DNA of 64,000 bases from Singulisphaera sp. GP187 (GTDB lineage Bacteria > Planctomycetota > Phycisphaerae > Phycisphaerales > SM1A02). Below are positions 1 to 64,000 of this stretch, one piece after another. The number at the start of each line of letters is the position of its first letter. The first letter of the stretch is position 1. The DNA lies in assembly GCA_945862215.1 (NCBI GenBank), contig CAMAXY010000004.1, forward strand, positions 1-64,000, in the 5' to 3' direction. The notes under the pieces were generated by a model, which had not been told where the DNA came from, made no database searches, and saw only the letters and a program-made list of their open reading frames with translations. A program made the translations under genes and the position numbers.

Positions 1-789
1 GCACGGCAGTAATTTTGTGTGCACAATCTGCGATTCCCACTGAATGATTGATTCGAGTGGCAATCTCCAGCCGTCATCGGAGTGCGATTCGACCAACCCA
101 GTCCACGCAAGTCCCGTTCGCACCATCTTGCGATGAAAGCGAGAATCCCGCAGAATTGCGTGGGAATTTGCAACATGAATCAACGCGTCACTTGGGATAT
201 GCGCGGCGTGATCTGAAAGCAATTTCTCGAACGCATCCATCTGAGTATGCGTTCGCACATCATCCACGCGACTGTCGGAAAAGTGAGTGAAGATTCCGAC
301 CAAGCGCAACCGTCGTTCATCGGCGATCAATGCCAATGTTCGGCCTGCCTCGCTTGCGATCACGCCTCCGCGCGACATTCCCGTATCGATTTCCAGATGG
401 ACGGGGATCGGCCCACCGCCGAGTTGCTCGGAAATTGCAGCGAGTTCGCGCGCGTGCGATTCTCCATGGACGACAAGGTGCAATCGGCCCGCGAGCAAGA
501 GCCGATGAATCTCTCCACCAAGTTCAATCTCGCGAACGGGCATCAAGACAAGTTGCGGAGTTGTGACTCCAGCAAGGGAAATCGCTTCAGCCTGAGCAAG
601 GTTGTACACCGCCAACATGCTGACGCCGCTTTCTGCGAGTTGTCGGGCGATTCGAGCCGCGCCCATGCCATACGCGTCTGCTTTGACCACAGCGCAGAGA
701 TCGCAGTGAGCGGCGATCAATTCACGAATGACCCCGACATTTCTGTCGAGTGCGGCGAGGTTGATGTTGAGACAGCTTGTGGTTCGCAT
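1..789 (-). CDS. alr: Alanine racemase, partial (C-terminus beyond left edge)
   Basis: The reverse strand is open from an ATG at 789 to the window edge and gives 263 residues of a fold-type III PLP racemase. The N-terminal barrel carries the PLP-lysine motif VVKADAYGMG at about residues 35-44, followed by HLEIDTGMSRGG and the FTHFSDS segment. The enzyme interconverts L- and D-alanine for peptidoglycan. Known family members are about 370 residues, so roughly 100 C-terminal residues, including the catalytic tyrosine, lie outside the window. An in-frame stop lies shortly upstream of the chosen ATG, which limits the start. It is divergent from the DEAD-box helicase with a 53-bp spacer. A catabolic versus biosynthetic role cannot be told from sequence. 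Confidence 0.93.
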   Translation of the reverse strand, partial: MRTTSCLNINLAALDRNVGVIRELIAAHCDLCAVVKADAYGMGAARIARQLAESGVSMLAVYNLAQAEAISLAGVTTPQLVLMPVREIELGGEIHRLLLAGRLHLVVHGESHARELAAISEQLGGGPIPVHLEIDTGMSRGGVIASEAGRTLALIADERRLRLVGIFTHFSDSRVDDVRTHTQMDAFEKLLSDHAAHIPSDALIHVANSHAILRDSRFHRKMVRTGLAWTGLVESHSDDGWRLPLESIIQWESQIVHTKLLPC

Positions 790-842
790 CCTTGCGGGCC
801 CGTAGTTGTATCGGCATCATGTTCTCGCTACCATAAAGGTTC

Positions 843-2219
843 GTGACAACTGAGAACATTCCTCCCAGCAAATCTGCTGGACGGTCCCAGGACATTTTCG
901 CTGCGGATCAGACTTTCGCCTCTCTGGGACTCTCTGAACCAATCCTTCGTGCCATCACTGAGCGTGGCTATGTTCATCCAACTCGCATCCAAGCGGACTT
1001 GATTCCCATCGTTCTTTCGGGCAAAGATTGCCTTGGACAAGCCAAAACTGGAACGGGAAAAACCGCCGCATTCGCCCTGCCTGCGCTGCACATGATTCCC
1101 AAGGACTCTGCGCTTTCGGTCTTGATTTTGGTGCCAACACGCGAACTTGCGATTCAGGTTGCGAAAGAAATTAGCGAATTCGCCAAGTTTTCTGGCCATC
1201 AAGTCGTGCCAATTTATGGCGGCCAGCCGATCTCGACCCAAGTGCAAAAACTTCAGCGCGGTCCAGCGATTATCGTCGGTACTCCAGGGCGCGTGATGGA
1301 TCTGCACGAGCGACGCGTGTTGTCGTACGAGAACATTCGATACGCAGTGCTGGACGAAGTCGACCGAATGCTTGATATCGGTTTCCGCGAAGACATCCGC
1401 CGCATTCTTGGCTCGCTGAAGAATCATCCGCAGACCGTCTTTGTTTCGGCGACGATTTCGCCTGACATCGAAAAGTTGGCGCGGCAATATCTGCGCGACC
1501 CAGAAAAGATTGTGACCGCAGCGCAAAGTTTGACTGTCTCGCAAGTTCGTCAGTCATACTTTGCAGTCGAGCGATGGGACAAGAGAAAGTTGCTCTTGCA
1601 TCTTCTTCGCAAAGAAGAACCAGCGTTAACGCTTGTCTTCTGTCGTATGAAGCGCACCGTGGACGAGGTTTCTCTCTTCTTGGGCAAGAACGGCATCGAC
1701 GCGCACCAAATGCACGGCGATATGTATCAAACCAAGCGCGACAAGGTGATGGTCAAACTGCGCGAAGGTGGCTTGTCCGTACTCGTTGCGAGTGATTTGG
1801 CATCCCGCGGTTTGGATGTCGATGACATCAGCCACGTCATCAATTATGACCTTCCAGAAGATCCAGAAATCTATATCCACCGCATCGGACGAACTGCGCG
1901 CGCTGGACGCGAGGGTGTTGCGTGGAGTTTCGTTTGTCCAGATCAAGGCGATCTTCTGACAAGCATCGAAAGTTTGGCGAACATCGAAATTCCTGTATCG
2001 GTCTATGACGACTTTGTTCCTGGACAAGTTCCTGCGGACATTCATGCGCAGCGCGAACTCGATCAAACCCGCCGTCAGAATTCCATGGAATCAAAGTCGC
2101 GCAATCCACTTGCAAACAAGCCTGATGCGACAGATCTGACTCGATTCCCAGGCGGACTCGTTCCAACTCAAGCGCCACCTAAGCGACTCGGCGGACGGCT
2201 GACAACTCGTCGGCGATAA
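843..2219 (+). CDS. DEAD-box ATP-dependent RNA helicase
   Basis: This 458-residue protein has the full superfamily 2 motif set in order: motif I AKTGTGKT at about 67-74, PTRELAIQ near 98, TPGR near 147, motif II DEVD at 171-174, SAT near 202, SDLASRGLDV near 320 and HRIGRTARAG near 350. It should unwind RNA duplexes using ATP, in roles such as ribosome assembly or mRNA decay. The basic tail (residues about 415-458) ends in Arg-rich sequence typical of RhlE-like helicases. Motif II reads DEVD rather than DEAD. The start is a GTG shortly after AAAGG; no in-frame ATG precedes the Q motif. The downstream psuG begins 16 bp after the stop, so the two may be co-transcribed. Confidence 0.93.
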   Translation: MTTENIPPSKSAGRSQDIFAADQTFASLGLSEPILRAITERGYVHPTRIQADLIPIVLSGKDCLGQAKTGTGKTAAFALPALHMIPKDSALSVLILVPTRELAIQVAKEISEFAKFSGHQVVPIYGGQPISTQVQKLQRGPAIIVGTPGRVMDLHERRVLSYENIRYAVLDEVDRMLDIGFREDIRRILGSLKNHPQTVFVSATISPDIEKLARQYLRDPEKIVTAAQSLTVSQVRQSYFAVERWDKRKLLLHLLRKEEPALTLVFCRMKRTVDEVSLFLGKNGIDAHQMHGDMYQTKRDKVMVKLREGGLSVLVASDLASRGLDVDDISHVINYDLPEDPEIYIHRIGRTARAGREGVAWSFVCPDQGDLLTSIESLANIEIPVSVYDDFVPGQVPADIHAQRELDQTRRQNSMESKSRNPLANKPDATDLTRFPGGLVPTQAPPKRLGGRLTTRRR

Positions 2220-2235
2220 TGCCAATGGGGATCGA

Positions 2236-3234
2236 GTGACTCACTCCCGCTTGAATATTTCCATGACCTCTTGGCATGCAACCGATGAAGTCGCAGAAGC
2301 ACTGCGCGATGGACGACCAGTCGTCGCACTCGAATCGACGATTCTCACCCACGGACTTGCGCGCGAACCACGTGCGATGTCTGCGAAATTTGTGACGGCG
2401 TTTCCAAAGTGGGATGCAAATCGCCCCGCAAATCTTGCCGCCGCACTCGGCGCAGAAGCTGCAGTGCGTGCAAGCGGAGCTGTTCCCGCAACAATCGCGA
2501 TTATCGATGGACGCGTGTGCGTGGGATTGACTTCGACGCAACTCGAACAATTCTGTGCGAATGATGGCGCGTCGAAAGTTTCGCTGCGCGACTTGGGATC
2601 CGCCATCGCGCATCAACGCACTGGCGGAACAACCGTTGCATCGACAAGTTGTATCGCTGCAATGTCGGGGATTTCTCTCTTTGCCACGGGAGGAATTGGT
2701 GGAGTCCATCGAGGATGGTCAAAGACTTTGGATTTTTCCGCAGACTTGATGGCGATTGCGACTCACCCTGTCCTCGTGGTCAGCGCAGGAGCGAAAATTT
2801 TGCTCGACTTGCCCGCGACTCTTGAAGCACTCGAAACTTTAGGAATTCCAACCTTGGGATTCGGTAGTCGATTTTTCCCTCGTTTTACAGTCTCTCCCGA
2901 TCAGAATTTACTTCTGCCAGATCAAGTACAAGATGCGGCAGAGGCCGCGCGAGTTGTCGCCGCGCACTGGTCAGTGCGACCTTCGTGCGGAGCGCTGTTG
3001 ATGCAGGCTTGCCCAGAAACTTTTGCGCTTCCTGCTGAGCAAACAGAACACGCCTTGGAGACTGCGATGGTTGACGCGCAGGCTCTGGGCATTCGAGGGG
3101 CTGCGACCACACCGTTCTTGTTGGCACGGCTTGCGAGTTCGACAAATGGTCAAGAGGTGGTCGAGGCAAATCTCGCATTGCTCTTTGCGAATGCTTCACT
3201 CGCTGCAAAAGTTGCATGCGCGATGTCGGATTGA
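2236..3234 (+). CDS. psuG: Pseudouridine-5'-phosphate glycosidase
   Basis: This 332-residue protein belongs to the PsuG/indigoidine synthase A-like family. It shows ALESTILTHGL at about residues 30-40, the SLRDLG segment and the glycine-rich GGTTVASTS plus FATGGIGGVHRG stretches that form the active site. The enzyme cleaves pseudouridine 5'-phosphate to uracil and ribose 5-phosphate, in the direction of modified-nucleoside catabolism. The usual partner pseudouridine kinase PsuK is not adjacent. I chose the GTG at 2236 because GGGG precedes it by five bases; an ATG at 2263 would give 323 residues and cannot be excluded. It follows the helicase by 16 bp on the same strand, which suggests a shared transcript. 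Confidence 0.9.
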   Translation: MTHSRLNISMTSWHATDEVAEALRDGRPVVALESTILTHGLAREPRAMSAKFVTAFPKWDANRPANLAAALGAEAAVRASGAVPATIAIIDGRVCVGLTSTQLEQFCANDGASKVSLRDLGSAIAHQRTGGTTVASTSCIAAMSGISLFATGGIGGVHRGWSKTLDFSADLMAIATHPVLVVSAGAKILLDLPATLEALETLGIPTLGFGSRFFPRFTVSPDQNLLLPDQVQDAAEAARVVAAHWSVRPSCGALLMQACPETFALPAEQTEHALETAMVDAQALGIRGAATTPFLLARLASSTNGQEVVEANLALLFANASLAAKVACAMSD

Positions 3235-3357
3235 AGAAATCTGAAATGCATTAAAAGTTTTTTTCGAGTGGATTGGGTTTTTGGGAATACGTTTTTCTCA
3301 AATCGAAAATAGTTTTTGTATGCAATTCTTTTGTGTTGGCTCCGCCGAAAGCTTGGC

Positions 3358-3387
3358 GTTTACGGGTGCTGGGTTTACGGGCGCTGA
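3358..3387. repeat. 15-bp tandem duplication between convergent genes
   Basis: Two adjacent 15-bp units, beginning GTTTACGGG, differ at two positions. They lie in the 187-bp spacer between the converging psuG and the dockerin/FGE-domain gene. The rest of the spacer is T-rich and has no clear terminator hairpin. Confidence 0.7.
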
Positions 3388-3421
3388 CAAATTGGGGATT
3401 GGCGAAGGCTGCGGAATAGTC

Positions 3422-4525
3422 CTACGGATTCCTCACGACACGGAAGCCGACGGAGTTGATGATGCTGCTAGGCGTGATGCTGATGCGCCGCGACGCGCGG
3501 CATTCGCTGGACTCATAGAACCAGTAGCCGCCGCGCAACAAACGGTACGAACCAGTCGTGGGTCCTGTGGGGTTGGTCACGCTTCCTGATGAATAAGGCC
3601 CATACCAATCCTGGCACCACTCCCAAACATTGCCTGCCATGTCATGTAAGCCAAGTCCGTTGGCAAGCTTGCCGCCGATAGCCTTCGTTCCATAGTTAGA
3701 AGATCCTAATGCGCCATTATTTCCTGAGTACCACGCTATGTTGCCAAGAAGTGCGTCGCCGTTGAAACCATTTGGCAGCCCTTCTGTTGGAGACAACGCA
3801 TAACTGTGAAACGCTGTTGTTGTGTCAGCGCGATATGCATATTCCCATTCGGCTTCCGTTGGCAAGCGCAAACCTGTGCGAGACATAAAAGAAGTAGGTC
3901 CTGATGCAATCATGTTCCAAGAGACTTGTTCGACAGGACGCGAGGGGCTGTCAGATTGCCCTTGGAATTGACTCGGATTGCTCCCCATCTTTGCAGTCCA
4001 CTGAGCCTGTGTCACTTCATAACGACCCATATAGAAAGCCTGCGTCAGAGTCACTTGGTGCGTAGGGGTCTCGTTGGAATAGCACGCATGCAAATTCGAC
4101 GGGCTGCAACCCATCGTGAATGTCCCAGCAGGCACTAACAACATCTCCATGTTGCTGGAATTGTCGCGCACGCGCCATGCCAATCCACTTGCCACAATCG
4201 CAGCACGAAGATTTGCATCGGTCACTACCGCGGAATCAGGCGCCCACTCCAACACAGTTGCCCAAGTTGGACCTGGGCATACTCCCCACCCTGACAGAAT
4301 AAATGTGAGATCGATTCCGTTGACAGTTCCATCGCCATTGATGTCGCCTCCAGCGGATCCTCCGTCTGTTCCCCATGTACTCAAGATTACTGTCAGGTCT
4401 GATCCATCAACAGAGTGATCGTGATTCACATCTGCGAGACACTGCGCGTTTGCTTGTTGATTCAGCGGAGCAAACATTAACGCTGCGGCGCAAGCGATTA
4501 TCCCTGCTGCATTCATAAGTTTCAT
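3422..4525 (-). CDS. Secreted protein with dockerin-type repeats and FGE/SUMF1-like domain
   Basis: This 367-residue protein begins with a Sec signal peptide ending at about residue 27 (ANA before Q). Residues about 30-82 hold two calcium-loop repeats of dockerin type (DVNHDHSVDGSDL and DINGDGTVNGIDL). Residues about 115-365 form a formylglycine-generating-enzyme-like domain with LLVPAGTFTMG, RLPTEAEWEYA, GNVWEW and GFRVVR. Only the second of the two active-site cysteine positions of true FGE is matched (SSECRAS), so it is probably not a sulfatase activator but uses the fold structurally or for binding. The start is supported by AGGAG eight bases upstream. Dockerin-like repeats plus this domain are common in Planctomycetota surface proteins. 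It is monocistronic as far as visible. Confidence 0.85.
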   Translation of the reverse strand: MKLMNAAGIIACAAALMFAPLNQQANAQCLADVNHDHSVDGSDLTVILSTWGTDGGSAGGDINGDGTVNGIDLTFILSGWGVCPGPTWATVLEWAPDSAVVTDANLRAAIVASGLAWRVRDNSSNMEMLLVPAGTFTMGCSPSNLHACYSNETPTHQVTLTQAFYMGRYEVTQAQWTAKMGSNPSQFQGQSDSPSRPVEQVSWNMIASGPTSFMSRTGLRLPTEAEWEYAYRADTTTAFHSYALSPTEGLPNGFNGDALLGNIAWYSGNNGALGSSNYGTKAIGGKLANGLGLHDMAGNVWEWCQDWYGPYSSGSVTNPTGPTTGSYRLLRGGYWFYESSECRASRRISITPSSIINSVGFRVVRNP

Positions 4526-4831
4526 ATTGTTGTCTCCTGAAGTTTGTGATTCGGTGATCTATTGACAAACATCAATACGAGACAGAGATGGCGATTGCTA
4601 AATCGAATACAAAGAGTTTGGCACAAATCAGCGCAAAGTCCAATCAAAGTTGATCGAAGTTGAAAACCTTCATAGCCCCCTTCGCATGCTTTGATTGCGG
4701 GCAAAAATCGCCCTCTCGCGGTTGAATTTCGCCCGTAAGACCGCACACTTCGCATCCCTTGACATTCAAACTACAAACTGCTCTACTCGTCGTGTCGACC
4801 TGCAGGACATTTCGTCTCGGTCGACACACAC
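4526..4831. other. Divergent intergenic region between FGE-domain gene and rho
   Basis: This 306-bp spacer must hold the promoters of both flanking divergent genes. The minus-strand gene has an AGGAG ribosome-binding site near 4534. I see no convincing gene, riboswitch or hairpin; a 77-codon reverse ORF here has no family resemblance and overlaps the next start. Confidence 0.5.
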
Positions 4832-5950
4832 ATGAGTACAGTTCGCGGGATCCTTGAATGGGCCTCTGGTCCTGAGGGTCGAATAAGACAGTTCAACGAT
4901 GGCTTGGTCGAAAGTCCGAACGACCCAGTCGTGCCGTCATCATTTGCAAACACATTTGCACTTCGCCCATGCATGAGCGTTGTCGCGGAAGTGGTCGAGG
5001 TCGAAACGAAAACTCGACGCGGTCGACATGTCCGCCAAATGGTCGAACGACTGGTGGAAATTGAGGGAATGACCCCCGAATCTTTCTCGCAGCGAAAGCC
5101 ATTCTCAGAATTGACCGCGCTCGACCCCGCGCCAAGATTGACATTGGAATATCCAGGATGCCCGCCTGCGTGCAGATTGATCGACCTCTTCTGCCCGATC
5201 GGATTCGGCACGCGCGGATTGATCGTTGCGCCGCCAAAAGCTGGGAAAACCATTCTGCTTCAGAACCTTGCGTATGGCATCAAGCACAATCATCCCGATG
5301 TTGAACTGATCGCCCTGCTCATTGATGAACGTCCCGAAGAAGTCACCGATTTCAAACGCAATGTTCCCGCGCAAGTCTTGGCCTCGAGCAACGATCAAGA
5401 TGTCGAACGACACACCGCACTTGGAATTCTGGCGATTGAACGCGCGCGACGCATGGTCGAAGCTGGGCGAAATGTCGTGGTGCTTCTGGATTCCATCACT
5501 CGACTTGGACGCGCATTCAACAACTCACGGCGATATGGTTCTGGCGGACGCACGATGTCTGGCGGACTCGATTCGCGCGCACTGGAAATTCCAAAGCAAC
5601 TCTTCGGTGCTGCACGCCGAGCAGAAGAAGGTGGATCGCTGACGATCATTGCAAGCTGCTTGATCGACACTGGAAGCCGCGCCGATCAAATCATCTTCGA
5701 AGAATTCAAGGGAACGGGAAATATGGAATTGATTCTCGATCGATCCATCTCCGAAAAACGACTCTTCCCTGCGATCAATCTGGCGGCAAGCGGAACTCGT
5801 AAAGAACATCTGATGCTGACCGAACATGAACTGAAGACCATCACGGCTCTGCGCCGACGCCTGATTTCCATGCCGCCGCACGTGCAAATCGAGCAACTTC
5901 TCGCCGCTCTGAAGCGATTTCCCACCAACGAAGCACTCGTCGGAAGTTGA
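4832..5950 (+). CDS. rho: Transcription termination factor Rho, short N-terminus
   Basis: This 372-residue hexameric RNA-dependent ATPase has the Rho signatures: PPKAGKT P-loop near 134-140, LLIDERPEEVTD near 163, VVLLDSITRLGRAFN, a GRTMSGGLDSRALEIPK Q/R-loop region and DTGSRADQIIFEEFKGTGN. Rho releases untranslated RNA from polymerase. Compared with the roughly 419 residues of E. coli Rho, this protein starts at the RNA-binding OB-fold and lacks the N-terminal helical domain, and the OB region is divergent. The ATG at 4832 is the only start before the OB-fold. MCE proteins follow 46 bp downstream. No leader attenuator is obvious. Confidence 0.95.
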   Translation: MSTVRGILEWASGPEGRIRQFNDGLVESPNDPVVPSSFANTFALRPCMSVVAEVVEVETKTRRGRHVRQMVERLVEIEGMTPESFSQRKPFSELTALDPAPRLTLEYPGCPPACRLIDLFCPIGFGTRGLIVAPPKAGKTILLQNLAYGIKHNHPDVELIALLIDERPEEVTDFKRNVPAQVLASSNDQDVERHTALGILAIERARRMVEAGRNVVVLLDSITRLGRAFNNSRRYGSGGRTMSGGLDSRALEIPKQLFGAARRAEEGGSLTIIASCLIDTGSRADQIIFEEFKGTGNMELILDRSISEKRLFPAINLAASGTRKEHLMLTEHELKTITALRRRLISMPPHVQIEQLLAALKRFPTNEALVGS

Positions 5951-5996
5951 TCTTCTTGCCAACCGCAATGTGCGGATAAAGGTATTCTGAAGTTCT

Positions 5997-7241
5997 ATGA
6001 ATGGGCCTGCAATTAAAACTGGTTTTTTCTTACTGAGCGGAATTGCGCTCTTCGCATTTGTCGGCGTCACACTGGCCAAACTGAATTTGTTTGAAAAAGT
6101 AACGCCCTATGTCGTGGTCTTTAATGTTGAAGATGGAATCAACGGACTCAGCGAAGGTTCGGCCGTGCAAATCGGTGGCCTCCCCCGTGGACGAGTGGTG
6201 AATATCGTGCCCGTCATTGGAGAGCAGAAGGAACTCAAAGCGATCAACGCAAACATCGTCATGGATGAAGATGTCAAGGTTTTTAAGGATGCGAAAGTCC
6301 TGAGAATCCTGACACTCTTGGGATCGACCGCAACACTCAATTTCGTAGCGCTGGGATCTGAAGGAGATCCTCTTCCTGCAGGCTCCCAGATTCAAGCGCA
6401 ACAAAGCAGTGGCGTCTTGGCATCATTGCTCGGGCCATACAACGCAACGAAAGCGAATGAAATCATCGACAACTTCGTCACCTTCAGCAAGTTTCTGGAA
6501 AGCGTTCCAAATGACTATCAAACAAAAATCGTTCCCATCTTGGACAATGCAGGAACTGTCTTGGGCGACATCCGAACGGATTACAGCGATTGGAGAACGA
6601 AGATCGGAACGGCTTTGACCTCCGCGCAGACTTCGATGCAGAAACTCGATTCTTCGCTGACCGATGCGCAGCAAATTCTGGTGCGTAATGGACCAAAAAT
6701 CGACTCAACCATTGCGAATCTCGATAGTTCTGCATTGATTGCAAAAGACGCTCTGAACCATTTGAATCAAGAGACCGTCCCACTTCTGGATAGCGCCTTG
6801 CGACATGCAGAGGCGTCGGTAGACAGTTTCGGAAAGTCTGTAGAAATCGTGCACACACTTCTGCTGGAGCGCTCGCCTGATATCGCCGAGATGCTTTCAA
6901 ATCTTCGCACGACCGCTGCGCAACTGAAGTTGTCTTCGATGGAAATCCGACGCAGTCCATGGAAGATTCTCTATCAGCCAAACAGCGATCAGATCGCTCA
7001 TGAAAATCTCTACGAATCGGCTCGAAGCTTTGCGATGGCCGCTGGCGATCTTCGCTCGGCTGGAGATTCTCTGCGACTTGTCATCGAACGCGATCCTGGT
7101 CGCTATGAAGCAGATGTCAACTTCCGCGAAGCCGTGCAGACAATGGTGCTTGATGCACTTGCCAAATATGAATTGGCTCAACAACAGTTGAACAATGTTC
7201 TGATGTCGCCTGAGCCTGCGGGTGAATCAAAGGCGAAGTAA
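5997..7241 (+). CDS. MlaD/MCE-family anchored lipid-transport protein (first copy)
   Basis: This 414-residue protein has a single N-terminal membrane anchor at about residues 9-28, then an MCE (MlaD) domain at about 35-115 with GLSEGSAVQIGGLPRG and ILTLLGSTATLNF. A long helical, coiled-coil-prone C-terminal part follows (about 140-400, rich in LDSA/LDNAGTV patterns). MCE proteins form hexameric rings or tunnels that carry lipids between membranes, normally with an MlaE permease and MlaF ATPase. Neither is in the window, so partners must be encoded elsewhere. The next gene is a related but divergent copy 46 bp downstream, and the two probably act together. The exact lipid is unknown. Confidence 0.82.
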   Translation: MNGPAIKTGFFLLSGIALFAFVGVTLAKLNLFEKVTPYVVVFNVEDGINGLSEGSAVQIGGLPRGRVVNIVPVIGEQKELKAINANIVMDEDVKVFKDAKVLRILTLLGSTATLNFVALGSEGDPLPAGSQIQAQQSSGVLASLLGPYNATKANEIIDNFVTFSKFLESVPNDYQTKIVPILDNAGTVLGDIRTDYSDWRTKIGTALTSAQTSMQKLDSSLTDAQQILVRNGPKIDSTIANLDSSALIAKDALNHLNQETVPLLDSALRHAEASVDSFGKSVEIVHTLLLERSPDIAEMLSNLRTTAAQLKLSSMEIRRSPWKILYQPNSDQIAHENLYESARSFAMAAGDLRSAGDSLRLVIERDPGRYEADVNFREAVQTMVLDALAKYELAQQQLNNVLMSPEPAGESKAK

Positions 7242-7287
7242 TCCGTGACAGCGATGCGCTCCCAGGAACATAAAATGGGACATAAAA

Positions 7288-8538
7288 ATGGAACGTAAAA
7301 CGGGACATGACATTCGCACTGGCGCTTTCGTCATCTTTGGCGTTGCAATTTTATTCGCGGCGTTGGTCAGCATCCCATCGCTCACTGGGCCAAAGATGAC
7401 TCCCAGTGCAGTGCAGTTTCCATTCGAAGGAGGGGTCAATGGGATCAAGCGCGGAACACCAATTCTCTTGGGTGGATTGAATGTTGGCACAGTTCAAGCT
7501 GTCACTTTCAAGCCAGGCGTTGATGGAAATCCTCCCTATTTTCGTGCGGATTGTTCGACGCTCGCCGATTTGAGCATACCTCGAACTGCCACGATCACAG
7601 TGCAGCAATCTCCCATCGGCGCAGGTGTGAATTTGATTATCCAACTGCCATCAAGTTCTGCATCTTTTTCTTTGGAAGCTTTGCCTGATGATGACATGTT
7701 GCATGTCACTCCAAGTCAATCCTCTCTTGCGCTCTTGTTTGGACCTCAACGCGCCGAAGAGATCGTCGAGTCGTACAAGACGATCACGGAATTCAGTCTC
7801 GGTTCTCCAACCACGGACCTGAAGGAACGACTGCAGACTGGCGCAGATAATTTGGATGCGATCAAGAAAATATTCAACACCGATTGGGAGATGTGGCAGG
7901 CGCAAGGGAATTCGATCAAGGATGGGTATGACATTGCATCAGCCAAATCTGAGGAAATCTTTGCGCTCTTTGGATCAGGAAAAGTTCTCGATAAAGAAAA
8001 ACTCCAACCAGCATTCGATCGAATCAAGTCCAACCTCTCAACAAGTGGCGAATTGATCACGACTCTCAAAACGCGATGGAACGATGAAATCCTGCCGCCA
8101 CTCGCCGATCTCATTGACCGATTCAAGAAGGACTGTGCGATCATCGAGAAAAACTATGAATCGACGATGGCCATGTTGCAAGATGCCAAATATTCGCTTG
8201 GGAGTGCGAAAGCGGATATGCAAATCGCCGGCGTGCAACTCAATCGCTCCGTTCGCGAAATTACATTGATGCCGTGGACACTCTTGGGGGGCACATTTGA
8301 AGACAAAAGCGAGCAAGCTCAATTCAAAAAGATTGCGCTTGAACTTGTCCGCAGTACGACCGAATTGAATCTTGCGATTGGCTTCACTCGTGAACTTCTC
8401 GAACAAGACCCGAAGCTTGCAGGTCGATATCCAGAACTCATCGAGTTGCTCAATCAGTGGATCACACGAGCTGGTGCGAATCAAAATAAGACCTCTCAAG
8501 AACTCCTCAATCGCTTGCTTGGACCAGCGAAACCCTGA
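7288..8538 (+). CDS. MlaD/MCE-family anchored lipid-transport protein (second copy)
   Basis: This 416-residue protein has an N-terminal membrane segment at about residues 8-27 and an MCE domain at about 35-130 with INGIKRGTPILLGGLNVGTV and QQSPIGAGVNLIIQLP. An extended helical C-terminal region follows. It shares architecture and near-identical length with the preceding gene, and both end in a similar segment (MPWTLLGG here, RSPWKILYQP there), suggesting an old duplication. The ATG at 7288 follows a short A-rich leader. The trmH-family gene starts 2 bp after this stop, so the MCE pair and the methyltransferase may share a transcript. Confidence 0.82.
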   Translation: MERKTGHDIRTGAFVIFGVAILFAALVSIPSLTGPKMTPSAVQFPFEGGVNGIKRGTPILLGGLNVGTVQAVTFKPGVDGNPPYFRADCSTLADLSIPRTATITVQQSPIGAGVNLIIQLPSSSASFSLEALPDDDMLHVTPSQSSLALLFGPQRAEEIVESYKTITEFSLGSPTTDLKERLQTGADNLDAIKKIFNTDWEMWQAQGNSIKDGYDIASAKSEEIFALFGSGKVLDKEKLQPAFDRIKSNLSTSGELITTLKTRWNDEILPPLADLIDRFKKDCAIIEKNYESTMAMLQDAKYSLGSAKADMQIAGVQLNRSVREITLMPWTLLGGTFEDKSEQAQFKKIALELVRSTTELNLAIGFTRELLEQDPKLAGRYPELIELLNQWITRAGANQNKTSQELLNRLLGPAKP

Positions 8539-8540
8539 TC

Positions 8541-9479
8541 ATGCGCGCCGACGCGATCTGCATCGCGGACGAGACGGATCCGCGAATCATTTCTTTTCGT
8601 GGCGTTCGTGACGCGGACCTACGCGGTCGCGACGAACTCTTTTGTGTTGAAAGTCCTCGGGTTGTGCGGCGTTTTTTGTATGCGCTGCTCGCGCACAAAC
8701 GCGCCGCATCCACCGCGCCAAGAGTCGCGCTGCACTCGTTGTTGCTCACCCCCGCCGCCGCAGAATCTTTGGACGATGTCTTGCGCAAACTTCTTGGTGA
8801 AGATTCGAAGGATGTCCAACCAAAAATCCCGATCTATATCGCAGACGAAACATGCATGACACGACTCGCTGGATACAAAATGCACAAGGGTGCTTTGGCG
8901 CTGGGATTTCGGCCGCAAGAGACCACGACTGAAGCAATGCTTGCAGTTCTTGCGAAGTCGGAAAATTTACTGATCACTTCTGGCGTTGTTCTGACCGACA
9001 ACATCGGCGCAATTTTTCGAGCTGCAGGATCGTTCGGCGGCGTTGGAGTTTTGCTTGCGGGCGGATCATCAGACCCTTTGCATCGCAAAGTGATTCGAGT
9101 TTCTTCTGGACGTGTGTTTACAGTTCCGTGGGCAGAATCGAATGACATCCTCGGCGATCTCGCGCGACTGCGATGTGATCACGGCTTTGCATTGATCGCT
9201 GCGGAGGACACGACTGACGCTGTGCCAATCGACGAAGTTTTTCAATTGCCCGCGATCAAAAATGCCCGAAGAATTGCAGTGATTCTGGGTTCTGAAGGAG
9301 CGGGAGTTTCTGCGGAGATTCGCGCAATGTGCGATGCAACCTCGGTCATTCCAATGGCAAATCCAAACGCATTGATGGAACCAAGCGACCGACCAAGCTT
9401 GAACGTCTCGGTTGCGTCAGCCCTCTTCTTGCATCGATTGAGCAGCGCCCGAAGCCATGCCAGCGCCACGCACAGCTGA
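8541..9479 (+). CDS. TrmH/SpoU-family RNA 2'-O-methyltransferase
   Basis: This 312-residue protein has the three SPOUT knot motifs: VLTDNIGAIFRAAGSFG near 153, AVILGSEGAGVS near 250 and a SLNVSVASALFLHRL C-terminal motif near 285. The N-terminal half matches substrate-binding domains of 23S rRNA or tRNA ribose methyltransferases. The methyl donor is S-adenosylmethionine; the exact target nucleotide cannot be named. It begins 2 bp after the second MCE gene. Its last 63 bp overlap the 3' end of murA on the other strand. Confidence 0.88.
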   Translation: MRADAICIADETDPRIISFRGVRDADLRGRDELFCVESPRVVRRFLYALLAHKRAASTAPRVALHSLLLTPAAAESLDDVLRKLLGEDSKDVQPKIPIYIADETCMTRLAGYKMHKGALALGFRPQETTTEAMLAVLAKSENLLITSGVVLTDNIGAIFRAAGSFGGVGVLLAGGSSDPLHRKVIRVSSGRVFTVPWAESNDILGDLARLRCDHGFALIAAEDTTDAVPIDEVFQLPAIKNARRIAVILGSEGAGVSAEIRAMCDATSVIPMANPNALMEPSDRPSLNVSVASALFLHRLSSARSHASATHS

Positions 9480-10781
9480 TGTATCGGCGTTTGCAGGTTT
9501 GTCGCTGACGCGTTCTATCTTCGCTCCAAGACTTCGCAGCGTTTCTTCCATGCGTTGATATCCGCGGTCAAGGTGATAGACACGGTTCACCGTGGTTTCG
9601 CCTTCTGCTGCAAGACCCGCCAACACAAGACTGGCCGATGCGCGCAGATCGCTCGCCATGACTTCTGCACCAACAAGACGAGGAACTCCAGTCACGACAA
9701 CAGTTGGACCATGTCGAAGGAGTTGCGCTCCCATACGGAGCAATTCCGCGACGTGCATAAATCGCTCGGGATAGATTTTTTCAGTGATCACAGAATTGCC
9801 GGTCGCATTGCAGAGCAGCGCCATAAATTGCGCCTGAAGATCCGTTGGAAATCCTGGATGTGGCTGCGTGGTGATGACCGTGGGATTGAGATGTCTTTGA
9901 CTGGTCACTCGAACTGTGCAACAACGCTCGTCTGCATCTGGAGTGATTTTCTGAATATCAACGCCGATCAGGCCGAGTCGATCAACCACGGCAAGCAGAG
10001 AATCGTAGGGAAAATCATCAATAATGATCTCGCCATTTGTGATCGCTGCTGCGATTGCGTATGTTCCCGCCACGATTCGATCGGGCATAACGCGGTGACT
10101 TGTTCCGCCGAGTTCGTCCACTCCATCGATGATGATGCGTGGACCACCTGCACCGCGAATTTTCGCGCCCATCGAAATCAGCATGTCGGCGAGATCCACA
10201 ACTTCTGGCTCGCACGCAGCACTTTCAATGACTGTTCTTCCAAGCGCCAAAGTTGCGGCGCTCATCACATTGGCAGTTCCCAAGACTGTCGATCCGTATG
10301 GACCGCCAAGGAAAACCGTTGCGCCGCGAAGACGATCGGCACTCGCGTGAATGTTTCCGTTGCGCAGTTCAATCTTCGCGCCAAGTTTTTCCAGACCGCG
10401 CAAATGAAGATCGACTGGTCGATCACCAAACGCACATCCTCCCGGCATCGAGATGATTGCTTTCTTGCGGCGAGCGAGCATTGGCCCAAGCACGCAAATC
10501 GAAGCGCGCATCGTTCGGACTTGTTCGTATGGCGCCTCAATGGAATTCGGATCTTTCGTTTCCATCGTCACCCGATCATCGCCGAGATGAACATCGACGC
10601 CGAGCGTGTTGAGCAACCGCCGCATGTTGGCGATGTCCGCCAGACTTGCAACATTGGTCAGCGTGACAGGTTCATTCGTCAGAAGGCAAGTTGCCATCAA
10701 CGGCAATGCAGCATTCTTCGCACCTTCCACTCGGATCCGCCCAGAAAGTCGTTGACCACCTTGAATGACGAACTTGTCCAT
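9417..10781 (-). CDS. murA: UDP-N-acetylglucosamine 1-carboxyvinyltransferase
   Basis: This 454-residue enzyme transfers enolpyruvate from PEP to UDP-GlcNAc, the first committed step of peptidoglycan synthesis. It shows GGQRLSGRIRVEGAKNAALP with the conserved Lys22, and the catalytic loop PGGCAFGDRPVDLHLRGL with Cys116, so it should be fosfomycin-sensitive in principle. The longest frame extends to 10835, but a clear AAGGAGG at 10788-10794 precedes ATG 10781 by six bases, fixing the start at MDKFVIQGG. The C-terminal 30 residues after the enolpyruvyl-transferase fold look disordered and are encoded partly within the overlap with the trmH-like gene. Cell-wall genes are otherwise not clustered here except alr at the left edge. 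Confidence 0.96.
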   Translation of the reverse strand: MDKFVIQGGQRLSGRIRVEGAKNAALPLMATCLLTNEPVTLTNVASLADIANMRRLLNTLGVDVHLGDDRVTMETKDPNSIEAPYEQVRTMRASICVLGPMLARRKKAIISMPGGCAFGDRPVDLHLRGLEKLGAKIELRNGNIHASADRLRGATVFLGGPYGSTVLGTANVMSAATLALGRTVIESAACEPEVVDLADMLISMGAKIRGAGGPRIIIDGVDELGGTSHRVMPDRIVAGTYAIAAAITNGEIIIDDFPYDSLLAVVDRLGLIGVDIQKITPDADERCCTVRVTSQRHLNPTVITTQPHPGFPTDLQAQFMALLCNATGNSVITEKIYPERFMHVAELLRMGAQLLRHGPTVVVTGVPRLVGAEVMASDLRASASLVLAGLAAEGETTVNRVYHLDRGYQRMEETLRSLGAKIERVSDKPANADTSAVRGAGMASGAAQSMQEEG

Positions 10782-10787
10782 GGCGAT

Positions 10788-10794
10788 CCTCCTT
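10788..10794 (-). promoter_or_regulatory. Strong Shine-Dalgarno of murA
   Basis: The reverse strand reads AAGGAGG, six bases before the ATG at 10781. It decides the start against the upstream in-frame codon at 10835. Confidence 0.85.
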
Positions 10795-10993
10795 GATCGC
10801 GTCGTGCGTTTCATCGGATACCCCATTTGACGCACGGCGTGTCAAGGAGGCGTTCGTGGCGGCAACTCGCGCCACTTCGTGCAACATATTTCGGCGGTTC
10901 GACCCCTGCGGGCTTACAATTTCTTCCCGAGTTCTTGCATTCTTCATTCTTGTTCTCTCCCAGATCTTTGGAACTTCCTACGATTGTGATGCG

Positions 10994-12001
10994 ATGACAG
11001 TCCACCTCAACGACCCACTCCTTCCTGAAGCAAAAATGCACGTCGTCCTGCCCGGCGCGCCTGTTGTTGCGCGCATAGCTTCGAGCGATTCCTGTATCCG
11101 CGGGAAATCCGCAAGTTTTGTGCGTCACATTGGCATCGATCTTGCAGGAACACCGCTCGAAGGAACATTCTTGGCTGGACAATCATTCGGTGTCGTCGTG
11201 CCAGGCGTTGACAGCAAAGGGCGACCCCATAAAGTGCGCCTCTACTCGATCGCAAGTCCTTCCTATGGTGAAGATGGATTCGGGCGGATCATTTCAACGA
11301 CCTGCAAACGAACAATCGAAGAAATTCCCGACCAAGATGACCCAAGCCGATCTGACGGTCATCCGCTCATCTTGGGAGTTTGCAGCAATTGGCTCTGCGA
11401 TCAATCCGTAGGCAGCGAAATTCTCGTTTCTGGACCCAACGGAAAACGATTTGTTCTGCCTGTCAATCATTCAGATCATGATTATATTTTTATGGCAACC
11501 GGAACAGGCATCGCTCCATTCCGTGGAATGATTCACGAGTTGCTTGTTGGGCCTCCCGCCGGCTCGCCCGCTCACGCGAAGTGGTCGGGCCCATGCCAAA
11601 GTAAAATCCATCTGGTGATGGGCGCTCCGTATCGAACCGACTTGCTCTACGACAGCTGGTTGCGCGATCTTGCAAGCACGCATCCGAATTTTACGTATCA
11701 CACGGTCATCAGTCGTGAACCACTCCAACAGCCTGGACACGGACCGCACACGCATCATTATGTAGACGCACGTTTGGATTTTTTCAGACCGCTCTTGGAA
11801 TCCAATCGAACTCTGATCTACGCATGTGGTTTGGCGGGAATGCAGGTTGGGATTTTCAAGGCGCTCGCAATTGCTGGACTTGGCGGACAATATCTGACAG
11901 TGCACGAGGAGATCGCCGCGATTGCACCGTCCGAGTGGACCACCGAGCAGATCAAGCGCCGAGTGCGGCCGACGCATCGGTGCATGCTTGAGGTTTATTA
12001 A
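10994..12001 (+). CDS. Plant-type ferredoxin-NADP+ reductase
   Basis: This 335-residue flavoprotein resembles the plastid/cyanobacterial FNR family. It has the FAD motif RLYSIAS near 85, the GVCSNWLCDQ segment near 130, SGPNGKRFVLP, the NADP motif GTGIAPFRG, YACGLAGM, and a C-terminal tyrosine (LEVY end) that stacks on the flavin in this family. It should move electrons between NADP(H) and ferredoxin or flavodoxin. The frame is open back to 10793, but that part runs into the murA leader; I prefer ATG 10994, which gives a family-like length, although no good ribosome-binding site is seen. It is divergent from murA. No ferredoxin gene lies next to it. No photosynthesis genes are seen, so a heterotrophic redox role is likely. 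Confidence 0.86.
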   Translation: MTVHLNDPLLPEAKMHVVLPGAPVVARIASSDSCIRGKSASFVRHIGIDLAGTPLEGTFLAGQSFGVVVPGVDSKGRPHKVRLYSIASPSYGEDGFGRIISTTCKRTIEEIPDQDDPSRSDGHPLILGVCSNWLCDQSVGSEILVSGPNGKRFVLPVNHSDHDYIFMATGTGIAPFRGMIHELLVGPPAGSPAHAKWSGPCQSKIHLVMGAPYRTDLLYDSWLRDLASTHPNFTYHTVISREPLQQPGHGPHTHHYVDARLDFFRPLLESNRTLIYACGLAGMQVGIFKALAIAGLGGQYLTVHEEIAAIAPSEWTTEQIKRRVRPTHRCMLEVY

Positions 12002-12096
12002 GAAATCGTTGTGTCCGAGCAGTTTTTCAGCGGTTTTTTCACTCCCATCTGCATCCAAGTTGGACGATAACGATAGAAAATCAGTACTTTTTTTGC

Positions 12097-12111
12097 CCGC
12101 ATTGAATGCGG
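12097..12111. promoter_or_regulatory. Short dyad upstream of the TPR gene
   Basis: A perfect 6-bp inverted repeat (CCGCAT, three-base spacer, ATGCGG) lies 26 bp before the TPR start, directly after a T-rich run. It could be an operator or a leader hairpin; no factor can be named. Confidence 0.35.
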
Positions 12112-12136
12112 TCGATACTAGAATTGAATATCACCT

Positions 12137-13564
12137 ATGGCAGACGATTCTGGCGAATGGACAAGTGCAGAAGCTCGCGTTGAACGCGCGCGAGGTTTGT
12201 TCCAATCTGGAAAACTTGAAGAAGCTGCGACCCAACTTCGGCGCGCGCTTGCGACCGAACCAGATCGTGGCGAGTGGCATCACAATCTTGCCGTGACACT
12301 TGATGCGCTGGGTCGACATCCCGAAGCGCTCGCTTCCTATGAGCGAGCGATCGAACTTCTTCCAAATCATGCACACGCGCTTCTTGGCGCAGCGCAAGGA
12401 TCGATTCGCACAGGACACCCTGATCAATGCGTTCGATATTGCGAGCGCGTGTCAAAGATCGATTCCAAACTCGAGCCCGGATATTCGATGAGAATCATGG
12501 CGCTTGGAATGCTGAATCGATTTGAGGAAGCCGAGTCTGTGTATTTTCTTGCACAACAATATTTGACTGAAATGCCTTTGTGTTTGGTCGAGATGGCAAA
12601 TATTCTTGCGCAACAAGGAAAGTTCGAGCGGTCGATCTGGTGTTATCGCGAAGCGATGTCGCAGAATCCAAAACTCGTTGCAGTAAAGACTCGTCTTGGA
12701 ATCGTCTTTCTTCGAGCAGGACAATTGGAATCCGCGCATCAAGTCTTGATGCAAGCACTGCGCGAACAACCAGGCGATTCTGGCACATTGCTCGCACTTG
12801 GTCGCACGCTTGAAGGATTAGGACGCACCGTTGAAGCCGAAGAAAAATATCGACGAATTATCGAACTCGAACCTGCGAATCATGCTGCGCATATTCGACT
12901 TGGCGATATCGCTCTGCGCGCAGGTCGATTGGACGAAGCGCGCGCTGCATATTCGCTTGTGATCACCCTTGGCGTAACGGACACCGCCGTACGATTGCGC
13001 TTGGTGGAAGCCCTTTCGCGCTTGAACTTGCGCAACGAGGCAGGGCGACATCTTGAAGAACTTTTTGCCCGTGCAAATATCCCAGCCAATTCACCCGTCG
13101 TTGAAGATCCGTCAATTGCGCTGGGAGCTGCAGGAACCGCAATTGAATGTGGCCGACCAGCAGTGGCGATTCGAATTCTCACCGCTTCGCTGAAACGACA
13201 TGCAAAGGACGAACGACTTGTGCGAAGACTCGCGCGGGCTCAGTTCGAATCCGGAGATCGTGTTGGAGGTCGTCGCACGACGCGTCGAATGCTTGCGCTA
13301 AACAGAAACTGCATGGAGACTCTGCACAACATCGCTCTCGATGCGATGACTCATGGAGAACTTCGCCGAGCATCTGCAGCGATTGCCCGCGGATTAAAAT
13401 TGCAACCTGCAGATCATGGACTGCGCAGAATTCGCCTGCGAATCGTAGGGATTCGCATGAAAGAATATCTCCGATCGACATCGCGTCGAATCGAGATTGC
13501 AATCAAGTGGATTGTCGATCGAATCAAATCGATCAAACGACCGATCAGTTTGCTGCGTTCGTGA
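12137..13564 (+). CDS. Tetratricopeptide-repeat protein
   Basis: This 475-residue protein is built of consecutive 34-residue TPR helical hairpins from about residue 10 to 430, for example the copies containing ALGRHPEALASYERAIELLP and GQLESAHQVLMQALREQPGD. No signal peptide is evident, so it is probably a cytoplasmic scaffold. The last 40 residues are strongly basic (Arg/Lys rich, ending KRPISLLRS), which could bind nucleic acid or a membrane surface. No catalytic domain is visible. Its final 20 bp overlap the 3' end of rpsR on the other strand. The partner and process are unknown. Confidence 0.85.
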   Translation: MADDSGEWTSAEARVERARGLFQSGKLEEAATQLRRALATEPDRGEWHHNLAVTLDALGRHPEALASYERAIELLPNHAHALLGAAQGSIRTGHPDQCVRYCERVSKIDSKLEPGYSMRIMALGMLNRFEEAESVYFLAQQYLTEMPLCLVEMANILAQQGKFERSIWCYREAMSQNPKLVAVKTRLGIVFLRAGQLESAHQVLMQALREQPGDSGTLLALGRTLEGLGRTVEAEEKYRRIIELEPANHAAHIRLGDIALRAGRLDEARAAYSLVITLGVTDTAVRLRLVEALSRLNLRNEAGRHLEELFARANIPANSPVVEDPSIALGAAGTAIECGRPAVAIRILTASLKRHAKDERLVRRLARAQFESGDRVGGRRTTRRMLALNRNCMETLHNIALDAMTHGELRRASAAIARGLKLQPADHGLRRIRLRIVGIRMKEYLRSTSRRIEIAIKWIVDRIKSIKRPISLLRS

Positions 13565-13781
13565 AAGGCAGAAGCGCCATAAATCGCGCGCGCTTGACAG
13601 CCTGCCCAAGCATCGACTGATCTCCAGCGGACATCTCCAAACGCTTTCGCGAAAGCAGTTTTCCGTTTTGGGTCATCGCACGGCGAAGTTCATCCACCTG
13701 CTTGTAATCGATGAAGAGACGACCCTTTGCATCTTTTTGGCGGCGAATGACTGGAGGAGGAGGTGCTTGAAATTGAGACAT
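13545..13781 (-). CDS. rpsR: 30S ribosomal protein bS18
   Basis: The 78-residue product matches bS18: YKQVDELRRAM, the GKLLSRKR segment and the C-terminal AVKRARFMALLPF core that contacts bS6 and 16S rRNA on the platform. Length fits the family. A GGAAAG ribosome-binding site precedes the ATG at 13781. In many bacteria rpsR sits with rpsF, ssb and rplI; here it stands alone between a TPR gene and a phosphoesterase gene, and its last 20 bp overlap the convergent TPR gene. Confidence 0.93.
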   Translation of the reverse strand: MSQFQAPPPPVIRRQKDAKGRLFIDYKQVDELRRAMTQNGKLLSRKRLEMSAGDQSMLGQAVKRARFMALLPFTNAAN

Positions 13782-13969
13782 AATTTCTTTCCACGGCGCA
13801 ATGCGCCGACCGCGAATCCTTCCGTCTTGGGCTTATGCGGTTTCGCACCAAGAAGTTCGCCACGGACCCCATTGAGAGGGCTTCCAGAACATCTGGAAGC
13901 AGCGAGTCGGATAGGGTATCCGATCCCTCGCCGAATGCCAAGCCCTGACCAGCCCCAACGCCCTCCCCA

Positions 13970-14824
13970 ATGCCGCGAACCCTGATTTTATCTGATCTGC
14001 ACCTTGGATTGCCCGATGTTCCCTGCGGTCGACCGCCACGAACGCCAGAAACCCTCGCTCCCCTTTTCCAAGCGAGCGATCGTGTCATTTTGAATGGTGA
14101 TACGGCTGATATTCACCACAGACATCACCGAGATCAAGCGCTGAAGTTGCTCGATGCGACTTTGAATCTTGCAGCGCGCTTCGGCGTTTCTGTGACGCGC
14201 ATCAATGGCAATCACGATTACGACCCAGCGCAATTGGACTTTGTCGATCTCTTTGAAGGCGCAATCTTGGTGACGCATGGTCACGCATTCAGCGATTCGA
14301 TGTTGCCGTGGACTCCAGCGCACAAGATCATCAGCCGAACTCTGTTTGCAGCGCGCGAGCGAAATGAAAAAACGCTCGAAGGTTTTCTCGCCGCCGCAGG
14401 CGAAGCATCGATGTCGCAGTGGAATGAGCCCGTGACATACACAGAGCCGACTGCGCTGATTTCCATTGGGCTCAATCCATTTCGAGTGGCGAAAGTTCTC
14501 GCATGGTGGAGAAATTATCCACGTGAAGCTGCACACTTTGTAGATCGATTTCGTCCTGCAGCGAAACTGTTGGTCTGCGGACACTCGCATCGCGCTGGTT
14601 CGTGGATGACTGGTGCCACACCCGCCAGTACGCGAAGACATGTCATAAACACTGGTGGATTTACATTTCCATCATCGCCGCGCGCTGTGATGATCGACGA
14701 TTCTGCCACCGAACTTTCTGTTGAATTGCGTGCGATCCGTCACCGCGGTGGACGTTACGAACTTGCGGCACGCGAGAGCGCAAGCTGTTGGCGCATCCAA
14801 AGACCTGCATCTGATGCGCGTTGA
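13970..14824 (+). CDS. Calcineurin-like metallophosphoesterase
   Basis: This 284-residue protein has the five metal-binding blocks of the family: SDLHLG near 8-13, NGDTAD near 42-47, INGNHDYD near 80, VTHGHAFS near 102 and CGHSHRAG near 204. It should hydrolyse a phosphomonoester or diester using two metal ions. The order and spacing resemble UDP-2,3-diacylglucosamine hydrolase (LpxH)-like and YkuE-like enzymes, but no membrane anchor is seen and the substrate cannot be fixed. The last 70 bp overlap the convergent HMG-CoA lyase-type gene, and its final 15 residues have no family resemblance. Confidence 0.82.
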   Translation: MPRTLILSDLHLGLPDVPCGRPPRTPETLAPLFQASDRVILNGDTADIHHRHHRDQALKLLDATLNLAARFGVSVTRINGNHDYDPAQLDFVDLFEGAILVTHGHAFSDSMLPWTPAHKIISRTLFAARERNEKTLEGFLAAAGEASMSQWNEPVTYTEPTALISIGLNPFRVAKVLAWWRNYPREAAHFVDRFRPAAKLLVCGHSHRAGSWMTGATPASTRRHVINTGGFTFPSSPRAVMIDDSATELSVELRAIRHRGGRYELAARESASCWRIQRPASDAR

Positions 14825-15636
14825 ATGTCGATGTTGGTGTCGAAGCCTGCGCTGACAATCGCATGCGCCAATGTTTCTGTTGCGACATTTCCCGCTGAGC
14901 CCGGCGCATATGGACAACCACCCAATCCAGCGACGCTCGAATCGAAAGACCGAACGCCAATTTCCAAAGCACGCAATGCGCATGCGATCGCTTGACCGTG
15001 CGTGTCGTGCAAATGCAGAGTCGTCTTGCTTGGTTCGATTATGTGTGCAACGGCTTGATAAAGTCGCGAGATCGAATCTGCATCCGCGGCTCCAATCGTG
15101 TCGCCAAGATCGATTTCGTCGACACCCATTTCTAGAAGTCGTGCGCATACTTCAACGACTTGCGAGGGATCAACTTGACCGTCGTATGGACATCGAATGA
15201 TGCAACTGACATATCCGCGTACGGGTTTTCCAGCCGCTTTCGTGCGCGACACAACGGGAGCGATGCGCGCAATCACTTCATCAATCGATCCATTTGTATT
15301 GCGTGTGCTGAATCCCTCCGTCGCAGAGACAAAGACCGACACTTTGTCGACGCGTGCTTCGAGCGCTTCGTCGAGCCCTCGTTCGTTTGGCACAAGCGCC
15401 GAATAGATCGTGCCAGCACGACGCGTGATGCCGCGCATGACTTCGGATGCATCGCCAAGTTGCGGAACCCACTTTGCGCTGACAAAGCTGGTCACTTCGA
15501 TCTCTGGAAATCCCGCAGCGGAGAGTTGATCGACAAATTGAATCTTGATTGCAGTTGGAATACGGACGGATTCGTTTTGCAAGCCATCGCGAGGACCAAC
15601 TTCAGTCATCCGCACCTTGGGTCGATCGATAGTCAT
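14755..15636 (-). CDS. Hydroxymethylglutaryl-CoA lyase family protein
   Basis: This 293-residue TIM-barrel protein has EVGPRDGLQNE near residues 12-22 (metal and catalytic Arg), a SFVSAKWVPQ segment, DTIGAAD, the metal ligands LHLHDTHGQ near 204 and the HMGL signature SVAGLGGCPYAPG with the active-site cysteine near 238. The enzyme cleaves 3-hydroxy-3-methylglutaryl-CoA to acetyl-CoA and acetoacetate in leucine degradation. No other leucine-degradation gene is near. The ATG at 15636 overlaps the stop of the upstream 61-codon gene by four bases, so the two are probably translated together. Its 3' end overlaps the phosphoesterase gene by 70 bp. Confidence 0.92.
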   Translation of the reverse strand: MTIDRPKVRMTEVGPRDGLQNESVRIPTAIKIQFVDQLSAAGFPEIEVTSFVSAKWVPQLGDASEVMRGITRRAGTIYSALVPNERGLDEALEARVDKVSVFVSATEGFSTRNTNGSIDEVIARIAPVVSRTKAAGKPVRGYVSCIIRCPYDGQVDPSQVVEVCARLLEMGVDEIDLGDTIGAADADSISRLYQAVAHIIEPSKTTLHLHDTHGQAIACALRALEIGVRSFDSSVAGLGGCPYAPGSAGNVATETLAHAIVSAGFDTNIDIQRASDAGLWMRQQLALSRAASS

Positions 15637-15818
15637 GATTTCTTCTCGGCACTGCGCTTGGATGAAGCGTCAAATTTCCGTTGCTCTTCTCGCGCAGCGC
15701 GCCGAAAAAGAATGAGTGCAAATACTGTGACTCCCACTGAAAGTATTGCGGCGGCGATAAACAAGATCACATCTGGTGTGAATGCCCATTCGTTTTCGGT
15801 GATTGCCTGGGGGTTCAT
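15633..15818 (-). CDS. Small single-span membrane protein
   Basis: This 61-residue ORF has a hydrophobic segment at about residues 13-39 (VILFIAAAILSVGVTVFALI) followed by an Arg/Lys-rich cytoplasmic tail, as in small membrane-anchored subunits. The stop overlaps the HMG-CoA lyase start (ATGA), supporting a real gene. Its ATG lies inside a G-rich tandem array (15801-15867), so the leader is C-rich on the coding strand and has no Shine-Dalgarno sequence. No family is recognised. Confidence 0.55.
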   Translation of the reverse strand: MNPQAITENEWAFTPDVILFIAAAILSVGVTVFALILFRRAAREEQRKFDASSKRSAEKKS

Positions 15819-15867
15819 GCGTGGGGGTTAAAGACTGGGGGTTAAAGCGTGGGGTTAAAGCCTGGGG
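15801..15867. repeat. Five-unit 13-14 bp tandem array
   Basis: Five consecutive units end in (C/G)TGGGG(G), the last three beginning TTAAAG; read on the minus strand the core is CCCCCAGG or CCCCCACG. The array sits between the ygfZ-like stop and the start of the 61-codon gene and includes that start codon. A related array lies at 55044-55128. Confidence 0.85.
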
Positions 15868-15868
15868 T

Positions 15869-17164
15869 TTAGATTTGCTTCTCAGAAGTTCCACTCTCAA
15901 CTGGAATTTTCACCGCCGCCAATTCCGCCTGAACAGTTGCGCGTTCGGGGCGACCATCAGCTGCAATGATCAACTCCGTCCCCGCAGACGAATGGGCATA
16001 ACGAACAGTTGCAAATCCCACGCATGCTGCGCCAAGCATTGGACTCATTGTGCTGCTTGTCACAACGCCAACTTCATCGCCAATCGACCCTTCGTTGCCG
16101 ACCGCAAAGATTTGCGCACTTTCAACGGGAAGTGAATCAGACATCATGCGAAATGCTCGAACGATTTGTTTCGGCTTGCCCAGACTGTTCATGCGCGCAA
16201 CAACTTCTTGCCCCAAATAGCACCCCTTGGTGAAAGAAACGCGCCGATCAATCAGCCCTGTTTCGTGTGGCAAACTTGCTGGACCAAAGTCGACTTCGAA
16301 GAGCGGAGTACCACCTTCAATGCGCGCCATATTGAAAGCATGCCAACCACATGGACGACCGCGACGTTGTCCACCCTGCAATAGGTCGTGAACACTCAGC
16401 AGTGAATTCCATAATGCGAGCGCACCGGTGCGTTCAACAAATATTTCGATTCCACAAACACCACACGTGTCGACGCGAGCAAGTACGCACGAGATGTCAC
16501 CAATCGACGTTGCAACGCAAGTATGAAGTGACGCAAGCGTTTCGACGGCTTGCGCATTTACACCTGCAAGCTCTAACAAATGAAGCGTTTCTGGACCATG
16601 CACAGCAAGGCGATAGTCGCGACTTGAAACATTGGCAATTGTCACATCTTCTGCAAAGACAAAGTTCGTGAGAGTTGTTGCCGTGTTGACTGCAACAGCA
16701 CGAGCGCAGTCAATGAGAATGCGATCGCCGATTTCGCACAACAACAGATCTGCTTCGATGCGACCTTTGCGATTCAACCAGAACGCTTCACGCGTGTGCC
16801 CCGTAGAAAATCCTTTCATGTCTTGCGTCAACATGCGCTGAAGAAACTCGACTCGGTCGCGACCACAAATTTCCAAAGTCCCCCGCTGCGGCTGATCGCA
16901 CAGCGCTGCGCCTCTGCGAATCGCTGCATATTCCGTCTCGACTCTGTCAAAGACACCAACGATTTCGGCGCTTTCTCCCCAAGGAATCCACGCAACTTGA
17001 GCAGCGTGGGTGGCGTGTGGGAAGTCAGCGGATCCACGAGCATCCTCGGCTGCAGTCGCACGCCGAGCGGTTTCGCCACTTGCAAATTCGTCATGACGTG
17101 CGCGCAGCGGTGACTCGGAGTGGAAGGAAGCGGAACTCATTGGAGAATCATAGACTCGTGTCAT
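15869..17164 (-). CDS. YgfZ/GcvT-like folate-binding protein
   Basis: This 431-residue protein carries the YgfZ/CAF17 hallmark KGCYLGQE near residue 325, preceded by a GcvT-type fold with VEFLQRMLTQDMKG near 105 and GLIDRRVSFT. YgfZ proteins bind tetrahydrofolate and help build or repair Fe-S clusters in proteins such as radical-SAM enzymes. The first 55 residues are low-complexity and Ala/Arg-rich and may not all be translated; ATG 17140 would remove eight of them. The start at 17164 shares its CATG with the M42 gene on the other strand. Confusion with aminomethyltransferase GcvT is possible but the KGCYxGQE motif favours YgfZ. Confidence 0.84.
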   Translation of the reverse strand: MTRVYDSPMSSASFHSESPLRARHDEFASGETARRATAAEDARGSADFPHATHAAQVAWIPWGESAEIVGVFDRVETEYAAIRRGAALCDQPQRGTLEICGRDRVEFLQRMLTQDMKGFSTGHTREAFWLNRKGRIEADLLLCEIGDRILIDCARAVAVNTATTLTNFVFAEDVTIANVSSRDYRLAVHGPETLHLLELAGVNAQAVETLASLHTCVATSIGDISCVLARVDTCGVCGIEIFVERTGALALWNSLLSVHDLLQGGQRRGRPCGWHAFNMARIEGGTPLFEVDFGPASLPHETGLIDRRVSFTKGCYLGQEVVARMNSLGKPKQIVRAFRMMSDSLPVESAQIFAVGNEGSIGDEVGVVTSSTMSPMLGAACVGFATVRYAHSSAGTELIIAADGRPERATVQAELAAVKIPVESGTSEKQI

Positions 17165-18215
17165 GAACTATGAACTTCTCAAGCGTCTCTGTGAAACAGC
17201 AGGAATCCCAGGGCGCGAAGAACGCGTCCGTGCGCTCGTCCAAAAAGAAATCAAAGGACTTTTCGACTCAACGACAACCGACGCGATGGGTTCGCTGATT
17301 TGCACCAAGAAAGCCACGCGAAAGAAAAAAGGCGTTGCGACTAAGCGCGTTCTGATCGCGGCGCATATGGACGAAATCGGATTTTACGTTCGGCACATCG
17401 ACGAGCAGGGATATCTCTGGCTGAATCCAGCCGGGGGATTCGATCCACGCAATCTTTTTTCTCGCCGAGTGATGGTGATCACCGACCACGGCGATTTTCA
17501 AGGCGTCTTGAATCCTGGAGGAAAGCCGATCCATATTTCCAGCGATGCTGAACGCAACAAAGTTCCTGGAACAGAAGAGTTTTTTATAGACCTCGGCCGC
17601 GATCCAGCCGAAGTGCGCAAGATTGCGCAAGTCGGCGACTTCGTCGTGATGCACGAACCTTTCTTCGAGACTCCGCTGAAAGTTGTCTCGAAAGCAATCG
17701 ACAATCGAATGGCAGTTTTCACCGCAATCGAAGCAATTCGCCGCGTCGCCAAGTCGCGCGCTGGTCATTCGTGCGACATCGTGGTTGCATTCACAACGCA
17801 AGAAGAAGTTGGACTTCGTGGAGCGCAAGTCGCAGCGAACGCAGCAGACGCAGAAATCGGCATCGGACTTGATGTGAATCTTGCATGCGATACGCCGGGT
17901 ATTCCAGACAATCAACGCGTCACAAAGCAAGGTCTCGGCGTCGCAGTGATGATCCAAGATTCATCGATGATTTCGGATATCGAACTTGTGCGGCAATCAT
18001 GCGCACTTGCCAAGCGGCACCGCATCGCGCATCAGCGTGCTGTTCTGCCACGCGGCGGGCAAGATGCTGGCGCAATTCAGCGATCAGGACATGGCGCTCG
18101 ATGTATCGCATTCGGACCTGGTACGCGATACATCCATACTGTGACCGAAATGGTTCACAAATCGGATCTTGAAGCGACGATCGAATTGCTTGCGGTTCTG
18201 CTGGGCGATCTCTAA
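17163..18215 (+). CDS. M42-family aminopeptidase
   Basis: This 350-residue zinc or cobalt peptidase has the M42 metal ligands: AAHMDEIG near 62-69, KAIDNRMA near 178 with bridging Asp, TQEEVGLRGAQ near 214 with catalytic Glu, GLDVN near 236 and RYIHTVTE near 322. Members form dodecameric cytoplasmic shells that trim N-terminal residues from oligopeptides; some were first labelled endoglucanases. A run of Lys/Arg near 50-60 (KKATRKKKGVATK) is an insertion typical of a loop. The ATG at 17163 lies on top of the divergent ygfZ-like start. No ribosome-binding site is close. Confidence 0.9.
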   Translation: MNYELLKRLCETAGIPGREERVRALVQKEIKGLFDSTTTDAMGSLICTKKATRKKKGVATKRVLIAAHMDEIGFYVRHIDEQGYLWLNPAGGFDPRNLFSRRVMVITDHGDFQGVLNPGGKPIHISSDAERNKVPGTEEFFIDLGRDPAEVRKIAQVGDFVVMHEPFFETPLKVVSKAIDNRMAVFTAIEAIRRVAKSRAGHSCDIVVAFTTQEEVGLRGAQVAANAADAEIGIGLDVNLACDTPGIPDNQRVTKQGLGVAVMIQDSSMISDIELVRQSCALAKRHRIAHQRAVLPRGGQDAGAIQRSGHGARCIAFGPGTRYIHTVTEMVHKSDLEATIELLAVLLGDL

Positions 18216-18222
18216 TCGCACA

Positions 18223-18909
18223 TCACTCGCGAGGCGGCGAACAAAGCGGTCCCCAGTCATCGACATATCCATGTTCGGTGATGACATGCAAGAATGCGGG
18301 AACAAGTTCGCCAAGTGCGACAAGGGAACGATCGACTGCAATTCGATTTTGATTACCACCATACGAAGCCGCTCCCAAAGTCAATTGATGAACAGTCAAT
18401 CCGATTCGCTCCAACAAACCTGCGAGAAATCCTGAGTCATCCGCAGGAATTTCCAGGCTGCGGCTCGCTGATGAATTCGCACTGGTCATCCCAAGAGCTT
18501 GTGTCAGATATGGATCATTCCACATCAATGGAGCATTCACACGCAGAGTGCCGAGCAACTTTGGCATGATGCTGTCACGATCCCACTGAATGACTTGGCG
18601 AGCAAATGATGCGGTCGCTTCTCGTTGCGCAAGCGGCGCACCAAGCAGCGCACTCCATCTGCCGAAGAGCGCACCCGCAGATGCCCAGAGTTCGATCAAC
18701 TTCGTGTCGTGTTCGTTTATGGAACGAGACTCTGACATCGCAAGCCATGTCAATGATCGATGCACACGAATACGAGCATCTTCGTACAAATGCGCTTGCG
18801 CATATGAATCACGGCGAAGTTTCCAAAGACTTCGCAACACCTCGGCGCGAAGTGGAGCGAGTTCGGTCGGTGCGTGCGGGCTTGCAGATGTATTCGGGTC
18901 GATATTCAT
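18223..18909 (-). CDS. Conserved-looking hypothetical protein, helical
   Basis: I do not recognise this 228-residue protein. It is soluble, without a signal peptide, mostly helical by composition, with a charged N-terminal half (LRAEVLRSLWKLRRDSYAQ) and a Gly/Ala-rich C-terminal half ending DDWGPLCSPPRE. Its ATG overlaps the crcB-like stop by four bases, so it is translated from the same message as the fluoride channel and metH. That coupling argues it is a real gene. Function unknown. Confidence 0.65.
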   Translation of the reverse strand: MNIDPNTSASPHAPTELAPLRAEVLRSLWKLRRDSYAQAHLYEDARIRVHRSLTWLAMSESRSINEHDTKLIELWASAGALFGRWSALLGAPLAQREATASFARQVIQWDRDSIMPKLLGTLRVNAPLMWNDPYLTQALGMTSANSSASRSLEIPADDSGFLAGLLERIGLTVHQLTLGAASYGGNQNRIAVDRSLVALGELVPAFLHVITEHGYVDDWGPLCSPPRE

Positions 18910-19793
18910 TCGCTCTCTTGTCGCACTTTATTCGAAATCGGAATTGGACTGATCGATTCTCGTGCAGGGAAACATCGATATGCGATCCACCAACCAAGTA
19001 TTGTAAATGTCAATCCCATAAGAAGGTTCACGCCGCCAATCAAGAGTCCGATTAGCAGGGAGTGGCGCATCGCCTCGACAATCTCGATCGAGAGCGTGCT
19101 CATTGTGGTCAATCCTCCGGCGAAACCGAAAACAAGTAAACGTTCAAGAGTCAATCTTCGCGAAGGCTCATGGAGCGCCACGCCATTTGCGTCCAAAGAG
19201 CAAAGCCAGCGGAACGCAAATCCTGCAAAACCAGATCCAATCACATTGACCAGCGCAGTGGCGGTCCAGATTGGAAATCCAATTATTGGAGCAAGAAATT
19301 GCACAAATATGCGAATACCAGTGCCCACGAAACCGCCGACTGCGATACCGAGCAAGCCGGACATGTGATGAGTGATTCGTCGACCTGCAAGCGGGATAAT
19401 TGCTGCGGTCGAAATTGCACTTCGAGCCACAAACATCGCAGCGAAAACAGAACTGATCCAAGCAATGAGCGGACCGCCGATCATGGTTCCCATCGCAACG
19501 GTGACTGCCGCACGACGACGGCCGGCAATCCATTGCACGACAATATCCACGCACATCGAACTGAATGTTGTGAATCCACCAAGAAATCCCAGCGTGAAAA
19601 GCGCCCACTCAAACGATCCTTCAGTCATTCGCACTGCGAGGCCCGCAAGCGCGCTTCCAGCCAAATTGATTGACATAACCACGCGCCAACTTGCAATCCC
19701 TTTGTAGACGAATTCGTCCCGCACAACGATACGAGTCCACGCGCCAAGGCCGCCCCCCACTGAACCGATCAATAGCAACTCGTGATTGTGCAC
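18906..19793 (-). CDS. Fused two-domain CrcB/Fluc fluoride channel
   Basis: This 295-residue membrane protein contains two CrcB domains in one chain. Domain 1 (about 5-122) has SINLAGS with Asn43 and GFLGGFTTFSSM at 69-80; domain 2 (about 145-275) has LVNVIGSGFAG with Asn183 and GFAGGLTTMSTL at 223-234. Ordinary Fluc subunits are about 125 residues and dimerise antiparallel to expel fluoride. Eukaryotic FEX proteins are fused and degenerate in one pore. Here the two-Phe pore motif TTFSTF reads TTFSSM and TTMSTL, so only one of four phenylalanines remains. I count four membrane spans per domain; a fifth, short linker span (about 126-137) is possible and would be needed for antiparallel orientation. 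It lies 45 bp after metH. Confidence 0.85.
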   Translation of the reverse strand: MHNHELLLIGSVGGGLGAWTRIVVRDEFVYKGIASWRVVMSINLAGSALAGLAVRMTEGSFEWALFTLGFLGGFTTFSSMCVDIVVQWIAGRRRAAVTVAMGTMIGGPLIAWISSVFAAMFVARSAISTAAIIPLAGRRITHHMSGLLGIAVGGFVGTGIRIFVQFLAPIIGFPIWTATALVNVIGSGFAGFAFRWLCSLDANGVALHEPSRRLTLERLLVFGFAGGLTTMSTLSIEIVEAMRHSLLIGLLIGGVNLLMGLTFTILGWWIAYRCFPARESISPIPISNKVRQESE

Positions 19794-19838
19794 AAACGCA
19801 TTATCACTGATTTCACAGTACTTGTCGCTGCGAGGGCG

Positions 19839-22800
19839 TCATGCCGAAAAATACTTTGCCTGCGGATGATGCACAATGATTGCGCTTGTCGACTGCTCTG
19901 GATCAATTTGATAATTCTCTGTAAGCACACAACCAATTCGCTCGGGCTTGAGCAATCGGAAGAGTTTTTCTTGATCAGCCATGTCTGGGCATGCTGGATA
20001 TCCAAATGAATACCGACTGCCTCGATAATGCTGCTGAAAGAGTCGTTCCACTTTCGGATCATCCTCGTGAGAAAATCCAAGTTCCATACGCACACGCTTA
20101 TGCCACATTTCCGCAAGAGCCTCTGCGCACTCGACTCCCATTCCATGCAAGTACAAATATTCTGTGTACTGATTGCGCTCGAAGAGTGACTTTGCTCGAA
20201 CGCTTGCTTCTGTTCCCATCGTCACGCAAGTCAGTGCGAGAACATCGCGTTTTCCACTCGTCGTCGGCAAGAAGAAATCGCTGATCGAGATTTTCCGGCC
20301 AGCCTTCTGGCGAGGGAATGAGAAACGTTCGATTTCTCGGTCTTGATCGACTGCGTCATAGATGATTAAGTCCATATCCGAGGAATTGCAAGGGAAATAT
20401 CCCCACACCACCGCAGGTCGGAGGATTTTTTCTTGACGACATTCGCCCTTCAATCTTGTCAGAATTGGCTCGACTTCATCGTCGAGAAACTTGGCATATG
20501 CCGCATCATCAAAATCGCCGCGACGAAATCCCCACTGCCCGCGGAAAAGCGCGGTTCGATTAATGAAGGGATAAATCATGTCCAAATCAAGACGCTCTAC
20601 CAAACGGGATCCCCAGAACGGTGGATCAGGAATCGGATTGTCATGGAGCAAGACTCCGCCAACGGTCGCACCTGAATCGCAGTTCGCAGTATCGGGAAAG
20701 GCAGTATCGAATTCATTGCTCTTCGATGCAACTCCCACCGCAGTGATCTCGCTTGCTCGCAGCGCATTCGCTTTGACCTTCGCATCGACCGCGGCACGCT
20801 TGGCAAGTCGCGCATCGATCTCTGAGTTGATCGCAGGCAGCGTGCCAGTTGCCATCGCCTCGCACACCGAAAGTCCTTCGAATGCATCGCGGCCGTAATA
20901 CAGTTCGCCTTGATAGACCTTCCGGAGATGACCCTCCGCATAATGGCGTGTCAGCGCAGCACCACCAAGCATGATTGGCACACGAATCTCTTGACGATTC
21001 ATTTCGCGTAGATTTTCTTCCATCACCGTCACGCTCTTCACAAGCAATCCGCTCATACCGATCGCGTCAGCGCCCGTGGCTCGCCAAGCATCCAAGATTT
21101 GTGCGAGACTCTGCTTGATGCCAATATTGTGCACTTTATAGCCATTATTAGAGAGAATAATGTCGACAAGATTCTTACCGATGTCGTGCACATCACCAGC
21201 GACAGTGGCAAGCACAATCGTGGCCTTCGGCTTCGCATCCATTCCAACGCGCTCCATATGCGGTTGGAGAAATGCGACGGCTTTCTTCATGACTGACGCA
21301 CTCTGCAACACGAATGGCAATTGCATACGACCTGCGCCAAACAATTCGCCAACCGTCTTCATTCCAGCCAAGAGATAATCATTGATGATTGCCAATGGCG
21401 AATAGATCTTGAGTGCTTCATCAAGTGACGCTTCCAGCGACTTCTCTTCTCCATCGATGATGTGCCTCTGCAAGCGATCCTCAATTCTAAGAGTCTCCAT
21501 CGGCTCAGCCTTGACCGCAGAAACTCCATCTGGAAAAAGCGAAATGAAATGCAGAAGTGGATCGAATGATTCTGGTTGTCCTTCAGGTCGTTCTGCGCCC
21601 CGTCGATCAAAGACCAACCACTGCGCGGCCTGCCAGTGTTCTGGTGGAATCTTGCTCTCTGGCAGAATGCGCGAAACATGCACGATGGCCGCAGTCAATC
21701 CACGAGTCCGCGCTTCATGCAAGAACACACTGTTCAGCACTGCCCGAGCTGCGGGCTTCAAACCGAATGAAATATTCGATAGTCCAAGAATGATGGAGCA
21801 CCGCGGAAATCGCTGCGAAATCAGCCGAATTCCTTCGAGTGTTTCCAGTCCCAACTTTCGGTCGTCGGCATTTCCAGTTGCGATCGTGAACGTCAAAGGA
21901 TCCCAAAAAAGATCGGATTCATCCAACCCCCATTTGCGCGTGAACAAATCATGGATGCGCTCGGCGATCTCCAACTTACGCACGGCTGTCTTTGCCATGC
22001 CGGCTTGTGGATCTTCGTCGATGGTCAATGCGACGCATGCAGCGCCATACTTTTTCAAAAGTGGACAGATGCGATTCATCCGCTCTTCGCCATCTTCCAA
22101 ATTGATCGAATTGACTATGCACCGCCCGGGCGCATGCTGTAATCCAGCCTCGAGCACATCCGCTTGCGTCGAGTCGATCATCAACGGAGCATTCACCTGC
22201 CGCACAAATCGCGCGATCGTTTCAGACATATCACGCACGCCATCTCGGCCGACGAAATCGACGCAGACATCTAAAACATGAGAACCATCACGTAATTCTT
22301 CTTTGGCCATTGATGCCAGCCCGTCCCAATCTTCCGCGTCAAGCAAAGTCTTGAATTTCTTTGATCCATTTGCGTTCGTTCTCTCGGCAACAATCAAGAA
22401 AGAATTGTCTTGGCGAAATTCAGTTTCGGTATACAAACTGGAACACGCTGGAATCGGCAACTCGATTGCTCTGCTTGGCTTGGTCGAAGTCCAAGGCACT
22501 GCCTTGCGAAGTGCCGCAATATGTTCGGTCGTCGTTCCGCAGCAACCTCCAACGATGTTGGCTCCAAACTCCTCTATAAAACGGCGCATTGCAAGCGAAA
22601 AGTCCTCAGCGCGGAGCGGATATTCGGTTCGACCTTCGACCAGAATCGGCAATCCTGCATTTGGGATTACGGAAAATGGGCGATTCCAATGCTTGGCAAT
22701 GTGCGCAAGATGCGGGGTCATCTCCGTCGGTCCTGTTGCGCAGTTCAATCCAAGCGAAGCAATCGGAAATGGTCGCAGCGCATTCACCACAGCGCTGATA

Positions 22801-23426
22801 TCAGACCCCAAGAGCATCGTGCCCGTGGTCTCCATCGTGACTGAAACAAGAATCGGCATATCGCGAACAGTTTTTCCCGCTGCTTCAAGCGCTTCCAAAC
22901 ATGCGGTCACAGCACATTTAATTTGCAAAAGATCTTGGCATGTTTCGATCATGAAGCAATCTGCTCCACCATCGATCAATCCTCTGGCTTGTTCTCTATA
23001 GGAATCCGTCATCACCGACCACGATGCTTGACCGAGCGTTATAAGTTTCGTTCCAGGTCCCATCGATCCAGCGACAAATCGAGGTCGGCCAGGTTCGGAA
23101 TATTTTGCGCATGCGGCGCGAGCGATCTGCGCCGCTTTGACATTCAGGTCATATACCCAACCAACCATTTCTTCATCAAAGTCTGCCGCGACAAGTTTGT
23201 TGGTTCCGAATGTGTCAGTCTCTACAACATCAGCACCCGCAGCAAGAAAACTTTCGTGGATGCGCTGAATGATGTCTGGTCGCGATCGCACCAAGATGTC
23301 AGTGCAGTTATCGCGACCGATGTAATCCGCAGGAGTGCAATCGGCGCATGCGTGGATGGATGTTCCCATCGCTCCGTCGAAGACGAGCGTTCGCAAATCG
23401 AGTTGACCAAGAAAAGTTGGAGTCAC
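19839..23426 (-). CDS. metH: Cobalamin-dependent methionine synthase
   Basis: This 1195-residue enzyme transfers methyl from methyltetrahydrofolate via cobalamin to homocysteine. All four modules are present: homocysteine domain (about 1-310) with zinc cysteines in GLNCATGP near 229 and GGCCGTT near 293-299; pterin domain (about 340-620); B12 domain with the His ligand in DVHDIGKN near 743; and SAM-binding reactivation domain (about 880-1195) with RYSFGYPACPD. Length is close to E. coli MetH (1227), and cobalt uptake genes are absent. Translation starts at GTG. A 10-bp-stem hairpin lies about 37 bp upstream, but I see no recognisable cobalamin or SAM riboswitch in the 108-bp divergent spacer. 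Confidence 0.96.
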   Translation of the reverse strand: MTPTFLGQLDLRTLVFDGAMGTSIHACADCTPADYIGRDNCTDILVRSRPDIIQRIHESFLAAGADVVETDTFGTNKLVAADFDEEMVGWVYDLNVKAAQIARAACAKYSEPGRPRFVAGSMGPGTKLITLGQASWSVMTDSYREQARGLIDGGADCFMIETCQDLLQIKCAVTACLEALEAAGKTVRDMPILVSVTMETTGTMLLGSDISAVVNALRPFPIASLGLNCATGPTEMTPHLAHIAKHWNRPFSVIPNAGLPILVEGRTEYPLRAEDFSLAMRRFIEEFGANIVGGCCGTTTEHIAALRKAVPWTSTKPSRAIELPIPACSSLYTETEFRQDNSFLIVAERTNANGSKKFKTLLDAEDWDGLASMAKEELRDGSHVLDVCVDFVGRDGVRDMSETIARFVRQVNAPLMIDSTQADVLEAGLQHAPGRCIVNSINLEDGEERMNRICPLLKKYGAACVALTIDEDPQAGMAKTAVRKLEIAERIHDLFTRKWGLDESDLFWDPLTFTIATGNADDRKLGLETLEGIRLISQRFPRCSIILGLSNISFGLKPAARAVLNSVFLHEARTRGLTAAIVHVSRILPESKIPPEHWQAAQWLVFDRRGAERPEGQPESFDPLLHFISLFPDGVSAVKAEPMETLRIEDRLQRHIIDGEEKSLEASLDEALKIYSPLAIINDYLLAGMKTVGELFGAGRMQLPFVLQSASVMKKAVAFLQPHMERVGMDAKPKATIVLATVAGDVHDIGKNLVDIILSNNGYKVHNIGIKQSLAQILDAWRATGADAIGMSGLLVKSVTVMEENLREMNRQEIRVPIMLGGAALTRHYAEGHLRKVYQGELYYGRDAFEGLSVCEAMATGTLPAINSEIDARLAKRAAVDAKVKANALRASEITAVGVASKSNEFDTAFPDTANCDSGATVGGVLLHDNPIPDPPFWGSRLVERLDLDMIYPFINRTALFRGQWGFRRGDFDDAAYAKFLDDEVEPILTRLKGECRQEKILRPAVVWGYFPCNSSDMDLIIYDAVDQDREIERFSFPRQKAGRKISISDFFLPTTSGKRDVLALTCVTMGTEASVRAKSLFERNQYTEYLYLHGMGVECAEALAEMWHKRVRMELGFSHEDDPKVERLFQQHYRGSRYSFGYPACPDMADQEKLFRLLKPERIGCVLTENYQIDPEQSTSAIIVHHPQAKYFSA

Positions 23427-23462
23427 AAGACAAGGATATCGGCGATTTCACTTAAGCGCCAT

Positions 23463-23488
23463 CATTCATCCGGATTAACGGATGAATG
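23463..23488. promoter_or_regulatory. Perfect 10-bp dyad between metH and the S41 protease gene
   Basis: CATTCATCCG and CGGATGAATG are separated by six bases. The dyad is centred in the divergent spacer, so it could be an operator for either gene or a leader hairpin of metH. It has no T-run, so it is not a typical terminator. Confidence 0.55.
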
Positions 23489-23534
23489 GCCTCTTGCACC
23501 ACATTTTCTGCTCTCAGATGCGATACTTTCCCAT

Positions 23535-24965
23535 ATGCAATGCCTCATCCTCGTTTGGCTTACAGCCTTTGCCAGCACAACTTCCATCTGCGCTTGCCAA
23601 TCGAATCCCCCGGCATCATCTGTTTCACCTGCATCGACTGCGCAAAGTGTGCAACCCGCGATCCAAGAAGACCAACCCATGGAAGAATCCCAGGCGAGGC
23701 TGAATGGCTTGGTATTCGATCAAGTGTGGGTCATCATTCGCGACACGCACCTCGACCCTTCACTGAATCAAGCTGAATGGAACCAAACGCGTCTGCAATT
23801 TCGCGACCGCGCTATTGCTGCAGCCGATGCTGAAATATTTCGAACCGTCCTGCGAGACATGCTTCAGACGCTTGGCGAAAGTCACTTTGCAATCATTCCA
23901 AATTCTGTTTCAGGCTCGCCAGGTGCTGTTGGCGGTTGGTCTGGAATCACAGTGCAAGTACTCGGCGGCGATGCAATCGTCACTCGAATTGCCGAAAAAA
24001 GTCCAGCAGCAACAGCTGGGATCAAGACAGGGTGGAAACTTATTTCGTCTGAGGGTGATTCGATCGACCCAATCATCAAAGTGTTTGGAACGCCACGCAC
24101 ATCGCTCGAGAGACTTGCTCGCGAACAAGCAGTCAGCGCATTCGTCGGCGGTCGGCCAGGGATGAGTCCGAAATATCTCTTCGTCGATTCCAAGGGAGAA
24201 GAACACGAAGTCATCATCACCTTCGAAGATCCACCAGGCGAACTTGTAAAAATGGGAAATCTTCCTCCATTTGCAGCAGAATCCAAGTGGTGCTGGCTCA
24301 GAGAAGATGAGATCAAAAGTATCGGTGGCGATCCACGATTGACGGGGCGTATTGGATATCTCAGCTTCAGCATTTGGATGACGGCGCTCTCCGCAACCAT
24401 CGACGATGCATTGACCGCATTTCGGACTGCGGATGGCATTGTGATTGATCTTCGCGGCAATCCTGGCGGACTTGGATTGATGGCAACAGGAGTCGCAGGA
24501 CATTTTCTCCAAGAACCAACATCGCTCGGGACGATGCAAGGTCGAGATATGAAACTCGACTTTCGAACGAATCCTCGAACAGTTGATCGCGATGGAAATT
24601 TAATCGGTGTTTTTACAGGTCCCGTTGCAATCCTTATCGATGGACATACTGGAAGCACTTCCGAGATTTTCGCCGCTGGATTGCTGGATATGAAGCGTGC
24701 TCAAGCGTTCGGTCAGACAACCGCGGGTGCAGCGCTGCCTGCAACAACACACAATCTGAAAAATGGCGATGTGCTCCTGCATGCAATCGGAGACTTTCGC
24801 ACTCCTTCAGGCAACTTGGTCGAAGGGATCGGTGTGGGCCAACAGATCGGAACACCTCCCAATAGAGCTGACTATACTTCTTCCCCTGATTGCGAACTCC
24901 GTGACGCGCTCCGATGGATCGCGCACGAACGCTCTCGAAATTCGTCCGAAGTAAAAAGCCCATAA
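23535..24965 (+). CDS. S41-family (tail-specific) secreted peptidase
   Basis: This 476-residue protein has an N-terminal export signal with a cysteine-rich end (about residues 1-20, TTSICAC), so it may be a lipoprotein. A PDZ-like region lies at about 130-230 and the S41 peptidase domain at about 260-460, with the nucleophile serine in IDGHTGSTSEIFA near residue 375 and upstream IVIDLRGNPGG near 307. Such proteases cut C-termini of periplasmic substrates. The open frame continues upstream to 22923 antisense to metH, but ATG 23535 gives the signal peptide directly. The next gene starts 17 bp downstream. Confidence 0.85.
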   Translation: MQCLILVWLTAFASTTSICACQSNPPASSVSPASTAQSVQPAIQEDQPMEESQARLNGLVFDQVWVIIRDTHLDPSLNQAEWNQTRLQFRDRAIAAADAEIFRTVLRDMLQTLGESHFAIIPNSVSGSPGAVGGWSGITVQVLGGDAIVTRIAEKSPAATAGIKTGWKLISSEGDSIDPIIKVFGTPRTSLERLAREQAVSAFVGGRPGMSPKYLFVDSKGEEHEVIITFEDPPGELVKMGNLPPFAAESKWCWLREDEIKSIGGDPRLTGRIGYLSFSIWMTALSATIDDALTAFRTADGIVIDLRGNPGGLGLMATGVAGHFLQEPTSLGTMQGRDMKLDFRTNPRTVDRDGNLIGVFTGPVAILIDGHTGSTSEIFAAGLLDMKRAQAFGQTTAGAALPATTHNLKNGDVLLHAIGDFRTPSGNLVEGIGVGQQIGTPPNRADYTSSPDCELRDALRWIAHERSRNSSEVKSP

Positions 24966-24982
24966 GAAAGCCAACAAACACC

Positions 24983-25891
24983 ATGAAAAAGAACGCAATA
25001 TCGCCATTTCTATTCGCACCAGCACTTTTGACAGCAGTTGCACTCATCGCATGCTCGAGTGTTGCGCTTGGTCAGTCAACAAATCAAGATCAAAAGACAG
25101 TGCCATCTTTGAAGTTGCCAGCAGCACCAGCACCGAGCAAAGGAACGCTCGATGCATCAGGCACAATGCCAAGTGCGGAGGAAATTTTCGCCAAGGCAGT
25201 CGCAGCAAGTGGAGGAGCAGACCTCATCCGTATGCAGACAGCCAGAACGCAAACTGGAACTATTGAAATGCCGGCACAATCTCTCAAAGGAACAATCGTC
25301 ACCAAATCTATCGATCCAAGTATGTTGCTCATCGAAACAGAAATTCCAGGCTTTGGAAAAATTCGCCAAGGCGCGAATGGAACCACGGGTTGGTCGATCG
25401 ATCCAATGCGCGGAGCGAGCATTATGTCGCCCGAAGAGCTCAAGCGTGTCCTTCGCGAGTCCAGCATCGCAGCGGAACTGAATCCAGCGATGGGATGCGA
25501 TACTCCAATTGTCGAAGGAAAAATCACGTTTGCAGGAGCTCCTTGCTATCAAGTCAAATTGAAGTGTGGCGCAGACGAATCGACCCGTTTTTACAGCATC
25601 GAATCAGGGCACATGGTTGGCTCATCTGCCAAAGTAAATTCACAGATGGGTGAAATTGAAGTAACCACGACATACAAGAATTTCGAAGCGTTTTCTGGCC
25701 GAACAATTGCCAAAGTCCAAGACAATTCCATGATGGGGCAGACACAAATTCTGAACATCAGCGCAGTCGATTTCGGCCCAATCGATCCTGCGGTTTTCGC
25801 GCTTCCTCCTGAAATCCAAGCACTTGTGAATGCAGCGAAGAATCCTGCGCCTGCAACACCAACCGCGCCTCCCAAGCCTGCAAAGGAGTGA
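24983..25891 (+). CDS. Secreted protein of unknown function, possibly LolA-like fold
   Basis: This 302-residue protein starts with a Sec signal peptide (MKKNAISPFLFAPALL then a hydrophobic core and ALGQ cleavage near 35). The mature part has SAEEIFAKAVAASGGAD near 65, a pattern often found at the start of outer-membrane lipoprotein-sorting-like and related periplasmic proteins, then beta-rich repeats, and a Pro/Ala-rich tail. I cannot assign a family with certainty. ATG 24983 is chosen over an upstream in-frame codon because it gives the signal peptide. Its stop overlaps the ABC ATPase start by four bases, which suggests that it works with the exporter. Confidence 0.7.
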   Translation: MKKNAISPFLFAPALLTAVALIACSSVALGQSTNQDQKTVPSLKLPAAPAPSKGTLDASGTMPSAEEIFAKAVAASGGADLIRMQTARTQTGTIEMPAQSLKGTIVTKSIDPSMLLIETEIPGFGKIRQGANGTTGWSIDPMRGASIMSPEELKRVLRESSIAAELNPAMGCDTPIVEGKITFAGAPCYQVKLKCGADESTRFYSIESGHMVGSSAKVNSQMGEIEVTTTYKNFEAFSGRTIAKVQDNSMMGQTQILNISAVDFGPIDPAVFALPPEIQALVNAAKNPAPATPTAPPKPAKE

Positions 25892-26865
25892 ATCAAATCA
25901 TCACGAATTCGACGAACGAACCTGCTGTAATTCTTCGAAGCGTTGCCAAGCGCTTTGGAGCAGTTCAAGCCGTACGTGAACTTGATCTCGAAGTCCAACG
26001 CGGTGCACTTGTTGGATTGCTCGGACCAAATGGTGCTGGAAAGAGCACGGCGATACGAATGATCATGTCTCTCATTCGTCAAGACAGCGGAGAACTTCGC
26101 GTGCTTGGTGGAGATGCACTTGATGCAAAAGATCGCATCGGATATCTGCCAGAAGAACGCGGGCTCTATAGAAGGATGCGGGTTGGAGAATTTCTGATCT
26201 ATCTGGGAAGACTCAAGGGTCTGCCTAGGCAGGGGCTGTCCTCTCGTGTCGAAGGTTGGCTAGAACGAATTGAACTTCCAGGCGTCTTTCGATCGCGCTG
26301 CCAAGAACTCAGTAAAGGCATGCAACAGAAAGTGCAGTTTATTGGCGCCGTCCTTCACGAACCAGATCTGATCGTGCTCGACGAACCATTTTCGGGTCTC
26401 GACCCAGTCAATGCACGCATTCTCATTTCGACCGTTCAAGATTTGCATCGTCAAGGTCGTACTATTTTTCTTTCGACGCATCAGATGGCGCAGGCCGAGC
26501 AGTTGTGCGAGCGCGTCGTGCTGATCAATCGCGGCGAAAAAATTCTCGATTCAACAACGCGAGAAGTCACGCAGCGATTCTCACCACGAGCAGTCGAGAT
26601 CGAACCACTCGCTGGAATTCATGCAGCTCGAAGTGCGCTTGAAGCAATCCCAGGGATCGAATCTGTCAAAGCCGCGGAAGATGGCCTGACTGCGGTACTG
26701 CTCGTAAATGAAAGAACAGACCCACACGCCGTTATGTCGCTTGCCCTCGCTGCAGTTCCCTGCCGACGAATCGAAATTGCGCGCGTCTCACTCGACGATG
26801 TCTTTGTGCGCTTGGTCACAGAACATGGCGGTCACGCACGACAACCAGTTCGAGGTGCAGCGTGA
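25888..26865 (+). CDS. ABC transporter ATPase, NatA-like
   Basis: This 325-residue ATPase has Walker A GPNGAGKST near 49-57, a Q-loop region, the signature ELSKGMQQK near 142, Walker B LIVLDEPFSGLDP near 167, and the H-loop STHQM. The C-terminal about 80 residues match the extra regulatory domain of NatA-type exporters. It powers the membrane protein encoded next. Translation starts at GTG, overlapping the previous stop (GTGA). The substrate is not known; family members export sodium, antibiotics or peptides. Confidence 0.92.
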   Translation: MNQIITNSTNEPAVILRSVAKRFGAVQAVRELDLEVQRGALVGLLGPNGAGKSTAIRMIMSLIRQDSGELRVLGGDALDAKDRIGYLPEERGLYRRMRVGEFLIYLGRLKGLPRQGLSSRVEGWLERIELPGVFRSRCQELSKGMQQKVQFIGAVLHEPDLIVLDEPFSGLDPVNARILISTVQDLHRQGRTIFLSTHQMAQAEQLCERVVLINRGEKILDSTTREVTQRFSPRAVEIEPLAGIHAARSALEAIPGIESVKAAEDGLTAVLLVNERTDPHAVMSLALAAVPCRRIEIARVSLDDVFVRLVTEHGGHARQPVRGAA

Positions 26866-28262
26866 TTGACAACGTGATTGACAAAAAAAACTCAAGTGGA
26901 TTTCGCTTTTCGCGAATTATGACGATTGCGATTCGCGAGTTTCGCCATACGGTGCTGACAAAAGGATTCATCTTTGGCGCGATTCTCTTTCCTCTTATGA
27001 TGTTTGTCGTCATTGGCGTGATGCCTTTTCTGCTCTCGAATGATCAAGTTCCAGTTCGTGGAACAATTGTGGTCGCAGACTCCGATGGCTCAGTTGCACG
27101 AGCAATCGAAATTGCATTCGCTCGCTTTCAAGCGAAAACAGAAACGGGTATTGGATCAAGCACCGCCGCTCTCAGCGATGCATTGGCGAAGTCGCAACAA
27201 GGCGATGTTGCAGCACTCGACGCACTCTCCGACATCACGACCACAGTCGAAGTCACAGTGCGGCGCATGTCCATCGATGACGATCTTGCGGGCATTCGAG
27301 ATCAAGTTCAAAGTGGCGAACTGCTTGCTCTCGTCGAAGTTCCCGCAACGCTGCTTGAGTCAGATCCTCCGGCTGATGCTGATGTCTCACTTCTCGTTCC
27401 TTCCAATTCTCCCGCCAAGACCACCGCACTCTTCGCGCGAATCGCGCGCCAAGCAACAGTCGTTGCACGCGTGCAACGAACCGGAACAGATCTCGCGAAA
27501 GCAATGGCTCTGGTGCGCGAACCTCAAGCGCAAACGGCGCGCTTAACAAGCACGGGAACCAAGGCGAAAGAAAATCTCGAATTGCGCTTCATGATTCCCG
27601 GAGGATTCATGATGCTCATGTGGATTGCGGCATTTACCAGCGCAAATCAGTTGCTCACAACAACAATTGAAGAAAAATCAAGCAAGGTGATCGAAGTTCT
27701 GCTTTCTGCAACAAGCCCGCTGGAACTTCTTGCAGGCAAAATTCTCGGCCAAGGTTTCGTGAGTCTCTTAATGCTTTCGACATATGGTGCCGCAGGAATT
27801 GCCGGCCTTGCATTTCTGACGATGCTTGACATCGTTCCGCTTTCAAGCCTGATTCTCTTTTTCCTTTGGTTCTTGCTGGCATATTTTATGGTTGCCTCAA
27901 TCATGGCCGCAGTCGGTAGCGCAGTCAGCGATCTTCGCGAAGCTCAATCACTGGTGCAACCTGCAATGATTGTGATGATGATTCCCCTCTTGCTTTGGTT
28001 GCCAATCTCAGAAAATCCAACGGGTTGGTTGGCAACCATCACCAGTTTCGTCCCGCCGATCGGTCCATTTGTGATGGTCTTGCGCACGACTGGTGCGGTG
28101 GAGCCAATCCCAATCTGGCAAATCGGTCTCGCGCTTGCAGTCAATGGATTCTCAACGATTGCGCTCGTCTGGATCGCATCCCGTGTCTTCCGCATTGGCG
28201 TGCTGATGCAAGGAAAACCGCCGACTCCAATGGAATTATTGCGCTGGGCGCGAGCGCGCTGA
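26862..28262 (+). CDS. ABC-2 type permease, NatB-like
   Basis: This 466-residue protein has one N-terminal span (about 40-62), a large extracytoplasmic domain (about 63-230) and five or six more spans (about 245-460) with EEKSSKVIEVLLSATSP, a motif typical of NatB-like ABC-2 permeases. It pairs with the upstream ATPase, whose stop it overlaps by four bases. The start is GTG 26862; a methionine at about residue 20 is an alternative. Four genes from the S41 protease to this permease form a tight operon, perhaps with the HIT gene 46 bp further on. Confidence 0.9.
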   Translation: MIDNVIDKKNSSGFRFSRIMTIAIREFRHTVLTKGFIFGAILFPLMMFVVIGVMPFLLSNDQVPVRGTIVVADSDGSVARAIEIAFARFQAKTETGIGSSTAALSDALAKSQQGDVAALDALSDITTTVEVTVRRMSIDDDLAGIRDQVQSGELLALVEVPATLLESDPPADADVSLLVPSNSPAKTTALFARIARQATVVARVQRTGTDLAKAMALVREPQAQTARLTSTGTKAKENLELRFMIPGGFMMLMWIAAFTSANQLLTTTIEEKSSKVIEVLLSATSPLELLAGKILGQGFVSLLMLSTYGAAGIAGLAFLTMLDIVPLSSLILFFLWFLLAYFMVASIMAAVGSAVSDLREAQSLVQPAMIVMMIPLLLWLPISENPTGWLATITSFVPPIGPFVMVLRTTGAVEPIPIWQIGLALAVNGFSTIALVWIASRVFRIGVLMQGKPPTPMELLRWARAR

Positions 28263-28308
28263 CCAGCGCTTTCACATTTTCGTCACAGCGCTTCTAACAT
28301 CGAACAAC

Positions 28309-28830
28309 ATGGCCAATCAAAATCTATGGGCACCGTGGAGAATGTCATATTTGCGCGAACTCGAATCGCGTGAAGCAGACCTTCGCACTTCAGGCGTCTC
28401 GACGCCAACAAACTTTCTGCGCGCCGCATGGGAAGATGCGAGCAATGATCTCGCGCATCATGTTGTTTTTCGAAATTCGCATGGACTCATTATGCTCAAT
28501 CGATATCCATACGCGAATGGTCATGTCCTGATTGCACTTGGCGATCCGCGGCCGACATTGATGGACTATTCCGCCGAGCAACGCGCTCAATTGTGGGCGC
28601 TTGTCGATATTGCAGTTGGTCTGGTCGAACGCGCATTTCGTCCGCAAGGCGTGAATGTCGGATTGAATCAAGGCCGTGCCGCAGGCGCAGGATTGCCAGA
28701 ACATTTGCATGTGCATGTTGTTCCGCGTTGGGGAGGCGATACAAATTTTATGGCGACCGTTGGAGAAGTACGCGTTGTCCCAGACTCGCTCGAACAAAGT
28801 TGGCGCATGATTCGAACCGCAATCGTGTGA
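28309..28830 (+). CDS. HIT-family nucleotide hydrolase or phosphorylase
   Basis: This 173-residue protein has the histidine-triad motif HLHVHVVPRW near residue 127-136 and an upstream LNRYPYANGHVLIA segment, as in Fhit/Ap4A-type HIT proteins. It should act on the alpha-phosphate of dinucleoside polyphosphates or adenylated compounds. The ATG is 46 bp after the ABC permease. The long N-terminal segment (LWAPWRMSYL) is typical of the actinobacterial and planctomycetal Ap4A-phosphorylase-like branch. The substrate is inferred only. Confidence 0.9.
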   Translation: MANQNLWAPWRMSYLRELESREADLRTSGVSTPTNFLRAAWEDASNDLAHHVVFRNSHGLIMLNRYPYANGHVLIALGDPRPTLMDYSAEQRAQLWALVDIAVGLVERAFRPQGVNVGLNQGRAAGAGLPEHLHVHVVPRWGGDTNFMATVGEVRVVPDSLEQSWRMIRTAIV

Positions 28831-28834
28831 ATGC

Positions 28835-29072
28835 GAAGTCTGGTCCCGCCGGGCAGTTCGAGCGAGCTCGCGGTCGAGATCCGAAGATCAGCGACCCAAA
28901 TTGACCGGTGAGCTCGAACCCAACTCGCAGGTGGGTTCGAAGTCCGTCGATCCCGATCTTCCACTCGGCGCAAGGCCGGAGGCTTGATCTTCGTCGCAGA
29001 TCTGCGATCCCGTGGGTTCGTGCAAGGTTCGAGCGCTTATATAGCCAATCGCCGCCGGCGGGACCGGACGTC
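28835..29072. other. Hairpin-rich island with 18-bp terminal inverted repeats
   Basis: The 339-bp gap between the HIT and MFS genes holds a GC-rich island. Its ends, 28835-28852 and 29055-29072, are inverted repeats matching at 16 of 18 positions with the shared core GGTCCCGCCGG. Inside, CGAAGATCA (28882-28890) pairs with TGATCTTCG (28985-28993), TCGAACCCA (28914-28922) pairs with TGGGTTCGA (28932-28940), and 14-bp (28994-29007) and 10-bp (28862-28871) palindromes occur. No ORF in it looks real. It could be a MITE-like element or a structured RNA. 29073-29169 shows nothing further. Confidence 0.6.
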
Positions 29073-29169
29073 GCAGGAATACTGTAGCACCCAACTCACC
29101 CGTGGAGTTCTTTCTTCCTACTCTTGGTCAAACTGATTCGGCGCAATTCGCTCTTGATCAAATATTCCC

Positions 29170-30525
29170 GTGCATATTTTTGGAACTCGATTTTTCTTCA
29201 CAAAACTGAACGACTTTGTCGCTGGATTTCATCCGCGATCACTGCCGCCAATGCTCCGTGCGAATTACGCGCGCGAACTTTTCTCGTGGTTTCTGCTGCC
29301 ACTGATGCTTGGCGCGCTCGAAGGTGGAACGATGGCGATCATTGTCAAGAAAATGTTTGCTGGTACTCCAGGAATCGGACCAGCCGAATTGGATTTCGCT
29401 GTCGCTGCTGTCAGTGCTGCGCCGAATGTCGCGAACCTGACCAGTTTTATTTGGGAAGGCCTCGCGCACGGTCGCAAGAAAGTTCAGTTCATCAGCAGAT
29501 TGCAAGTGGTCACTTGTTCATGCGTCGTCTTGGTTGCATTTATCCCGCTCAATTTATACGGCCTCTTTGCATTGACGGCGTTGATCTTCATCTCACGCGC
29601 AGCGTGGACTGGAGTCATCACCGTCCGAACCGCCGTCTGGCGTAATAATTATCCGCGTGCAAATCGCACGCTGATTGCAGGCAAAATGGCGATGGTGCAA
29701 GCGGTCGTGCTTGCGCTTGCTGGACTGCTCATCGGCGAGGCGATGGACATTGCCCCAGAAAGTTTTCGATATCTCTATCCCGTGCTCGCGCTCGCAGGGT
29801 TTGTAGGAAATGCGATCTATAGAAAAGTACGACTGCGCGGACAACGACGACTGCAACGCGCAGAACAAGATGGACGAAAGCAAGGCGACGCGCGACTCGA
29901 TCCGCGACGACTTTTCGCACTCTTGCGCGAAGATCGTTTCTATGCACGCTTTATGTGGTGGATGTCCGTTTTTGGACTTGGAAATCTCATGATGGGTCCG
30001 CCGCAAGTCATTGTGCTCAACGATCAATTTCATACTTCATATTTGCAAGGCATCCTCGCCACAACTGTCATTCCATTACTCGTTATGCCGTTGGCGATTC
30101 CCGCATGGTCACGATTTCTTGCAAAGTCTCATGTCGTTGCATTTCGAGCAGTCCACGGATGGGCATTCGTGCTTGCTGCACTGGCGATGTGGCTAGCGAC
30201 CTTGCTCCATTCATTGGAGCTGATGTATTTCGCAAGCGTCTTGCTTGGACTTGGATTCGCGGGTGGATCACTTGCATGGAATCTGGGACATCACGACTTC
30301 GCTCCAGCCCACCGAGATAGCGAATACATGGCTCTGCATGTGACTCTCAACGGTATTCGAGGTGCAATTGCGCCATTTGTTGCAGTTGCGCTCTATTACC
30401 CGATGGCGAAGGCTGGATGGGGCGCATGGTTCTTTTTCCTGTGCTTCTTGATCAATATGGTTGGACTCCTTGGATTCATGTCCATGCGCAAAGACATACC
30501 ACAGCGAAAAGCCCACGAAATCTGA
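29170..30525 (+). CDS. MFS-type membrane transporter
   Basis: This 451-residue protein has about 12 predicted membrane spans, with a central cytoplasmic loop rich in Arg/Gln/Asp near residues 215-245 (RLQRAEQDGRKQGDARLDP) separating two six-helix halves, as in the major facilitator superfamily. The N-terminal half has LGALEGGTMAII. No substrate can be inferred. Translation starts at GTG 29170 because no earlier ATG precedes the first span. It lies between the inverted-repeat island and the rpsA leader. A second MFS protein of similar size is at 35778. Confidence 0.75.
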   Translation: MHIFGTRFFFTKLNDFVAGFHPRSLPPMLRANYARELFSWFLLPLMLGALEGGTMAIIVKKMFAGTPGIGPAELDFAVAAVSAAPNVANLTSFIWEGLAHGRKKVQFISRLQVVTCSCVVLVAFIPLNLYGLFALTALIFISRAAWTGVITVRTAVWRNNYPRANRTLIAGKMAMVQAVVLALAGLLIGEAMDIAPESFRYLYPVLALAGFVGNAIYRKVRLRGQRRLQRAEQDGRKQGDARLDPRRLFALLREDRFYARFMWWMSVFGLGNLMMGPPQVIVLNDQFHTSYLQGILATTVIPLLVMPLAIPAWSRFLAKSHVVAFRAVHGWAFVLAALAMWLATLLHSLELMYFASVLLGLGFAGGSLAWNLGHHDFAPAHRDSEYMALHVTLNGIRGAIAPFVAVALYYPMAKAGWGAWFFFLCFLINMVGLLGFMSMRKDIPQRKAHEI

Positions 30526-30544
30526 TATATTCAACGACCCACCA

Positions 30545-30594
30545 CCGAGAACGTCTCGGCGGCACCTCGCCTTGCAGATTGAGCAACGTGCTCG
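30545..30594 (+). promoter_or_regulatory. Two-hairpin leader of rpsA
   Basis: Two perfect small hairpins precede rpsA: CCGAGA-acg-TCTCGG (30545-30559) and GAGCA-acg-TGCTC (30582-30594). The start codon has C-rich sequence instead of a Shine-Dalgarno. A role in S1 autoregulation would fit what is known of rpsA in other bacteria but is inference. Confidence 0.45.
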
Positions 30595-30624
30595 CTCTGC
30601 GCATTTTGGAACGCACCCCCCACC

Positions 30625-32412
30625 ATGGTTGATTACAACTTAATTGAAGACATCGGACTCGATCAAAACGCCACAGCGAATATGCTCCGTGAAGCATTCG
30701 GCGAAAGGCCCATCGACGAAGATTTAACCGCCATCATGACCAGAGCCGGCGCTTCGATCGGCTCCCCCAACAGCGTCATCAAAGGACGCGTCGTGTCCAT
30801 CAGCGGCGATTATGTCATCGTCGATGTCGGACTGAAAAGCGAAGGACAAATTCTCAAGGAAGAATTCGATGATGCCGGCGGCGTATCACCTGGCGATGAT
30901 GTCGATGTTCTCTTGGAAGAAATCGAAGATCAGGACGGAAACATCGTTCTCTCTAAGCGCAAAGCTGATCGCATCCGCGGTTGGGAATTGTTGCTGCAAT
31001 CGAAGAAGGAAGGCGATGTCGTCGAAGGAAAAGTTCTCCGCAAGATCAAGGGCGGACTTCTGGTCGACATCGGCGTTCCAGTTTTCTTGCCTGCATCGCA
31101 AGTCGATGTTCGCCGTCCAGGCGATGTCGGCGACTTCGTTGGCCGCACCATTCGTGCCGCTGTATTGAAGATCGATCTCGAACGACGCAACATCGTCATC
31201 AGCCGTCGCAAGTTGATCGAAGTCGAACGCGAAGATGCACGCCGCAATCTCTTGACCAAGGTCAAGGAAGGCGACATCGTCAAGGGAACTGTCACGAATA
31301 TCGCTGAATTCGGCGCATTCATCGACCTCGGTGGCATCGATGGACTTCTGCACATCACTGATATGTCTTGGGGACGTGTGAATCATCCATCCGAGATCGT
31401 GCGCATCGGTCAAGAGATCGAAGTGAAAGTTCTCAATATCGACCGCGAACGCGAGAAGGTTGCATTGGGTCTCAAGCAACGCGAACCAAGTCCGTGGGAA
31501 GAGATCGAAAAGAAGTATCCCGTCGGCGCTCGCGTGCGTGGAGCCGTTGTCAGTTTGATGTCATACGGCGCATTCGTGCGACTCGAAGATGGCATCGAAG
31601 GGCTCGTGCACGTCAGCGAAATGTCGTGGACTCGACGCGTCAATCATCCAAGCGAAATCGTCTCTGCAGAACAAGAGATCGATGTTGTCGTTCTCGACTT
31701 CAACAAGGACAAATTGGAAATCTCGCTCGGCATGAAGCAGTGCGAAGTGAATCCATGGGATCTTGTTGCAGAGCATTATCCACTTGGAACGGTCATCACC
31801 GGTAAAGTCCGAAATCTCGCCAACTATGGCGCGTTCATCGAGATCGAAGCTGGCATCGACGGACTGCTCCATATCTCTGATATGTCGTGGACCAAGAAAA
31901 TTGCGCATCCAAACGAAGCCTTTAAGAAGGGCGACGAAATCAAGTGCGTGGTCATCGAAGTCGATCAGGAGAAGCAACGCGTTGGTCTTGGCGTCAAGCA
32001 ATTGACGGAAGATCCGTGGGTTGAAGCGATTCCAAGTGCATATCGCCCTGGAATGATTGTCAAGGGAACCATCACCAAGATCACCAACTTCGGCGTCTTT
32101 GTCGAACTTGAAGATGGATTGGAAGGTCTCTTGCACATCTCAGAACTCAGCGATCAGAAGGTCGAAAATCCAATGGACATCGTGAAGGCTGGCCAAGAAG
32201 TTGACGTGAAGATTCTTCGCGTTGATACTGAAGATCGCAAGATCGGGCTCAGCTTGAAGCGTGCTCAGTGGACGGCCGGTGCTGGTGGCGGTCGTGATGA
32301 AACTCCAGCCACCGAAGATGATTCGTTCATTATGCCAAAGAAGTCCAAGCCAACCAAAGGCGGCATGGATGATCACGGCGCATTAGGAACGGACAAGATC
32401 AAGCTCGACTGA
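30625..32412 (+). CDS. rpsA: 30S ribosomal protein S1 (bS1)
   Basis: This 595-residue protein contains six S1 OB-fold repeats, near residues 52-120, 140-205, 220-290, 305-375, 390-465 and 475-550. The last four carry the canonical GAFI/GVFV...GLLHIS-type core (for example FGAFIDLGGIDGLLHITDMSW). bS1 recruits mRNA with weak or structured leaders to the 30S subunit. Six repeats match the full-length proteobacterial form. The C-terminal tail about 555-595 is charged and disordered. There is no Shine-Dalgarno before the ATG, a feature also seen in other rpsA genes. A strong terminator follows 53 bp after the stop. Confidence 0.96.
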   Translation: MVDYNLIEDIGLDQNATANMLREAFGERPIDEDLTAIMTRAGASIGSPNSVIKGRVVSISGDYVIVDVGLKSEGQILKEEFDDAGGVSPGDDVDVLLEEIEDQDGNIVLSKRKADRIRGWELLLQSKKEGDVVEGKVLRKIKGGLLVDIGVPVFLPASQVDVRRPGDVGDFVGRTIRAAVLKIDLERRNIVISRRKLIEVEREDARRNLLTKVKEGDIVKGTVTNIAEFGAFIDLGGIDGLLHITDMSWGRVNHPSEIVRIGQEIEVKVLNIDREREKVALGLKQREPSPWEEIEKKYPVGARVRGAVVSLMSYGAFVRLEDGIEGLVHVSEMSWTRRVNHPSEIVSAEQEIDVVVLDFNKDKLEISLGMKQCEVNPWDLVAEHYPLGTVITGKVRNLANYGAFIEIEAGIDGLLHISDMSWTKKIAHPNEAFKKGDEIKCVVIEVDQEKQRVGLGVKQLTEDPWVEAIPSAYRPGMIVKGTITKITNFGVFVELEDGLEGLLHISELSDQKVENPMDIVKAGQEVDVKILRVDTEDRKIGLSLKRAQWTAGAGGGRDETPATEDDSFIMPKKSKPTKGGMDDHGALGTDKIKLD

Positions 32413-32720
32413 TTGATTTTATTCATTCCAAAAGCGTTTAAGCAAAAGTTTTTACTGCAAAAGCAACGACGGCCTGCGAAATTTCGCAGGCCGTCGTGCT
32501 TTTCGGCACCCGAAACACTTGCGTGTCCGGGCGTGTCTCCCCATCCGCCCATCCGCCCCCCGAAGGGGGGTTGGTTGTGCCGAAAAGGCGCTTGTAATCA
32601 GAGGATTGCCAAGAATGAAAGAATCGTCAGAAGCGCGAGCTTCTGTCTTGTTACCTCGTATGGAATTAATCGGTGTATAAACATCACAACACTCTAGTCT
32701 TCACCATCGCAGTCAAACGC
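32413..32720. other. Spacer between rpsA and the next gene: three hairpins
   Basis: After the rpsA terminator come a six-C/six-G hairpin at 32556-32570 (loop GAA) and a 7-bp stem with a GCGA tetraloop at 32628-32645. The latter two could end a small transcript or shape the leader of the secreted-protein gene. No ORF in the spacer is convincing. Confidence 0.5.
32466..32503 (+). terminator. Intrinsic terminator after rpsA
   Basis: A perfect 16-bp inverted repeat with no spacer (32466-32481 with 32482-32497), rich in GC, is followed by GCTTTT. It lies 53 bp after the rpsA stop. Confidence 0.88.
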
Positions 32721-34604
32721 ATGACTGACCCGTACAATTGGAAGATGCCCCAAATTTGGCCAATTGCCAAAACAATCCTCCATTTTTCTATAATTTTTTT
32801 CTTAGTTGCATTCGCGGCGGCCAGCAACCCTCCCCCAACAGCAAGCTCCCTGAATGCTTGGATTGAGTGCAGAAAGTATGTGGATTTGGGGGAAATCCCA
32901 GCAAATTCCACATTTTTGGCACTTCCAGAAACATGGTCAGTAGTGGTCATTTTGCGCAAAGATTCAGGGGTAATTGGGGTCGGAGATTCTCACGAAAAAG
33001 ACCCCATTCGGGGGGCTTTGGGGAAGGCTTTAGCGGATGCAAGGCAGCGAATTGTCAAAATGAATGGTGATTCTGCTGCCATCAAATGGGACCAAATCAC
33101 GCTCGAACTCGAACTTGGCTCAAAACCAGAACCGCTCATTGGCGGGACATATTTGGAAGCTTCTCGAGAGATCGAGCCCGCTCTTGATGGAATCGCAGTT
33201 CGCCGCGGAAACACATGGGCTGCTGCTCATCCTGCAGTCTTGCAAGCACTCAATGCTGCCGCTGCTCCCGATCAAACTTTGCTTTCTCTTGTGATGCAAC
33301 TCGGCCTTCCAGCGCGAGAACTTGATGCAATTCCCACGACCGAGCGGGTTGGGCTTTACACCTTCGAAGCCACACGCATCGTGCAACCAGCATCAACAAT
33401 GATGCCGACATTTGTGAATCGCGGAAGTCTGCTTCAGCCCACACCAGGCCCCAGCGAGAGTGTGCAGAGCGCGCAAACTGGAACAAGTGAAATACTCAAG
33501 TGGTTCGAGAGATCGATGATCCATGCAAGCAAGAGTTCTGATTCGCAGTCGGCTGGCGAACAACGCGCATTGAAATCGCTTGGTTTACGCGGCGATTATC
33601 TTCCTGCTGAAGGCAAGGATGAAACCATCAACGCCGCGCCAACGGAACAATCACTCGCTGCATTTGCACTCGCACGTTGCGCGACACTGAATGCGAATGA
33701 TGCAGCAATGGCGATTCGCGCACGCACCGTTGCACTTGAGATTCTTACGGCGCTGCACGATGTTGCTGAAATCGAAAAAGATCCACTGGCTGATCCTAAG
33801 ACGATTGCGTGGATCGTTCTCGCTGCGCTCGAACTGGAAATCCATGGCGATCATCTAAAGGAGTCACCCGCTGCGGAATCTTTGTACGCAAACGCGAGGG
33901 ATTTGCTGATAAAAATGGTTGCTGGGGATGATAAAAAATCAGTCCGTCTTCGCGGAGATCCCCTCGAACAATCACTCGCGATTGCAGCGCTGGCTTCTCT
34001 CGACGCTGCAGGGAAACCTTTGGTCGAACGTGCGGAACTGGTGCAAGCCATCGATGAATGCTGGACAGGAAATTCGCGCAGTCAAATTGTTGGAATTCTT
34101 GGATGGCTCTTGCTTGCAGATCACAAGCTTGGACCGGTCCCAGAGAATCATGTGACAATCGCACGCGCTGCACGTGCCGCGCTCTCGCATGTTCAGATCG
34201 GCGTGCATGACGGCGCAGATTCTCCGATGAAAACTCGCGTGCCTGCTGATCTCATTGGGGCATTCTCGCTCTCTGGTTTCGCCAGCAAAGGCGCGACGGC
34301 TCAAACTGCTCGACCAGGATTTGCGTTGGCACTCATGATGACTGATCCACTTTTAACTCCAGTTGGTGAGCAATATCGAGCTCGATCAATGCAAATTGGT
34401 GTTGTGCGATTCCTTCGACAGTTGGCGTATGACGACGTGTCGTCATACTTGGCTCGCGACCCGCAGCGAACGCTCGGAGCGATTCGCACAGCGCCTTGGG
34501 ATAGCAGAGTGGCAGTTGCGGGCAATGCAATGGCGCTTTTGTGTCTTGAAGAATCTGCATTTTCGATAAAAATGCTCAATTCCCTGCTAGAATCAGCCAA
34601 GTAG
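32721..34604 (+). CDS. Large secreted protein of unknown function
   Basis: This 627-residue protein has an N-terminal signal peptide (hydrophobic core LHFSIIFFLVAFAAA, cleavage before SNPPP). Residues about 35-190 form a compact region with SVVVILRKDSGVIGVGDS; residues about 300-610 are helical and alanine-rich, a pattern like alpha/alpha toroid or repeat proteins. I do not recognise a catalytic motif. The start is uncertain: ATG 32721 or 32745 both keep the signal peptide. The next gene follows 28 bp after the stop, so it probably forms a unit with the STN-domain protein. Confidence 0.65.
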   Translation: MTDPYNWKMPQIWPIAKTILHFSIIFFLVAFAAASNPPPTASSLNAWIECRKYVDLGEIPANSTFLALPETWSVVVILRKDSGVIGVGDSHEKDPIRGALGKALADARQRIVKMNGDSAAIKWDQITLELELGSKPEPLIGGTYLEASREIEPALDGIAVRRGNTWAAAHPAVLQALNAAAAPDQTLLSLVMQLGLPARELDAIPTTERVGLYTFEATRIVQPASTMMPTFVNRGSLLQPTPGPSESVQSAQTGTSEILKWFERSMIHASKSSDSQSAGEQRALKSLGLRGDYLPAEGKDETINAAPTEQSLAAFALARCATLNANDAAMAIRARTVALEILTALHDVAEIEKDPLADPKTIAWIVLAALELEIHGDHLKESPAAESLYANARDLLIKMVAGDDKKSVRLRGDPLEQSLAIAALASLDAAGKPLVERAELVQAIDECWTGNSRSQIVGILGWLLLADHKLGPVPENHVTIARAARAALSHVQIGVHDGADSPMKTRVPADLIGAFSLSGFASKGATAQTARPGFALALMMTDPLLTPVGEQYRARSMQIGVVRFLRQLAYDDVSSYLARDPQRTLGAIRTAPWDSRVAVAGNAMALLCLEESAFSIKMLNSLLESAK

Positions 34605-34632
34605 CGGTTTCCCACCGAGAAGGAGATACACA

Positions 34633-35703
34633 GTGCAGATTGAACACAAATTCATTGCCTCCATACTGGTTGCTTGCTCGGCTGTCAGCACTTCTGTCAT
34701 TGCGCAGACTCCGCCGGCAGCGCGTGCTGCGACTCCAGCACCAACCCATACCCCTTCATCAAAGGCAGCTCCTGTTCAAGCACCGGCTCCCGCTCCATCT
34801 GCCACTCCAGAACTGCTGACCGAAGACCAAGACATTTTGTTTGCGTTGCTTCACACCGAAATCTCAATTGACTTTGATGAAACGCCTGCGAAAGATGCGC
34901 TCAACTACATCCAGCAAATTGTTGGAGTACAAATGGTTGCGCGGTGGATCACTGAAAAGAATTCGACAGGTATGGATTCTGAAGAATTGATCACAGTAAA
35001 ACTACAACGTGTCTGCGCTCTCGATGCGCTTGAAACGGTTCTCGCCGAACTTTCAACGGAACACGCATGCACTTGGCAACTTCGAGGCGGTTTTCTTGAA
35101 GTTGGAACAAAGGACAATTTATCTCGCCGCGGTACCAGAAAAATCAAGCTTTATCCAATTAAAGATTTGTTGTACGAAGTTCCTTACTTCGACAATGCGC
35201 CTGACTTCAATATTGACGCCGCGTTCAATCAGGGTGGAGGCGGCGGTGGTGGAAATAACGGAGGCGGTAGTGGTGGCGGATTCGGCGGTGGCGGCGGTGG
35301 CGGTGGCGGCGGTGGTGGCGGTGGCGGCAGCCTCTTTGGCAATGGTGGAGATAGCCCAGAGCGTGCGACAGATGCAGCAAAGGGAAAGCGCTTGATCGAA
35401 CTTATTAAATCTCTCGTCGAACCAGAAGCTTGGGAAAACGACTGGGCATCAATTGATTACACCCATGAATGTCTTGTCGTTCGTGCGCCGGATTATGTCC
35501 ACCGCGCGCTCGGTGGGTATTCGTTTCTTCCGCCTTCAAGGCTCGAGAAACAACGCGGGGCTGGTCGCTATGTTTCTATGACTGTGCCGATGACTTTCTC
35601 TCAACTGCAAGGATTTTCGCCTGCCTCGACGAGTGGTTCTGTCGGTGGCGGCGCAGGTGGCGGCGCAGGTGGCGGCGCAGGTGGCGGCGGAGCACGACCC
35701 TGA
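34633..35703 (+). CDS. Secreted STN-domain-like protein with polyglycine linkers
   Basis: This 356-residue protein has a signal peptide ending VIAQ, a Pro/Ala-rich spacer (about 27-65) and a region at about 72-160 with ISIDFDETPAKDALNYI and VCALDALETVLAEL, the pattern of secretin/TonB short N-terminal (STN) domains. A glycine tract at about 201-232 leads to a second globular part, and the C-terminus is another Gly-rich array. No secretin beta-barrel follows. Translation starts at GTG with AAGGAG at 34620-34625, eight bases before. It may bind a partner at the outer membrane or be a stand-alone secretin-type N-domain protein. Function unknown. Confidence 0.72.
   Translation: MQIEHKFIASILVACSAVSTSVIAQTPPAARAATPAPTHTPSSKAAPVQAPAPAPSATPELLTEDQDILFALLHTEISIDFDETPAKDALNYIQQIVGVQMVARWITEKNSTGMDSEELITVKLQRVCALDALETVLAELSTEHACTWQLRGGFLEVGTKDNLSRRGTRKIKLYPIKDLLYEVPYFDNAPDFNIDAAFNQGGGGGGGNNGGGSGGGFGGGGGGGGGGGGGGGSLFGNGGDSPERATDAAKGKRLIELIKSLVEPEAWENDWASIDYTHECLVVRAPDYVHRALGGYSFLPPSRLEKQRGAGRYVSMTVPMTFSQLQGFSPASTSGSVGGGAGGGAGGGAGGGGARP
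35233..35327 (+). repeat. GGN-rich tract encoding polyglycine
   Basis: About 95 bp of GGN codons, mostly GGC and GGT, interrupted by Asn, Ser and Phe codons, encode the glycine linker of the STN-like protein. Such tracts are prone to length change by slippage. Confidence 0.85.
35644..35691 (+). repeat. Four-unit 12-bp tandem array at the gene end
   Basis: GGTGGCGGCGCA is repeated three times with a fourth, one-base variant copy, encoding Gly-Gly-Gly-Ala repeats just before the stop of the STN-like gene. Confidence 0.9.
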
Positions 35704-35777
35704 CGATCAAGTTCGCTGCGCAATCAAATTTACTGCGTCAGTTTGGACTCTTCGACCACCAGTAAATTCTTTGCATC

Positions 35778-37160
35778 GTGTACATATTGTCGGTGAACAC
35801 TCGCTCACGCAAACTGCGAAAAGATCTTGCTGCATCAACAGGTGATGGAGCAACGTATTCATTCATGGTCGGTGTCAGCGAGATGTACTTCATCCCGTTT
35901 GTCCTCGCTCTTGGTGTCGGTGAAGTCAGCGCTGGACTCTTCTTCACCATTCCATATCTTTGCGGATCTGTTTTGCAATTGCTGGCGCCTTGGGGAGTTT
36001 CATTTCTTAAGAGTCCGCGCAAATGGGTGCTGTGTTGTGCGATAGTGCAGTGCATCAGTTTCATCCCTCTGATCGATGGCGCAATTCGTGGGGCCCTTCC
36101 TGCTTGGGTCATATTTGCCTCATTTGCGCTCTATTGGGGGGCGGCGATTGGCGCTGGACCTGCATGGGCAGCATGGGTTGCTGCACTCATTCCATCAAAT
36201 ATTCGGCCGAAATATTTTGGACGCCGCAGTCGTATCTGCCAACTCATGACTCTCACTGGACTCTCTGTCGCTGGCGCGTTCTTATTCTTCGGCGAACACT
36301 TCGATGGAGCCAAGAACATCGATCAAGCAACAAAAGTTGTAGGCGAATTTTCGTGGCAGCTTGCAGCATTCGCATTCATCTTTTTCTTGGGGTTATTGAG
36401 TCGCGGAGCATCTATTCCATACTTAGTTCGTCAAAGCGAACCTCCATCCGGCGCTTGGAAACATGCTCCCGTTCCACTTCGAACTCTTTTGATTCGTCCG
36501 CTGATGGGACAAGAACGGCCACTACTTGTGTTCATGCTTTTCTTTCAACTCGCGATCCAAATTTCCAGCCCATTCGTCGCTTCATACCTGATTGGCGAAA
36601 TCGGTTTCAGTAACGCGACATACTTTGCAGCAGCAGCGATACTCTTTGCAACCAAAAGCATCGCCGTATCAATCTTTGGATCGATCGCATCAAGACGAGG
36701 TCCACGCTTTGTGCTCGTCTTGAGTGCTGGATTCCTGACAGCACACGCCGCATTGTTTGCCCTTCCACCAGAAACTTCAACAATTTTTATCTTGATGGCG
36801 CTCTCTGGAATTTGCTGGGCTGGATATGAAATTGCAACATTTTTATTACTGCTTGATATTTCAAAGCCAGAGGAACGCACAAGCATCTTGACATCGTTCA
36901 ATCTGCTGAATGCATTGGCACTCGTCATTGGATCACTTGCCGGCGGTTCGCTTCTGCATTGGCTTGGCGATGACCGAACTGCGTATGCGTTGCTCTTTCT
37001 CATCTCAGCAGGTGCTCGATTTGCGGCGCTCTTCCTGCTTCGATACGTGCCTGATAAGAGAGGATTGGAATCTGACCACAGCAGCCATCCAAGTAATCTG
37101 CAAGAGATCAGCATGGAAGAAGACGGATCATTCAATCGACCGCCGGAATCAATTCTGTGA
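35778..37160 (+). CDS. MFS-type membrane transporter
   Basis: This 460-residue protein has about 12 hydrophobic spans, with the basic loop KSPRKW near residue 75 and further basic loops between spans, as in the major facilitator superfamily. It is distinct from the MFS gene at 29170 but of the same size class. Translation probably starts at GTG 35778; GTG 35793 is the alternative. The stop overlaps the GT39-like start by four bases, so transport or flippase activity could be linked to that glycosyltransferase. The substrate is unknown. Confidence 0.75.
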   Translation: MYILSVNTRSRKLRKDLAASTGDGATYSFMVGVSEMYFIPFVLALGVGEVSAGLFFTIPYLCGSVLQLLAPWGVSFLKSPRKWVLCCAIVQCISFIPLIDGAIRGALPAWVIFASFALYWGAAIGAGPAWAAWVAALIPSNIRPKYFGRRSRICQLMTLTGLSVAGAFLFFGEHFDGAKNIDQATKVVGEFSWQLAAFAFIFFLGLLSRGASIPYLVRQSEPPSGAWKHAPVPLRTLLIRPLMGQERPLLVFMLFFQLAIQISSPFVASYLIGEIGFSNATYFAAAAILFATKSIAVSIFGSIASRRGPRFVLVLSAGFLTAHAALFALPPETSTIFILMALSGICWAGYEIATFLLLLDISKPEERTSILTSFNLLNALALVIGSLAGGSLLHWLGDDRTAYALLFLISAGARFAALFLLRYVPDKRGLESDHSSHPSNLQEISMEEDGSFNRPPESIL

Positions 37161-38917
37161 TAAGAAAGACGACATCATTTGTCGTGATAATCAGTGTCGT
37201 TGTGATTTCGCTTGCCTTCGCTGCAATGGCAATGATCGACACGGAAGTGCTGGCACGATTCTTCACGCACCAATATCTGGCTTCTCGGGCTGGTGTTGAA
37301 ATTCGACCAGTAACACTCCAAGGTGCTGAGTGGTTTCGCACGATGTGTGTTCTCTCTGCAGTCGTATGGGCCATCACTGCATGGATTCTTGCGCGATCAG
37401 TCCGTAAAAATGAAAGTGCAGCGACGCCCTCGAATACTGCTTTGGATTTCATTCAGAAATCACCAACAACATCTCGATTGCGTTTCGCACTTTTCTGCGC
37501 AATCAGCGTTGGAGTGATCGAACGAGTCTGGCGAATTTCTGAAAGTCTTTGGTTCGACGAAATTTCTGCGTTGATCGATTATACACAGTATGGTCCTGGC
37601 GCAATCTTTGGGACATACTTCGTACAATCGAATCATGTTCTGCACACGCTGCTATCGTGGTGCGCTCTGACGATTGCGGGTGGCGCAAGTGAACCAGTGC
37701 TGAGAATGCCCGCATTTTTCGCAGGAATTGCTTCCATCGCTGCCATCGTTGCGCTTGTGCGCGAAGCGGCTCTGTGGCAAGGCGTACCGACGCGCGCACG
37801 GATGTCACTTGTGTGTGGGATTGCAGCGCTCTCGCCAATTATGGTGTTGGAATCAGTCGAGGCGCGGGGATACTCGATGATGATTCTCTTCGCTGCGCTT
37901 GCATCATGGATGTTTCTTCGAGCACTGCGAACTGAAAGATCCCTGTCGTGGATCGCGTACTCGATTTTGTGCGCGCTTGGCATCTTGTCGCACTTGGTCT
38001 TTGTCGTTCTTCCAATCAGTCACGGTGCGATTGCGACGTGGATGATTATTCGCCCTCGTCCAAGAACGAATGACCGCATGCGAGGTTGCGGCGCGATTCT
38101 TGCAGTCACACTCGCTGGCATCACAACAATCACACTCCTCGCTCCCCTACTTCCAGATCTTTTGCGCATTCGTCGAGAATTTCAAGCTCTCGATGGAAAC
38201 GAACCAACGATTTTTTCTGTCGAAGGATTGCATGTTCTGTTGGACCTAGGTGGAGCATGGACTCCACTGGCCGCATTGCCAGGAATCGGGCTATTGATCA
38301 TCGGTTTGTTTGGTGCGCGTCGAGATCCCTCTCGCCGTATCCCCTTTGCCGTGACTCTGCTTGGACTTCCAATTCTGATCATTGGTACTGAACTTGGTGG
38401 GAGTTGGATGTATGCGCGCTTTGCATTGTTCGCCTTGCCTGGAATTTTCCTGGCAATCACGCTGGGTGCATTTGATGTTGCGCAATTTCTTCGGCAACGC
38501 GACGCGAATGGACTGCGCGTCAACGGCGCACTGATTTTAGGCGCGTTTGCGATCGCGGCGATATGGATTGAGTCTCTTGCATCGCTTCCACCCAAGCAAC
38601 CAATTCGCGACGGAGTCTTCTACATCCGAAATCAGGATCCTTCAATCTCCGAGATTGCGAGTCTTGGACTTGCAGACAATGTGGTCAGCTATTACGGCAT
38701 CCTTGCTGGAATGAATGTCCAAAGCATTGGAGTTCGAGGAGTGACGATCGATGAAGTTCCCACCAACATTCAATGGATGATTGTTCTCTATCCGCGTTCG
38801 ATTGCAGTTGGTACAAGCAAAGTGTTGAATGAAAATTGGATGCTGGCTGAAACTTTTCCTGGGTGGGTTGATTGGGGGAACGGAGATGTATTGGTGTATC
38901 GACGCAACGAAGAGTGA
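37157..38917 (+). CDS. GT39/PMT-like membrane glycosyltransferase
   Basis: This 586-residue protein has 10 or more spans. The first extracytoplasmic loop after the second-to-third span carries SLWFDEISALI near residue 132-142, a DE motif like the catalytic Asp-Glu of GT-C fold mannosyl and arabinosyl transferases, followed by SNHVLHTLLSW. Such enzymes move sugars from polyprenyl carriers to proteins or lipids at the outer face of the membrane. Translation starts at GTG overlapping the MFS stop (GTGA), so the pair is co-translated. The acceptor cannot be inferred. Confidence 0.72.
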   Translation: MIRKTTSFVVIISVVVISLAFAAMAMIDTEVLARFFTHQYLASRAGVEIRPVTLQGAEWFRTMCVLSAVVWAITAWILARSVRKNESAATPSNTALDFIQKSPTTSRLRFALFCAISVGVIERVWRISESLWFDEISALIDYTQYGPGAIFGTYFVQSNHVLHTLLSWCALTIAGGASEPVLRMPAFFAGIASIAAIVALVREAALWQGVPTRARMSLVCGIAALSPIMVLESVEARGYSMMILFAALASWMFLRALRTERSLSWIAYSILCALGILSHLVFVVLPISHGAIATWMIIRPRPRTNDRMRGCGAILAVTLAGITTITLLAPLLPDLLRIRREFQALDGNEPTIFSVEGLHVLLDLGGAWTPLAALPGIGLLIIGLFGARRDPSRRIPFAVTLLGLPILIIGTELGGSWMYARFALFALPGIFLAITLGAFDVAQFLRQRDANGLRVNGALILGAFAIAAIWIESLASLPPKQPIRDGVFYIRNQDPSISEIASLGLADNVVSYYGILAGMNVQSIGVRGVTIDEVPTNIQWMIVLYPRSIAVGTSKVLNENWMLAETFPGWVDWGNGDVLVYRRNEE

Positions 38918-39319
38918 TTCGCCCTAGAGCTTGAACAAATTCAGAATGTTTTATGCCTACGCCGCGGGACGCATGTATGGGCTCAAATATGGTTCGTGCA
39001 GATTTTGGCAGCGGACTGATTTGCCCCCGGACTCAAACATGCTGCGCCGAGCTGCGCAGACTTGCTCGGCTTGCAAACTCGCCGGGGTCCAAATCATTCC
39101 GCTGCCCACGTGAGCGAATCAAATTCTCGCTCGAACGTTTTTCAGATCCGTCGAGCTACAGCTTGCGTGCCCAGCCGTTGGAAAGTTCTCTCGGGCGAGT
39201 TCCGCAGGCGGCCGACGGAATTTGTAATCAAACTTCGAAATCCGGATCGTGTCGGTCCCCGAGGACTGTCTGAGCCCCGAGAGGACTTTTCACGGCTGCA
39301 CACTTATGCATTTCCGTCG
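38918..39319. other. 402-bp hairpin-rich island between convergent genes
   Basis: The space between the GT39-like and MacB-like 3' ends has no convincing ORF. A long stem pairs 39007-39030 with 39082-39106 (GGCAGCGGA start; 16 of the first 17 positions match), and its loop holds CTGCGC/GCGCAG. Smaller stems are GAGCGA/TCGCTC (39112-39132) and TTCCG/CGGAA (39200-39220). It could be a bidirectional terminator, a structured RNA or a decayed element. Confidence 0.55.
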
Positions 39320-40648
39320 CTAATCGTGTCGCAATGCAACAACAGGATCTTTGCGGCTCGCAACAATCGCGGGATACATACCGAAGATCAATCCAACCGC
39401 CGCCGCAACTCCAAAACTCACAAGAATCGACCAACTCGTCACGATTGGCTGCAGCGAAAATCCGCCGCCAAAAACACCGCGAAACATTTGCCACTTTTGA
39501 ATAACTGGAACAATCTCGCCAAGCCCCAGAGATGCAGAAATTCCAAGAACAATTCCCAGCAATCCTCCCACCGCAGAAAGCGAACCAGTCTCGACAAGAA
39601 ATTGCAAAATGATGTGCCGACGCGTTGCGCCAAGCGCACGACGAATACCGATCTCACGAGTGCGTTCGGTCACACTCGCAAGCATAATGTTCATGATGCC
39701 GATACCGCCCACCAACAGACTGATCGCGGCGATTGCGACCAGCATCACATTCCAAACAAGCATCGCACGCCGCGCATTTTCAAGCAATTCCCATGGAACA
39801 ACAATTTGCACATCGGTCATACCTGGGTGCCCAGTGGCCATGATGCGCTCGACACGTTGCGAAATCTGATTGACCGCCATCGTCGAAGGTGCAGTGACAT
39901 AAACCTCGCTCAACTGAATCTCTTCTGTGGTGAACGATCCAGATGTACGCCGTTGAATCACATCACCAAATTGGCGCTCAGCGGTCGTCAGCGGCAAATG
40001 AATATCACGATTGAGATCACGGCCAACAAGTGCACCTCCCGCACCACCCGACAGACCTTGCTCTTGCAAAACACCTATGACACGCAAAACTTGTTGATCG
40101 ATTCGGAAATCTTGACCGACCGCATCGCGCGCTGGGAAAAGTTGTCGCGCGGTTTCTGCGCCAAGTACAGCAACAGGTGCCTGCGTTTCAACATCATGAT
40201 CGCTCAAATATCGTCCGCCAGAAGCGACGTGCAAATTCGCAACTTCCGCAAGCATCGGCAGCGTGCCGAAACACTGACTGTTTGTTCGAAATGGGCCTCT
40301 GCTGATTTCACTTCCAACTGCCTTCAGTGGAACAACCGACTCGATATCTGGAAGCGCGCCTTTCAATCTGCGCGCATCTTCATACGTGATTCCATAACGA
40401 GACAAAAATGTTCGCGCCTGAGTTGTGCTCGCAGCATCTGGCGGCTTGGAACTTCGCACAATGATGTTGGTTGCGCCAAGTGCAGCGATATCCCGCAACG
40501 CAGATTGTTTGTTTCCCTCTCCAATTGAAACGACCACGATCACTGCCGCAACCCCCAAAATGACACCAAGGCATGTCAGTATGGATCGCAGCGCATGGCG
40601 GCGCAAATTGCCAAGACCCAACCGAACGGTTTCCAAGAGGAACATCAT
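39320..40648 (-). CDS. MacB-type ABC transporter permease
   Basis: This 442-residue protein has a first span at about residues 20-42, a periplasmic MacB-like domain (about 45-285) and three C-terminal spans (about 300-435) in an FtsX fold, with GGIGIMNIMLASVTERTREIG, the coupling segment typical of MacB. It works as a mechanotransmission ABC complex for export of toxins, lipoproteins or virulence-type substrates. Neither the ATPase nor a MacA adaptor is adjacent. The frame is open to 40729, but the gene more likely starts at ATG 40648 or 40645, clear of the divergent 105-codon gene. Confidence 0.87.
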   Translation of the reverse strand: MMFLLETVRLGLGNLRRHALRSILTCLGVILGVAAVIVVVSIGEGNKQSALRDIAALGATNIIVRSSKPPDAASTTQARTFLSRYGITYEDARRLKGALPDIESVVPLKAVGSEISRGPFRTNSQCFGTLPMLAEVANLHVASGGRYLSDHDVETQAPVAVLGAETARQLFPARDAVGQDFRIDQQVLRVIGVLQEQGLSGGAGGALVGRDLNRDIHLPLTTAERQFGDVIQRRTSGSFTTEEIQLSEVYVTAPSTMAVNQISQRVERIMATGHPGMTDVQIVVPWELLENARRAMLVWNVMLVAIAAISLLVGGIGIMNIMLASVTERTREIGIRRALGATRRHIILQFLVETGSLSAVGGLLGIVLGISASLGLGEIVPVIQKWQMFRGVFGGGFSLQPIVTSWSILVSFGVAAAVGLIFGMYPAIVASRKDPVVALRHD

Positions 40649-40697
40649 TGGATGAAGCGTAGAAGATTCTTCGGTTGTCGGCGCTATTCTTTCCCCT

Positions 40698-41015
40698 ATG
40701 CAATCGGACCTAGAACTTGAAGTCGCCACAGAGCGCGAAGGCGCAGCGTGCTGGATTTTCCAGATCCGACGCTCTGGGCAAGTCGATCCAATATGCCAAT
40801 TGACCCTCGCGTGGGCGGATTACGACTGGTGGTCCCCCACCGGATCACATACGCCTTCGCAAGTTGCGTTGGCGGTTATGAAAGTTCTGGCAGAATCACC
40901 GACAGAATTCGCGGGACAATCTGCACACCCAATGCAGATGGACGCAAGCACAATCCGCAGACGAATTGCAGGCGCGGATCGATTGATCAGCGAGCGACTT
41001 CAACGATCTACCTGA
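40698..41015 (+). CDS. Small hypothetical protein
   Basis: This 105-residue ORF encodes a soluble acidic protein with WADYDWWSPTGSHTPSQ near the middle and helical ends. It is divergent from the permease gene, and its ATG lies 49 bp from it. Its stop falls inside a 24-bp tandem repeat shared with the 3' end of the convergent histidine kinase. I recognise no family. The proper spacing to the divergent gene and clean start favour a real gene. Confidence 0.55.
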   Translation: MQSDLELEVATEREGAACWIFQIRRSGQVDPICQLTLAWADYDWWSPTGSHTPSQVALAVMKVLAESPTEFAGQSAHPMQMDASTIRRRIAGADRLISERLQRST

Positions 41016-42607
41016 GGCGGAGCCTGCGACAAAACCTGAGGCGGAGCCTGCGACAAAAGTGGCTTGCGTTCTCGCACACGAAAATAAATCGGGACTTCAA
41101 CAAAGAAAGTCGAACCACGCCCAGGCTCTGAATGAATGCCCACTGTACATCCAAGAATAGTTGCCAGTTCTCGGCAGATCGCCAAACCAAGTCCAGTACC
41201 GCCGTGCGACTTCGTATGACTCGCATCGACTTGTCGGAATTTTTCAAAGATCGTGTCCTGCAAATCAAATGGAACTCCAGGCCCTTGATCGACAACTGAA
41301 ATTCGAACTGCACCGCGAGAGTCCATGCTGATGGCTTCAGCAATAATTCGAATCTCACCGCCGGTTGGCGAGAATTTGAATGCATTGGAAAGAAAGTTGT
41401 ACAAAATCTGCTGCAGCTTTCCCGGATCCGTTTCAACCGAGGGAAGTCCTTCCGCAACTGTGACGACCATCTTTAATTGTTTTGCCATTGCCTGCGGACG
41501 CATAATCGTTTCGAGACCCTCAATAATGTCGGCAATACTCGACGAAACTACAGCGGCCGACATGCGCCCTGCTTCGATCTTCGCCATATCTAAGAGTTCG
41601 TTGATCATGTCCAAAAGCATCCGGGCGCTCGTCAAGATGTTGGAGATGTATCGCACGCGCTTTGGATCCGCATTTGGATCAATTCGCGCAATTTCAGAGA
41701 GCAATTCTGCAAATCCGATGATGGAATTGAGTGGTGTTCGCAACTCATGCGAAACATTCGCCAAGAACTCGCTCTTCAATCGATTCGATTCGAACAAACC
41801 GACATTTGCCTCGGACAATTCAACCACTTTCAGATCGAGCGACTCGTTCATTGCACGAAGAGACTGCTGGACTCTATGAACTTCATCAAGCATCGAATCG
41901 AATGCGCTAGAGAGTTCCTCTAATTCATCTCCAGTTCGAAGAGAACTTCGCACACTGAGATCACCGCGGCGCACCTTCTCTGCGCTCTCACGCAAACGCC
42001 TCACTGGAGAGAAAATCAACTTGGTCAGAATCAATGAAAACACAATCACAGCCAAGCCGACCGCGATCAGACCACCTGCAATGATGTACCAACGATTCGA
42101 AAGAATCTGCCGAGATGCAAATGGACTCGTGCGCTCGATGACCATCACTGCACGAAGAGGATCTCCAAGTGCAGTCTCCGAAGAACGCGGCGAGAAATCA
42201 ACGAAGCGGCGATCTTGAATCGCACGCCACTGCGCTTCTCGAAGAGCCCGCGCATATCGATAGACCATGCCAGCGTTCGTCTGAAGAGTTGCGAAGAATT
42301 CATCTTCGCCAGATTCGCTGACAAATTGGCGATATGCCTGATCTACAAAAATATCTCCAACCCTTCCATCTTCGATTTGCTCGATCGGTACAACTCGAAT
42401 TGGAATTGGAATCCCTTCCGTTCGATTCAGCGCAAATCCATTGCCAACCCATGTTTCCGCCAATTGCCTCGACATTTCACGCTGACTGTCCTCGACCACC
42501 CACTCCAACCGCATCCATGGAACGATCATCGCACCAGCCAAAATCAAAAGCGCAGCCGCTCCGAAGAGAATCTGGCATTTATTGGCAAGCGATGGACCGA
42601 GGGGCAT
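41000..42607 (-). CDS. Membrane sensor histidine kinase
   Basis: This 535-residue protein has a first span at about 11-30, a periplasmic sensor domain (31-170), a second span (172-197), a HAMP linker (198-250), a HisKA dimer with phospho-acceptor His287 in FLANVSHELRTPLNS, and an ATPase domain with VVDQGPGVPF and HGGTGLGLAI. It senses an unknown signal and phosphorylates a partner. No response regulator lies next to it, so it is an orphan here. The tail carries two exact LSQAPPQV repeats beyond the ATPase fold. The gene upstream (a zinc-ribbon protein) is divergent. Confidence 0.92.
   Translation of the reverse strand: MPLGPSLANKCQILFGAAALLILAGAMIVPWMRLEWVVEDSQREMSRQLAETWVGNGFALNRTEGIPIPIRVVPIEQIEDGRVGDIFVDQAYRQFVSESGEDEFFATLQTNAGMVYRYARALREAQWRAIQDRRFVDFSPRSSETALGDPLRAVMVIERTSPFASRQILSNRWYIIAGGLIAVGLAVIVFSLILTKLIFSPVRRLRESAEKVRRGDLSVRSSLRTGDELEELSSAFDSMLDEVHRVQQSLRAMNESLDLKVVELSEANVGLFESNRLKSEFLANVSHELRTPLNSIIGFAELLSEIARIDPNADPKRVRYISNILTSARMLLDMINELLDMAKIEAGRMSAAVVSSSIADIIEGLETIMRPQAMAKQLKMVVTVAEGLPSVETDPGKLQQILYNFLSNAFKFSPTGGEIRIIAEAISMDSRGAVRISVVDQGPGVPFDLQDTIFEKFRQVDASHTKSHGGTGLGLAICRELATILGCTVGIHSEPGRGSTFFVEVPIYFRVRERKPLLSQAPPQVLSQAPPQVDR
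41011..41058. repeat. Perfect 24-bp tandem duplication at converging ends
   Basis: Two identical 24-bp units beginning CCTGAGGCGGAGCC. On the minus strand they encode two LSQAPPQV repeats, the last residues of the histidine kinase; the plus-strand gene stops inside the first unit. Confidence 0.95.
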
Positions 42608-42649
42608 TGGTACAGCCTATCGGAGCGAATCTGCGTTTATCCTCTACCC

Positions 42650-43009
42650 ATGCGACGCGAAGGAACAAATCTGGAAGAAGTTCGGATGGAAGATGTCCTC
42701 TGCGACTATTGCCATGCGTCATGGACAATGGATCGGCCCATGATTGAAGGGCATCATGGTTCATGCATCTGCGGAAGTTGCCTGCGAATTGCATACTCCG
42801 CAGTGCATTTGGGCGGCAGCGACGACTCTGCCCAAGGTCAACCATCGAAATGCACCATGTGTCTCGAGGAGCGAACCGATGCATGCTTCGAAAGTCCCGC
42901 CTATCCCGAAGCGATCATCTGTTTGCGGTGCATCAAGATGGCGGCGAAGGCATTGACTCGCGATCCAGATTCCAATTGGAAGCCACCCGCGGACGAAGCG
43001 GCTTCATAA
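42650..43009 (+). CDS. Small cysteine-rich (zinc-ribbon) protein
   Basis: This 119-residue protein has several CxxC pairs: CDYC near 18, CICGSC near 38, CTMC near 68 and CLRC near 93, arranged like one or two zinc-binding ribbons, with an overall look similar to a ClpX-type zinc-finger module. No other domain is seen, and no DNA-binding basic patch stands out. I chose ATG 42650 because the frame upstream lies antisense to the histidine kinase. It sits 18 bp ahead of trmB on the same strand and may be co-transcribed. Confidence 0.6.
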   Translation: MRREGTNLEEVRMEDVLCDYCHASWTMDRPMIEGHHGSCICGSCLRIAYSAVHLGGSDDSAQGQPSKCTMCLEERTDACFESPAYPEAIICLRCIKMAAKALTRDPDSNWKPPADEAAS

Positions 43010-43027
43010 AGTACAACTCGAATTTTA

Positions 43028-43828
43028 ATGGACCCCGCACGCGGAAAAATTCTTGATGTCGGCATCTTCGGCCTCAATCAATCGCATTTGCCTGCGCATG
43101 ATGCTGGGCCTTTCGATCCGCGCGATCTCTTCGCTTCACCGAAAAATTTATTCGAGATGGAAATCGGAACTGGAAAAGGAACATTTCTCGTCCAACAAGC
43201 AGTGCGTCAACCCGATACGAATTTCCTCGGCATCGAATGGACTGCGGAATTCTGGAGATATGCGGCGGATCGTGTGCGCAGGCGAGAACTTTCCAATATC
43301 CGCGTTCTGCATACTGATGCCACCGAACTCTGTCGTTATTGGTTGCCCGACGAAATCGCCACCGTCATTCACTTGTACTTCAGCGATCCTTGGCCGAAGA
43401 CGCGTCACAATAAACGCCGCGTTGTTCAAGACGAAACACTTCGACACTTTCACCGAGTCTTGAAACCAGACGGCGAACTTCGCCTTGTCACGGATCATGT
43501 CGAACTTTGGAAGTGGTATCAAGAGCATGCAGAGCGCAATGCAAATCTCTTCCACATCAAACCATTTCTCTCTCCCGAATCTGCCAGAGAAGGCGAAATG
43601 GTCGGAACGAATTTTGAACGCAAGTTTGCGCGCGAAGGCAGACCGTTTATGGCGATGACTTTGGTGAAGCGGCAGGCACCGATGGCGGCGCGGATGTCGG
43701 GCCAGTCGGCTGGGAATTCGGTTGGGAACTCGGTTGGGAACTCGGTTGGGAACTCGGCTGCGAATGCGTCGTCGATACAACCCAATCCGCGATCTTTTTC
43801 AAGACTTCCGGATCGATCTCCACTCTAA
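43028..43828 (+). CDS. trmB: tRNA (guanine-N7)-methyltransferase with a repeat tail
   Basis: This 266-residue enzyme has SAM-binding MEIGTGKGTF near 46, FLGIEWT near 68, IHLYFSDPWPKTRHNKRR near 115-132, the TrmB signature, and ELRLVTDHVELW. It methylates G46 of tRNAs. The core ends near 217; the final 45 residues are Asn/Ser/Gly-rich NSVG repeats with no role in the known family (usual length 210-240). The last 182 bp overlap the convergent hydrolase gene, so those bases are read in both directions. Start ATG 43028 follows the upstream gene by 18 bp. Confidence 0.92.
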   Translation: MDPARGKILDVGIFGLNQSHLPAHDAGPFDPRDLFASPKNLFEMEIGTGKGTFLVQQAVRQPDTNFLGIEWTAEFWRYAADRVRRRELSNIRVLHTDATELCRYWLPDEIATVIHLYFSDPWPKTRHNKRRVVQDETLRHFHRVLKPDGELRLVTDHVELWKWYQEHAERNANLFHIKPFLSPESAREGEMVGTNFERKFAREGRPFMAMTLVKRQAPMAARMSGQSAGNSVGNSVGNSVGNSAANASSIQPNPRSFSRLPDRSPL

Positions 43829-44873
43829 TTGTCGCATATTCATCTGGCATTCCTGTCCGCGCAGGCTGAAAGAGATGATTCACTTTGGGAATAATTACAA
43901 TCTCCGGCTTCACTGGACTTTCCAAAGTTCCCGTTTGATACGGAGGAAAATTGCGCGCTGGAGAAACCTGCACATCTCGTTCTCCAAAGAGAATCAACAT
44001 TGGCACGCCGATGTGGCGAATCGCGGGAGCAGGATCAAGTTCAATGAATGTCCGCATCCAAGGACTGCTGACCTGAGCCAAGCCTTGCTTGACCGTCGAC
44101 TCGATCGTTGCTTCTGGCGGCTTCGGTTTCGCAAGACAATCAAGTTGGGCATCAACCAATGCGCGCATCGCTAGAGTCAAAGTCGCTTCATCGGCATTTG
44201 CAACGACTGCGTCAATCAGTTGGCGATGTTTTTCAAGCGTGAACGCCAACTGGATAGGTTCCACTTTCATTTTCGTAAACATGTCTGCAGATTGTCCGAC
44301 GAGAATCTCTCCACCAGAAATTCCAGGAGGCGCAAGCAACACCGCGAAATTCACAGCAGTGTCTGGCGCTTGAGACATCAAGAGACCAATCAAGCCACCT
44401 TCACTGTGGCCGACTACCCCAATTTGCTTGGGATCAATTTCTGGTCGAGAGCGCAACCATGCGACCTGAGCCTTTGCATCTTCGAGGAAATCAAAAGTCG
44501 TTGCCAACTTTCCATCACCCGTGGATTTTCCAAATCCACGGTCATCACAGCGAATCGAGGCGATGCCAGCTTGCGCGAGCGTCGTCGCAATTGCACGAAA
44601 TGGTTTATGGCCAAAGATCGTTTCATCTCGATCCTGCAGTCCACTTCCTGTGATGAACACAACTGCAGGAACACGGTGCGCTGGCGATGCGCCTTCACGC
44701 AATAAAAAAGTTCCTGCAAGTTTATTTCCGCTTGGTCCATCGACGACGACTTCGCTGGAAACTTCGCTTGCGACTTGGCCCGCAAGAGCGGCGTCTACTC
44801 CCTGCCCCCCGCTTGCCACTGAGAATCCAGCGTAAGAAAGCAACACCAAGAAGCCGAAGTTAGAAATATTCAT
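43647..44873 (-). CDS. Secreted alpha/beta hydrolase with Ser/Pro/Gln tail
   Basis: This 408-residue protein starts with a signal peptide (MNISNFGFLVLLSYAGFSVA). The alpha/beta-hydrolase core (about 60-370) has VVFITGSGLQDRDE, the nucleophile elbow VVGHSEGGLIG with Ser near 170, FGERDVQVSP and a C-terminal VNHLFQP with the catalytic His. It should be an esterase or peptidase-like S9/BAAT-type hydrolase. The last about 40 residues are SQPS repeats followed by Pro-rich sequence, read from the 12-bp array shared with trmB. It follows rsfS by 57 bp on the same strand. Confidence 0.85.
   Translation of the reverse strand: MNISNFGFLVLLSYAGFSVASGGQGVDAALAGQVASEVSSEVVVDGPSGNKLAGTFLLREGASPAHRVPAVVFITGSGLQDRDETIFGHKPFRAIATTLAQAGIASIRCDDRGFGKSTGDGKLATTFDFLEDAKAQVAWLRSRPEIDPKQIGVVGHSEGGLIGLLMSQAPDTAVNFAVLLAPPGISGGEILVGQSADMFTKMKVEPIQLAFTLEKHRQLIDAVVANADEATLTLAMRALVDAQLDCLAKPKPPEATIESTVKQGLAQVSSPWMRTFIELDPAPAIRHIGVPMLILFGERDVQVSPARNFPPYQTGTLESPVKPEIVIIPKVNHLFQPARTGMPDEYATIRVEIDPEVLKKIADWVVSTTHSQPSSQPSSQPSSQPNSQPTGPTSAPPSVPAASPKSSP
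43706..43765. repeat. Five-unit 12-bp array coding on both strands
   Basis: Five 12-bp units of the form TCGGTTGGGAAC, with changes in units 1 and 5. On the plus strand they give NSVG repeats in the TrmB tail, and on the minus strand SQPS-type repeats in the tail of the hydrolase. Confidence 0.92.
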
Positions 44874-44930
44874 TTCATGAGTTTACGGAAAGCCTGTATA
44901 GGAATCTCCAACCCCAGAAGAATCCGCATC

Positions 44931-45323
44931 TCAGCGAGATGTCGCCGCAGCTGCACGCCAAGCCAAGCGCGGTGCGTCAGTCCAAAGTCCTTCGATGTCA
45001 TAGAAAGCGCGCTGAGTTGGCTCGAAAAGATGAGCAACCACATCGACGAAATCGACAACGATCCAACTTGTTCCACTATCCGCATCCGTTCGCCATGCAG
45101 GCGAACCTTGAGTCTTACCCAACTTGTCGATCGCTTCACCCACGGATTTCATTTGACGTTGACTTGTTCCTGATGCGATCAACATGTAATCGCAAATCTG
45201 TGATCGCCCAACAAGGTCAAGGATCACCACGTCAGAACATTTTAATTCAGACATTAACTTTGCAGCATCAAGCGCGAATGACTTCGTGCGTGCAGCATCA
45301 CTCTTTATGGTTGATCGACTCAT
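44931..45323 (-). CDS. rsfS: Ribosome silencing factor
   Basis: This 130-residue protein matches the RsfS/Iojap family: KCSDVVILDLVGRSQICDYMLI near 30, ASGTSQRQM near 52, GTSWIVVDFVDVVAHLF near 85-102 and FYDIEGLW. It binds uL14 on the 50S subunit and stops subunit joining in starved cells. A start at 45332 would add three residues. It lies 28 bp downstream of rpsU stop, an unusual but sensible link between two translation genes. Confidence 0.92.
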   Translation of the reverse strand: MSRSTIKSDAARTKSFALDAAKLMSELKCSDVVILDLVGRSQICDYMLIASGTSQRQMKSVGEAIDKLGKTQGSPAWRTDADSGTSWIVVDFVDVVAHLFEPTQRAFYDIEGLWTDAPRLAWRAAAATSR

Positions 45324-45351
45324 CGCGCACAAGCAAATTCAGCGTGACGAA

Positions 45352-45777
45352 TCAGCGACCACTTCCGGTACGACCGCCACCAGAGCGACCAGCACCACCA
45401 CTCGGTCGAGCTCCGCCACCAGTACGACCGCCACCAGTACGACCGCCGCCGCCAGCGCGAGCTCCGCCACCAGTGCGACCACCAGCAGAACGACCGCGTG
45501 GACCGCCGCCTGAAGATGAACCACCACCACCACCGCCACCGCCGCCGCCACTACCACCGCCGCTACTTCCACCGAAGCCGCGGTCAGAATCAGGTCGAAC
45601 TGTAAAGGTTCTCTGTGGCCCGCGAATTTCTTCGCGGCGCTTGATCTCAGAGGGCTTCTCGTGATATTGCCGACGCTTCAGGTCTTTGGTAATTCCTTCA
45701 CGCTCGCACAACTTCTTAAAGCGGCGAAGCATCTGTTCGGCTGTTTCATTTCCTCTGCTCTTGACTCGAATTGGCAT
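45352..45777 (-). CDS. rpsU: 30S ribosomal protein bS21 with a long Gly/Arg tail
   Basis: The first about 55 residues are a typical bS21: MPIRVKSRGNETAEQMLRRF, then KRRQYHEKPSEIKRR. Normal bS21 has about 60-70 residues and helps initiation near the anti-Shine-Dalgarno end of 16S rRNA. Here 141 residues are encoded, because a disordered tail of about 75 residues follows, made of Gly, Ser and Arg with repeated RTGGG and RG elements resembling eukaryotic RGG boxes. The frame is open upstream to 45918 over the divergent NYN gene; ATG 45777 has AAAGGA upstream and starts the conserved domain. RsfS follows. Confidence 0.92.
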   Translation of the reverse strand: MPIRVKSRGNETAEQMLRRFKKLCEREGITKDLKRRQYHEKPSEIKRREEIRGPQRTFTVRPDSDRGFGGSSGGGSGGGGGGGGGGSSSGGGPRGRSAGGRTGGGARAGGGGRTGGGRTGGGARPSGGAGRSGGGRTGSGR

Positions 45778-45882
45778 TGCGTTTGAATCCTTTGTATGGG
45801 GTGAGTCCCGAATTAGAGCATAATTTGTCATTCCAAGCAAGCCGACGCCAATCATGGGAAAGTACCCACGGACCGCTCTCCA

Positions 45883-46476
45883 ATGCCGCTCATTATTGAT
45901 GTCAACAATCTCCTGCACGTCACTGGCATTCTGCCCCCAGAAATTGCGGGTCTAGATGAGTCTGGACTGGCCGAACTGATCGGAGGAAGCCGTTTTCAGC
46001 GAGAAGCGACCTGCCTGGTTTGTGATGGTCCCGCTCGTGGGCGGCCGACAGCTGATCTGGGTTCCATTGTTTTTCATTATGCCGGCAGCAACAGTTCAGC
46101 TGATGCCGTGATCGCCCAAATGGTGGATGGTTGCTCGGCTCCTCGACGAATGACTGTTGTCACAAGCGATCGCGCGATTCTCAAACATGCGAAGCGCCGT
46201 CGATGTCCGACAATATCGGCGAATGAATTTCTGGAGATTCTTGCGCGCGATCACGCCGCAGCAGGACGCGGTCCACGAAATGCACGAGGTGGATCAGGCG
46301 CAAGAGGCTCGAAAGCAAGGCCTCAGATCGATCCATTGACGCAACAGCAAATTCAAGCATGGAAAGTTTATTTTGGTCTGGATGATCCCCAAAAGTTGGA
46401 AGCGCTCAAACTTTCTGCACGTGAAGGACCCGCGCATCGCAAGCCGCACGATCGGCGCACGCCGAAGCAGCTCTGA
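45883..46476 (+). CDS. NYN/PIN-like domain protein (YacP-type)
   Basis: This 197-residue protein begins LIIDVNNLL, the first acidic motif of NYN nucleases, and continues with LVCDGPARGR near 46 and VVTSDRAILKHAKRRR near 92, the second and third acidic/polar blocks. YacP-type NYN proteins are thought to be RNA endonucleases with PIN-like folds, often near ribosomal or RNA-modification genes, in keeping with the divergent rpsU. The C-terminal third is basic and Arg/Gly-rich and may bind RNA. Function is inferred, not shown. Confidence 0.75.
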   Translation: MPLIIDVNNLLHVTGILPPEIAGLDESGLAELIGGSRFQREATCLVCDGPARGRPTADLGSIVFHYAGSNSSADAVIAQMVDGCSAPRRMTVVTSDRAILKHAKRRRCPTISANEFLEILARDHAAAGRGPRNARGGSGARGSKARPQIDPLTQQQIQAWKVYFGLDDPQKLEALKLSAREGPAHRKPHDRRTPKQL

Positions 46477-46502
46477 GACCTCCTCTCGCATACCCTTTCT
46501 CC

Positions 46503-47177
46503 ATGAGCGATTCCATGGAAGATTTTCCATTCATCCGATTTGAAAAGCAGCCAGCTGTCGAATTGGGATTCCAACCCGTTGTGATGGACTTCGAGCATCC
46601 ACCAAAGGATCCCGTAGTTGAAATTCTGCGCTGGCTTAACGAGGCTTTTCAACTCCCAATTCCAAATCCAAACGCGATGTCAATTGCGACTGTGAATGCT
46701 GACGGAACTCCGTCGCTGCGTGTCGTCTTGCTGAGAGGATTTGACGAACACGGTGCGGTTTTCTTCACAAATCGTCTCAGTCGAAAAGGGCTTGCTTTAT
46801 CGCATTCTCCCCAGGCCGCGCTGCTTTTTCACTGGGATCATCTTGATCGACAAATTCGCATCGAAGGAAAAGTCACGGCGACGAGCGATGCGCACAGCGA
46901 TGCATATTTTTTCGGACGGCCTCGTATGAATCGAATCGGTGCATGGGCAAGCGATCAAAGTCAACCACTTGCAGATCGTGCGACATTTGAGAAGCGCATT
47001 CGCGAAGTTGAAAATCGCTTCGAGGGCAAAGAAGTTCCTAGACCGCCACATTGGGGTGGTTATCGCGTCGCACTCGAATCAATCGAATTTTGGCAGGGTG
47101 ATACGAATCGTCTGCATGAGCGAATTGTGTATCGCAAATCAAGCGCCGGCTGGAACGTCGGTCGACTTTTTCCATGA
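46503..47177 (+). CDS. pdxH: Pyridoxamine 5'-phosphate oxidase
   Basis: This 224-residue FMN enzyme oxidises pyridoxine and pyridoxamine phosphates to PLP. It has MSIATVNADGTPSLRVVLLR near 58-77, FFTNRLSRKG near 88, the ALLFHWDHLDRQIRIEG strand near 102 and GYRV...FWQGDTNRLHER near 190-210, the C-terminal PNPOx motif. Length is normal. The last 39 bp overlap the end of the convergent dnaE. It follows the NYN gene by 26 bp. Confidence 0.94.
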   Translation: MSDSMEDFPFIRFEKQPAVELGFQPVVMDFEHPPKDPVVEILRWLNEAFQLPIPNPNAMSIATVNADGTPSLRVVLLRGFDEHGAVFFTNRLSRKGLALSHSPQAALLFHWDHLDRQIRIEGKVTATSDAHSDAYFFGRPRMNRIGAWASDQSQPLADRATFEKRIREVENRFEGKEVPRPPHWGGYRVALESIEFWQGDTNRLHERIVYRKSSAGWNVGRLFP

Positions 47178-50100
47178 ACCTGCTGATCCGCTCGCACCGC
47201 GATTCGGTCCGCCGCGATTTTCGCGCTCGCGCTTTGGCGGAAGCCATCCTCCACGCACGATCACGCGCCCTGCTCCCACAATCTCTGTAAGTTTTCGCAG
47301 CACGCCCGCTTCGGCGACGACTCGAACTCCGTGTGGAAGAAGCGTTGCGATGCCGCCATCCACTTCCAACAGCACGGCAACTTCGACTGGACGACCCTTC
47401 AGACTCAGGACGCTTCCTGCTGCTTGTCGAAGTGCGCCAGCCAACATTCGAATTGTGGGAGTGAGACTTTCTTCCATCGAACCACCCGTCGAACCACCCA
47501 GCGCAGGATCAGTCAATCGAATCTCAATTCGACTTGCGAGATGTGCAGAGGCTTCTTCGATTGCGAAAACTCGATCGACGATCACCCCAGGTTCCGATCG
47601 TGAAGTGTCCACCGAACCCGCCAAGATCACAACCTTTCCATCCTGAATCAATTCCCCAAATGTCGCATATGTTTCGGCGAAGAGCACTGCATCAAATGTT
47701 CCGGTGCGATCAGCGAGTGTTGCGATTGCCATGCGTTGATTTGCGCTTGCTCCGCGCTGCGTGATGATCTGGCGAATTCGCGTGATCAATCCTGCAATCA
47801 CAATGACACCTCCTCCTGCTCCAGTCACAAGTCGGCCACTGTCGCAATTACAGAACGAGTTTATTTCTCCGCGCCAATCATCAAGAGGATGTCCAGAAAC
47901 GTGAAATCCAAGCGCTTCCCGCTCATAATTGAGCGCAGTCATCCGATCCCATGGTTGCGTTTTTCGAAGTTGTAAAGAAGATGTCGCAGTTGATGGTGAA
48001 GAAGAATCAGAATCATCTATTGCCAGAGGCGTTGCCGCCAGACTCGCAGGCACATCTTCGGGTGCTGCAAACATCGACATCTGACCCGCGGCACGATCGC
48101 GCGCCAAATTTTGGCCCGCTCGAATTGCATCATCGAGTGATGCGTGAACTGCAGAGCGTTGAATCGTTCCATGCAATGAGTCCAAGACTCCAGCTTTGAT
48201 CAGAGTCTCAAGCGATGATCGATTGACTGCGCGCAAGTTGATACGAGCACACAAGTCAAAGACATCTCGGTATGGCCCACTTCGATTACGTTCTTCAATG
48301 ATCTCTGCGATCGCTCCATCGCTGACGCCTTTCATCGCACGCAATCCGAATCGAACATGACCATGCAAATGATCGTGTGGTTCGTCTGGACCAAAGACGA
48401 CGGCGAAATCCTTCGTGGAAAGATTGATATCTGGTCCTTTCACTTCAACGCCAGTGTGCCGACGTTCGCTGGTCGAATCCGCCCAAGGAATCCGTTTGCA
48501 TTCTTCCAAATAGACCGCCCAATCCTCCACTTTTTGCGCCTGGCTTTCGAATGTCAGCACCGCGGACATGTACTGCGCGGGGAAGAAGGTCTTCAAATAT
48601 GCAGTCTGAAAAGCGATGATCGCATAACCCGTCGAATGACTCTTGTTGAAGCCATATCCAGCGAATTTCAGAATCAGATCGAATAAATCATTCGCTTGAT
48701 CGGCGGCAAGTCCTCGCACGCCTGCACCGCGAATGAAGTCGGCGCGTGCCGCGTTGATCACATCCTGCTTCTTCTTTGAGATCGCCTTGATAATGGTGTA
48801 CGCAGCACGCAAAGGAATATCACCAAGCTGATGCAGCACTTGCATGATCTGTTCTTGATAGACCATCACTCCGTATGTTTCGGCAGTCAGTCGATCGACA
48901 ACTTCGTGAACATGCGGTACTGCCTGACGACCAGCCTTGCGTTTGCAATAATCTGAAATCAGTTCCATCGGACCTGGGCGAAAGAGTGCATTCGCTGCGA
49001 TGAGATCTTCCAGACGATCGGGCTGCATATCGGCAAGTGTCTTGCGCATACCGCCAGATTCGAACTGAAAAACTCCGCCCGTTTCAGCGCGCCGAAAGAG
49101 TGCGAGCACACGCTGATCTGTAAAGTCGATTCGATCAAGATCAAGAGGATCAGCGCCACGATTGCCATCTTTGGATTCGAATTCTGCAGAGCGACCAATG
49201 GCTGCCCACTGCGCAGCCGGGGTCAGCGATTCTCGGATCAGTTTCTTCGCGCACTCGATTGTCGAGAGAGTTCGCAGTCCAAGAAAATCCATCTTGAGCA
49301 AACCGATTTTCTCACATGTCGGTCCGTCCCACTGAGTAATCGTTTCTTCACTTGCACTCGTTGCTCGACACAGCGGCACGATGTTTTCCAGAGGCTGAGT
49401 CGATATCACCACGCCCGCCGCGTGTGTGCTGGAATTTCGTGCGTGATCTTCGAGCCCCTGCGCGTGTTCAAGAACCTTTCGAATCAGCGGGTTTTCATCG
49501 CGCGCAGCACGCAAAGCAGGCTCGCGGTCGATCGCCTTCTGAAGTGTGATGTTCACTTCGCTGGGAATAAGATCAGACAATCGCTGCGCCTCAGAAACAG
49601 AAACGCCCATCGTGCGTGCCACATCTTTGATCGCCGCCTTCGCCTTCAGTCGACCAAAGGTAATGATCTGCGCAACATGTCCATATTTCTTACGCACATA
49701 ATCCAAGACAACGCCTCGACCATCTTGACAAATATCAATGTCAATATCGGGATACTCGCTTCGATCTGGATCCGTGAAACGCTCGAAGAGTAATCCATAT
49801 TTTTCAGGGCATGCATTGGACAAACCCAATACATATCCCACCATTGTGCCAACGCCCGAGCCACGTGCCGTTGCTGGAATGCCCCGCTGCCCAGCCCAAC
49901 TGACAAAGTCCCACACGATCAAAAAGTATGCACTGATTGATTTGTTGGCGAGAATCTGCAACTCGTGCTCCAGCCTTGATCGAATGACTGGCGTCACACC
50001 ATGCGGACCATAGCGCCAAATCAAACCAGCTTCGCAGAGCATCATCAATGCACGATCGCATTCCAACTTTGATTCATCCTGCGAAGCATGACTCGCTCCA

Positions 50101-51125
50101 TCAAATGGACTCAACTCGAAGCTTCGACAATATTCCTTGAACCACTCTGTCAGATCCCCACCGCTGTATCGCGCTGGTTGCTTGGGAGATTTGACGCGCA
50201 CAACTGGCGCATGACTTTCTCCGTGGGGCAGCTCGACAGAACAGCGGGCAGCGATTCGCACGGTATTTGCAAGCGCTTCCTGCTCATCTGGCTCCGTGAA
50301 TGTTGCCGCCATTTCTGCGGAACTCTTGACGAAAAGTTCTTTGGGATAGCGCATTCGCGCTGTGTCGTCTTTGTTCTTCGCCATCGAAATGCAGCACAGC
50401 GTGTCATGCAGATCGTGATCGCTTTCCAACAGAAAGTGCGCATCGTTGTCGACAACCAAAGGCAGCTTCAATTCTGCGGCAATTTTCTTCAGCAGTGGAT
50501 TGATTCTCTCTTGCTCTGCAATATGCCGCTGAAGTTCAATATAAAAACGCGGTTCGCCATGTTCGTCTGGTGCGAATGTGCGTGCATGCCAGCGCGCTTC
50601 ATCCAACGCAAGCGCCCAATGACTTGCTTGCCCAGTTTGAACAAAGTTGGTCAAGTGAAATGCGATGCTTGATCCCAAATGTCCATTGATCGCAATCAAT
50701 CCTTCGCCCCACTGCGTCAAAGTGGATTTATCCATGCGTGGACGGTGATAAAAACCTTGCAAGAATGAATCGCTCGACAGCTTCATCAGGTTGCGCCATC
50801 CCGTCAGATTTTGCGCAAGCAGGACAAGATGAAACCCTCCATCTTGTGTCTTGGTTGCGACGCGACTGCGGCGATCCCCTTCCTTGCCATCATGATCTGG
50901 AGCGACATACGCCTCGATTCCCAAGATCGGCTTGATGCCATTCTTGCGGGCGGTTTCATAAAACTCCATCGCACCAAAGAGATTGCCATGATCGGTCACT
51001 GCGACTGCACTCATTCCAAGTTGCTTCACACGTTTGACGAGAGCTTCGATGCGATTGCCACCATCGAGCAGCGAATATTCGGAGTGCAGGTGAAGATGAA
51101 CGAACTCGCCTGACATTTCTTTCAT
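47139..51125 (-). CDS. dnaE: DNA polymerase III alpha subunit
   Basis: This 1328-residue C-family polymerase starts with an intact PHP domain (FVHLHLHSEYSLLDGG near 7-22), continues to the palm motif PDIDIDICQDGRG near 458, a thumb and fingers region with GGVFQFESGGMRKTL, and a C-terminal OB/tail region. It is the replicative polymerase. A second polymerase (dnaE2 or polC) is not here. The last about 30 residues are Asn/Arg/Gly-rich and are encoded over the pdxH end. Starts at 51125 or 51116 are both possible. Confidence 0.96.
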   Translation of the reverse strand: MKEMSGEFVHLHLHSEYSLLDGGNRIEALVKRVKQLGMSAVAVTDHGNLFGAMEFYETARKNGIKPILGIEAYVAPDHDGKEGDRRSRVATKTQDGGFHLVLLAQNLTGWRNLMKLSSDSFLQGFYHRPRMDKSTLTQWGEGLIAINGHLGSSIAFHLTNFVQTGQASHWALALDEARWHARTFAPDEHGEPRFYIELQRHIAEQERINPLLKKIAAELKLPLVVDNDAHFLLESDHDLHDTLCCISMAKNKDDTARMRYPKELFVKSSAEMAATFTEPDEQEALANTVRIAARCSVELPHGESHAPVVRVKSPKQPARYSGGDLTEWFKEYCRSFELSPFDGASHASQDESKLECDRALMMLCEAGLIWRYGPHGVTPVIRSRLEHELQILANKSISAYFLIVWDFVSWAGQRGIPATARGSGVGTMVGYVLGLSNACPEKYGLLFERFTDPDRSEYPDIDIDICQDGRGVVLDYVRKKYGHVAQIITFGRLKAKAAIKDVARTMGVSVSEAQRLSDLIPSEVNITLQKAIDREPALRAARDENPLIRKVLEHAQGLEDHARNSSTHAAGVVISTQPLENIVPLCRATSASEETITQWDGPTCEKIGLLKMDFLGLRTLSTIECAKKLIRESLTPAAQWAAIGRSAEFESKDGNRGADPLDLDRIDFTDQRVLALFRRAETGGVFQFESGGMRKTLADMQPDRLEDLIAANALFRPGPMELISDYCKRKAGRQAVPHVHEVVDRLTAETYGVMVYQEQIMQVLHQLGDIPLRAAYTIIKAISKKKQDVINAARADFIRGAGVRGLAADQANDLFDLILKFAGYGFNKSHSTGYAIIAFQTAYLKTFFPAQYMSAVLTFESQAQKVEDWAVYLEECKRIPWADSTSERRHTGVEVKGPDINLSTKDFAVVFGPDEPHDHLHGHVRFGLRAMKGVSDGAIAEIIEERNRSGPYRDVFDLCARINLRAVNRSSLETLIKAGVLDSLHGTIQRSAVHASLDDAIRAGQNLARDRAAGQMSMFAAPEDVPASLAATPLAIDDSDSSSPSTATSSLQLRKTQPWDRMTALNYEREALGFHVSGHPLDDWRGEINSFCNCDSGRLVTGAGGGVIVIAGLITRIRQIITQRGASANQRMAIATLADRTGTFDAVLFAETYATFGELIQDGKVVILAGSVDTSRSEPGVIVDRVFAIEEASAHLASRIEIRLTDPALGGSTGGSMEESLTPTIRMLAGALRQAAGSVLSLKGRPVEVAVLLEVDGGIATLLPHGVRVVAEAGVLRKLTEIVGAGRVIVRGGWLPPKRERENRGGPNRGASGSAGSWKKSTDVPAGA

Positions 51126-51275
51126 AATAGAGTTTCACCGAGCAGATTGAGCAAAGAACTTTGCTTGGATTTTCCCATCAATTCCTGCATTGACTTCCTC
51201 CGCCCTATCCTGATGGCTGCCGTGCAACTCCCACCTTCCGCCAATGCCTATCGATCTGCGCCGTCGATTTCTCCC

Positions 51276-51551
51276 ATGAATTCCAAGAAATCCATGAATT
51301 CGAATATCCGCGCAATCTTCTTGCTCCTCATCGTCATTCCGATCGTGGCTTTCTTTCTCATTGCAGGCTTTTTCTTTCTTGCAATCTTTGTGGCGATCAT
51401 CGTGGCGATCGGTTTGGCGATCGGTTTGCTCTTGGCAATCGCACGCCTTATTCGTCGCTCGTTGAACGCAACAACTGCGACAGGCCGACCTTCGATCCCG
51501 ATGCACGATGCAGAGGGTCGCGAAAACGTCCGAGTCATCCGTCCGAACTAG
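51276..51551 (+). CDS. Small hydrophobic membrane protein
   Basis: This about 91-residue protein has two adjacent hydrophobic stretches (about residues 10-30 and 31-51; LLLIVIPIVAFFLIAGFF) with Ala/Ile-rich sequence and a basic, Arg-rich tail. No signal peptide or family is recognised. Longer starts at 51147 and 51213 exist but lack hydrophobic coherence, so I prefer 51276. The stop overlaps the convergent aminotransferase gene by four bases. Confidence 0.5.
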   Translation: MNSKKSMNSNIRAIFLLLIVIPIVAFFLIAGFFFLAIFVAIIVAIGLAIGLLLAIARLIRRSLNATTATGRPSIPMHDAEGRENVRVIRPN

Positions 51552-52474
51552 AGTCTTCGCTCTTGATCGCTCGACGCAATCAAAGTCTCGGATTCAACCA
51601 ATTGCAAATAATCAAGGCGAAGAGCTTGCGAGATTTCTCCTGGTACTCCGCTGGCAATTGTTTTTTTCTCGACGCCAACAACTGGCAAAACACCCCAACT
51701 GGAATTCGTCAAAAAGATTTCATCCGCACCAAAAATATCGTCAATCGTCAAATCTGCTCGTTCGACGGAAATCCCACGCTCTTGCGCGCATTCGATCACT
51801 GCGGCACGCGTCACTCCGGGCAAAACAGGCGCCGCAAGTTCGGCGTTGCCTTCGCCGCGCGCCCACGGCGTGACAAGCGTTCCGCCACGCACAATAAAAA
51901 TGTTGCTCACTGCACCGCATGACGCACGATTGTTCGTCGTGAAGAAAAGTGCTTCAGAACAACCTGCCGCTGCCGCAAGTTGCAACTCCGCCAATCGAGG
52001 CCAATACCAAAGCGTTTTATGCCCCGCAAATGGATCGTGTGGATTGATGCGTGCATCTGCGATGCGCACGCGCACTCCACGTTCGAAAATCTCTGCAGGA
52101 TATGGAGTCGGCGGCTGAACAACAATTGCGATCGTCGGATCATTACGCACAGATTCTCCAACAACTCCAGGCGATTTCAGCATCTTCAGATCGCCTGCAG
52201 TCACAGTGATACGCACGCGAGCCTCGGTCATATTATTCTGCGCGATTGTCATTTCGATGGCATCAGCGAGAGGTTCGATTCTCAGGACTTCCAGCGCACC
52301 AAGTTCGACTGCCGAAGTCTTCAATCGCTCCAAATGCGACATCACTCGAAAAACGCGGCCATGCTGTGCGCACATGGAAGTGAACACGCCAACACCATGT
52401 TGAAAACCAGAATCAAAGAGCGAAACTTTCGCATCTTTTGCAGGGACAAATTTTCCGTTGAGCCATACTTGCAT
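51548..52474 (-). CDS. Class IV PLP-dependent aminotransferase or aminodeoxychorismate lyase
   Basis: This 308-residue protein has the class IV fold: GFQHGVGVFTSM near 23, the HKTLWYWPRL segment near 150 with catalytic Lys, and CGAVSNIFIVRGG near 183. The family includes branched-chain and D-amino acid aminotransferases and PabC. The substrate motif cannot be separated by eye, and no ilv or pab gene is adjacent. Start MQVWLNGKF is typical of PabC/IlvE proteins. The gene is 11 bp from the upstream anchored-protein gene. Confidence 0.85.
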   Translation of the reverse strand: MQVWLNGKFVPAKDAKVSLFDSGFQHGVGVFTSMCAQHGRVFRVMSHLERLKTSAVELGALEVLRIEPLADAIEMTIAQNNMTEARVRITVTAGDLKMLKSPGVVGESVRNDPTIAIVVQPPTPYPAEIFERGVRVRIADARINPHDPFAGHKTLWYWPRLAELQLAAAAGCSEALFFTTNNRASCGAVSNIFIVRGGTLVTPWARGEGNAELAAPVLPGVTRAAVIECAQERGISVERADLTIDDIFGADEIFLTNSSWGVLPVVGVEKKTIASGVPGEISQALRLDYLQLVESETLIASSDQERRL

Positions 52475-52485
52475 ACATACCTCGT

Positions 52486-52974
52486 TTAATCTGGAAGTTG
52501 GAGAGAACTGAATTCTGCTGCGTTTGGCGCAAAGACACCGACGACTTTGATATCTGAATCTCCTGGTGTCGCGATAACTCGAACGGCGATTGCCTCACCA
52601 CCCTGATAACACGCAAGCGCAGTATGCGTCGCGTTTCCAGCAGACCCGACGCCAAAATCGCCGACCTTCACTTCGATCTGAGGAACCGCTGATTTCAATT
52701 GCCCCGCTGACCTGCGAATTCGCATGCGAAACTCTGTCGCAACGATCGAATCGCTGGGATCAAGACTGTGCGTCATCGACTGTTGATCGAGTGCTGTTTC
52801 TTCAAGGATCTGCATCAAAAACAAATGAACTCTCTGCGACTCCGCAGTTGCGGATCGCCCCTGAATTGAAGAAAGTAAAAGCCCGACCCCAAGAATCACG
52901 AGCGGCATAATGATTAATCGTGATTTTCTCCAATGCGAGATCCAGCTTGGAGATTGATTCAGCGAAAGGCTCAT
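52486..52974 (-). CDS. Membrane-anchored hypothetical protein
   Basis: This 162-residue protein has one span at about residues 22-40 and a periplasmic part of about 120 residues with no known domain. It stands 11 bp upstream of the aminotransferase gene and divergent from the ABC-F gene, so it may share a transcript with the former. Function unknown. Confidence 0.6.
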   Translation of the reverse strand: MSLSLNQSPSWISHWRKSRLIIMPLVILGVGLLLSSIQGRSATAESQRVHLFLMQILEETALDQQSMTHSLDPSDSIVATEFRMRIRRSAGQLKSAVPQIEVKVGDFGVGSAGNATHTALACYQGGEAIAVRVIATPGDSDIKVVGVFAPNAAEFSSLQLPD

Positions 52975-53004
52975 CTGGACAGGTTATATATGTAGTATCA
53001 AAAA

Positions 53005-55041
53005 ATGCCGATTGCCACGTTGACGAATGTCCGCTTTGGACATGGAACCCGCCTCCTCCTTGATGGGGCGGTGCTGTCCATCGAACCTGGTGAAAAGATC
53101 GGGCTCGTTGGGCGAAATGGTTGCGGAAAGAGCACGCTGATGCGATTGCTTGCCGGGCAAGCGAAACCCGACGCGGGGTCTGTCGGACTCCAGCGTGGTT
53201 GCCGCGTTGGATTTCTGACTCAAGATCCGACCATCGAACCGACAGACACACTTCGAGAAGCTGCAGCGCGCGCGTTCACTCGACTGAGCGAGATTCGCCA
53301 CGAACTCGAACAGGTCTACGAACAACTTTCTCACGCGACGGCGGATGATCTTGATCGTCTACTCACAAGGCAAGCGACGCTTGATGCGGAATTTGAACGC
53401 GGAGGCGGATATGCCGTCGATCACAAGATCGATGCTGTTCTGCACGGACTTGGATTTATCGACGCGCAGTTTTCGACGTTGGTCAGCAAACTTTCTGGAG
53501 GGCAACGAGCGCGTGCAGGACTTGCGCGATTGCTGCTTGAAGAACCTGATCTTTTGCTGCTCGACGAACCAACGAATCACTTGGACATCGAAGGTCGCAG
53601 ATGGCTGGAAGATTTTCTTGCGGACGAATTTCCTGGTTCGGTTGTTGTTGTCAGCCATGATCGCTGGTTGCTCGACCGTGTGGTCTCGCGCATTGTCGAA
53701 ATCCATGATGCAAGCATCCGAGAATATCCTGGCAACTATGCGGACTTCACCATCTTGCGACGCGAACGTGCGTTGACACAACAACGCATTCACGAAAAGC
53801 AACAGGACAAGATCGGTCGAGAAGAGGCGTATATCGCTCGATACAAGGCCGGTCAGCGCGCGCGTCAAGCGAAAGGTCGCGCGACGCGTCTCGAGCGATA
53901 TCAGCGCGACAATCTGGTGGAAAGACCAGTCGATTTTGATGTCATGCGACTCGAACTTCCTCGAGCAGAACGCGTTGGCGACATCGTCGTATCCGCTCAC
54001 GAAGTCTCGAAAGCATTTGGCGAACGCGTTCTCTTGAGTGACTTCGAACTCACTCTCAAACCTGGTGATCGCCTTGGCGTTGTTGGTGCAAATGGAACTG
54101 GAAAGACAACCCTTTTGCGCATCTTGATGGGCGATGAAAAACCAGACACAGGTGTACTCAAGCGCAGTCCTCGCCTTTCCGTTGGGTGGTATCGACAGAC
54201 ACATGATCATTTAGACAAGACACAAGAAGTTTGGACGTATCTGCAAATGACGGTTCCTCCCCGAGCGAATGGAGTCCGACTTTCTGAACAAGAAGCGCGC
54301 GACCTTGCAGGAGCATTTCTGTTTTCTGGACGCGCTCAAGAATCTTTGATGGGATCGCTTTCAGGTGGAGAGCGCGCACGAGCAGTCCTTGCGGGACTCG
54401 TCGCAGGAGCACACAACTTGCTGATCTTGGACGAACCTTCCAACCATCTTGACATTCCAAGCGCTGAACGACTTGAACAAGCGCTCTCGCTTCCACCTGA
54501 AGAAGGCGGATACGACGGAACTCTTATCTTGGTCAGCCATGATCGCGCCCTGCTCACTGCGACTTGCGATCAAATTCTTTCGATCGATGGTGATGGAAAG
54601 TGGCGACTTTTTCAAGGAACGTACGCAGAGTTTGATGCGATGCGCGTTCGCGGGGAATCTGCAAAAACCTCGCCCAATGAGAGTGCGAAATCGACAACTG
54701 ACTCCCCAAAGCCCCAACCCAAACCCTCCGCAATTTCGAAGGCAGCAAATACAAATTCAAAGACCGCAACGGTTGCGAAGGCAGCTCGACCTCGAACGAC
54801 TTCGAATGACCGTGCAAATCGTGCGGATCCGAGAAATCCACTTTCAAATCTTCCTCAGGCGGAACTCGACAATATCTTGCAGACCGTCAATGCGAAACTC
54901 GCAGCAATCGACGAAAAACTTGGCGATCCAGAGGTTTATGCCGACCGCAAAAAAACAAACTTATTGCTTGATGATCGCACTCTCGTCGAGCGAGAGAAAT
55001 CAAAGTACGAAGAAGAATGGCTCAGACGAGCCGCAGATTAA
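53005..55041 (+). CDS. ABC-F family ATPase (Uup-like)
   Basis: This 678-residue protein has two ABC domains and no membrane spans: Walker A GRNGCGKST near 37-45 and GANGTGKTT near 361, signatures KLSGGQRARAG and SLSGGERARAV, and Walker B LLLLDEPTNHLD and LLILDEPSNHLD. A charged linker of about 80 residues joins the domains, and the C-terminus forms a coiled-coil like Uup. ABC-F proteins rescue or protect ribosomes at the E-site; some give antibiotic resistance, but that is not shown here. The ATG has A-rich sequence just before it. Confidence 0.92.
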   Translation: MPIATLTNVRFGHGTRLLLDGAVLSIEPGEKIGLVGRNGCGKSTLMRLLAGQAKPDAGSVGLQRGCRVGFLTQDPTIEPTDTLREAAARAFTRLSEIRHELEQVYEQLSHATADDLDRLLTRQATLDAEFERGGGYAVDHKIDAVLHGLGFIDAQFSTLVSKLSGGQRARAGLARLLLEEPDLLLLDEPTNHLDIEGRRWLEDFLADEFPGSVVVVSHDRWLLDRVVSRIVEIHDASIREYPGNYADFTILRRERALTQQRIHEKQQDKIGREEAYIARYKAGQRARQAKGRATRLERYQRDNLVERPVDFDVMRLELPRAERVGDIVVSAHEVSKAFGERVLLSDFELTLKPGDRLGVVGANGTGKTTLLRILMGDEKPDTGVLKRSPRLSVGWYRQTHDHLDKTQEVWTYLQMTVPPRANGVRLSEQEARDLAGAFLFSGRAQESLMGSLSGGERARAVLAGLVAGAHNLLILDEPSNHLDIPSAERLEQALSLPPEEGGYDGTLILVSHDRALLTATCDQILSIDGDGKWRLFQGTYAEFDAMRVRGESAKTSPNESAKSTTDSPKPQPKPSAISKAANTNSKTATVAKAARPRTTSNDRANRADPRNPLSNLPQAELDNILQTVNAKLAAIDEKLGDPEVYADRKKTNLLLDDRTLVEREKSKYEEEWLRRAAD

Positions 55042-55043
55042 AT

Positions 55044-55128
55044 CTGATCCCTGCTGGCTTATACCTGCTGGCTGATACCTTGGGGGCTTATACCTGGGGG
55101 CTTATACCTGGGGGCTTATACCTGGGGG
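55044..55128. repeat. Six-unit 14-bp tandem array between convergent genes
   Basis: Six consecutive units, three of them identical (CTTATACCTGGGGG), lie between the ABC-F stop and the stop of the anti-sigma gene. On the minus strand the core is CCCCCAGG, as in the array at 15801-15867. Confidence 0.95.
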
Positions 55129-55129
55129 C

Positions 55130-56047
55130 TTATTTCGGCACCGAGGAAAACAAGACCACCCCACGTTCATCAGTTATTCGCCAATCGGAATTTGGGGTTG
55201 CGATTCCTGGCTTCAAATTGATCCGAGTTCCACCCAGACGATGTCCGACGGAAAATGATCCAGTATCGATAACTGTTCCGCTGTCAGCATCACATAATTG
55301 CAATGAGAGTTTTTGAGTCGCAGGAAGATCGAACCACATGACAAACACAGAATCCAGCGTCGGCGAAAGCGAAACGATTGCGGCTCCGTTGTCGCGAACC
55401 GTGGCTCCGACTAAACCCTTTACAACACAACGTTTATCTAGGAATTCCTTTATTCCTGAACCTATGAGAGGCTTCAATTCGTCCGCAGTGGCATTTTGAA
55501 GAGCAAGTTCGCTGATGCGAGCAAATTGCCGAAGATTCGAAACGTGGAAAGCTGAAACAGCGACGAGCGCACTAAAACTGAAGATGCAAGCCGCACGCCA
55601 CACAAGAGCAGATCGTCTCCAGTGCGTGTCTTCCGCGACTCGCATTTGATTTGCACGACTTGGTCCGCCAGCCGAAGAAACTGCCCCACTTGCGAATGAT
55701 TCGCCGCCTGGCGTTTCGTCAGACGATGAACTATAGCTCGATGAATTTCCTTGCATCTTTTTTCCAATCTTGGCGATAGGAACTAGTTCAGAATCATTTT
55801 CTTCAACTGCCTGCGCGACAGATGCCAGCACACGTAATCGAAGCGAGCGCTCGGGTTCGATCGCCGGTAATAACGCAGATTGCATAGTCATGAACTCTTG
55901 CACATCAATGACCTCTCGCTGCACTTGCGGAGATGCATCTCTGAAGAGTCGCTCAAGGCGGGCGCACTCGGCGCTCTCAAGCGCTCCAAGTACCTCAAGT
56001 TGGGCAAGTTCTAAAATTTCGTCGCGGTTGGTCGGATAAGTTGTCAT
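55130..56047 (-). CDS. RskA-like anti-sigma factor
   Basis: This 305-residue protein has an N-terminal cytosolic part with ELAQLEVLGALESAECARLER, resembling the sigma-binding helices of SigK-type anti-sigma factors, a linker rich in Ser/Gly (about 100-140), one span at about 151-173 and a periplasmic RskA-like domain to the end. It should hold the adjacent ECF sigma inactive at the membrane until a signal arrives. ATG 56047 has AGAGG six bases upstream and is preferred over 56062. It lies 246 bp after the sigma gene on the same strand. Confidence 0.82.
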   Translation of the reverse strand: MTTYPTNRDEILELAQLEVLGALESAECARLERLFRDASPQVQREVIDVQEFMTMQSALLPAIEPERSLRLRVLASVAQAVEENDSELVPIAKIGKKMQGNSSSYSSSSDETPGGESFASGAVSSAGGPSRANQMRVAEDTHWRRSALVWRAACIFSFSALVAVSAFHVSNLRQFARISELALQNATADELKPLIGSGIKEFLDKRCVVKGLVGATVRDNGAAIVSLSPTLDSVFVMWFDLPATQKLSLQLCDADSGTVIDTGSFSVGHRLGGTRINLKPGIATPNSDWRITDERGVVLFSSVPK

Positions 56048-56150
56048 ATACACCTCTGACATAAAAACTGTGGGTTCTAAAAACCTTCAGTGCAGGATTG
56101 GCGCAATCACCGCCGCGTCCCTTTTTCCCACTGCAGGCCACACGGCACCA

Positions 56151-56170
56151 CAGTCCTCCTGAGGAGACTG
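56151..56170. promoter_or_regulatory. Dyad in the sigma/anti-sigma spacer
   Basis: CAGTC and GACTG flank TCC/GGA around a short TGA loop, giving a small imperfect hairpin in the 246-bp spacer. It could attenuate read-through or be a factor site. Confidence 0.4.
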
Positions 56171-56293
56171 GCAACAAGCCAATCGTTCCCTCTTAATTTT
56201 CAATACGCAGCGCAACAGCCATCTGTCGCACAATTCCCTAAAACCTCAACCTCAAACTCAAGTCTTGATCAATTGCAAAATCAACCAGCAAAA

Positions 56294-56842
56294 TCAACCA
56301 GACTGTTCCATACCAAACTTTTCACGCAGTCTTCCCAAACCGCGGCTTAAAGCACTTTTGATCGTACCAACTGGCATATTTCGCTGTTCAGCCACTTCAC
56401 GAAGCGAATAACCTTGCAAATATACACGTTCGATGACTTCTCTTTGTAATTCAGGGAGTTCGCTCATTCGGCGACGAATGGCGGCACTGCTCTCTTTTAT
56501 CTCGTTGTCCTGAGTATCACCAGAAGCAATGTCGTGCAAACCCTCGTCTAGAGAGATCGAGTTTGGCCTCACCATTCGGCGACGAAGGCGGTCAATAAAC
56601 ATTCTTCGAGAAATGAGCATGACCCAGGTGATCAGTTTTGATCGGGTCGGGTCGTACCGTTCCGAGGTCTTCCAAATTTGGACAAAGACCTCCTGGGTGG
56701 CGTCTTCTGCCTCGGAAACAGAACCCAAAACCTGACACGCATTTCGAAAAACCAAGTTTCCAAATCGGTCATAGAGAATCCGCAAGGCAGATTCTTTGCC
56801 CTGAGCGACTTGTTGCATCAATATCCAGTCTTCGTTTTCCAT
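56294..56842 (-). CDS. ECF sigma factor (SigK-like)
   Basis: This 182-residue sigma-70 family protein has region 2 (about 20-85, AEDATQEVFVQIWKTSERYD and RRMFIDRLRRR) and region 4 (about 125-175, ELPELQREVIERVYLQGYSLREVAEQRN, the DNA-binding helix-turn-helix). ECF factors bind core polymerase to transcribe stress or envelope genes. Start ATG 56842 follows AGGAGGAG closely, so the longer frame to 56875 is rejected. The partner anti-sigma is downstream; the prepilin gene is divergent, so this promoter region may be self-controlled. Confidence 0.92.
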   Translation of the reverse strand: MENEDWILMQQVAQGKESALRILYDRFGNLVFRNACQVLGSVSEAEDATQEVFVQIWKTSERYDPTRSKLITWVMLISRRMFIDRLRRRMVRPNSISLDEGLHDIASGDTQDNEIKESSAAIRRRMSELPELQREVIERVYLQGYSLREVAEQRNMPVGTIKSALSRGLGRLREKFGMEQSG

Positions 56843-57200
56843 ACCCATCTCCTCCTGAATTGCGTATGCCATCAACTTTTAGGCTTTAGAAGCCAAAGTC
56901 AAACGACATAAAGGGCGCTGAATCAGGTTCAATATTACTTTTTCGATCCTTCCATCATTTCCAGCGTTTTTCCATCAAAAAACGGCAGTAGAAGAGATCC
57001 ACCTTCTCCTCTCACAGACAATGTGCCACGGATTTGAGCCAATGCAAACTTTCTTTCTGATTTTTTCAACTTTGGGGCACAAAATATTATTTGTGAATGT
57101 AGGGAAAATTAAACATTTTCCTTACATTATCGAAAATCCGTGTCACAATATATCGATAGGCGGTAGGGAGAAGTTCCGCTCTCTTTGGTTGGAGTTATAC
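56843..57200. promoter_or_regulatory. Divergent control region of the ECF sigma and prepilin genes
   Basis: This 358-bp AT-rich spacer contains the sigma gene Shine-Dalgarno (AGGAGGAG, minus strand) and GGAG before the prepilin gene. I see poly-T and ATTTTC-rich sequence but no certain -35/-10 pair or long hairpin. Part of a longer forward frame (57021-57200) is probably not translated. Confidence 0.5.
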
Positions 57201-57983
57201 ATGCTCTCGAGGACATCCGAAAAACTTCGGAAACGAGAAAATTGGCTGGATCTCCCCAAGATCTGGTCTTTGCGGTCCTCGCTCCGTATTCAACCAGGTT
57301 TTACAATCATCGAATTGCTTGTAACGATTTGCATCGTTGCGATATTGATGAGCATCATGATGCCAGGATTCCGAGCAGCTCGTGAAAGTGCGAATCGAAT
57401 TCAGTGCAGCTCGAATCTTCGACAGATTGGCCTCGCAATATGTTTATATGCAATTCAAAATGGCGAACGTTTGCCGGAAACAATTTTTGATAACGAAGGC
57501 AACGAAAAGCAATCAGAAATGATGGCTTTGACCACAGGGTCTATGTCAGACTCGCCCTCCTCTGGTCAATGGGATGGACTCGGCCTTCTCATAGCCGACG
57601 GGAATCATTTTCTAGATAATTCTCACAGCCTCTTTTGTCCATGCCACCATGGAAACCACGACCTGCAACAACTCATTGCGGATGCGAAATCTTCTCCGAC
57701 TCGGATCTATTCGAACTATCACTTCATCGGCGATAGGGACAACTCGACTGATACGCCAAGACTTTTATACGATGAAGCCGACAATCCTCTTGTGGTTGAT
57801 GGCATGCGCGAAGAATCCGACATCAACCATTTGTACGGAACAAACATACTTCGTGGAGATGCTTCCGTTCGATTTTGGTCCGATCATTCGATGCTTTTAC
57901 AAAGCGCATTTGGTTCGGCTACTGTCGACAATCCTCTATCCGAGAGCGGTTACAACCAACTCTGGAAGAGTTTCGCCAAATAA
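57201..57983 (+). CDS. Prepilin-type N-terminal protein
   Basis: This 260-residue protein has a leader of about 32 basic residues, then [20 protein letters not shown] near 32-52, the type IV prepilin/pseudopilin cleavage and methylation motif, and a C-terminal globular part with [16 protein letters not shown]. It should be processed by a prepilin peptidase and go to a pseudopilus or surface filament. Planctomycetes encode many such proteins, usually with an H-X9-DG or DUF1559 tail; here the tail is [10 protein letters not shown]-like and degenerate. ATG 57201 has GGAG seven bases before. Confidence 0.82.
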
Positions 57984-58014
57984 TTCGAAGACTTTCTGAA
58001 GCTTTGCATTTCGC

Positions 58015-58992
58015 TCAACCCGGCTTTTCGTTGACAAGAATCGTCGCAATTTGCATGCGATGCGCCCCAGAACCACTATCGATGATTTCGTATTGCCTGA
58101 CTCTGACCCGGGGCCCCAATAGCATTTGATCGATATGCAAGAGCGGAAAGATGCGCGGGTATGTTGCGCCATATCCAATGCCGGCCTCCGCAAATGCATC
58201 TTGCATCTTTGGAGCAAATTTTCGAATCGCTGCGCCTCCACGAACAGTATTGAAATCTCCAAGGATGATGTCAGGCACAGGAGTCGCGAGCGCATCAAGA
58301 CGCAAGCGCAAATCTCCCAACATCTTGAATCTGGAAATCGCAGGATTGGAAGGCAGGTCAATCAGAAGTGCGGCCCACGATGCATTTCCCTTCCATGGAG
58401 CAAAGCGCACAAATGCAGCGGTTGACTTTGTGTCGTCATAAAGAGGGATCACTTCCACAATGGGCAACCGACTCACGACTGCAAATCTGCCGATTGAAAC
58501 TGCGTTCGCATCACTAGGGCAATACAGATCGATGGCTTCAGCGCCAAGCATTCCTCCAAACTCCGAAAGAAAAAAAATGTCTGGTCCATTCTTGCCATAA
58601 AAGCAGCGAAAAGAGTCGGAAATTCCGCGAGCAATTGCGTTGGCATTTTCTCCCGGCCAATTGACATTCATATGCGCGATGCGAATTGCAGAATCACTTT
58701 GAGCAATTGACATCGGCGTGGTACGTGCAATTGCATAATCCTGTACAAGAAAAATAACCGCTTGAAGGCACGCGATCATCCAGAGAATTCGGCGAGCGTG
58801 GCGCCAATTCGACCAACACAACAGGAACGCGCAGATGAGGGTGATCGCAAGTGCGATAAGTGTCGGAATCCAGTGCAACGATTGAATCGCTGCAACTCGG
58901 TCGGTCAGAACTCTTCCGATTGCCCAAGCAATAGACACGGTGAATCCGACGATGAAAAAAAACCCAAACCAAATTCGCTTCAGGAAGATCAA
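58015..58992 (-). CDS. Membrane-anchored endonuclease/exonuclease/phosphatase-family protein
   Basis: This 325-residue protein has three hydrophobic spans (about 5-90) followed by an EEP domain (about 105-325) with IAHMNVNW, FLSEFGG, ILGDFNTVRGG near 245 and HRMQI near the end. EEP proteins hydrolyse phosphodiesters or phosphomonoesters with metal; a membrane form may act on lipids or nucleic acids outside. The frame is open to 59106, but the TTG at 58992 overlaps the upstream stop (TTGA) and starts just before the first span, so I prefer it. The prepilin gene converges on it. Confidence 0.75.
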   Translation of the reverse strand: MIFLKRIWFGFFFIVGFTVSIAWAIGRVLTDRVAAIQSLHWIPTLIALAITLICAFLLCWSNWRHARRILWMIACLQAVIFLVQDYAIARTTPMSIAQSDSAIRIAHMNVNWPGENANAIARGISDSFRCFYGKNGPDIFFLSEFGGMLGAEAIDLYCPSDANAVSIGRFAVVSRLPIVEVIPLYDDTKSTAAFVRFAPWKGNASWAALLIDLPSNPAISRFKMLGDLRLRLDALATPVPDIILGDFNTVRGGAAIRKFAPKMQDAFAEAGIGYGATYPRIFPLLHIDQMLLGPRVRVRQYEIIDSGSGAHRMQIATILVNEKPG

Positions 58993-60059
58993 CCCTGAAG
59001 TCCTGTGGACTTCGGCTCGGTGGATTTGGGCTCGAGTGACTTCGTTGCTCGAGCAAGATGTGTCGATGCTGTCGCGCAGATGACGGGATAAATTTCTCCG
59101 TCGCACGCCAGCGTTCCCACATTCTGATCAAGCGAATCTCCAGCGAAAATGAGTGGTTTTCCAGCAAGATCACTGACCCTTGCGCCCGCTTCTTCAGCGA
59201 CAACTGCGCCAGGAGCATGATCCCACACTTTTTCCGCGCCATACGAAGCGGGCACGCGCATAAAACAATCTGCAACTCCTTCGGCGACGAGCGCATACTT
59301 GCATTGACTATCCAGCGAAACGGAATTCCAAGTCAATCCGGTCGCAGACATGATGCCTCTCATGCGCTCTGCTCGAGATCCACCTTCAATGGAATCGCAG
59401 ACACTCCAAGTTGGCGCAGCGTGTTTCGGCCGATGCAATCGCACTGCAGAATTTGGCAATTGAGTGACTCCATTTGCTGGCTGGAACTTCCACGCGCCTT
59501 GACCTTTGAGTGCGGCATACACCGTTCCATATTGTTCGTCAGATCCGATGTCGAGCAAATTTTTTCCCATCACCAGCGTCGGACAACTCAAGACGCCGAC
59601 GGTTGCGCGTTCATTTTCAATCAGCGCCAAGCAAAGTGCGTAATGACGAGCGCTGCGAAATCCTTTTGTTCCATCAATAGGATCGACCGTCCACCATGTC
59701 GATCCTTCAGGCTTAGGGTGATTTGCAAGGAAAATGCTTGGATCACTCGGAGCATCTGATCCCATCGACTCCCGAACTGCCGCGACCGCACGGGCGAGAA
59801 TTTCTGCGCCCGCATCACCCAAGACGCTTGCTTCGCCTTCTTCCCCAACCACCATCCACTGCGGAGTCCGCTTGGCGAGCACGGAACAGACTGCCATTTG
59901 GACGGCGAGGTCGCCAGCGGTCACGGGCGATCCATCGGGCTTGATGACAGGTTCCCGCGCGCGCGGATTTCTCAAAATCACTCGAAGAGCCCCCAAACCT
60001 GCCAGAATTGCCTCGACTGCGACCGCGAGACGAATATCGCTTGGGGGTGATTGATTCAT
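58989..60059 (-). CDS. Inositol-monophosphatase-like phosphatase (CysQ/HAL2 type)
   Basis: This 356-residue protein has VVGEEGE near 70, [11 protein letters not shown] near 124 and [14 protein letters not shown] near 287, the metal- and substrate-binding motifs of the lithium-sensitive phosphatase family. The DPIDGTKGF form points to 3'(2'),5'-bisphosphate nucleotidases that recycle PAP from sulfate assimilation, though inositol phosphatase activity is possible. The C-terminus carries a two-copy EPKST repeat. The stop overlaps the TTG start of the EEP gene by four bases. Confidence 0.88.
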
Positions 60060-60170
60060 GCAAGCGAGAATAGCGATTTTTCACAACAAATTTCTCCAAG
60101 ATTGAATTGGCATAGTTTTTGCTCTACAGTCTCGCCCCCTCAAAGGGCAGAAACGAAAGGAAACAACACC

Positions 60171-62090
60171 ATGTCAAAAATCATCGGAATCGATCTCGGA
60201 ACAACCAACTCCGTCGTCTCAATTATGGAGGGCGGACAGCCCAAGGTTCTCATCAACTCGCAAGGAAATCGCACGACTCCATCCGTCATCGGCTTCACCG
60301 AAAAGGGTGAGCAGCTGGTGGGTCAGCCCGCGCGACATCAGCAGATCACCAATCCCAAGAACACGGTCTTCTCGATCAAGCGCTTTATGGGCCGTCGCGG
60401 CTCTGAAGTGAAAGAAGAGCAAACCAGAGTTCCGTACACCGTCACAGGTGGCCCGGAAGAATTGGTCAAGGTGGACATTCGCGGCAAGGTCTTCACGCCA
60501 CCAGAAATTTCCGCAATGATTCTGCGCGATCTGAAAAGAGTTGCTGAGGAATATCTCGGCGAGAAAGTTGATCGTGCTGTGATCACTGTGCCTGCTTATT
60601 TCAACGATGCGCAGCGTCAAGCAACAAAAGACGCTGGAGAAATTGCTGGACTGAAAGTCGAGCGAATCATCAACGAACCAACCGCTGCGGCACTCGCATA
60701 CGGCTTGGAAAAGCGCAAGAATTCGCGCATCGCCGTCTTTGATCTCGGCGGCGGGACATTCGACATTTCCATTCTCGATGTCGGCGATGGCGTCTTTGAA
60801 GTTCTTGCATCGAATGGCGACGGACATCTCGGTGGCGATGATTTCGATCAACGCCTCATTGATTTTGTCGGCGAGGAATTCCGCAAGAAGGAAGGCATCG
60901 ACGTTCGCAAAGATCCAATGGCTCTTCAACGACTCAAGGAAGCCGCTGAAAAAGCCAAGATCGAATTGTCGACCCAAATGGAAACTGCGGTCAATCTGCC
61001 GTTCATCACTGCGGATCAGAACGGACCAAAGCACTTGCAAGTCACTGTCACGCGCGCCAAGTTTGAAGAACTTTGCGCGGATCTATTTGAACGACTTCGT
61101 GGACCATGCTTGACATGCCTGAAGGATGCCAAACTGAATCCGAAGGATGTCCAAGATGTTGTGATGGTTGGTGGATCAATCCGCATTCCAAAGGTGCAAG
61201 AGATCGCCAAGGAAATTTTCCAGACGACCGAACTTGATCGCAGTATCAACCCAGACGAAGTCGTCGCAGTTGGTGCAGCAATTCAAGGCGGGGTTCTTCA
61301 AGGCGAAGTGAAAGATGTGCTCTTGCTCGACGTCACGCCTCTCTCCCTGGGAGTGGAAACTCTTGGCGGCGTGATGACAAGACTCATCGAACGCAACACC
61401 ACGATTCCAACGAGCAAGAAGGAAGTTTTCTCGACCGCTGCGGACAATCAGTCATCGGTGACGATTCATGTGCTCCAAGGAGACCGCGAATTTGCCGCTG
61501 ATAATCGAAGTCTCGGTCGATTCGATCTCGCGGGAATCCCATCTGCTCCGCGCGGCGTGCCGCAAGTCGAAGTCGAATTCTCAATCGATGTCAACGGCAT
61601 CATGAATGTCACTGCGACCGACAAGTCCAGCGGCAAGAAGCAGGAAATTCGTATCACGGGTTCGAGTGGTTTGAGCAAGGATGAAGTTGATCGCATGCGT
61701 CGCGAAGCTGAAGAAAACGCGGGCGCAGACAAGAAGCGCCGCGAACTTGTCGACATTCGCAACCAAGCGGAACAAGTGATCTATGCGACGAAGAAGACAC
61801 TCGAAGAGCATGGCGCCAAGATTTCTCCAGAAAGTCGCGGCAATGTTGAAAGTGCGATCTCGAATCTTGAATCCAAAGTCAAAGAAGATGACCGCGCGGC
61901 GATTGAGGCGGCAGTCAAGGGACTCAACGATGCTGCGATGGAACTCGGCAAGGCTGCATACGAAGCCAACAAGGGCGCGAAGGCTGAAGGAGCAACTGCA
62001 GGCGACGGCGCAACAGGTGGAGCCAAAGGCAAGGATGATGTGATCGATGCCGAGTACGAAGTCAAGGACGAGGCGAAGGACGGAAAGTAA
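60171..62090 (+). CDS. dnaK: Chaperone protein DnaK (Hsp70)
   Basis: This 639-residue ATPase has the Hsp70 signatures: [14 protein letters not shown] at 1-14, [17 protein letters not shown] near 190, [15 protein letters not shown] near 330, then a substrate-binding beta domain and a helical lid ending in an acidic tail with [12 protein letters not shown]. It refolds and protects proteins, with GrpE and DnaJ encoded elsewhere. The frame is open to 60051; ATG 60171 begins the conserved protein, with AAAGGA about ten bases upstream. No CIRCE element is seen before it. A terminator lies 55 bp after the stop. Confidence 0.97.
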
Positions 62091-62145
62091 GTTCAGTTTG
62101 CGATGATCGACTGCCGATTCTTCGCGTGATTCACAGAGAATTCAC

Positions 62146-62180
62146 ACGACCCTGGCCCGCGCCGGGGTCGTTTTTGTTTT
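62146..62180 (+). terminator. Intrinsic terminator after dnaK
   Basis: CGACCC pairs with GGGTCG, separated by the GC-rich TGGCCCGCGCCG, and is followed by TTTTTGTTTT. It sits 56 bp beyond the dnaK stop. Confidence 0.85.
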
Positions 62181-62287
62181 GATCGCCGCGGTAAAAATGA
62201 GCGATGCGACCGCAATCGTCCTAGCATCCTCCACCCACTCTTTTGCAAGATGGAAGCATCAAAGAAGTCATCTCCTCATGAAAGAAA

Positions 62288-63748
62288 ATGAATCAAATGA
62301 ATGTCCAAGCCAAGTCACCAACTCCACGAACTCTCGCACAACTCATGGCTTCAGGCTGGAAAAGCCGCAGTGTCAAGAGTGAACTTCGATCAAACTTCGA
62401 ACAAGCACTGAAGGGAGCGGCATCTGCTAGTGAACGAGGCGCTTCAAGTTTGTTTCCAGGCATCTTGGGTTATGACGACACGGTTTTGCCTGAACTTGCA
62501 ACTGCGATCATTGCGGGACATGACATTCTCTTTCTTGGCGAGAAGGGTCAAGGCAAGAGTCGACTGATGCGAATGCTTCCAAATTTTCTTGACGAGTGGT
62601 TGCCATACTTGGACATTCCAGGTTGCTCTGTGCACGAAGATCCGCAGCAACCGATCACACGCGCGGGACGCGAAATGCTGGCAAACACGACGCCAGAAAA
62701 TACTCCAATCGCATGGTGGCACCGCAGCGAGAGATATGCAGAAAGACTTGCGCCTGGAACAAAGTTTGCAGATTTGATCGGCGAAATTGATCCATCGAAA
62801 CTTGCCGCAGGAACAAGCATGGGCGCGGAAGAAGCGCTGCATTTCGGATTGGTCCCACGCATGCACCGTGGAATATTCGCAATGAATGAACTGCCAGATC
62901 TTGACGAACTTGTTCAGGTTGGGCTCTTTAATGTCCTGGAAGAACGCGACGTGCAAATCCGCGGTTATCCAGTCAGTTTCGATCTCGATGTCTTGCTTGT
63001 CTTCAGTGCTAACCCAACCACATACAACCGTTCTGGAAAGGTCATCCCTCAGTTGAAGGATCGCATCGGCAGCACCGTGGTCACGCATTATCCACGCGAA
63101 CGAGATGCAGGCATTGCCATCACTCGGCAGGAATCTGGCATGGATCTCGGTGGAGATTTCCCAGTCATCGTGCCGCCATTCATGGACCGTGTGATCGAGG
63201 AAATTTCTATCGCCGCGCGAAAGAGCAAATTCGTCGATCAAGCATCGGGAGTGAGTGCACGATTTAGTGCTGCGAATTGGCGCACGATGGTTGCGAGTGC
63301 ACGCAGACGCGCGATTCAACTCGGCGAGAATCCCGCTGTGCCACGCATCAGCGATCTTGGACATTTGCATTCCTCTGCGCTTGGCAAACTCGAACTCGAT
63401 CTCATGGGAAGCCATCAAATGAATGAGCGACAAGTGATTGACGCAATCGTCGCCGAAGCTGTCGGCGTCGTCTTTAAAGAATATGTGGAAGAACATGGAT
63501 TGCCTGCAATTGCTGATGCATTTGCCAAAGGTGTGCGCATCGAAGTCGGAGAACTCGTTCCAAGTTCGCAGTATGTGCAGCGGCTGAAGAGCGTTCCCGA
63601 AGCATGGGACAAAGCGTTCGAAGTGAATGCTGGTGGCGATGCTGGCGTGCGTGCTTCGTGCGCGGAATTTGTGCTCGCCGGATTATGGGCGACTGACCGA
63701 GTCAGCCGTACAACAAAGCATGGTCGGGTTGCATACGAGGTGAAATAA
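62288..63748 (+). CDS. MoxR/magnesium-chelatase-like AAA ATPase
   Basis: This 486-residue AAA+ ATPase has Walker [11 protein letters not shown] near 80-88, Walker [14 protein letters not shown] near 197 and a sensor region [13 protein letters not shown], followed by arginine-bearing helical domains. MoxR- and BchI/ChlI-like ATPases act as chaperones that switch on partner proteins with von Willebrand A (metal-ion-site) domains. The next gene, cut by the window edge, is the likely partner. Starts at 62288 or 62297 are possible. Confidence 0.85.
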
Positions 63749-63753
63749 ATACT

Positions 63754-64000
63754 GTGGAAGATTCGGACGACATCCCTTCGCTTCTACCTCCGCAACCACT
63801 CGGTGGAGTTGTGCACACATACCTGGGCTATGACGCAGTGAAATTTGGAACGTCTCAACCTGCTGATGCAAGTGGTGCTGCGCGCGGTGCATTTGAACAT
63901 TTGCTCGGTCATGGATCGATGCGGCACTTCACAGATGAAGAACTTGCCAATGCGATTCATATCGATCCCTCACAGATTCAAGGTCTTGGACCAAGTATCG
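63754..64000 (+). CDS. Partner protein of the AAA ATPase, partial
   Basis: A GTG start 3 bp after the AAA gene opens a frame that runs to the window edge (82 residues). It begins EDSDDIPSLLPPQPLGG and continues GYDAVKFGTSQPA; no complete domain is visible. By neighbourhood it is probably the von Willebrand A-domain partner usual for MoxR/BchI-like ATPases, but the sequence here does not reach that domain. Confidence 0.5.
   Translation, partial: MEDSDDIPSLLPPQPLGGVVHTYLGYDAVKFGTSQPADASGAARGAFEHLLGHGSMRHFTDEELANAIHIDPSQIQGLGPSI

Follow-up and report, generated by a model that had tools for sequence, protein, structure and literature searches.

Flucs are the textbook case of inverted-repeat membrane proteins that arose from dual-topology ones. 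The homodimeric Fluc/CrcB proteins, among them Ec2, Bpe and most planctomycete CrcBs, are each encoded by a single four-TM gene and usually carry phenylalanine at both positions of the Phe box. In the paired heterodimeric Flucs, such as La1/La2 of Lactobacillus, two genes give two proteins marked by an opposite charge bias, and the orientation of the La1/La2 pair was argued from the positive-inside rule (PMC3755343). The fused stage has been placed only in eukaryotes in the literature consulted (PMC3755343), where the FEX proteins of fungi, plants and animals (PDB 9op1; PMC5417652) hold two Fluc domains per chain, joined by a long linker with a TM helix; their domain-2 pore works and the other pore is vestigial (PMC5417652). 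Each Fluc pore is made up of Phe-80 of one domain together with Phe-83, the Asn and TM4 of the other (Ec2, PMC4969038; FEX, PMC5417652). In Fluc-Ec2 the F80M mutant is active, and the F83L and F83M mutants are inactive (eLife 31259, PMC5636608).

In the window, by which we mean the whole 64,000-nucleotide stretch of DNA from the planctomycete Singulisphaera sp. GP187 that was analysed, an intact open reading frame of 295 amino acids plus stop, with a GTG start, occupies positions 18906–19793 on the minus strand, as do all window features given below. The first-pass annotation had placed two CrcB domains in one chain at these coordinates, and this is borne out by a Pfam search in which both halves match PF02537, with 92.9 bits for the whole protein in two stretches against a cut-off of 32.9, and 51.1 and 48.1 bits for the two domains alone. 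The product is divergent, since its score of 71.3 bits against the NCBIfam equivalog TIGR00494, "fluoride efflux transporter CrcB", falls below the cut-off of 80.45. This is the sole CrcB locus of the host genome (2.79 Mb, 93% complete). A fused frame of 275–325 amino acids is present as one ORF in 17 of the 19 genomes of the genus, with a split copy in none and with neither frameshifts nor internal stops in the 17 frames, which rules out the assembly error or frameshift joining two genes that had been named at the outset as a possible refutation. The remaining two genomes, G013 and G014, are missing crcB, and in G013 (L169, contig C16) the downstream gene for a 228-residue protein is retained. 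Pairwise dN/dS values of about 0.13–0.22 for the whole fused gene indicate purifying selection, and the stretch spanning TM4 of domain 1 and the linker gives about 0.2–0.57, above the whole-gene value in most pairs. Residues Asn-43, Asn-183, Arg-21 and Arg-161 and the GGxT turns are invariant among the fused proteins, some of which are only 33% identical to that of the window, and are shared by the copy from genus g6, at 24% identity.

An AlphaFold model of the window protein built from an 18-row alignment (pLDDT 82.5, pTM 0.81) contains four helices in each domain with a Fluc-type broken TM3, in agreement with the four spans per domain counted initially. Domain 1 (residues 1–122; positions 19428–19793) has helices at 3–30, 35–54, 61–74/77–89 and 93–122, and domain 2 (residues 139–276; positions 18966–19379) at 140–171, 175–197, 210–228/231–244 and 246–274, the breaks falling at residues 75–76 and 229–230. 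Both domains thus show the broken TM3 with its GGxTT turn and, together with the pore Asn, the features by which a CrcB/Fluc is recognized; the PF02537 match, the broken TM3, the Asn, the Arg and the GGxT turn are all shared with the homodimeric proteins. The linker (residues 123–138; positions 19380–19427) is an apolar stretch of 14–16 residues (AISTAAIIPLAG) running into RR, which is shorter than the usual TM helix, and in the model residues 123–139 are unstructured, with a pLDDT below 50 for the linker. A doubtful short linker span had been proposed here, and the short apolar stretch is indeed present, but the model has no helix in it. An alignment with FEX had been suggested initially, and the best PDB match of the model is 9op1_C, the cryo-EM structure of Candida albicans FEX, which aligns with residues 1–270 of the model across both domains (Z 24.0, 253 residues). 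One-domain Fluc chains match at Z about 12, as seen for domain 2, and aquaporin and formate-channel entries at Z 6–8 were disregarded as lying below the noise level for helical bundles.

Positively charged residues are distributed in opposite ways over the loops of the two domains. Summed over 18 fused proteins, the N terminus and loop 2 of domain 1 contain 7 Lys and Arg residues against 100 in loops 1 and 3, whereas the N terminus, loop 2 and C terminus of domain 2 contain 192 against 19 in loops 1 and 3, and the bias is opposite between the domains in all 18 proteins. By the positive-inside rule, domain 1 would therefore have its N terminus outside and domain 2 its N terminus inside. The AlphaFold model indicates the same antiparallel arrangement, although the program knows Flucs of this kind and could be forcing the model into that form. 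The relative orientation of the domains had been left undecided in the first-pass annotation; with loop charges and model pointing the same way, the predicted antiparallel arrangement is well supported.

We compared the pore residues with those of Ec2 and of FEX. The two pore asparagines noted earlier, Asn-43 in domain 1 (Ec2 Asn-41; positions 19665–19667) and Asn-183 in domain 2 (19245–19247), are kept in the window protein and in all 18 fused proteins. The Phe boxes read TTFSSM in domain 1 and TTMSTL in domain 2, so that in place of Phe at both the Ec2 F80 and F83 positions of each domain the protein has Phe/Met and Met/Leu. At the F80 positions, Phe-77 (19563–19565) is Phe in 16 of the 18 proteins, and the place of Met-231 (19101–19103) is taken by Met in 11, Val in six and Leu in one; at the F83 positions, Met-80 (19554–19556) is Met in 15, Leu in two and Phe in one, and Leu-234 (19092–19094) is Leu in 16, with Val and Ile once each. 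In a set of 56 planctomycete CrcBs encoded by single genes, the F80 position is Phe in 52 and Tyr in four, the F83 position is Phe in 48, Tyr in five, Trp in two and Leu in one, and 45 have Phe at both. Because these single genes stay aromatic there save for one Leu, the Met and Leu residues at three of the four positions represent a real departure.

Following the published pore map (PMC4969038, PMC5417652), pore II would be composed of Phe-77 together with Leu-234, Thr-179, Asn-183 and Asn-256, and pore I of Met-231 together with Met-80, Val-39, Asn-43 and Thr-103. The initial reading that at most one pore keeps one phenylalanine thus holds, pore II being that pore. Thr-179 (19257–19259), at the position of Ec2 Thr-37 (Bpe Thr-39), is Thr in 16 of the 18 proteins, while domain 1 has lost this residue: Ile or Val stands there in 14 of 18, and 15 are without the pore-I Thr. 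Asn-256 in TM4 of domain 2 (19026–19028), aligned to Ec2 His-106, is Asn in 15, Ser in two and His in one. The polar residue at Ec2 Ser-102 is lost in both domains. The predicted pores are therefore worn asymmetrically, in a FEX-like manner, with the domain-2 pore the better kept. FEX and the window protein are alike in their two domains per chain, predicted to be antiparallel, in their overall fold (Z 24), in the ooFooX motif of domain 1, in having the Thr of the TM2 motif mainly in domain 2 and in the better preservation of one of the two pores. They differ in domain 2, where FEX has ooXooF with Phe (rarely Trp) at the F83 position and the window protein has Leu-234, so that the one pore with both Phe residues that typifies FEX is not found. 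The Glu of domain 2 is cytoplasmic in the model of the FEX paper, whereas domain 2 is predicted here to have its N terminus inside, implying that the kept pore has the opposite orientation.

By the Ec2 rules neither pore is predicted to conduct, because the F83 positions hold Met and Leu. However, natural single Flucs with Leu, Trp or Tyr at F83 exist, several of them in genomes where no other CrcB was found, which suggests that Ec2 is perhaps not universal. No clear pattern of covariation between the F83 and H106 positions was seen in the single genes.

The origin of the fused chain can be read from its relatives. Adjacent crcB gene pairs occur in several other genera of the family, and mostly single genes are found elsewhere in the order and phylum. 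In a quick domain tree of 107 rows, covering the sampled planctomycetes, domain 1 of the fused proteins groups with the upstream genes, and domain 2 with the downstream genes, of the pairs from genera g18, g38 and g41, whose tandem domains stand in the same order as in the fused chain and are its nearest relatives. Since the two domains are encoded by neighbouring genes in sister genera and by single genes in other families, these computations show that the fused chain descended from an adjacent heterodimer gene pair by gene fusion. The bacterial chain, whose domains group with local gene pairs, probably arose separately from the fungal and plant fusions. A concatenated tree supports the fused genus at 97/94; the joining of this genus with g6, g18 and g38 is unsupported, with long branches, and one or two fusions (g1, g6) are accordingly possible. 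The first-pass annotation had regarded close relatives with separate subunits and intact pores as fatal to its claim. Separate pairs do exist, and those of g41 mostly have Phe/Phe in the domain-1 pore and Phe/Leu in the other, thereby keeping one all-Phe pore where the fused genus has none, but the nearest pairs, from g18, are as degenerate as the fused genus, combining TTFSGC (in one case TTFSGF) with TTLSAL. These relatives explain the origin of the fused gene and do not refute it. Because the g41 and g18 pairs are already partly degenerate, wear of the pores began before the fusion; the degenerate Phe boxes stand as first described, whereas the wear is uneven, in favour of the domain-2 pore, and partly older than the fused chain. 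In one g41 genome (G141, L111 2704–3195 (-)) the two CrcBs appear to have been joined by an in-frame deletion, with TM3 of the first running into loop 2/TM3 of the second.

The linker differs markedly among the fused proteins. In contrast to the long FEX linker with its TM helix, that of the window's genus is very short or absent. Genus g6 (G023, G641) has a clear hydrophobic TM helix at the linker position. In G017, a single genome nested within the fused genus in the concatenated tree, a short polar stretch replaces both TM4 of domain 1 and the linker, so that three helices lead into domain 2; the AlphaFold model of this seven-TM product (pLDDT 87.2, pTM 0.85) matches FEX at Z 19.4. From these sequences and models it looks as though the inversion helix was present (g6), then vestigial (the window's genus) and then lost together with TM4 (G017), with the inverted topology kept. 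The G017 form (L051 2959–3783 (+)) retains Phe at the F83 position of domain 1 (TTFSAF) despite the lost TM4.

A search for fused CrcBs, which sampled planctomycete genomes, was proposed in the initial annotation; besides the 17 genomes of the genus and g6 (G023, G641), it yielded fused two-domain Flucs in G512 (L115:791-1863) and G478 (L120:864-1860), both on the plus strand. Single-chain two-domain Flucs are therefore not an exception confined to the window's genus among bacteria. G512 and G478 form a separate branch of the concatenated tree (98/95), a lineage that fused independently. Their linkers are hydrophobic and long enough for a helix, unlike the short window linker, and their Phe boxes are fuller (TTFSSY/TTFSTF and TTMSAF/TTFSAF). 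A fluoride riboswitch (RF01734) lies directly upstream of both fused genes, whereas none was found in the window or its host genome.

The surroundings of the fused gene are largely constant. As first observed, crcB lies 45 bp (19794–19838) after metH, which encodes a cobalamin-dependent methionine synthase identified by Pfam (19839–23426), and is followed by a gene for a protein without a Pfam or NCBIfam match. This soluble protein of 228 residues (18223–18909) starts inside the crcB stop codon, the two overlapping at ATGA (18906–18909). metH is directly upstream of crcB in the loci of the fused genus and adjoins the fused gene in g6; the 228-residue gene then follows crcB in the genus, although G004 and G007 do not have it in this position. 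The crcB pairs in g18, g41 and g57 are followed by this gene as well, the upstream neighbour not being metH in g18 and g41 and the contig ending in g57; in other genera the gene occurs apart from crcB, and its family is present in 69 of the 151 genomes of the taxonomic family. By position, the 228-residue gene belongs to the crcB locus. Profile matches of its product in the PDB to TAL repeats and phosphodiesterases are meaningless, no stretch passing alone. Members from g41 read RNQLVHGG, which we take to recall the R-x4-H of HEPN proteins, and the window copy is without both residues. A CLC-F antiporter was considered as the real fluoride exporter of the genome. The only CLC-type channel gene of the host (contig C15, L112 1213–3108 (+), a 631-residue frame) has GHGV at what is presumably the GSGIP site and a C-terminal extension that looks to us CBS-like, and for these reasons it is probably not a CLC-F.

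Taken together, we favour, at a probability of roughly 0.58, the reading that the window protein is a single-chain, antiparallel, FEX-like Fluc which arose by pair fusion and acts as a putative fluoride channel, with the domain-2 pore kept and its second site altered. The fusion, its conservation, the charge inversion, the FEX-like model and the descent from gene pairs are established by computation. Domain 1, with its N terminus outside, and domain 2, with its N terminus inside, would together form an antiparallel Fluc barrel, the linker of 14–16 residues presumably passing through the membrane between them. The better-kept pore would lie on domain 2, with Thr-179, Asn-183 and Asn-256 joined by Phe-77 lent by domain 1, and the pore on domain 1, with its Met/Met, no Thr and an eroding TM4, is probably vestigial, which would leave a single working pore. 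With Leu-234 in place of Phe at the second fluoride site, we infer a fluoride channel in which that site is altered and perhaps slower. Fluoride conduction is predicted with moderate confidence, the Ec2 rules and the natural single Flucs with Leu, Trp or Tyr at F83 standing against each other. The F83 residues that are dead in Ec2, the loss at Ser-102, the lack of a riboswitch in window and genome and the missing gene in two of the 19 genomes all count against this reading. A broader proposal, to which we would give slightly less than even odds, is that this is a putative working anion channel without a Phe pair, its domain-2 pore consisting of Phe-77, Leu-234, Thr-179, Asn-183 and Asn-256, in a lineage where the linker helix shrinks until the seven-TM G017 form stays antiparallel without an inversion helix.

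Alternatively, the Fluc scaffold may have changed its job, passing another small anion or differing greatly in its rate or selectivity, with the Phe box given up under selection. Met, Leu or Val at three of the four Phe-box sites across the genus, set against the 56 single-gene homologues, would fit such a change, as would the conservation of the replacements Met-80 and Leu-234, the constant metH–crcB–228-residue gene order, and the fuller Phe boxes of the riboswitch-linked G512 and G478 proteins beside a genome with no riboswitch. We nevertheless consider it unlikely: the Asn ladder, the TM1 Arg and the GGxT turn of the Na site are invariant, Phe-77 is nearly so, and Leu, Trp or Tyr at F83 in natural single Flucs means that loss of this Phe alone is no proof of a new substrate. 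It is less probable still that the channel is decaying, with both pores dead and the gene persisting by inertia. Residues dead in Ec2 at both F83 sites, the disappearance of crcB from G014 and from G013, which still has the downstream gene, and the TM4 deletion in G017 are what such decay might look like, but low dN/dS values, pore residues invariant down to 33% identity and 17 frames free of frameshifts and stops speak against it. That the two domains of each chain are parallel, the working channel being a dimer of two oppositely inserted fused chains, would suit the window linker, in which an ordinary TM helix has no room and none is predicted, but is highly improbable given the opposite charge bias of the domains in every fused protein, the inverted arrangement preserved both with the full g6 linker helix and with the loss of a TM and the linker in G017, and the near inactivity of engineered parallel tandem Flucs (PMC3755343).

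The single-chain, FEX-like Fluc of the window's genus thereby joins a range of forms within one bacterial family, which holds intact pairs, half-degenerate pairs, fusions whose linker is a helix or a mere vestige, and one fusion that has dropped a helix, with single genes in other families. The protein of this genus is the most worn member of a series otherwise described across kingdoms. Each step of the series could be made as a small synthetic gene, so that the order in which the genes fused and the pores and linker were lost is directly testable, and the conserved Leu and Met replacements offer a natural test of the need for the Phe box in fluoride permeation outside Ec2.
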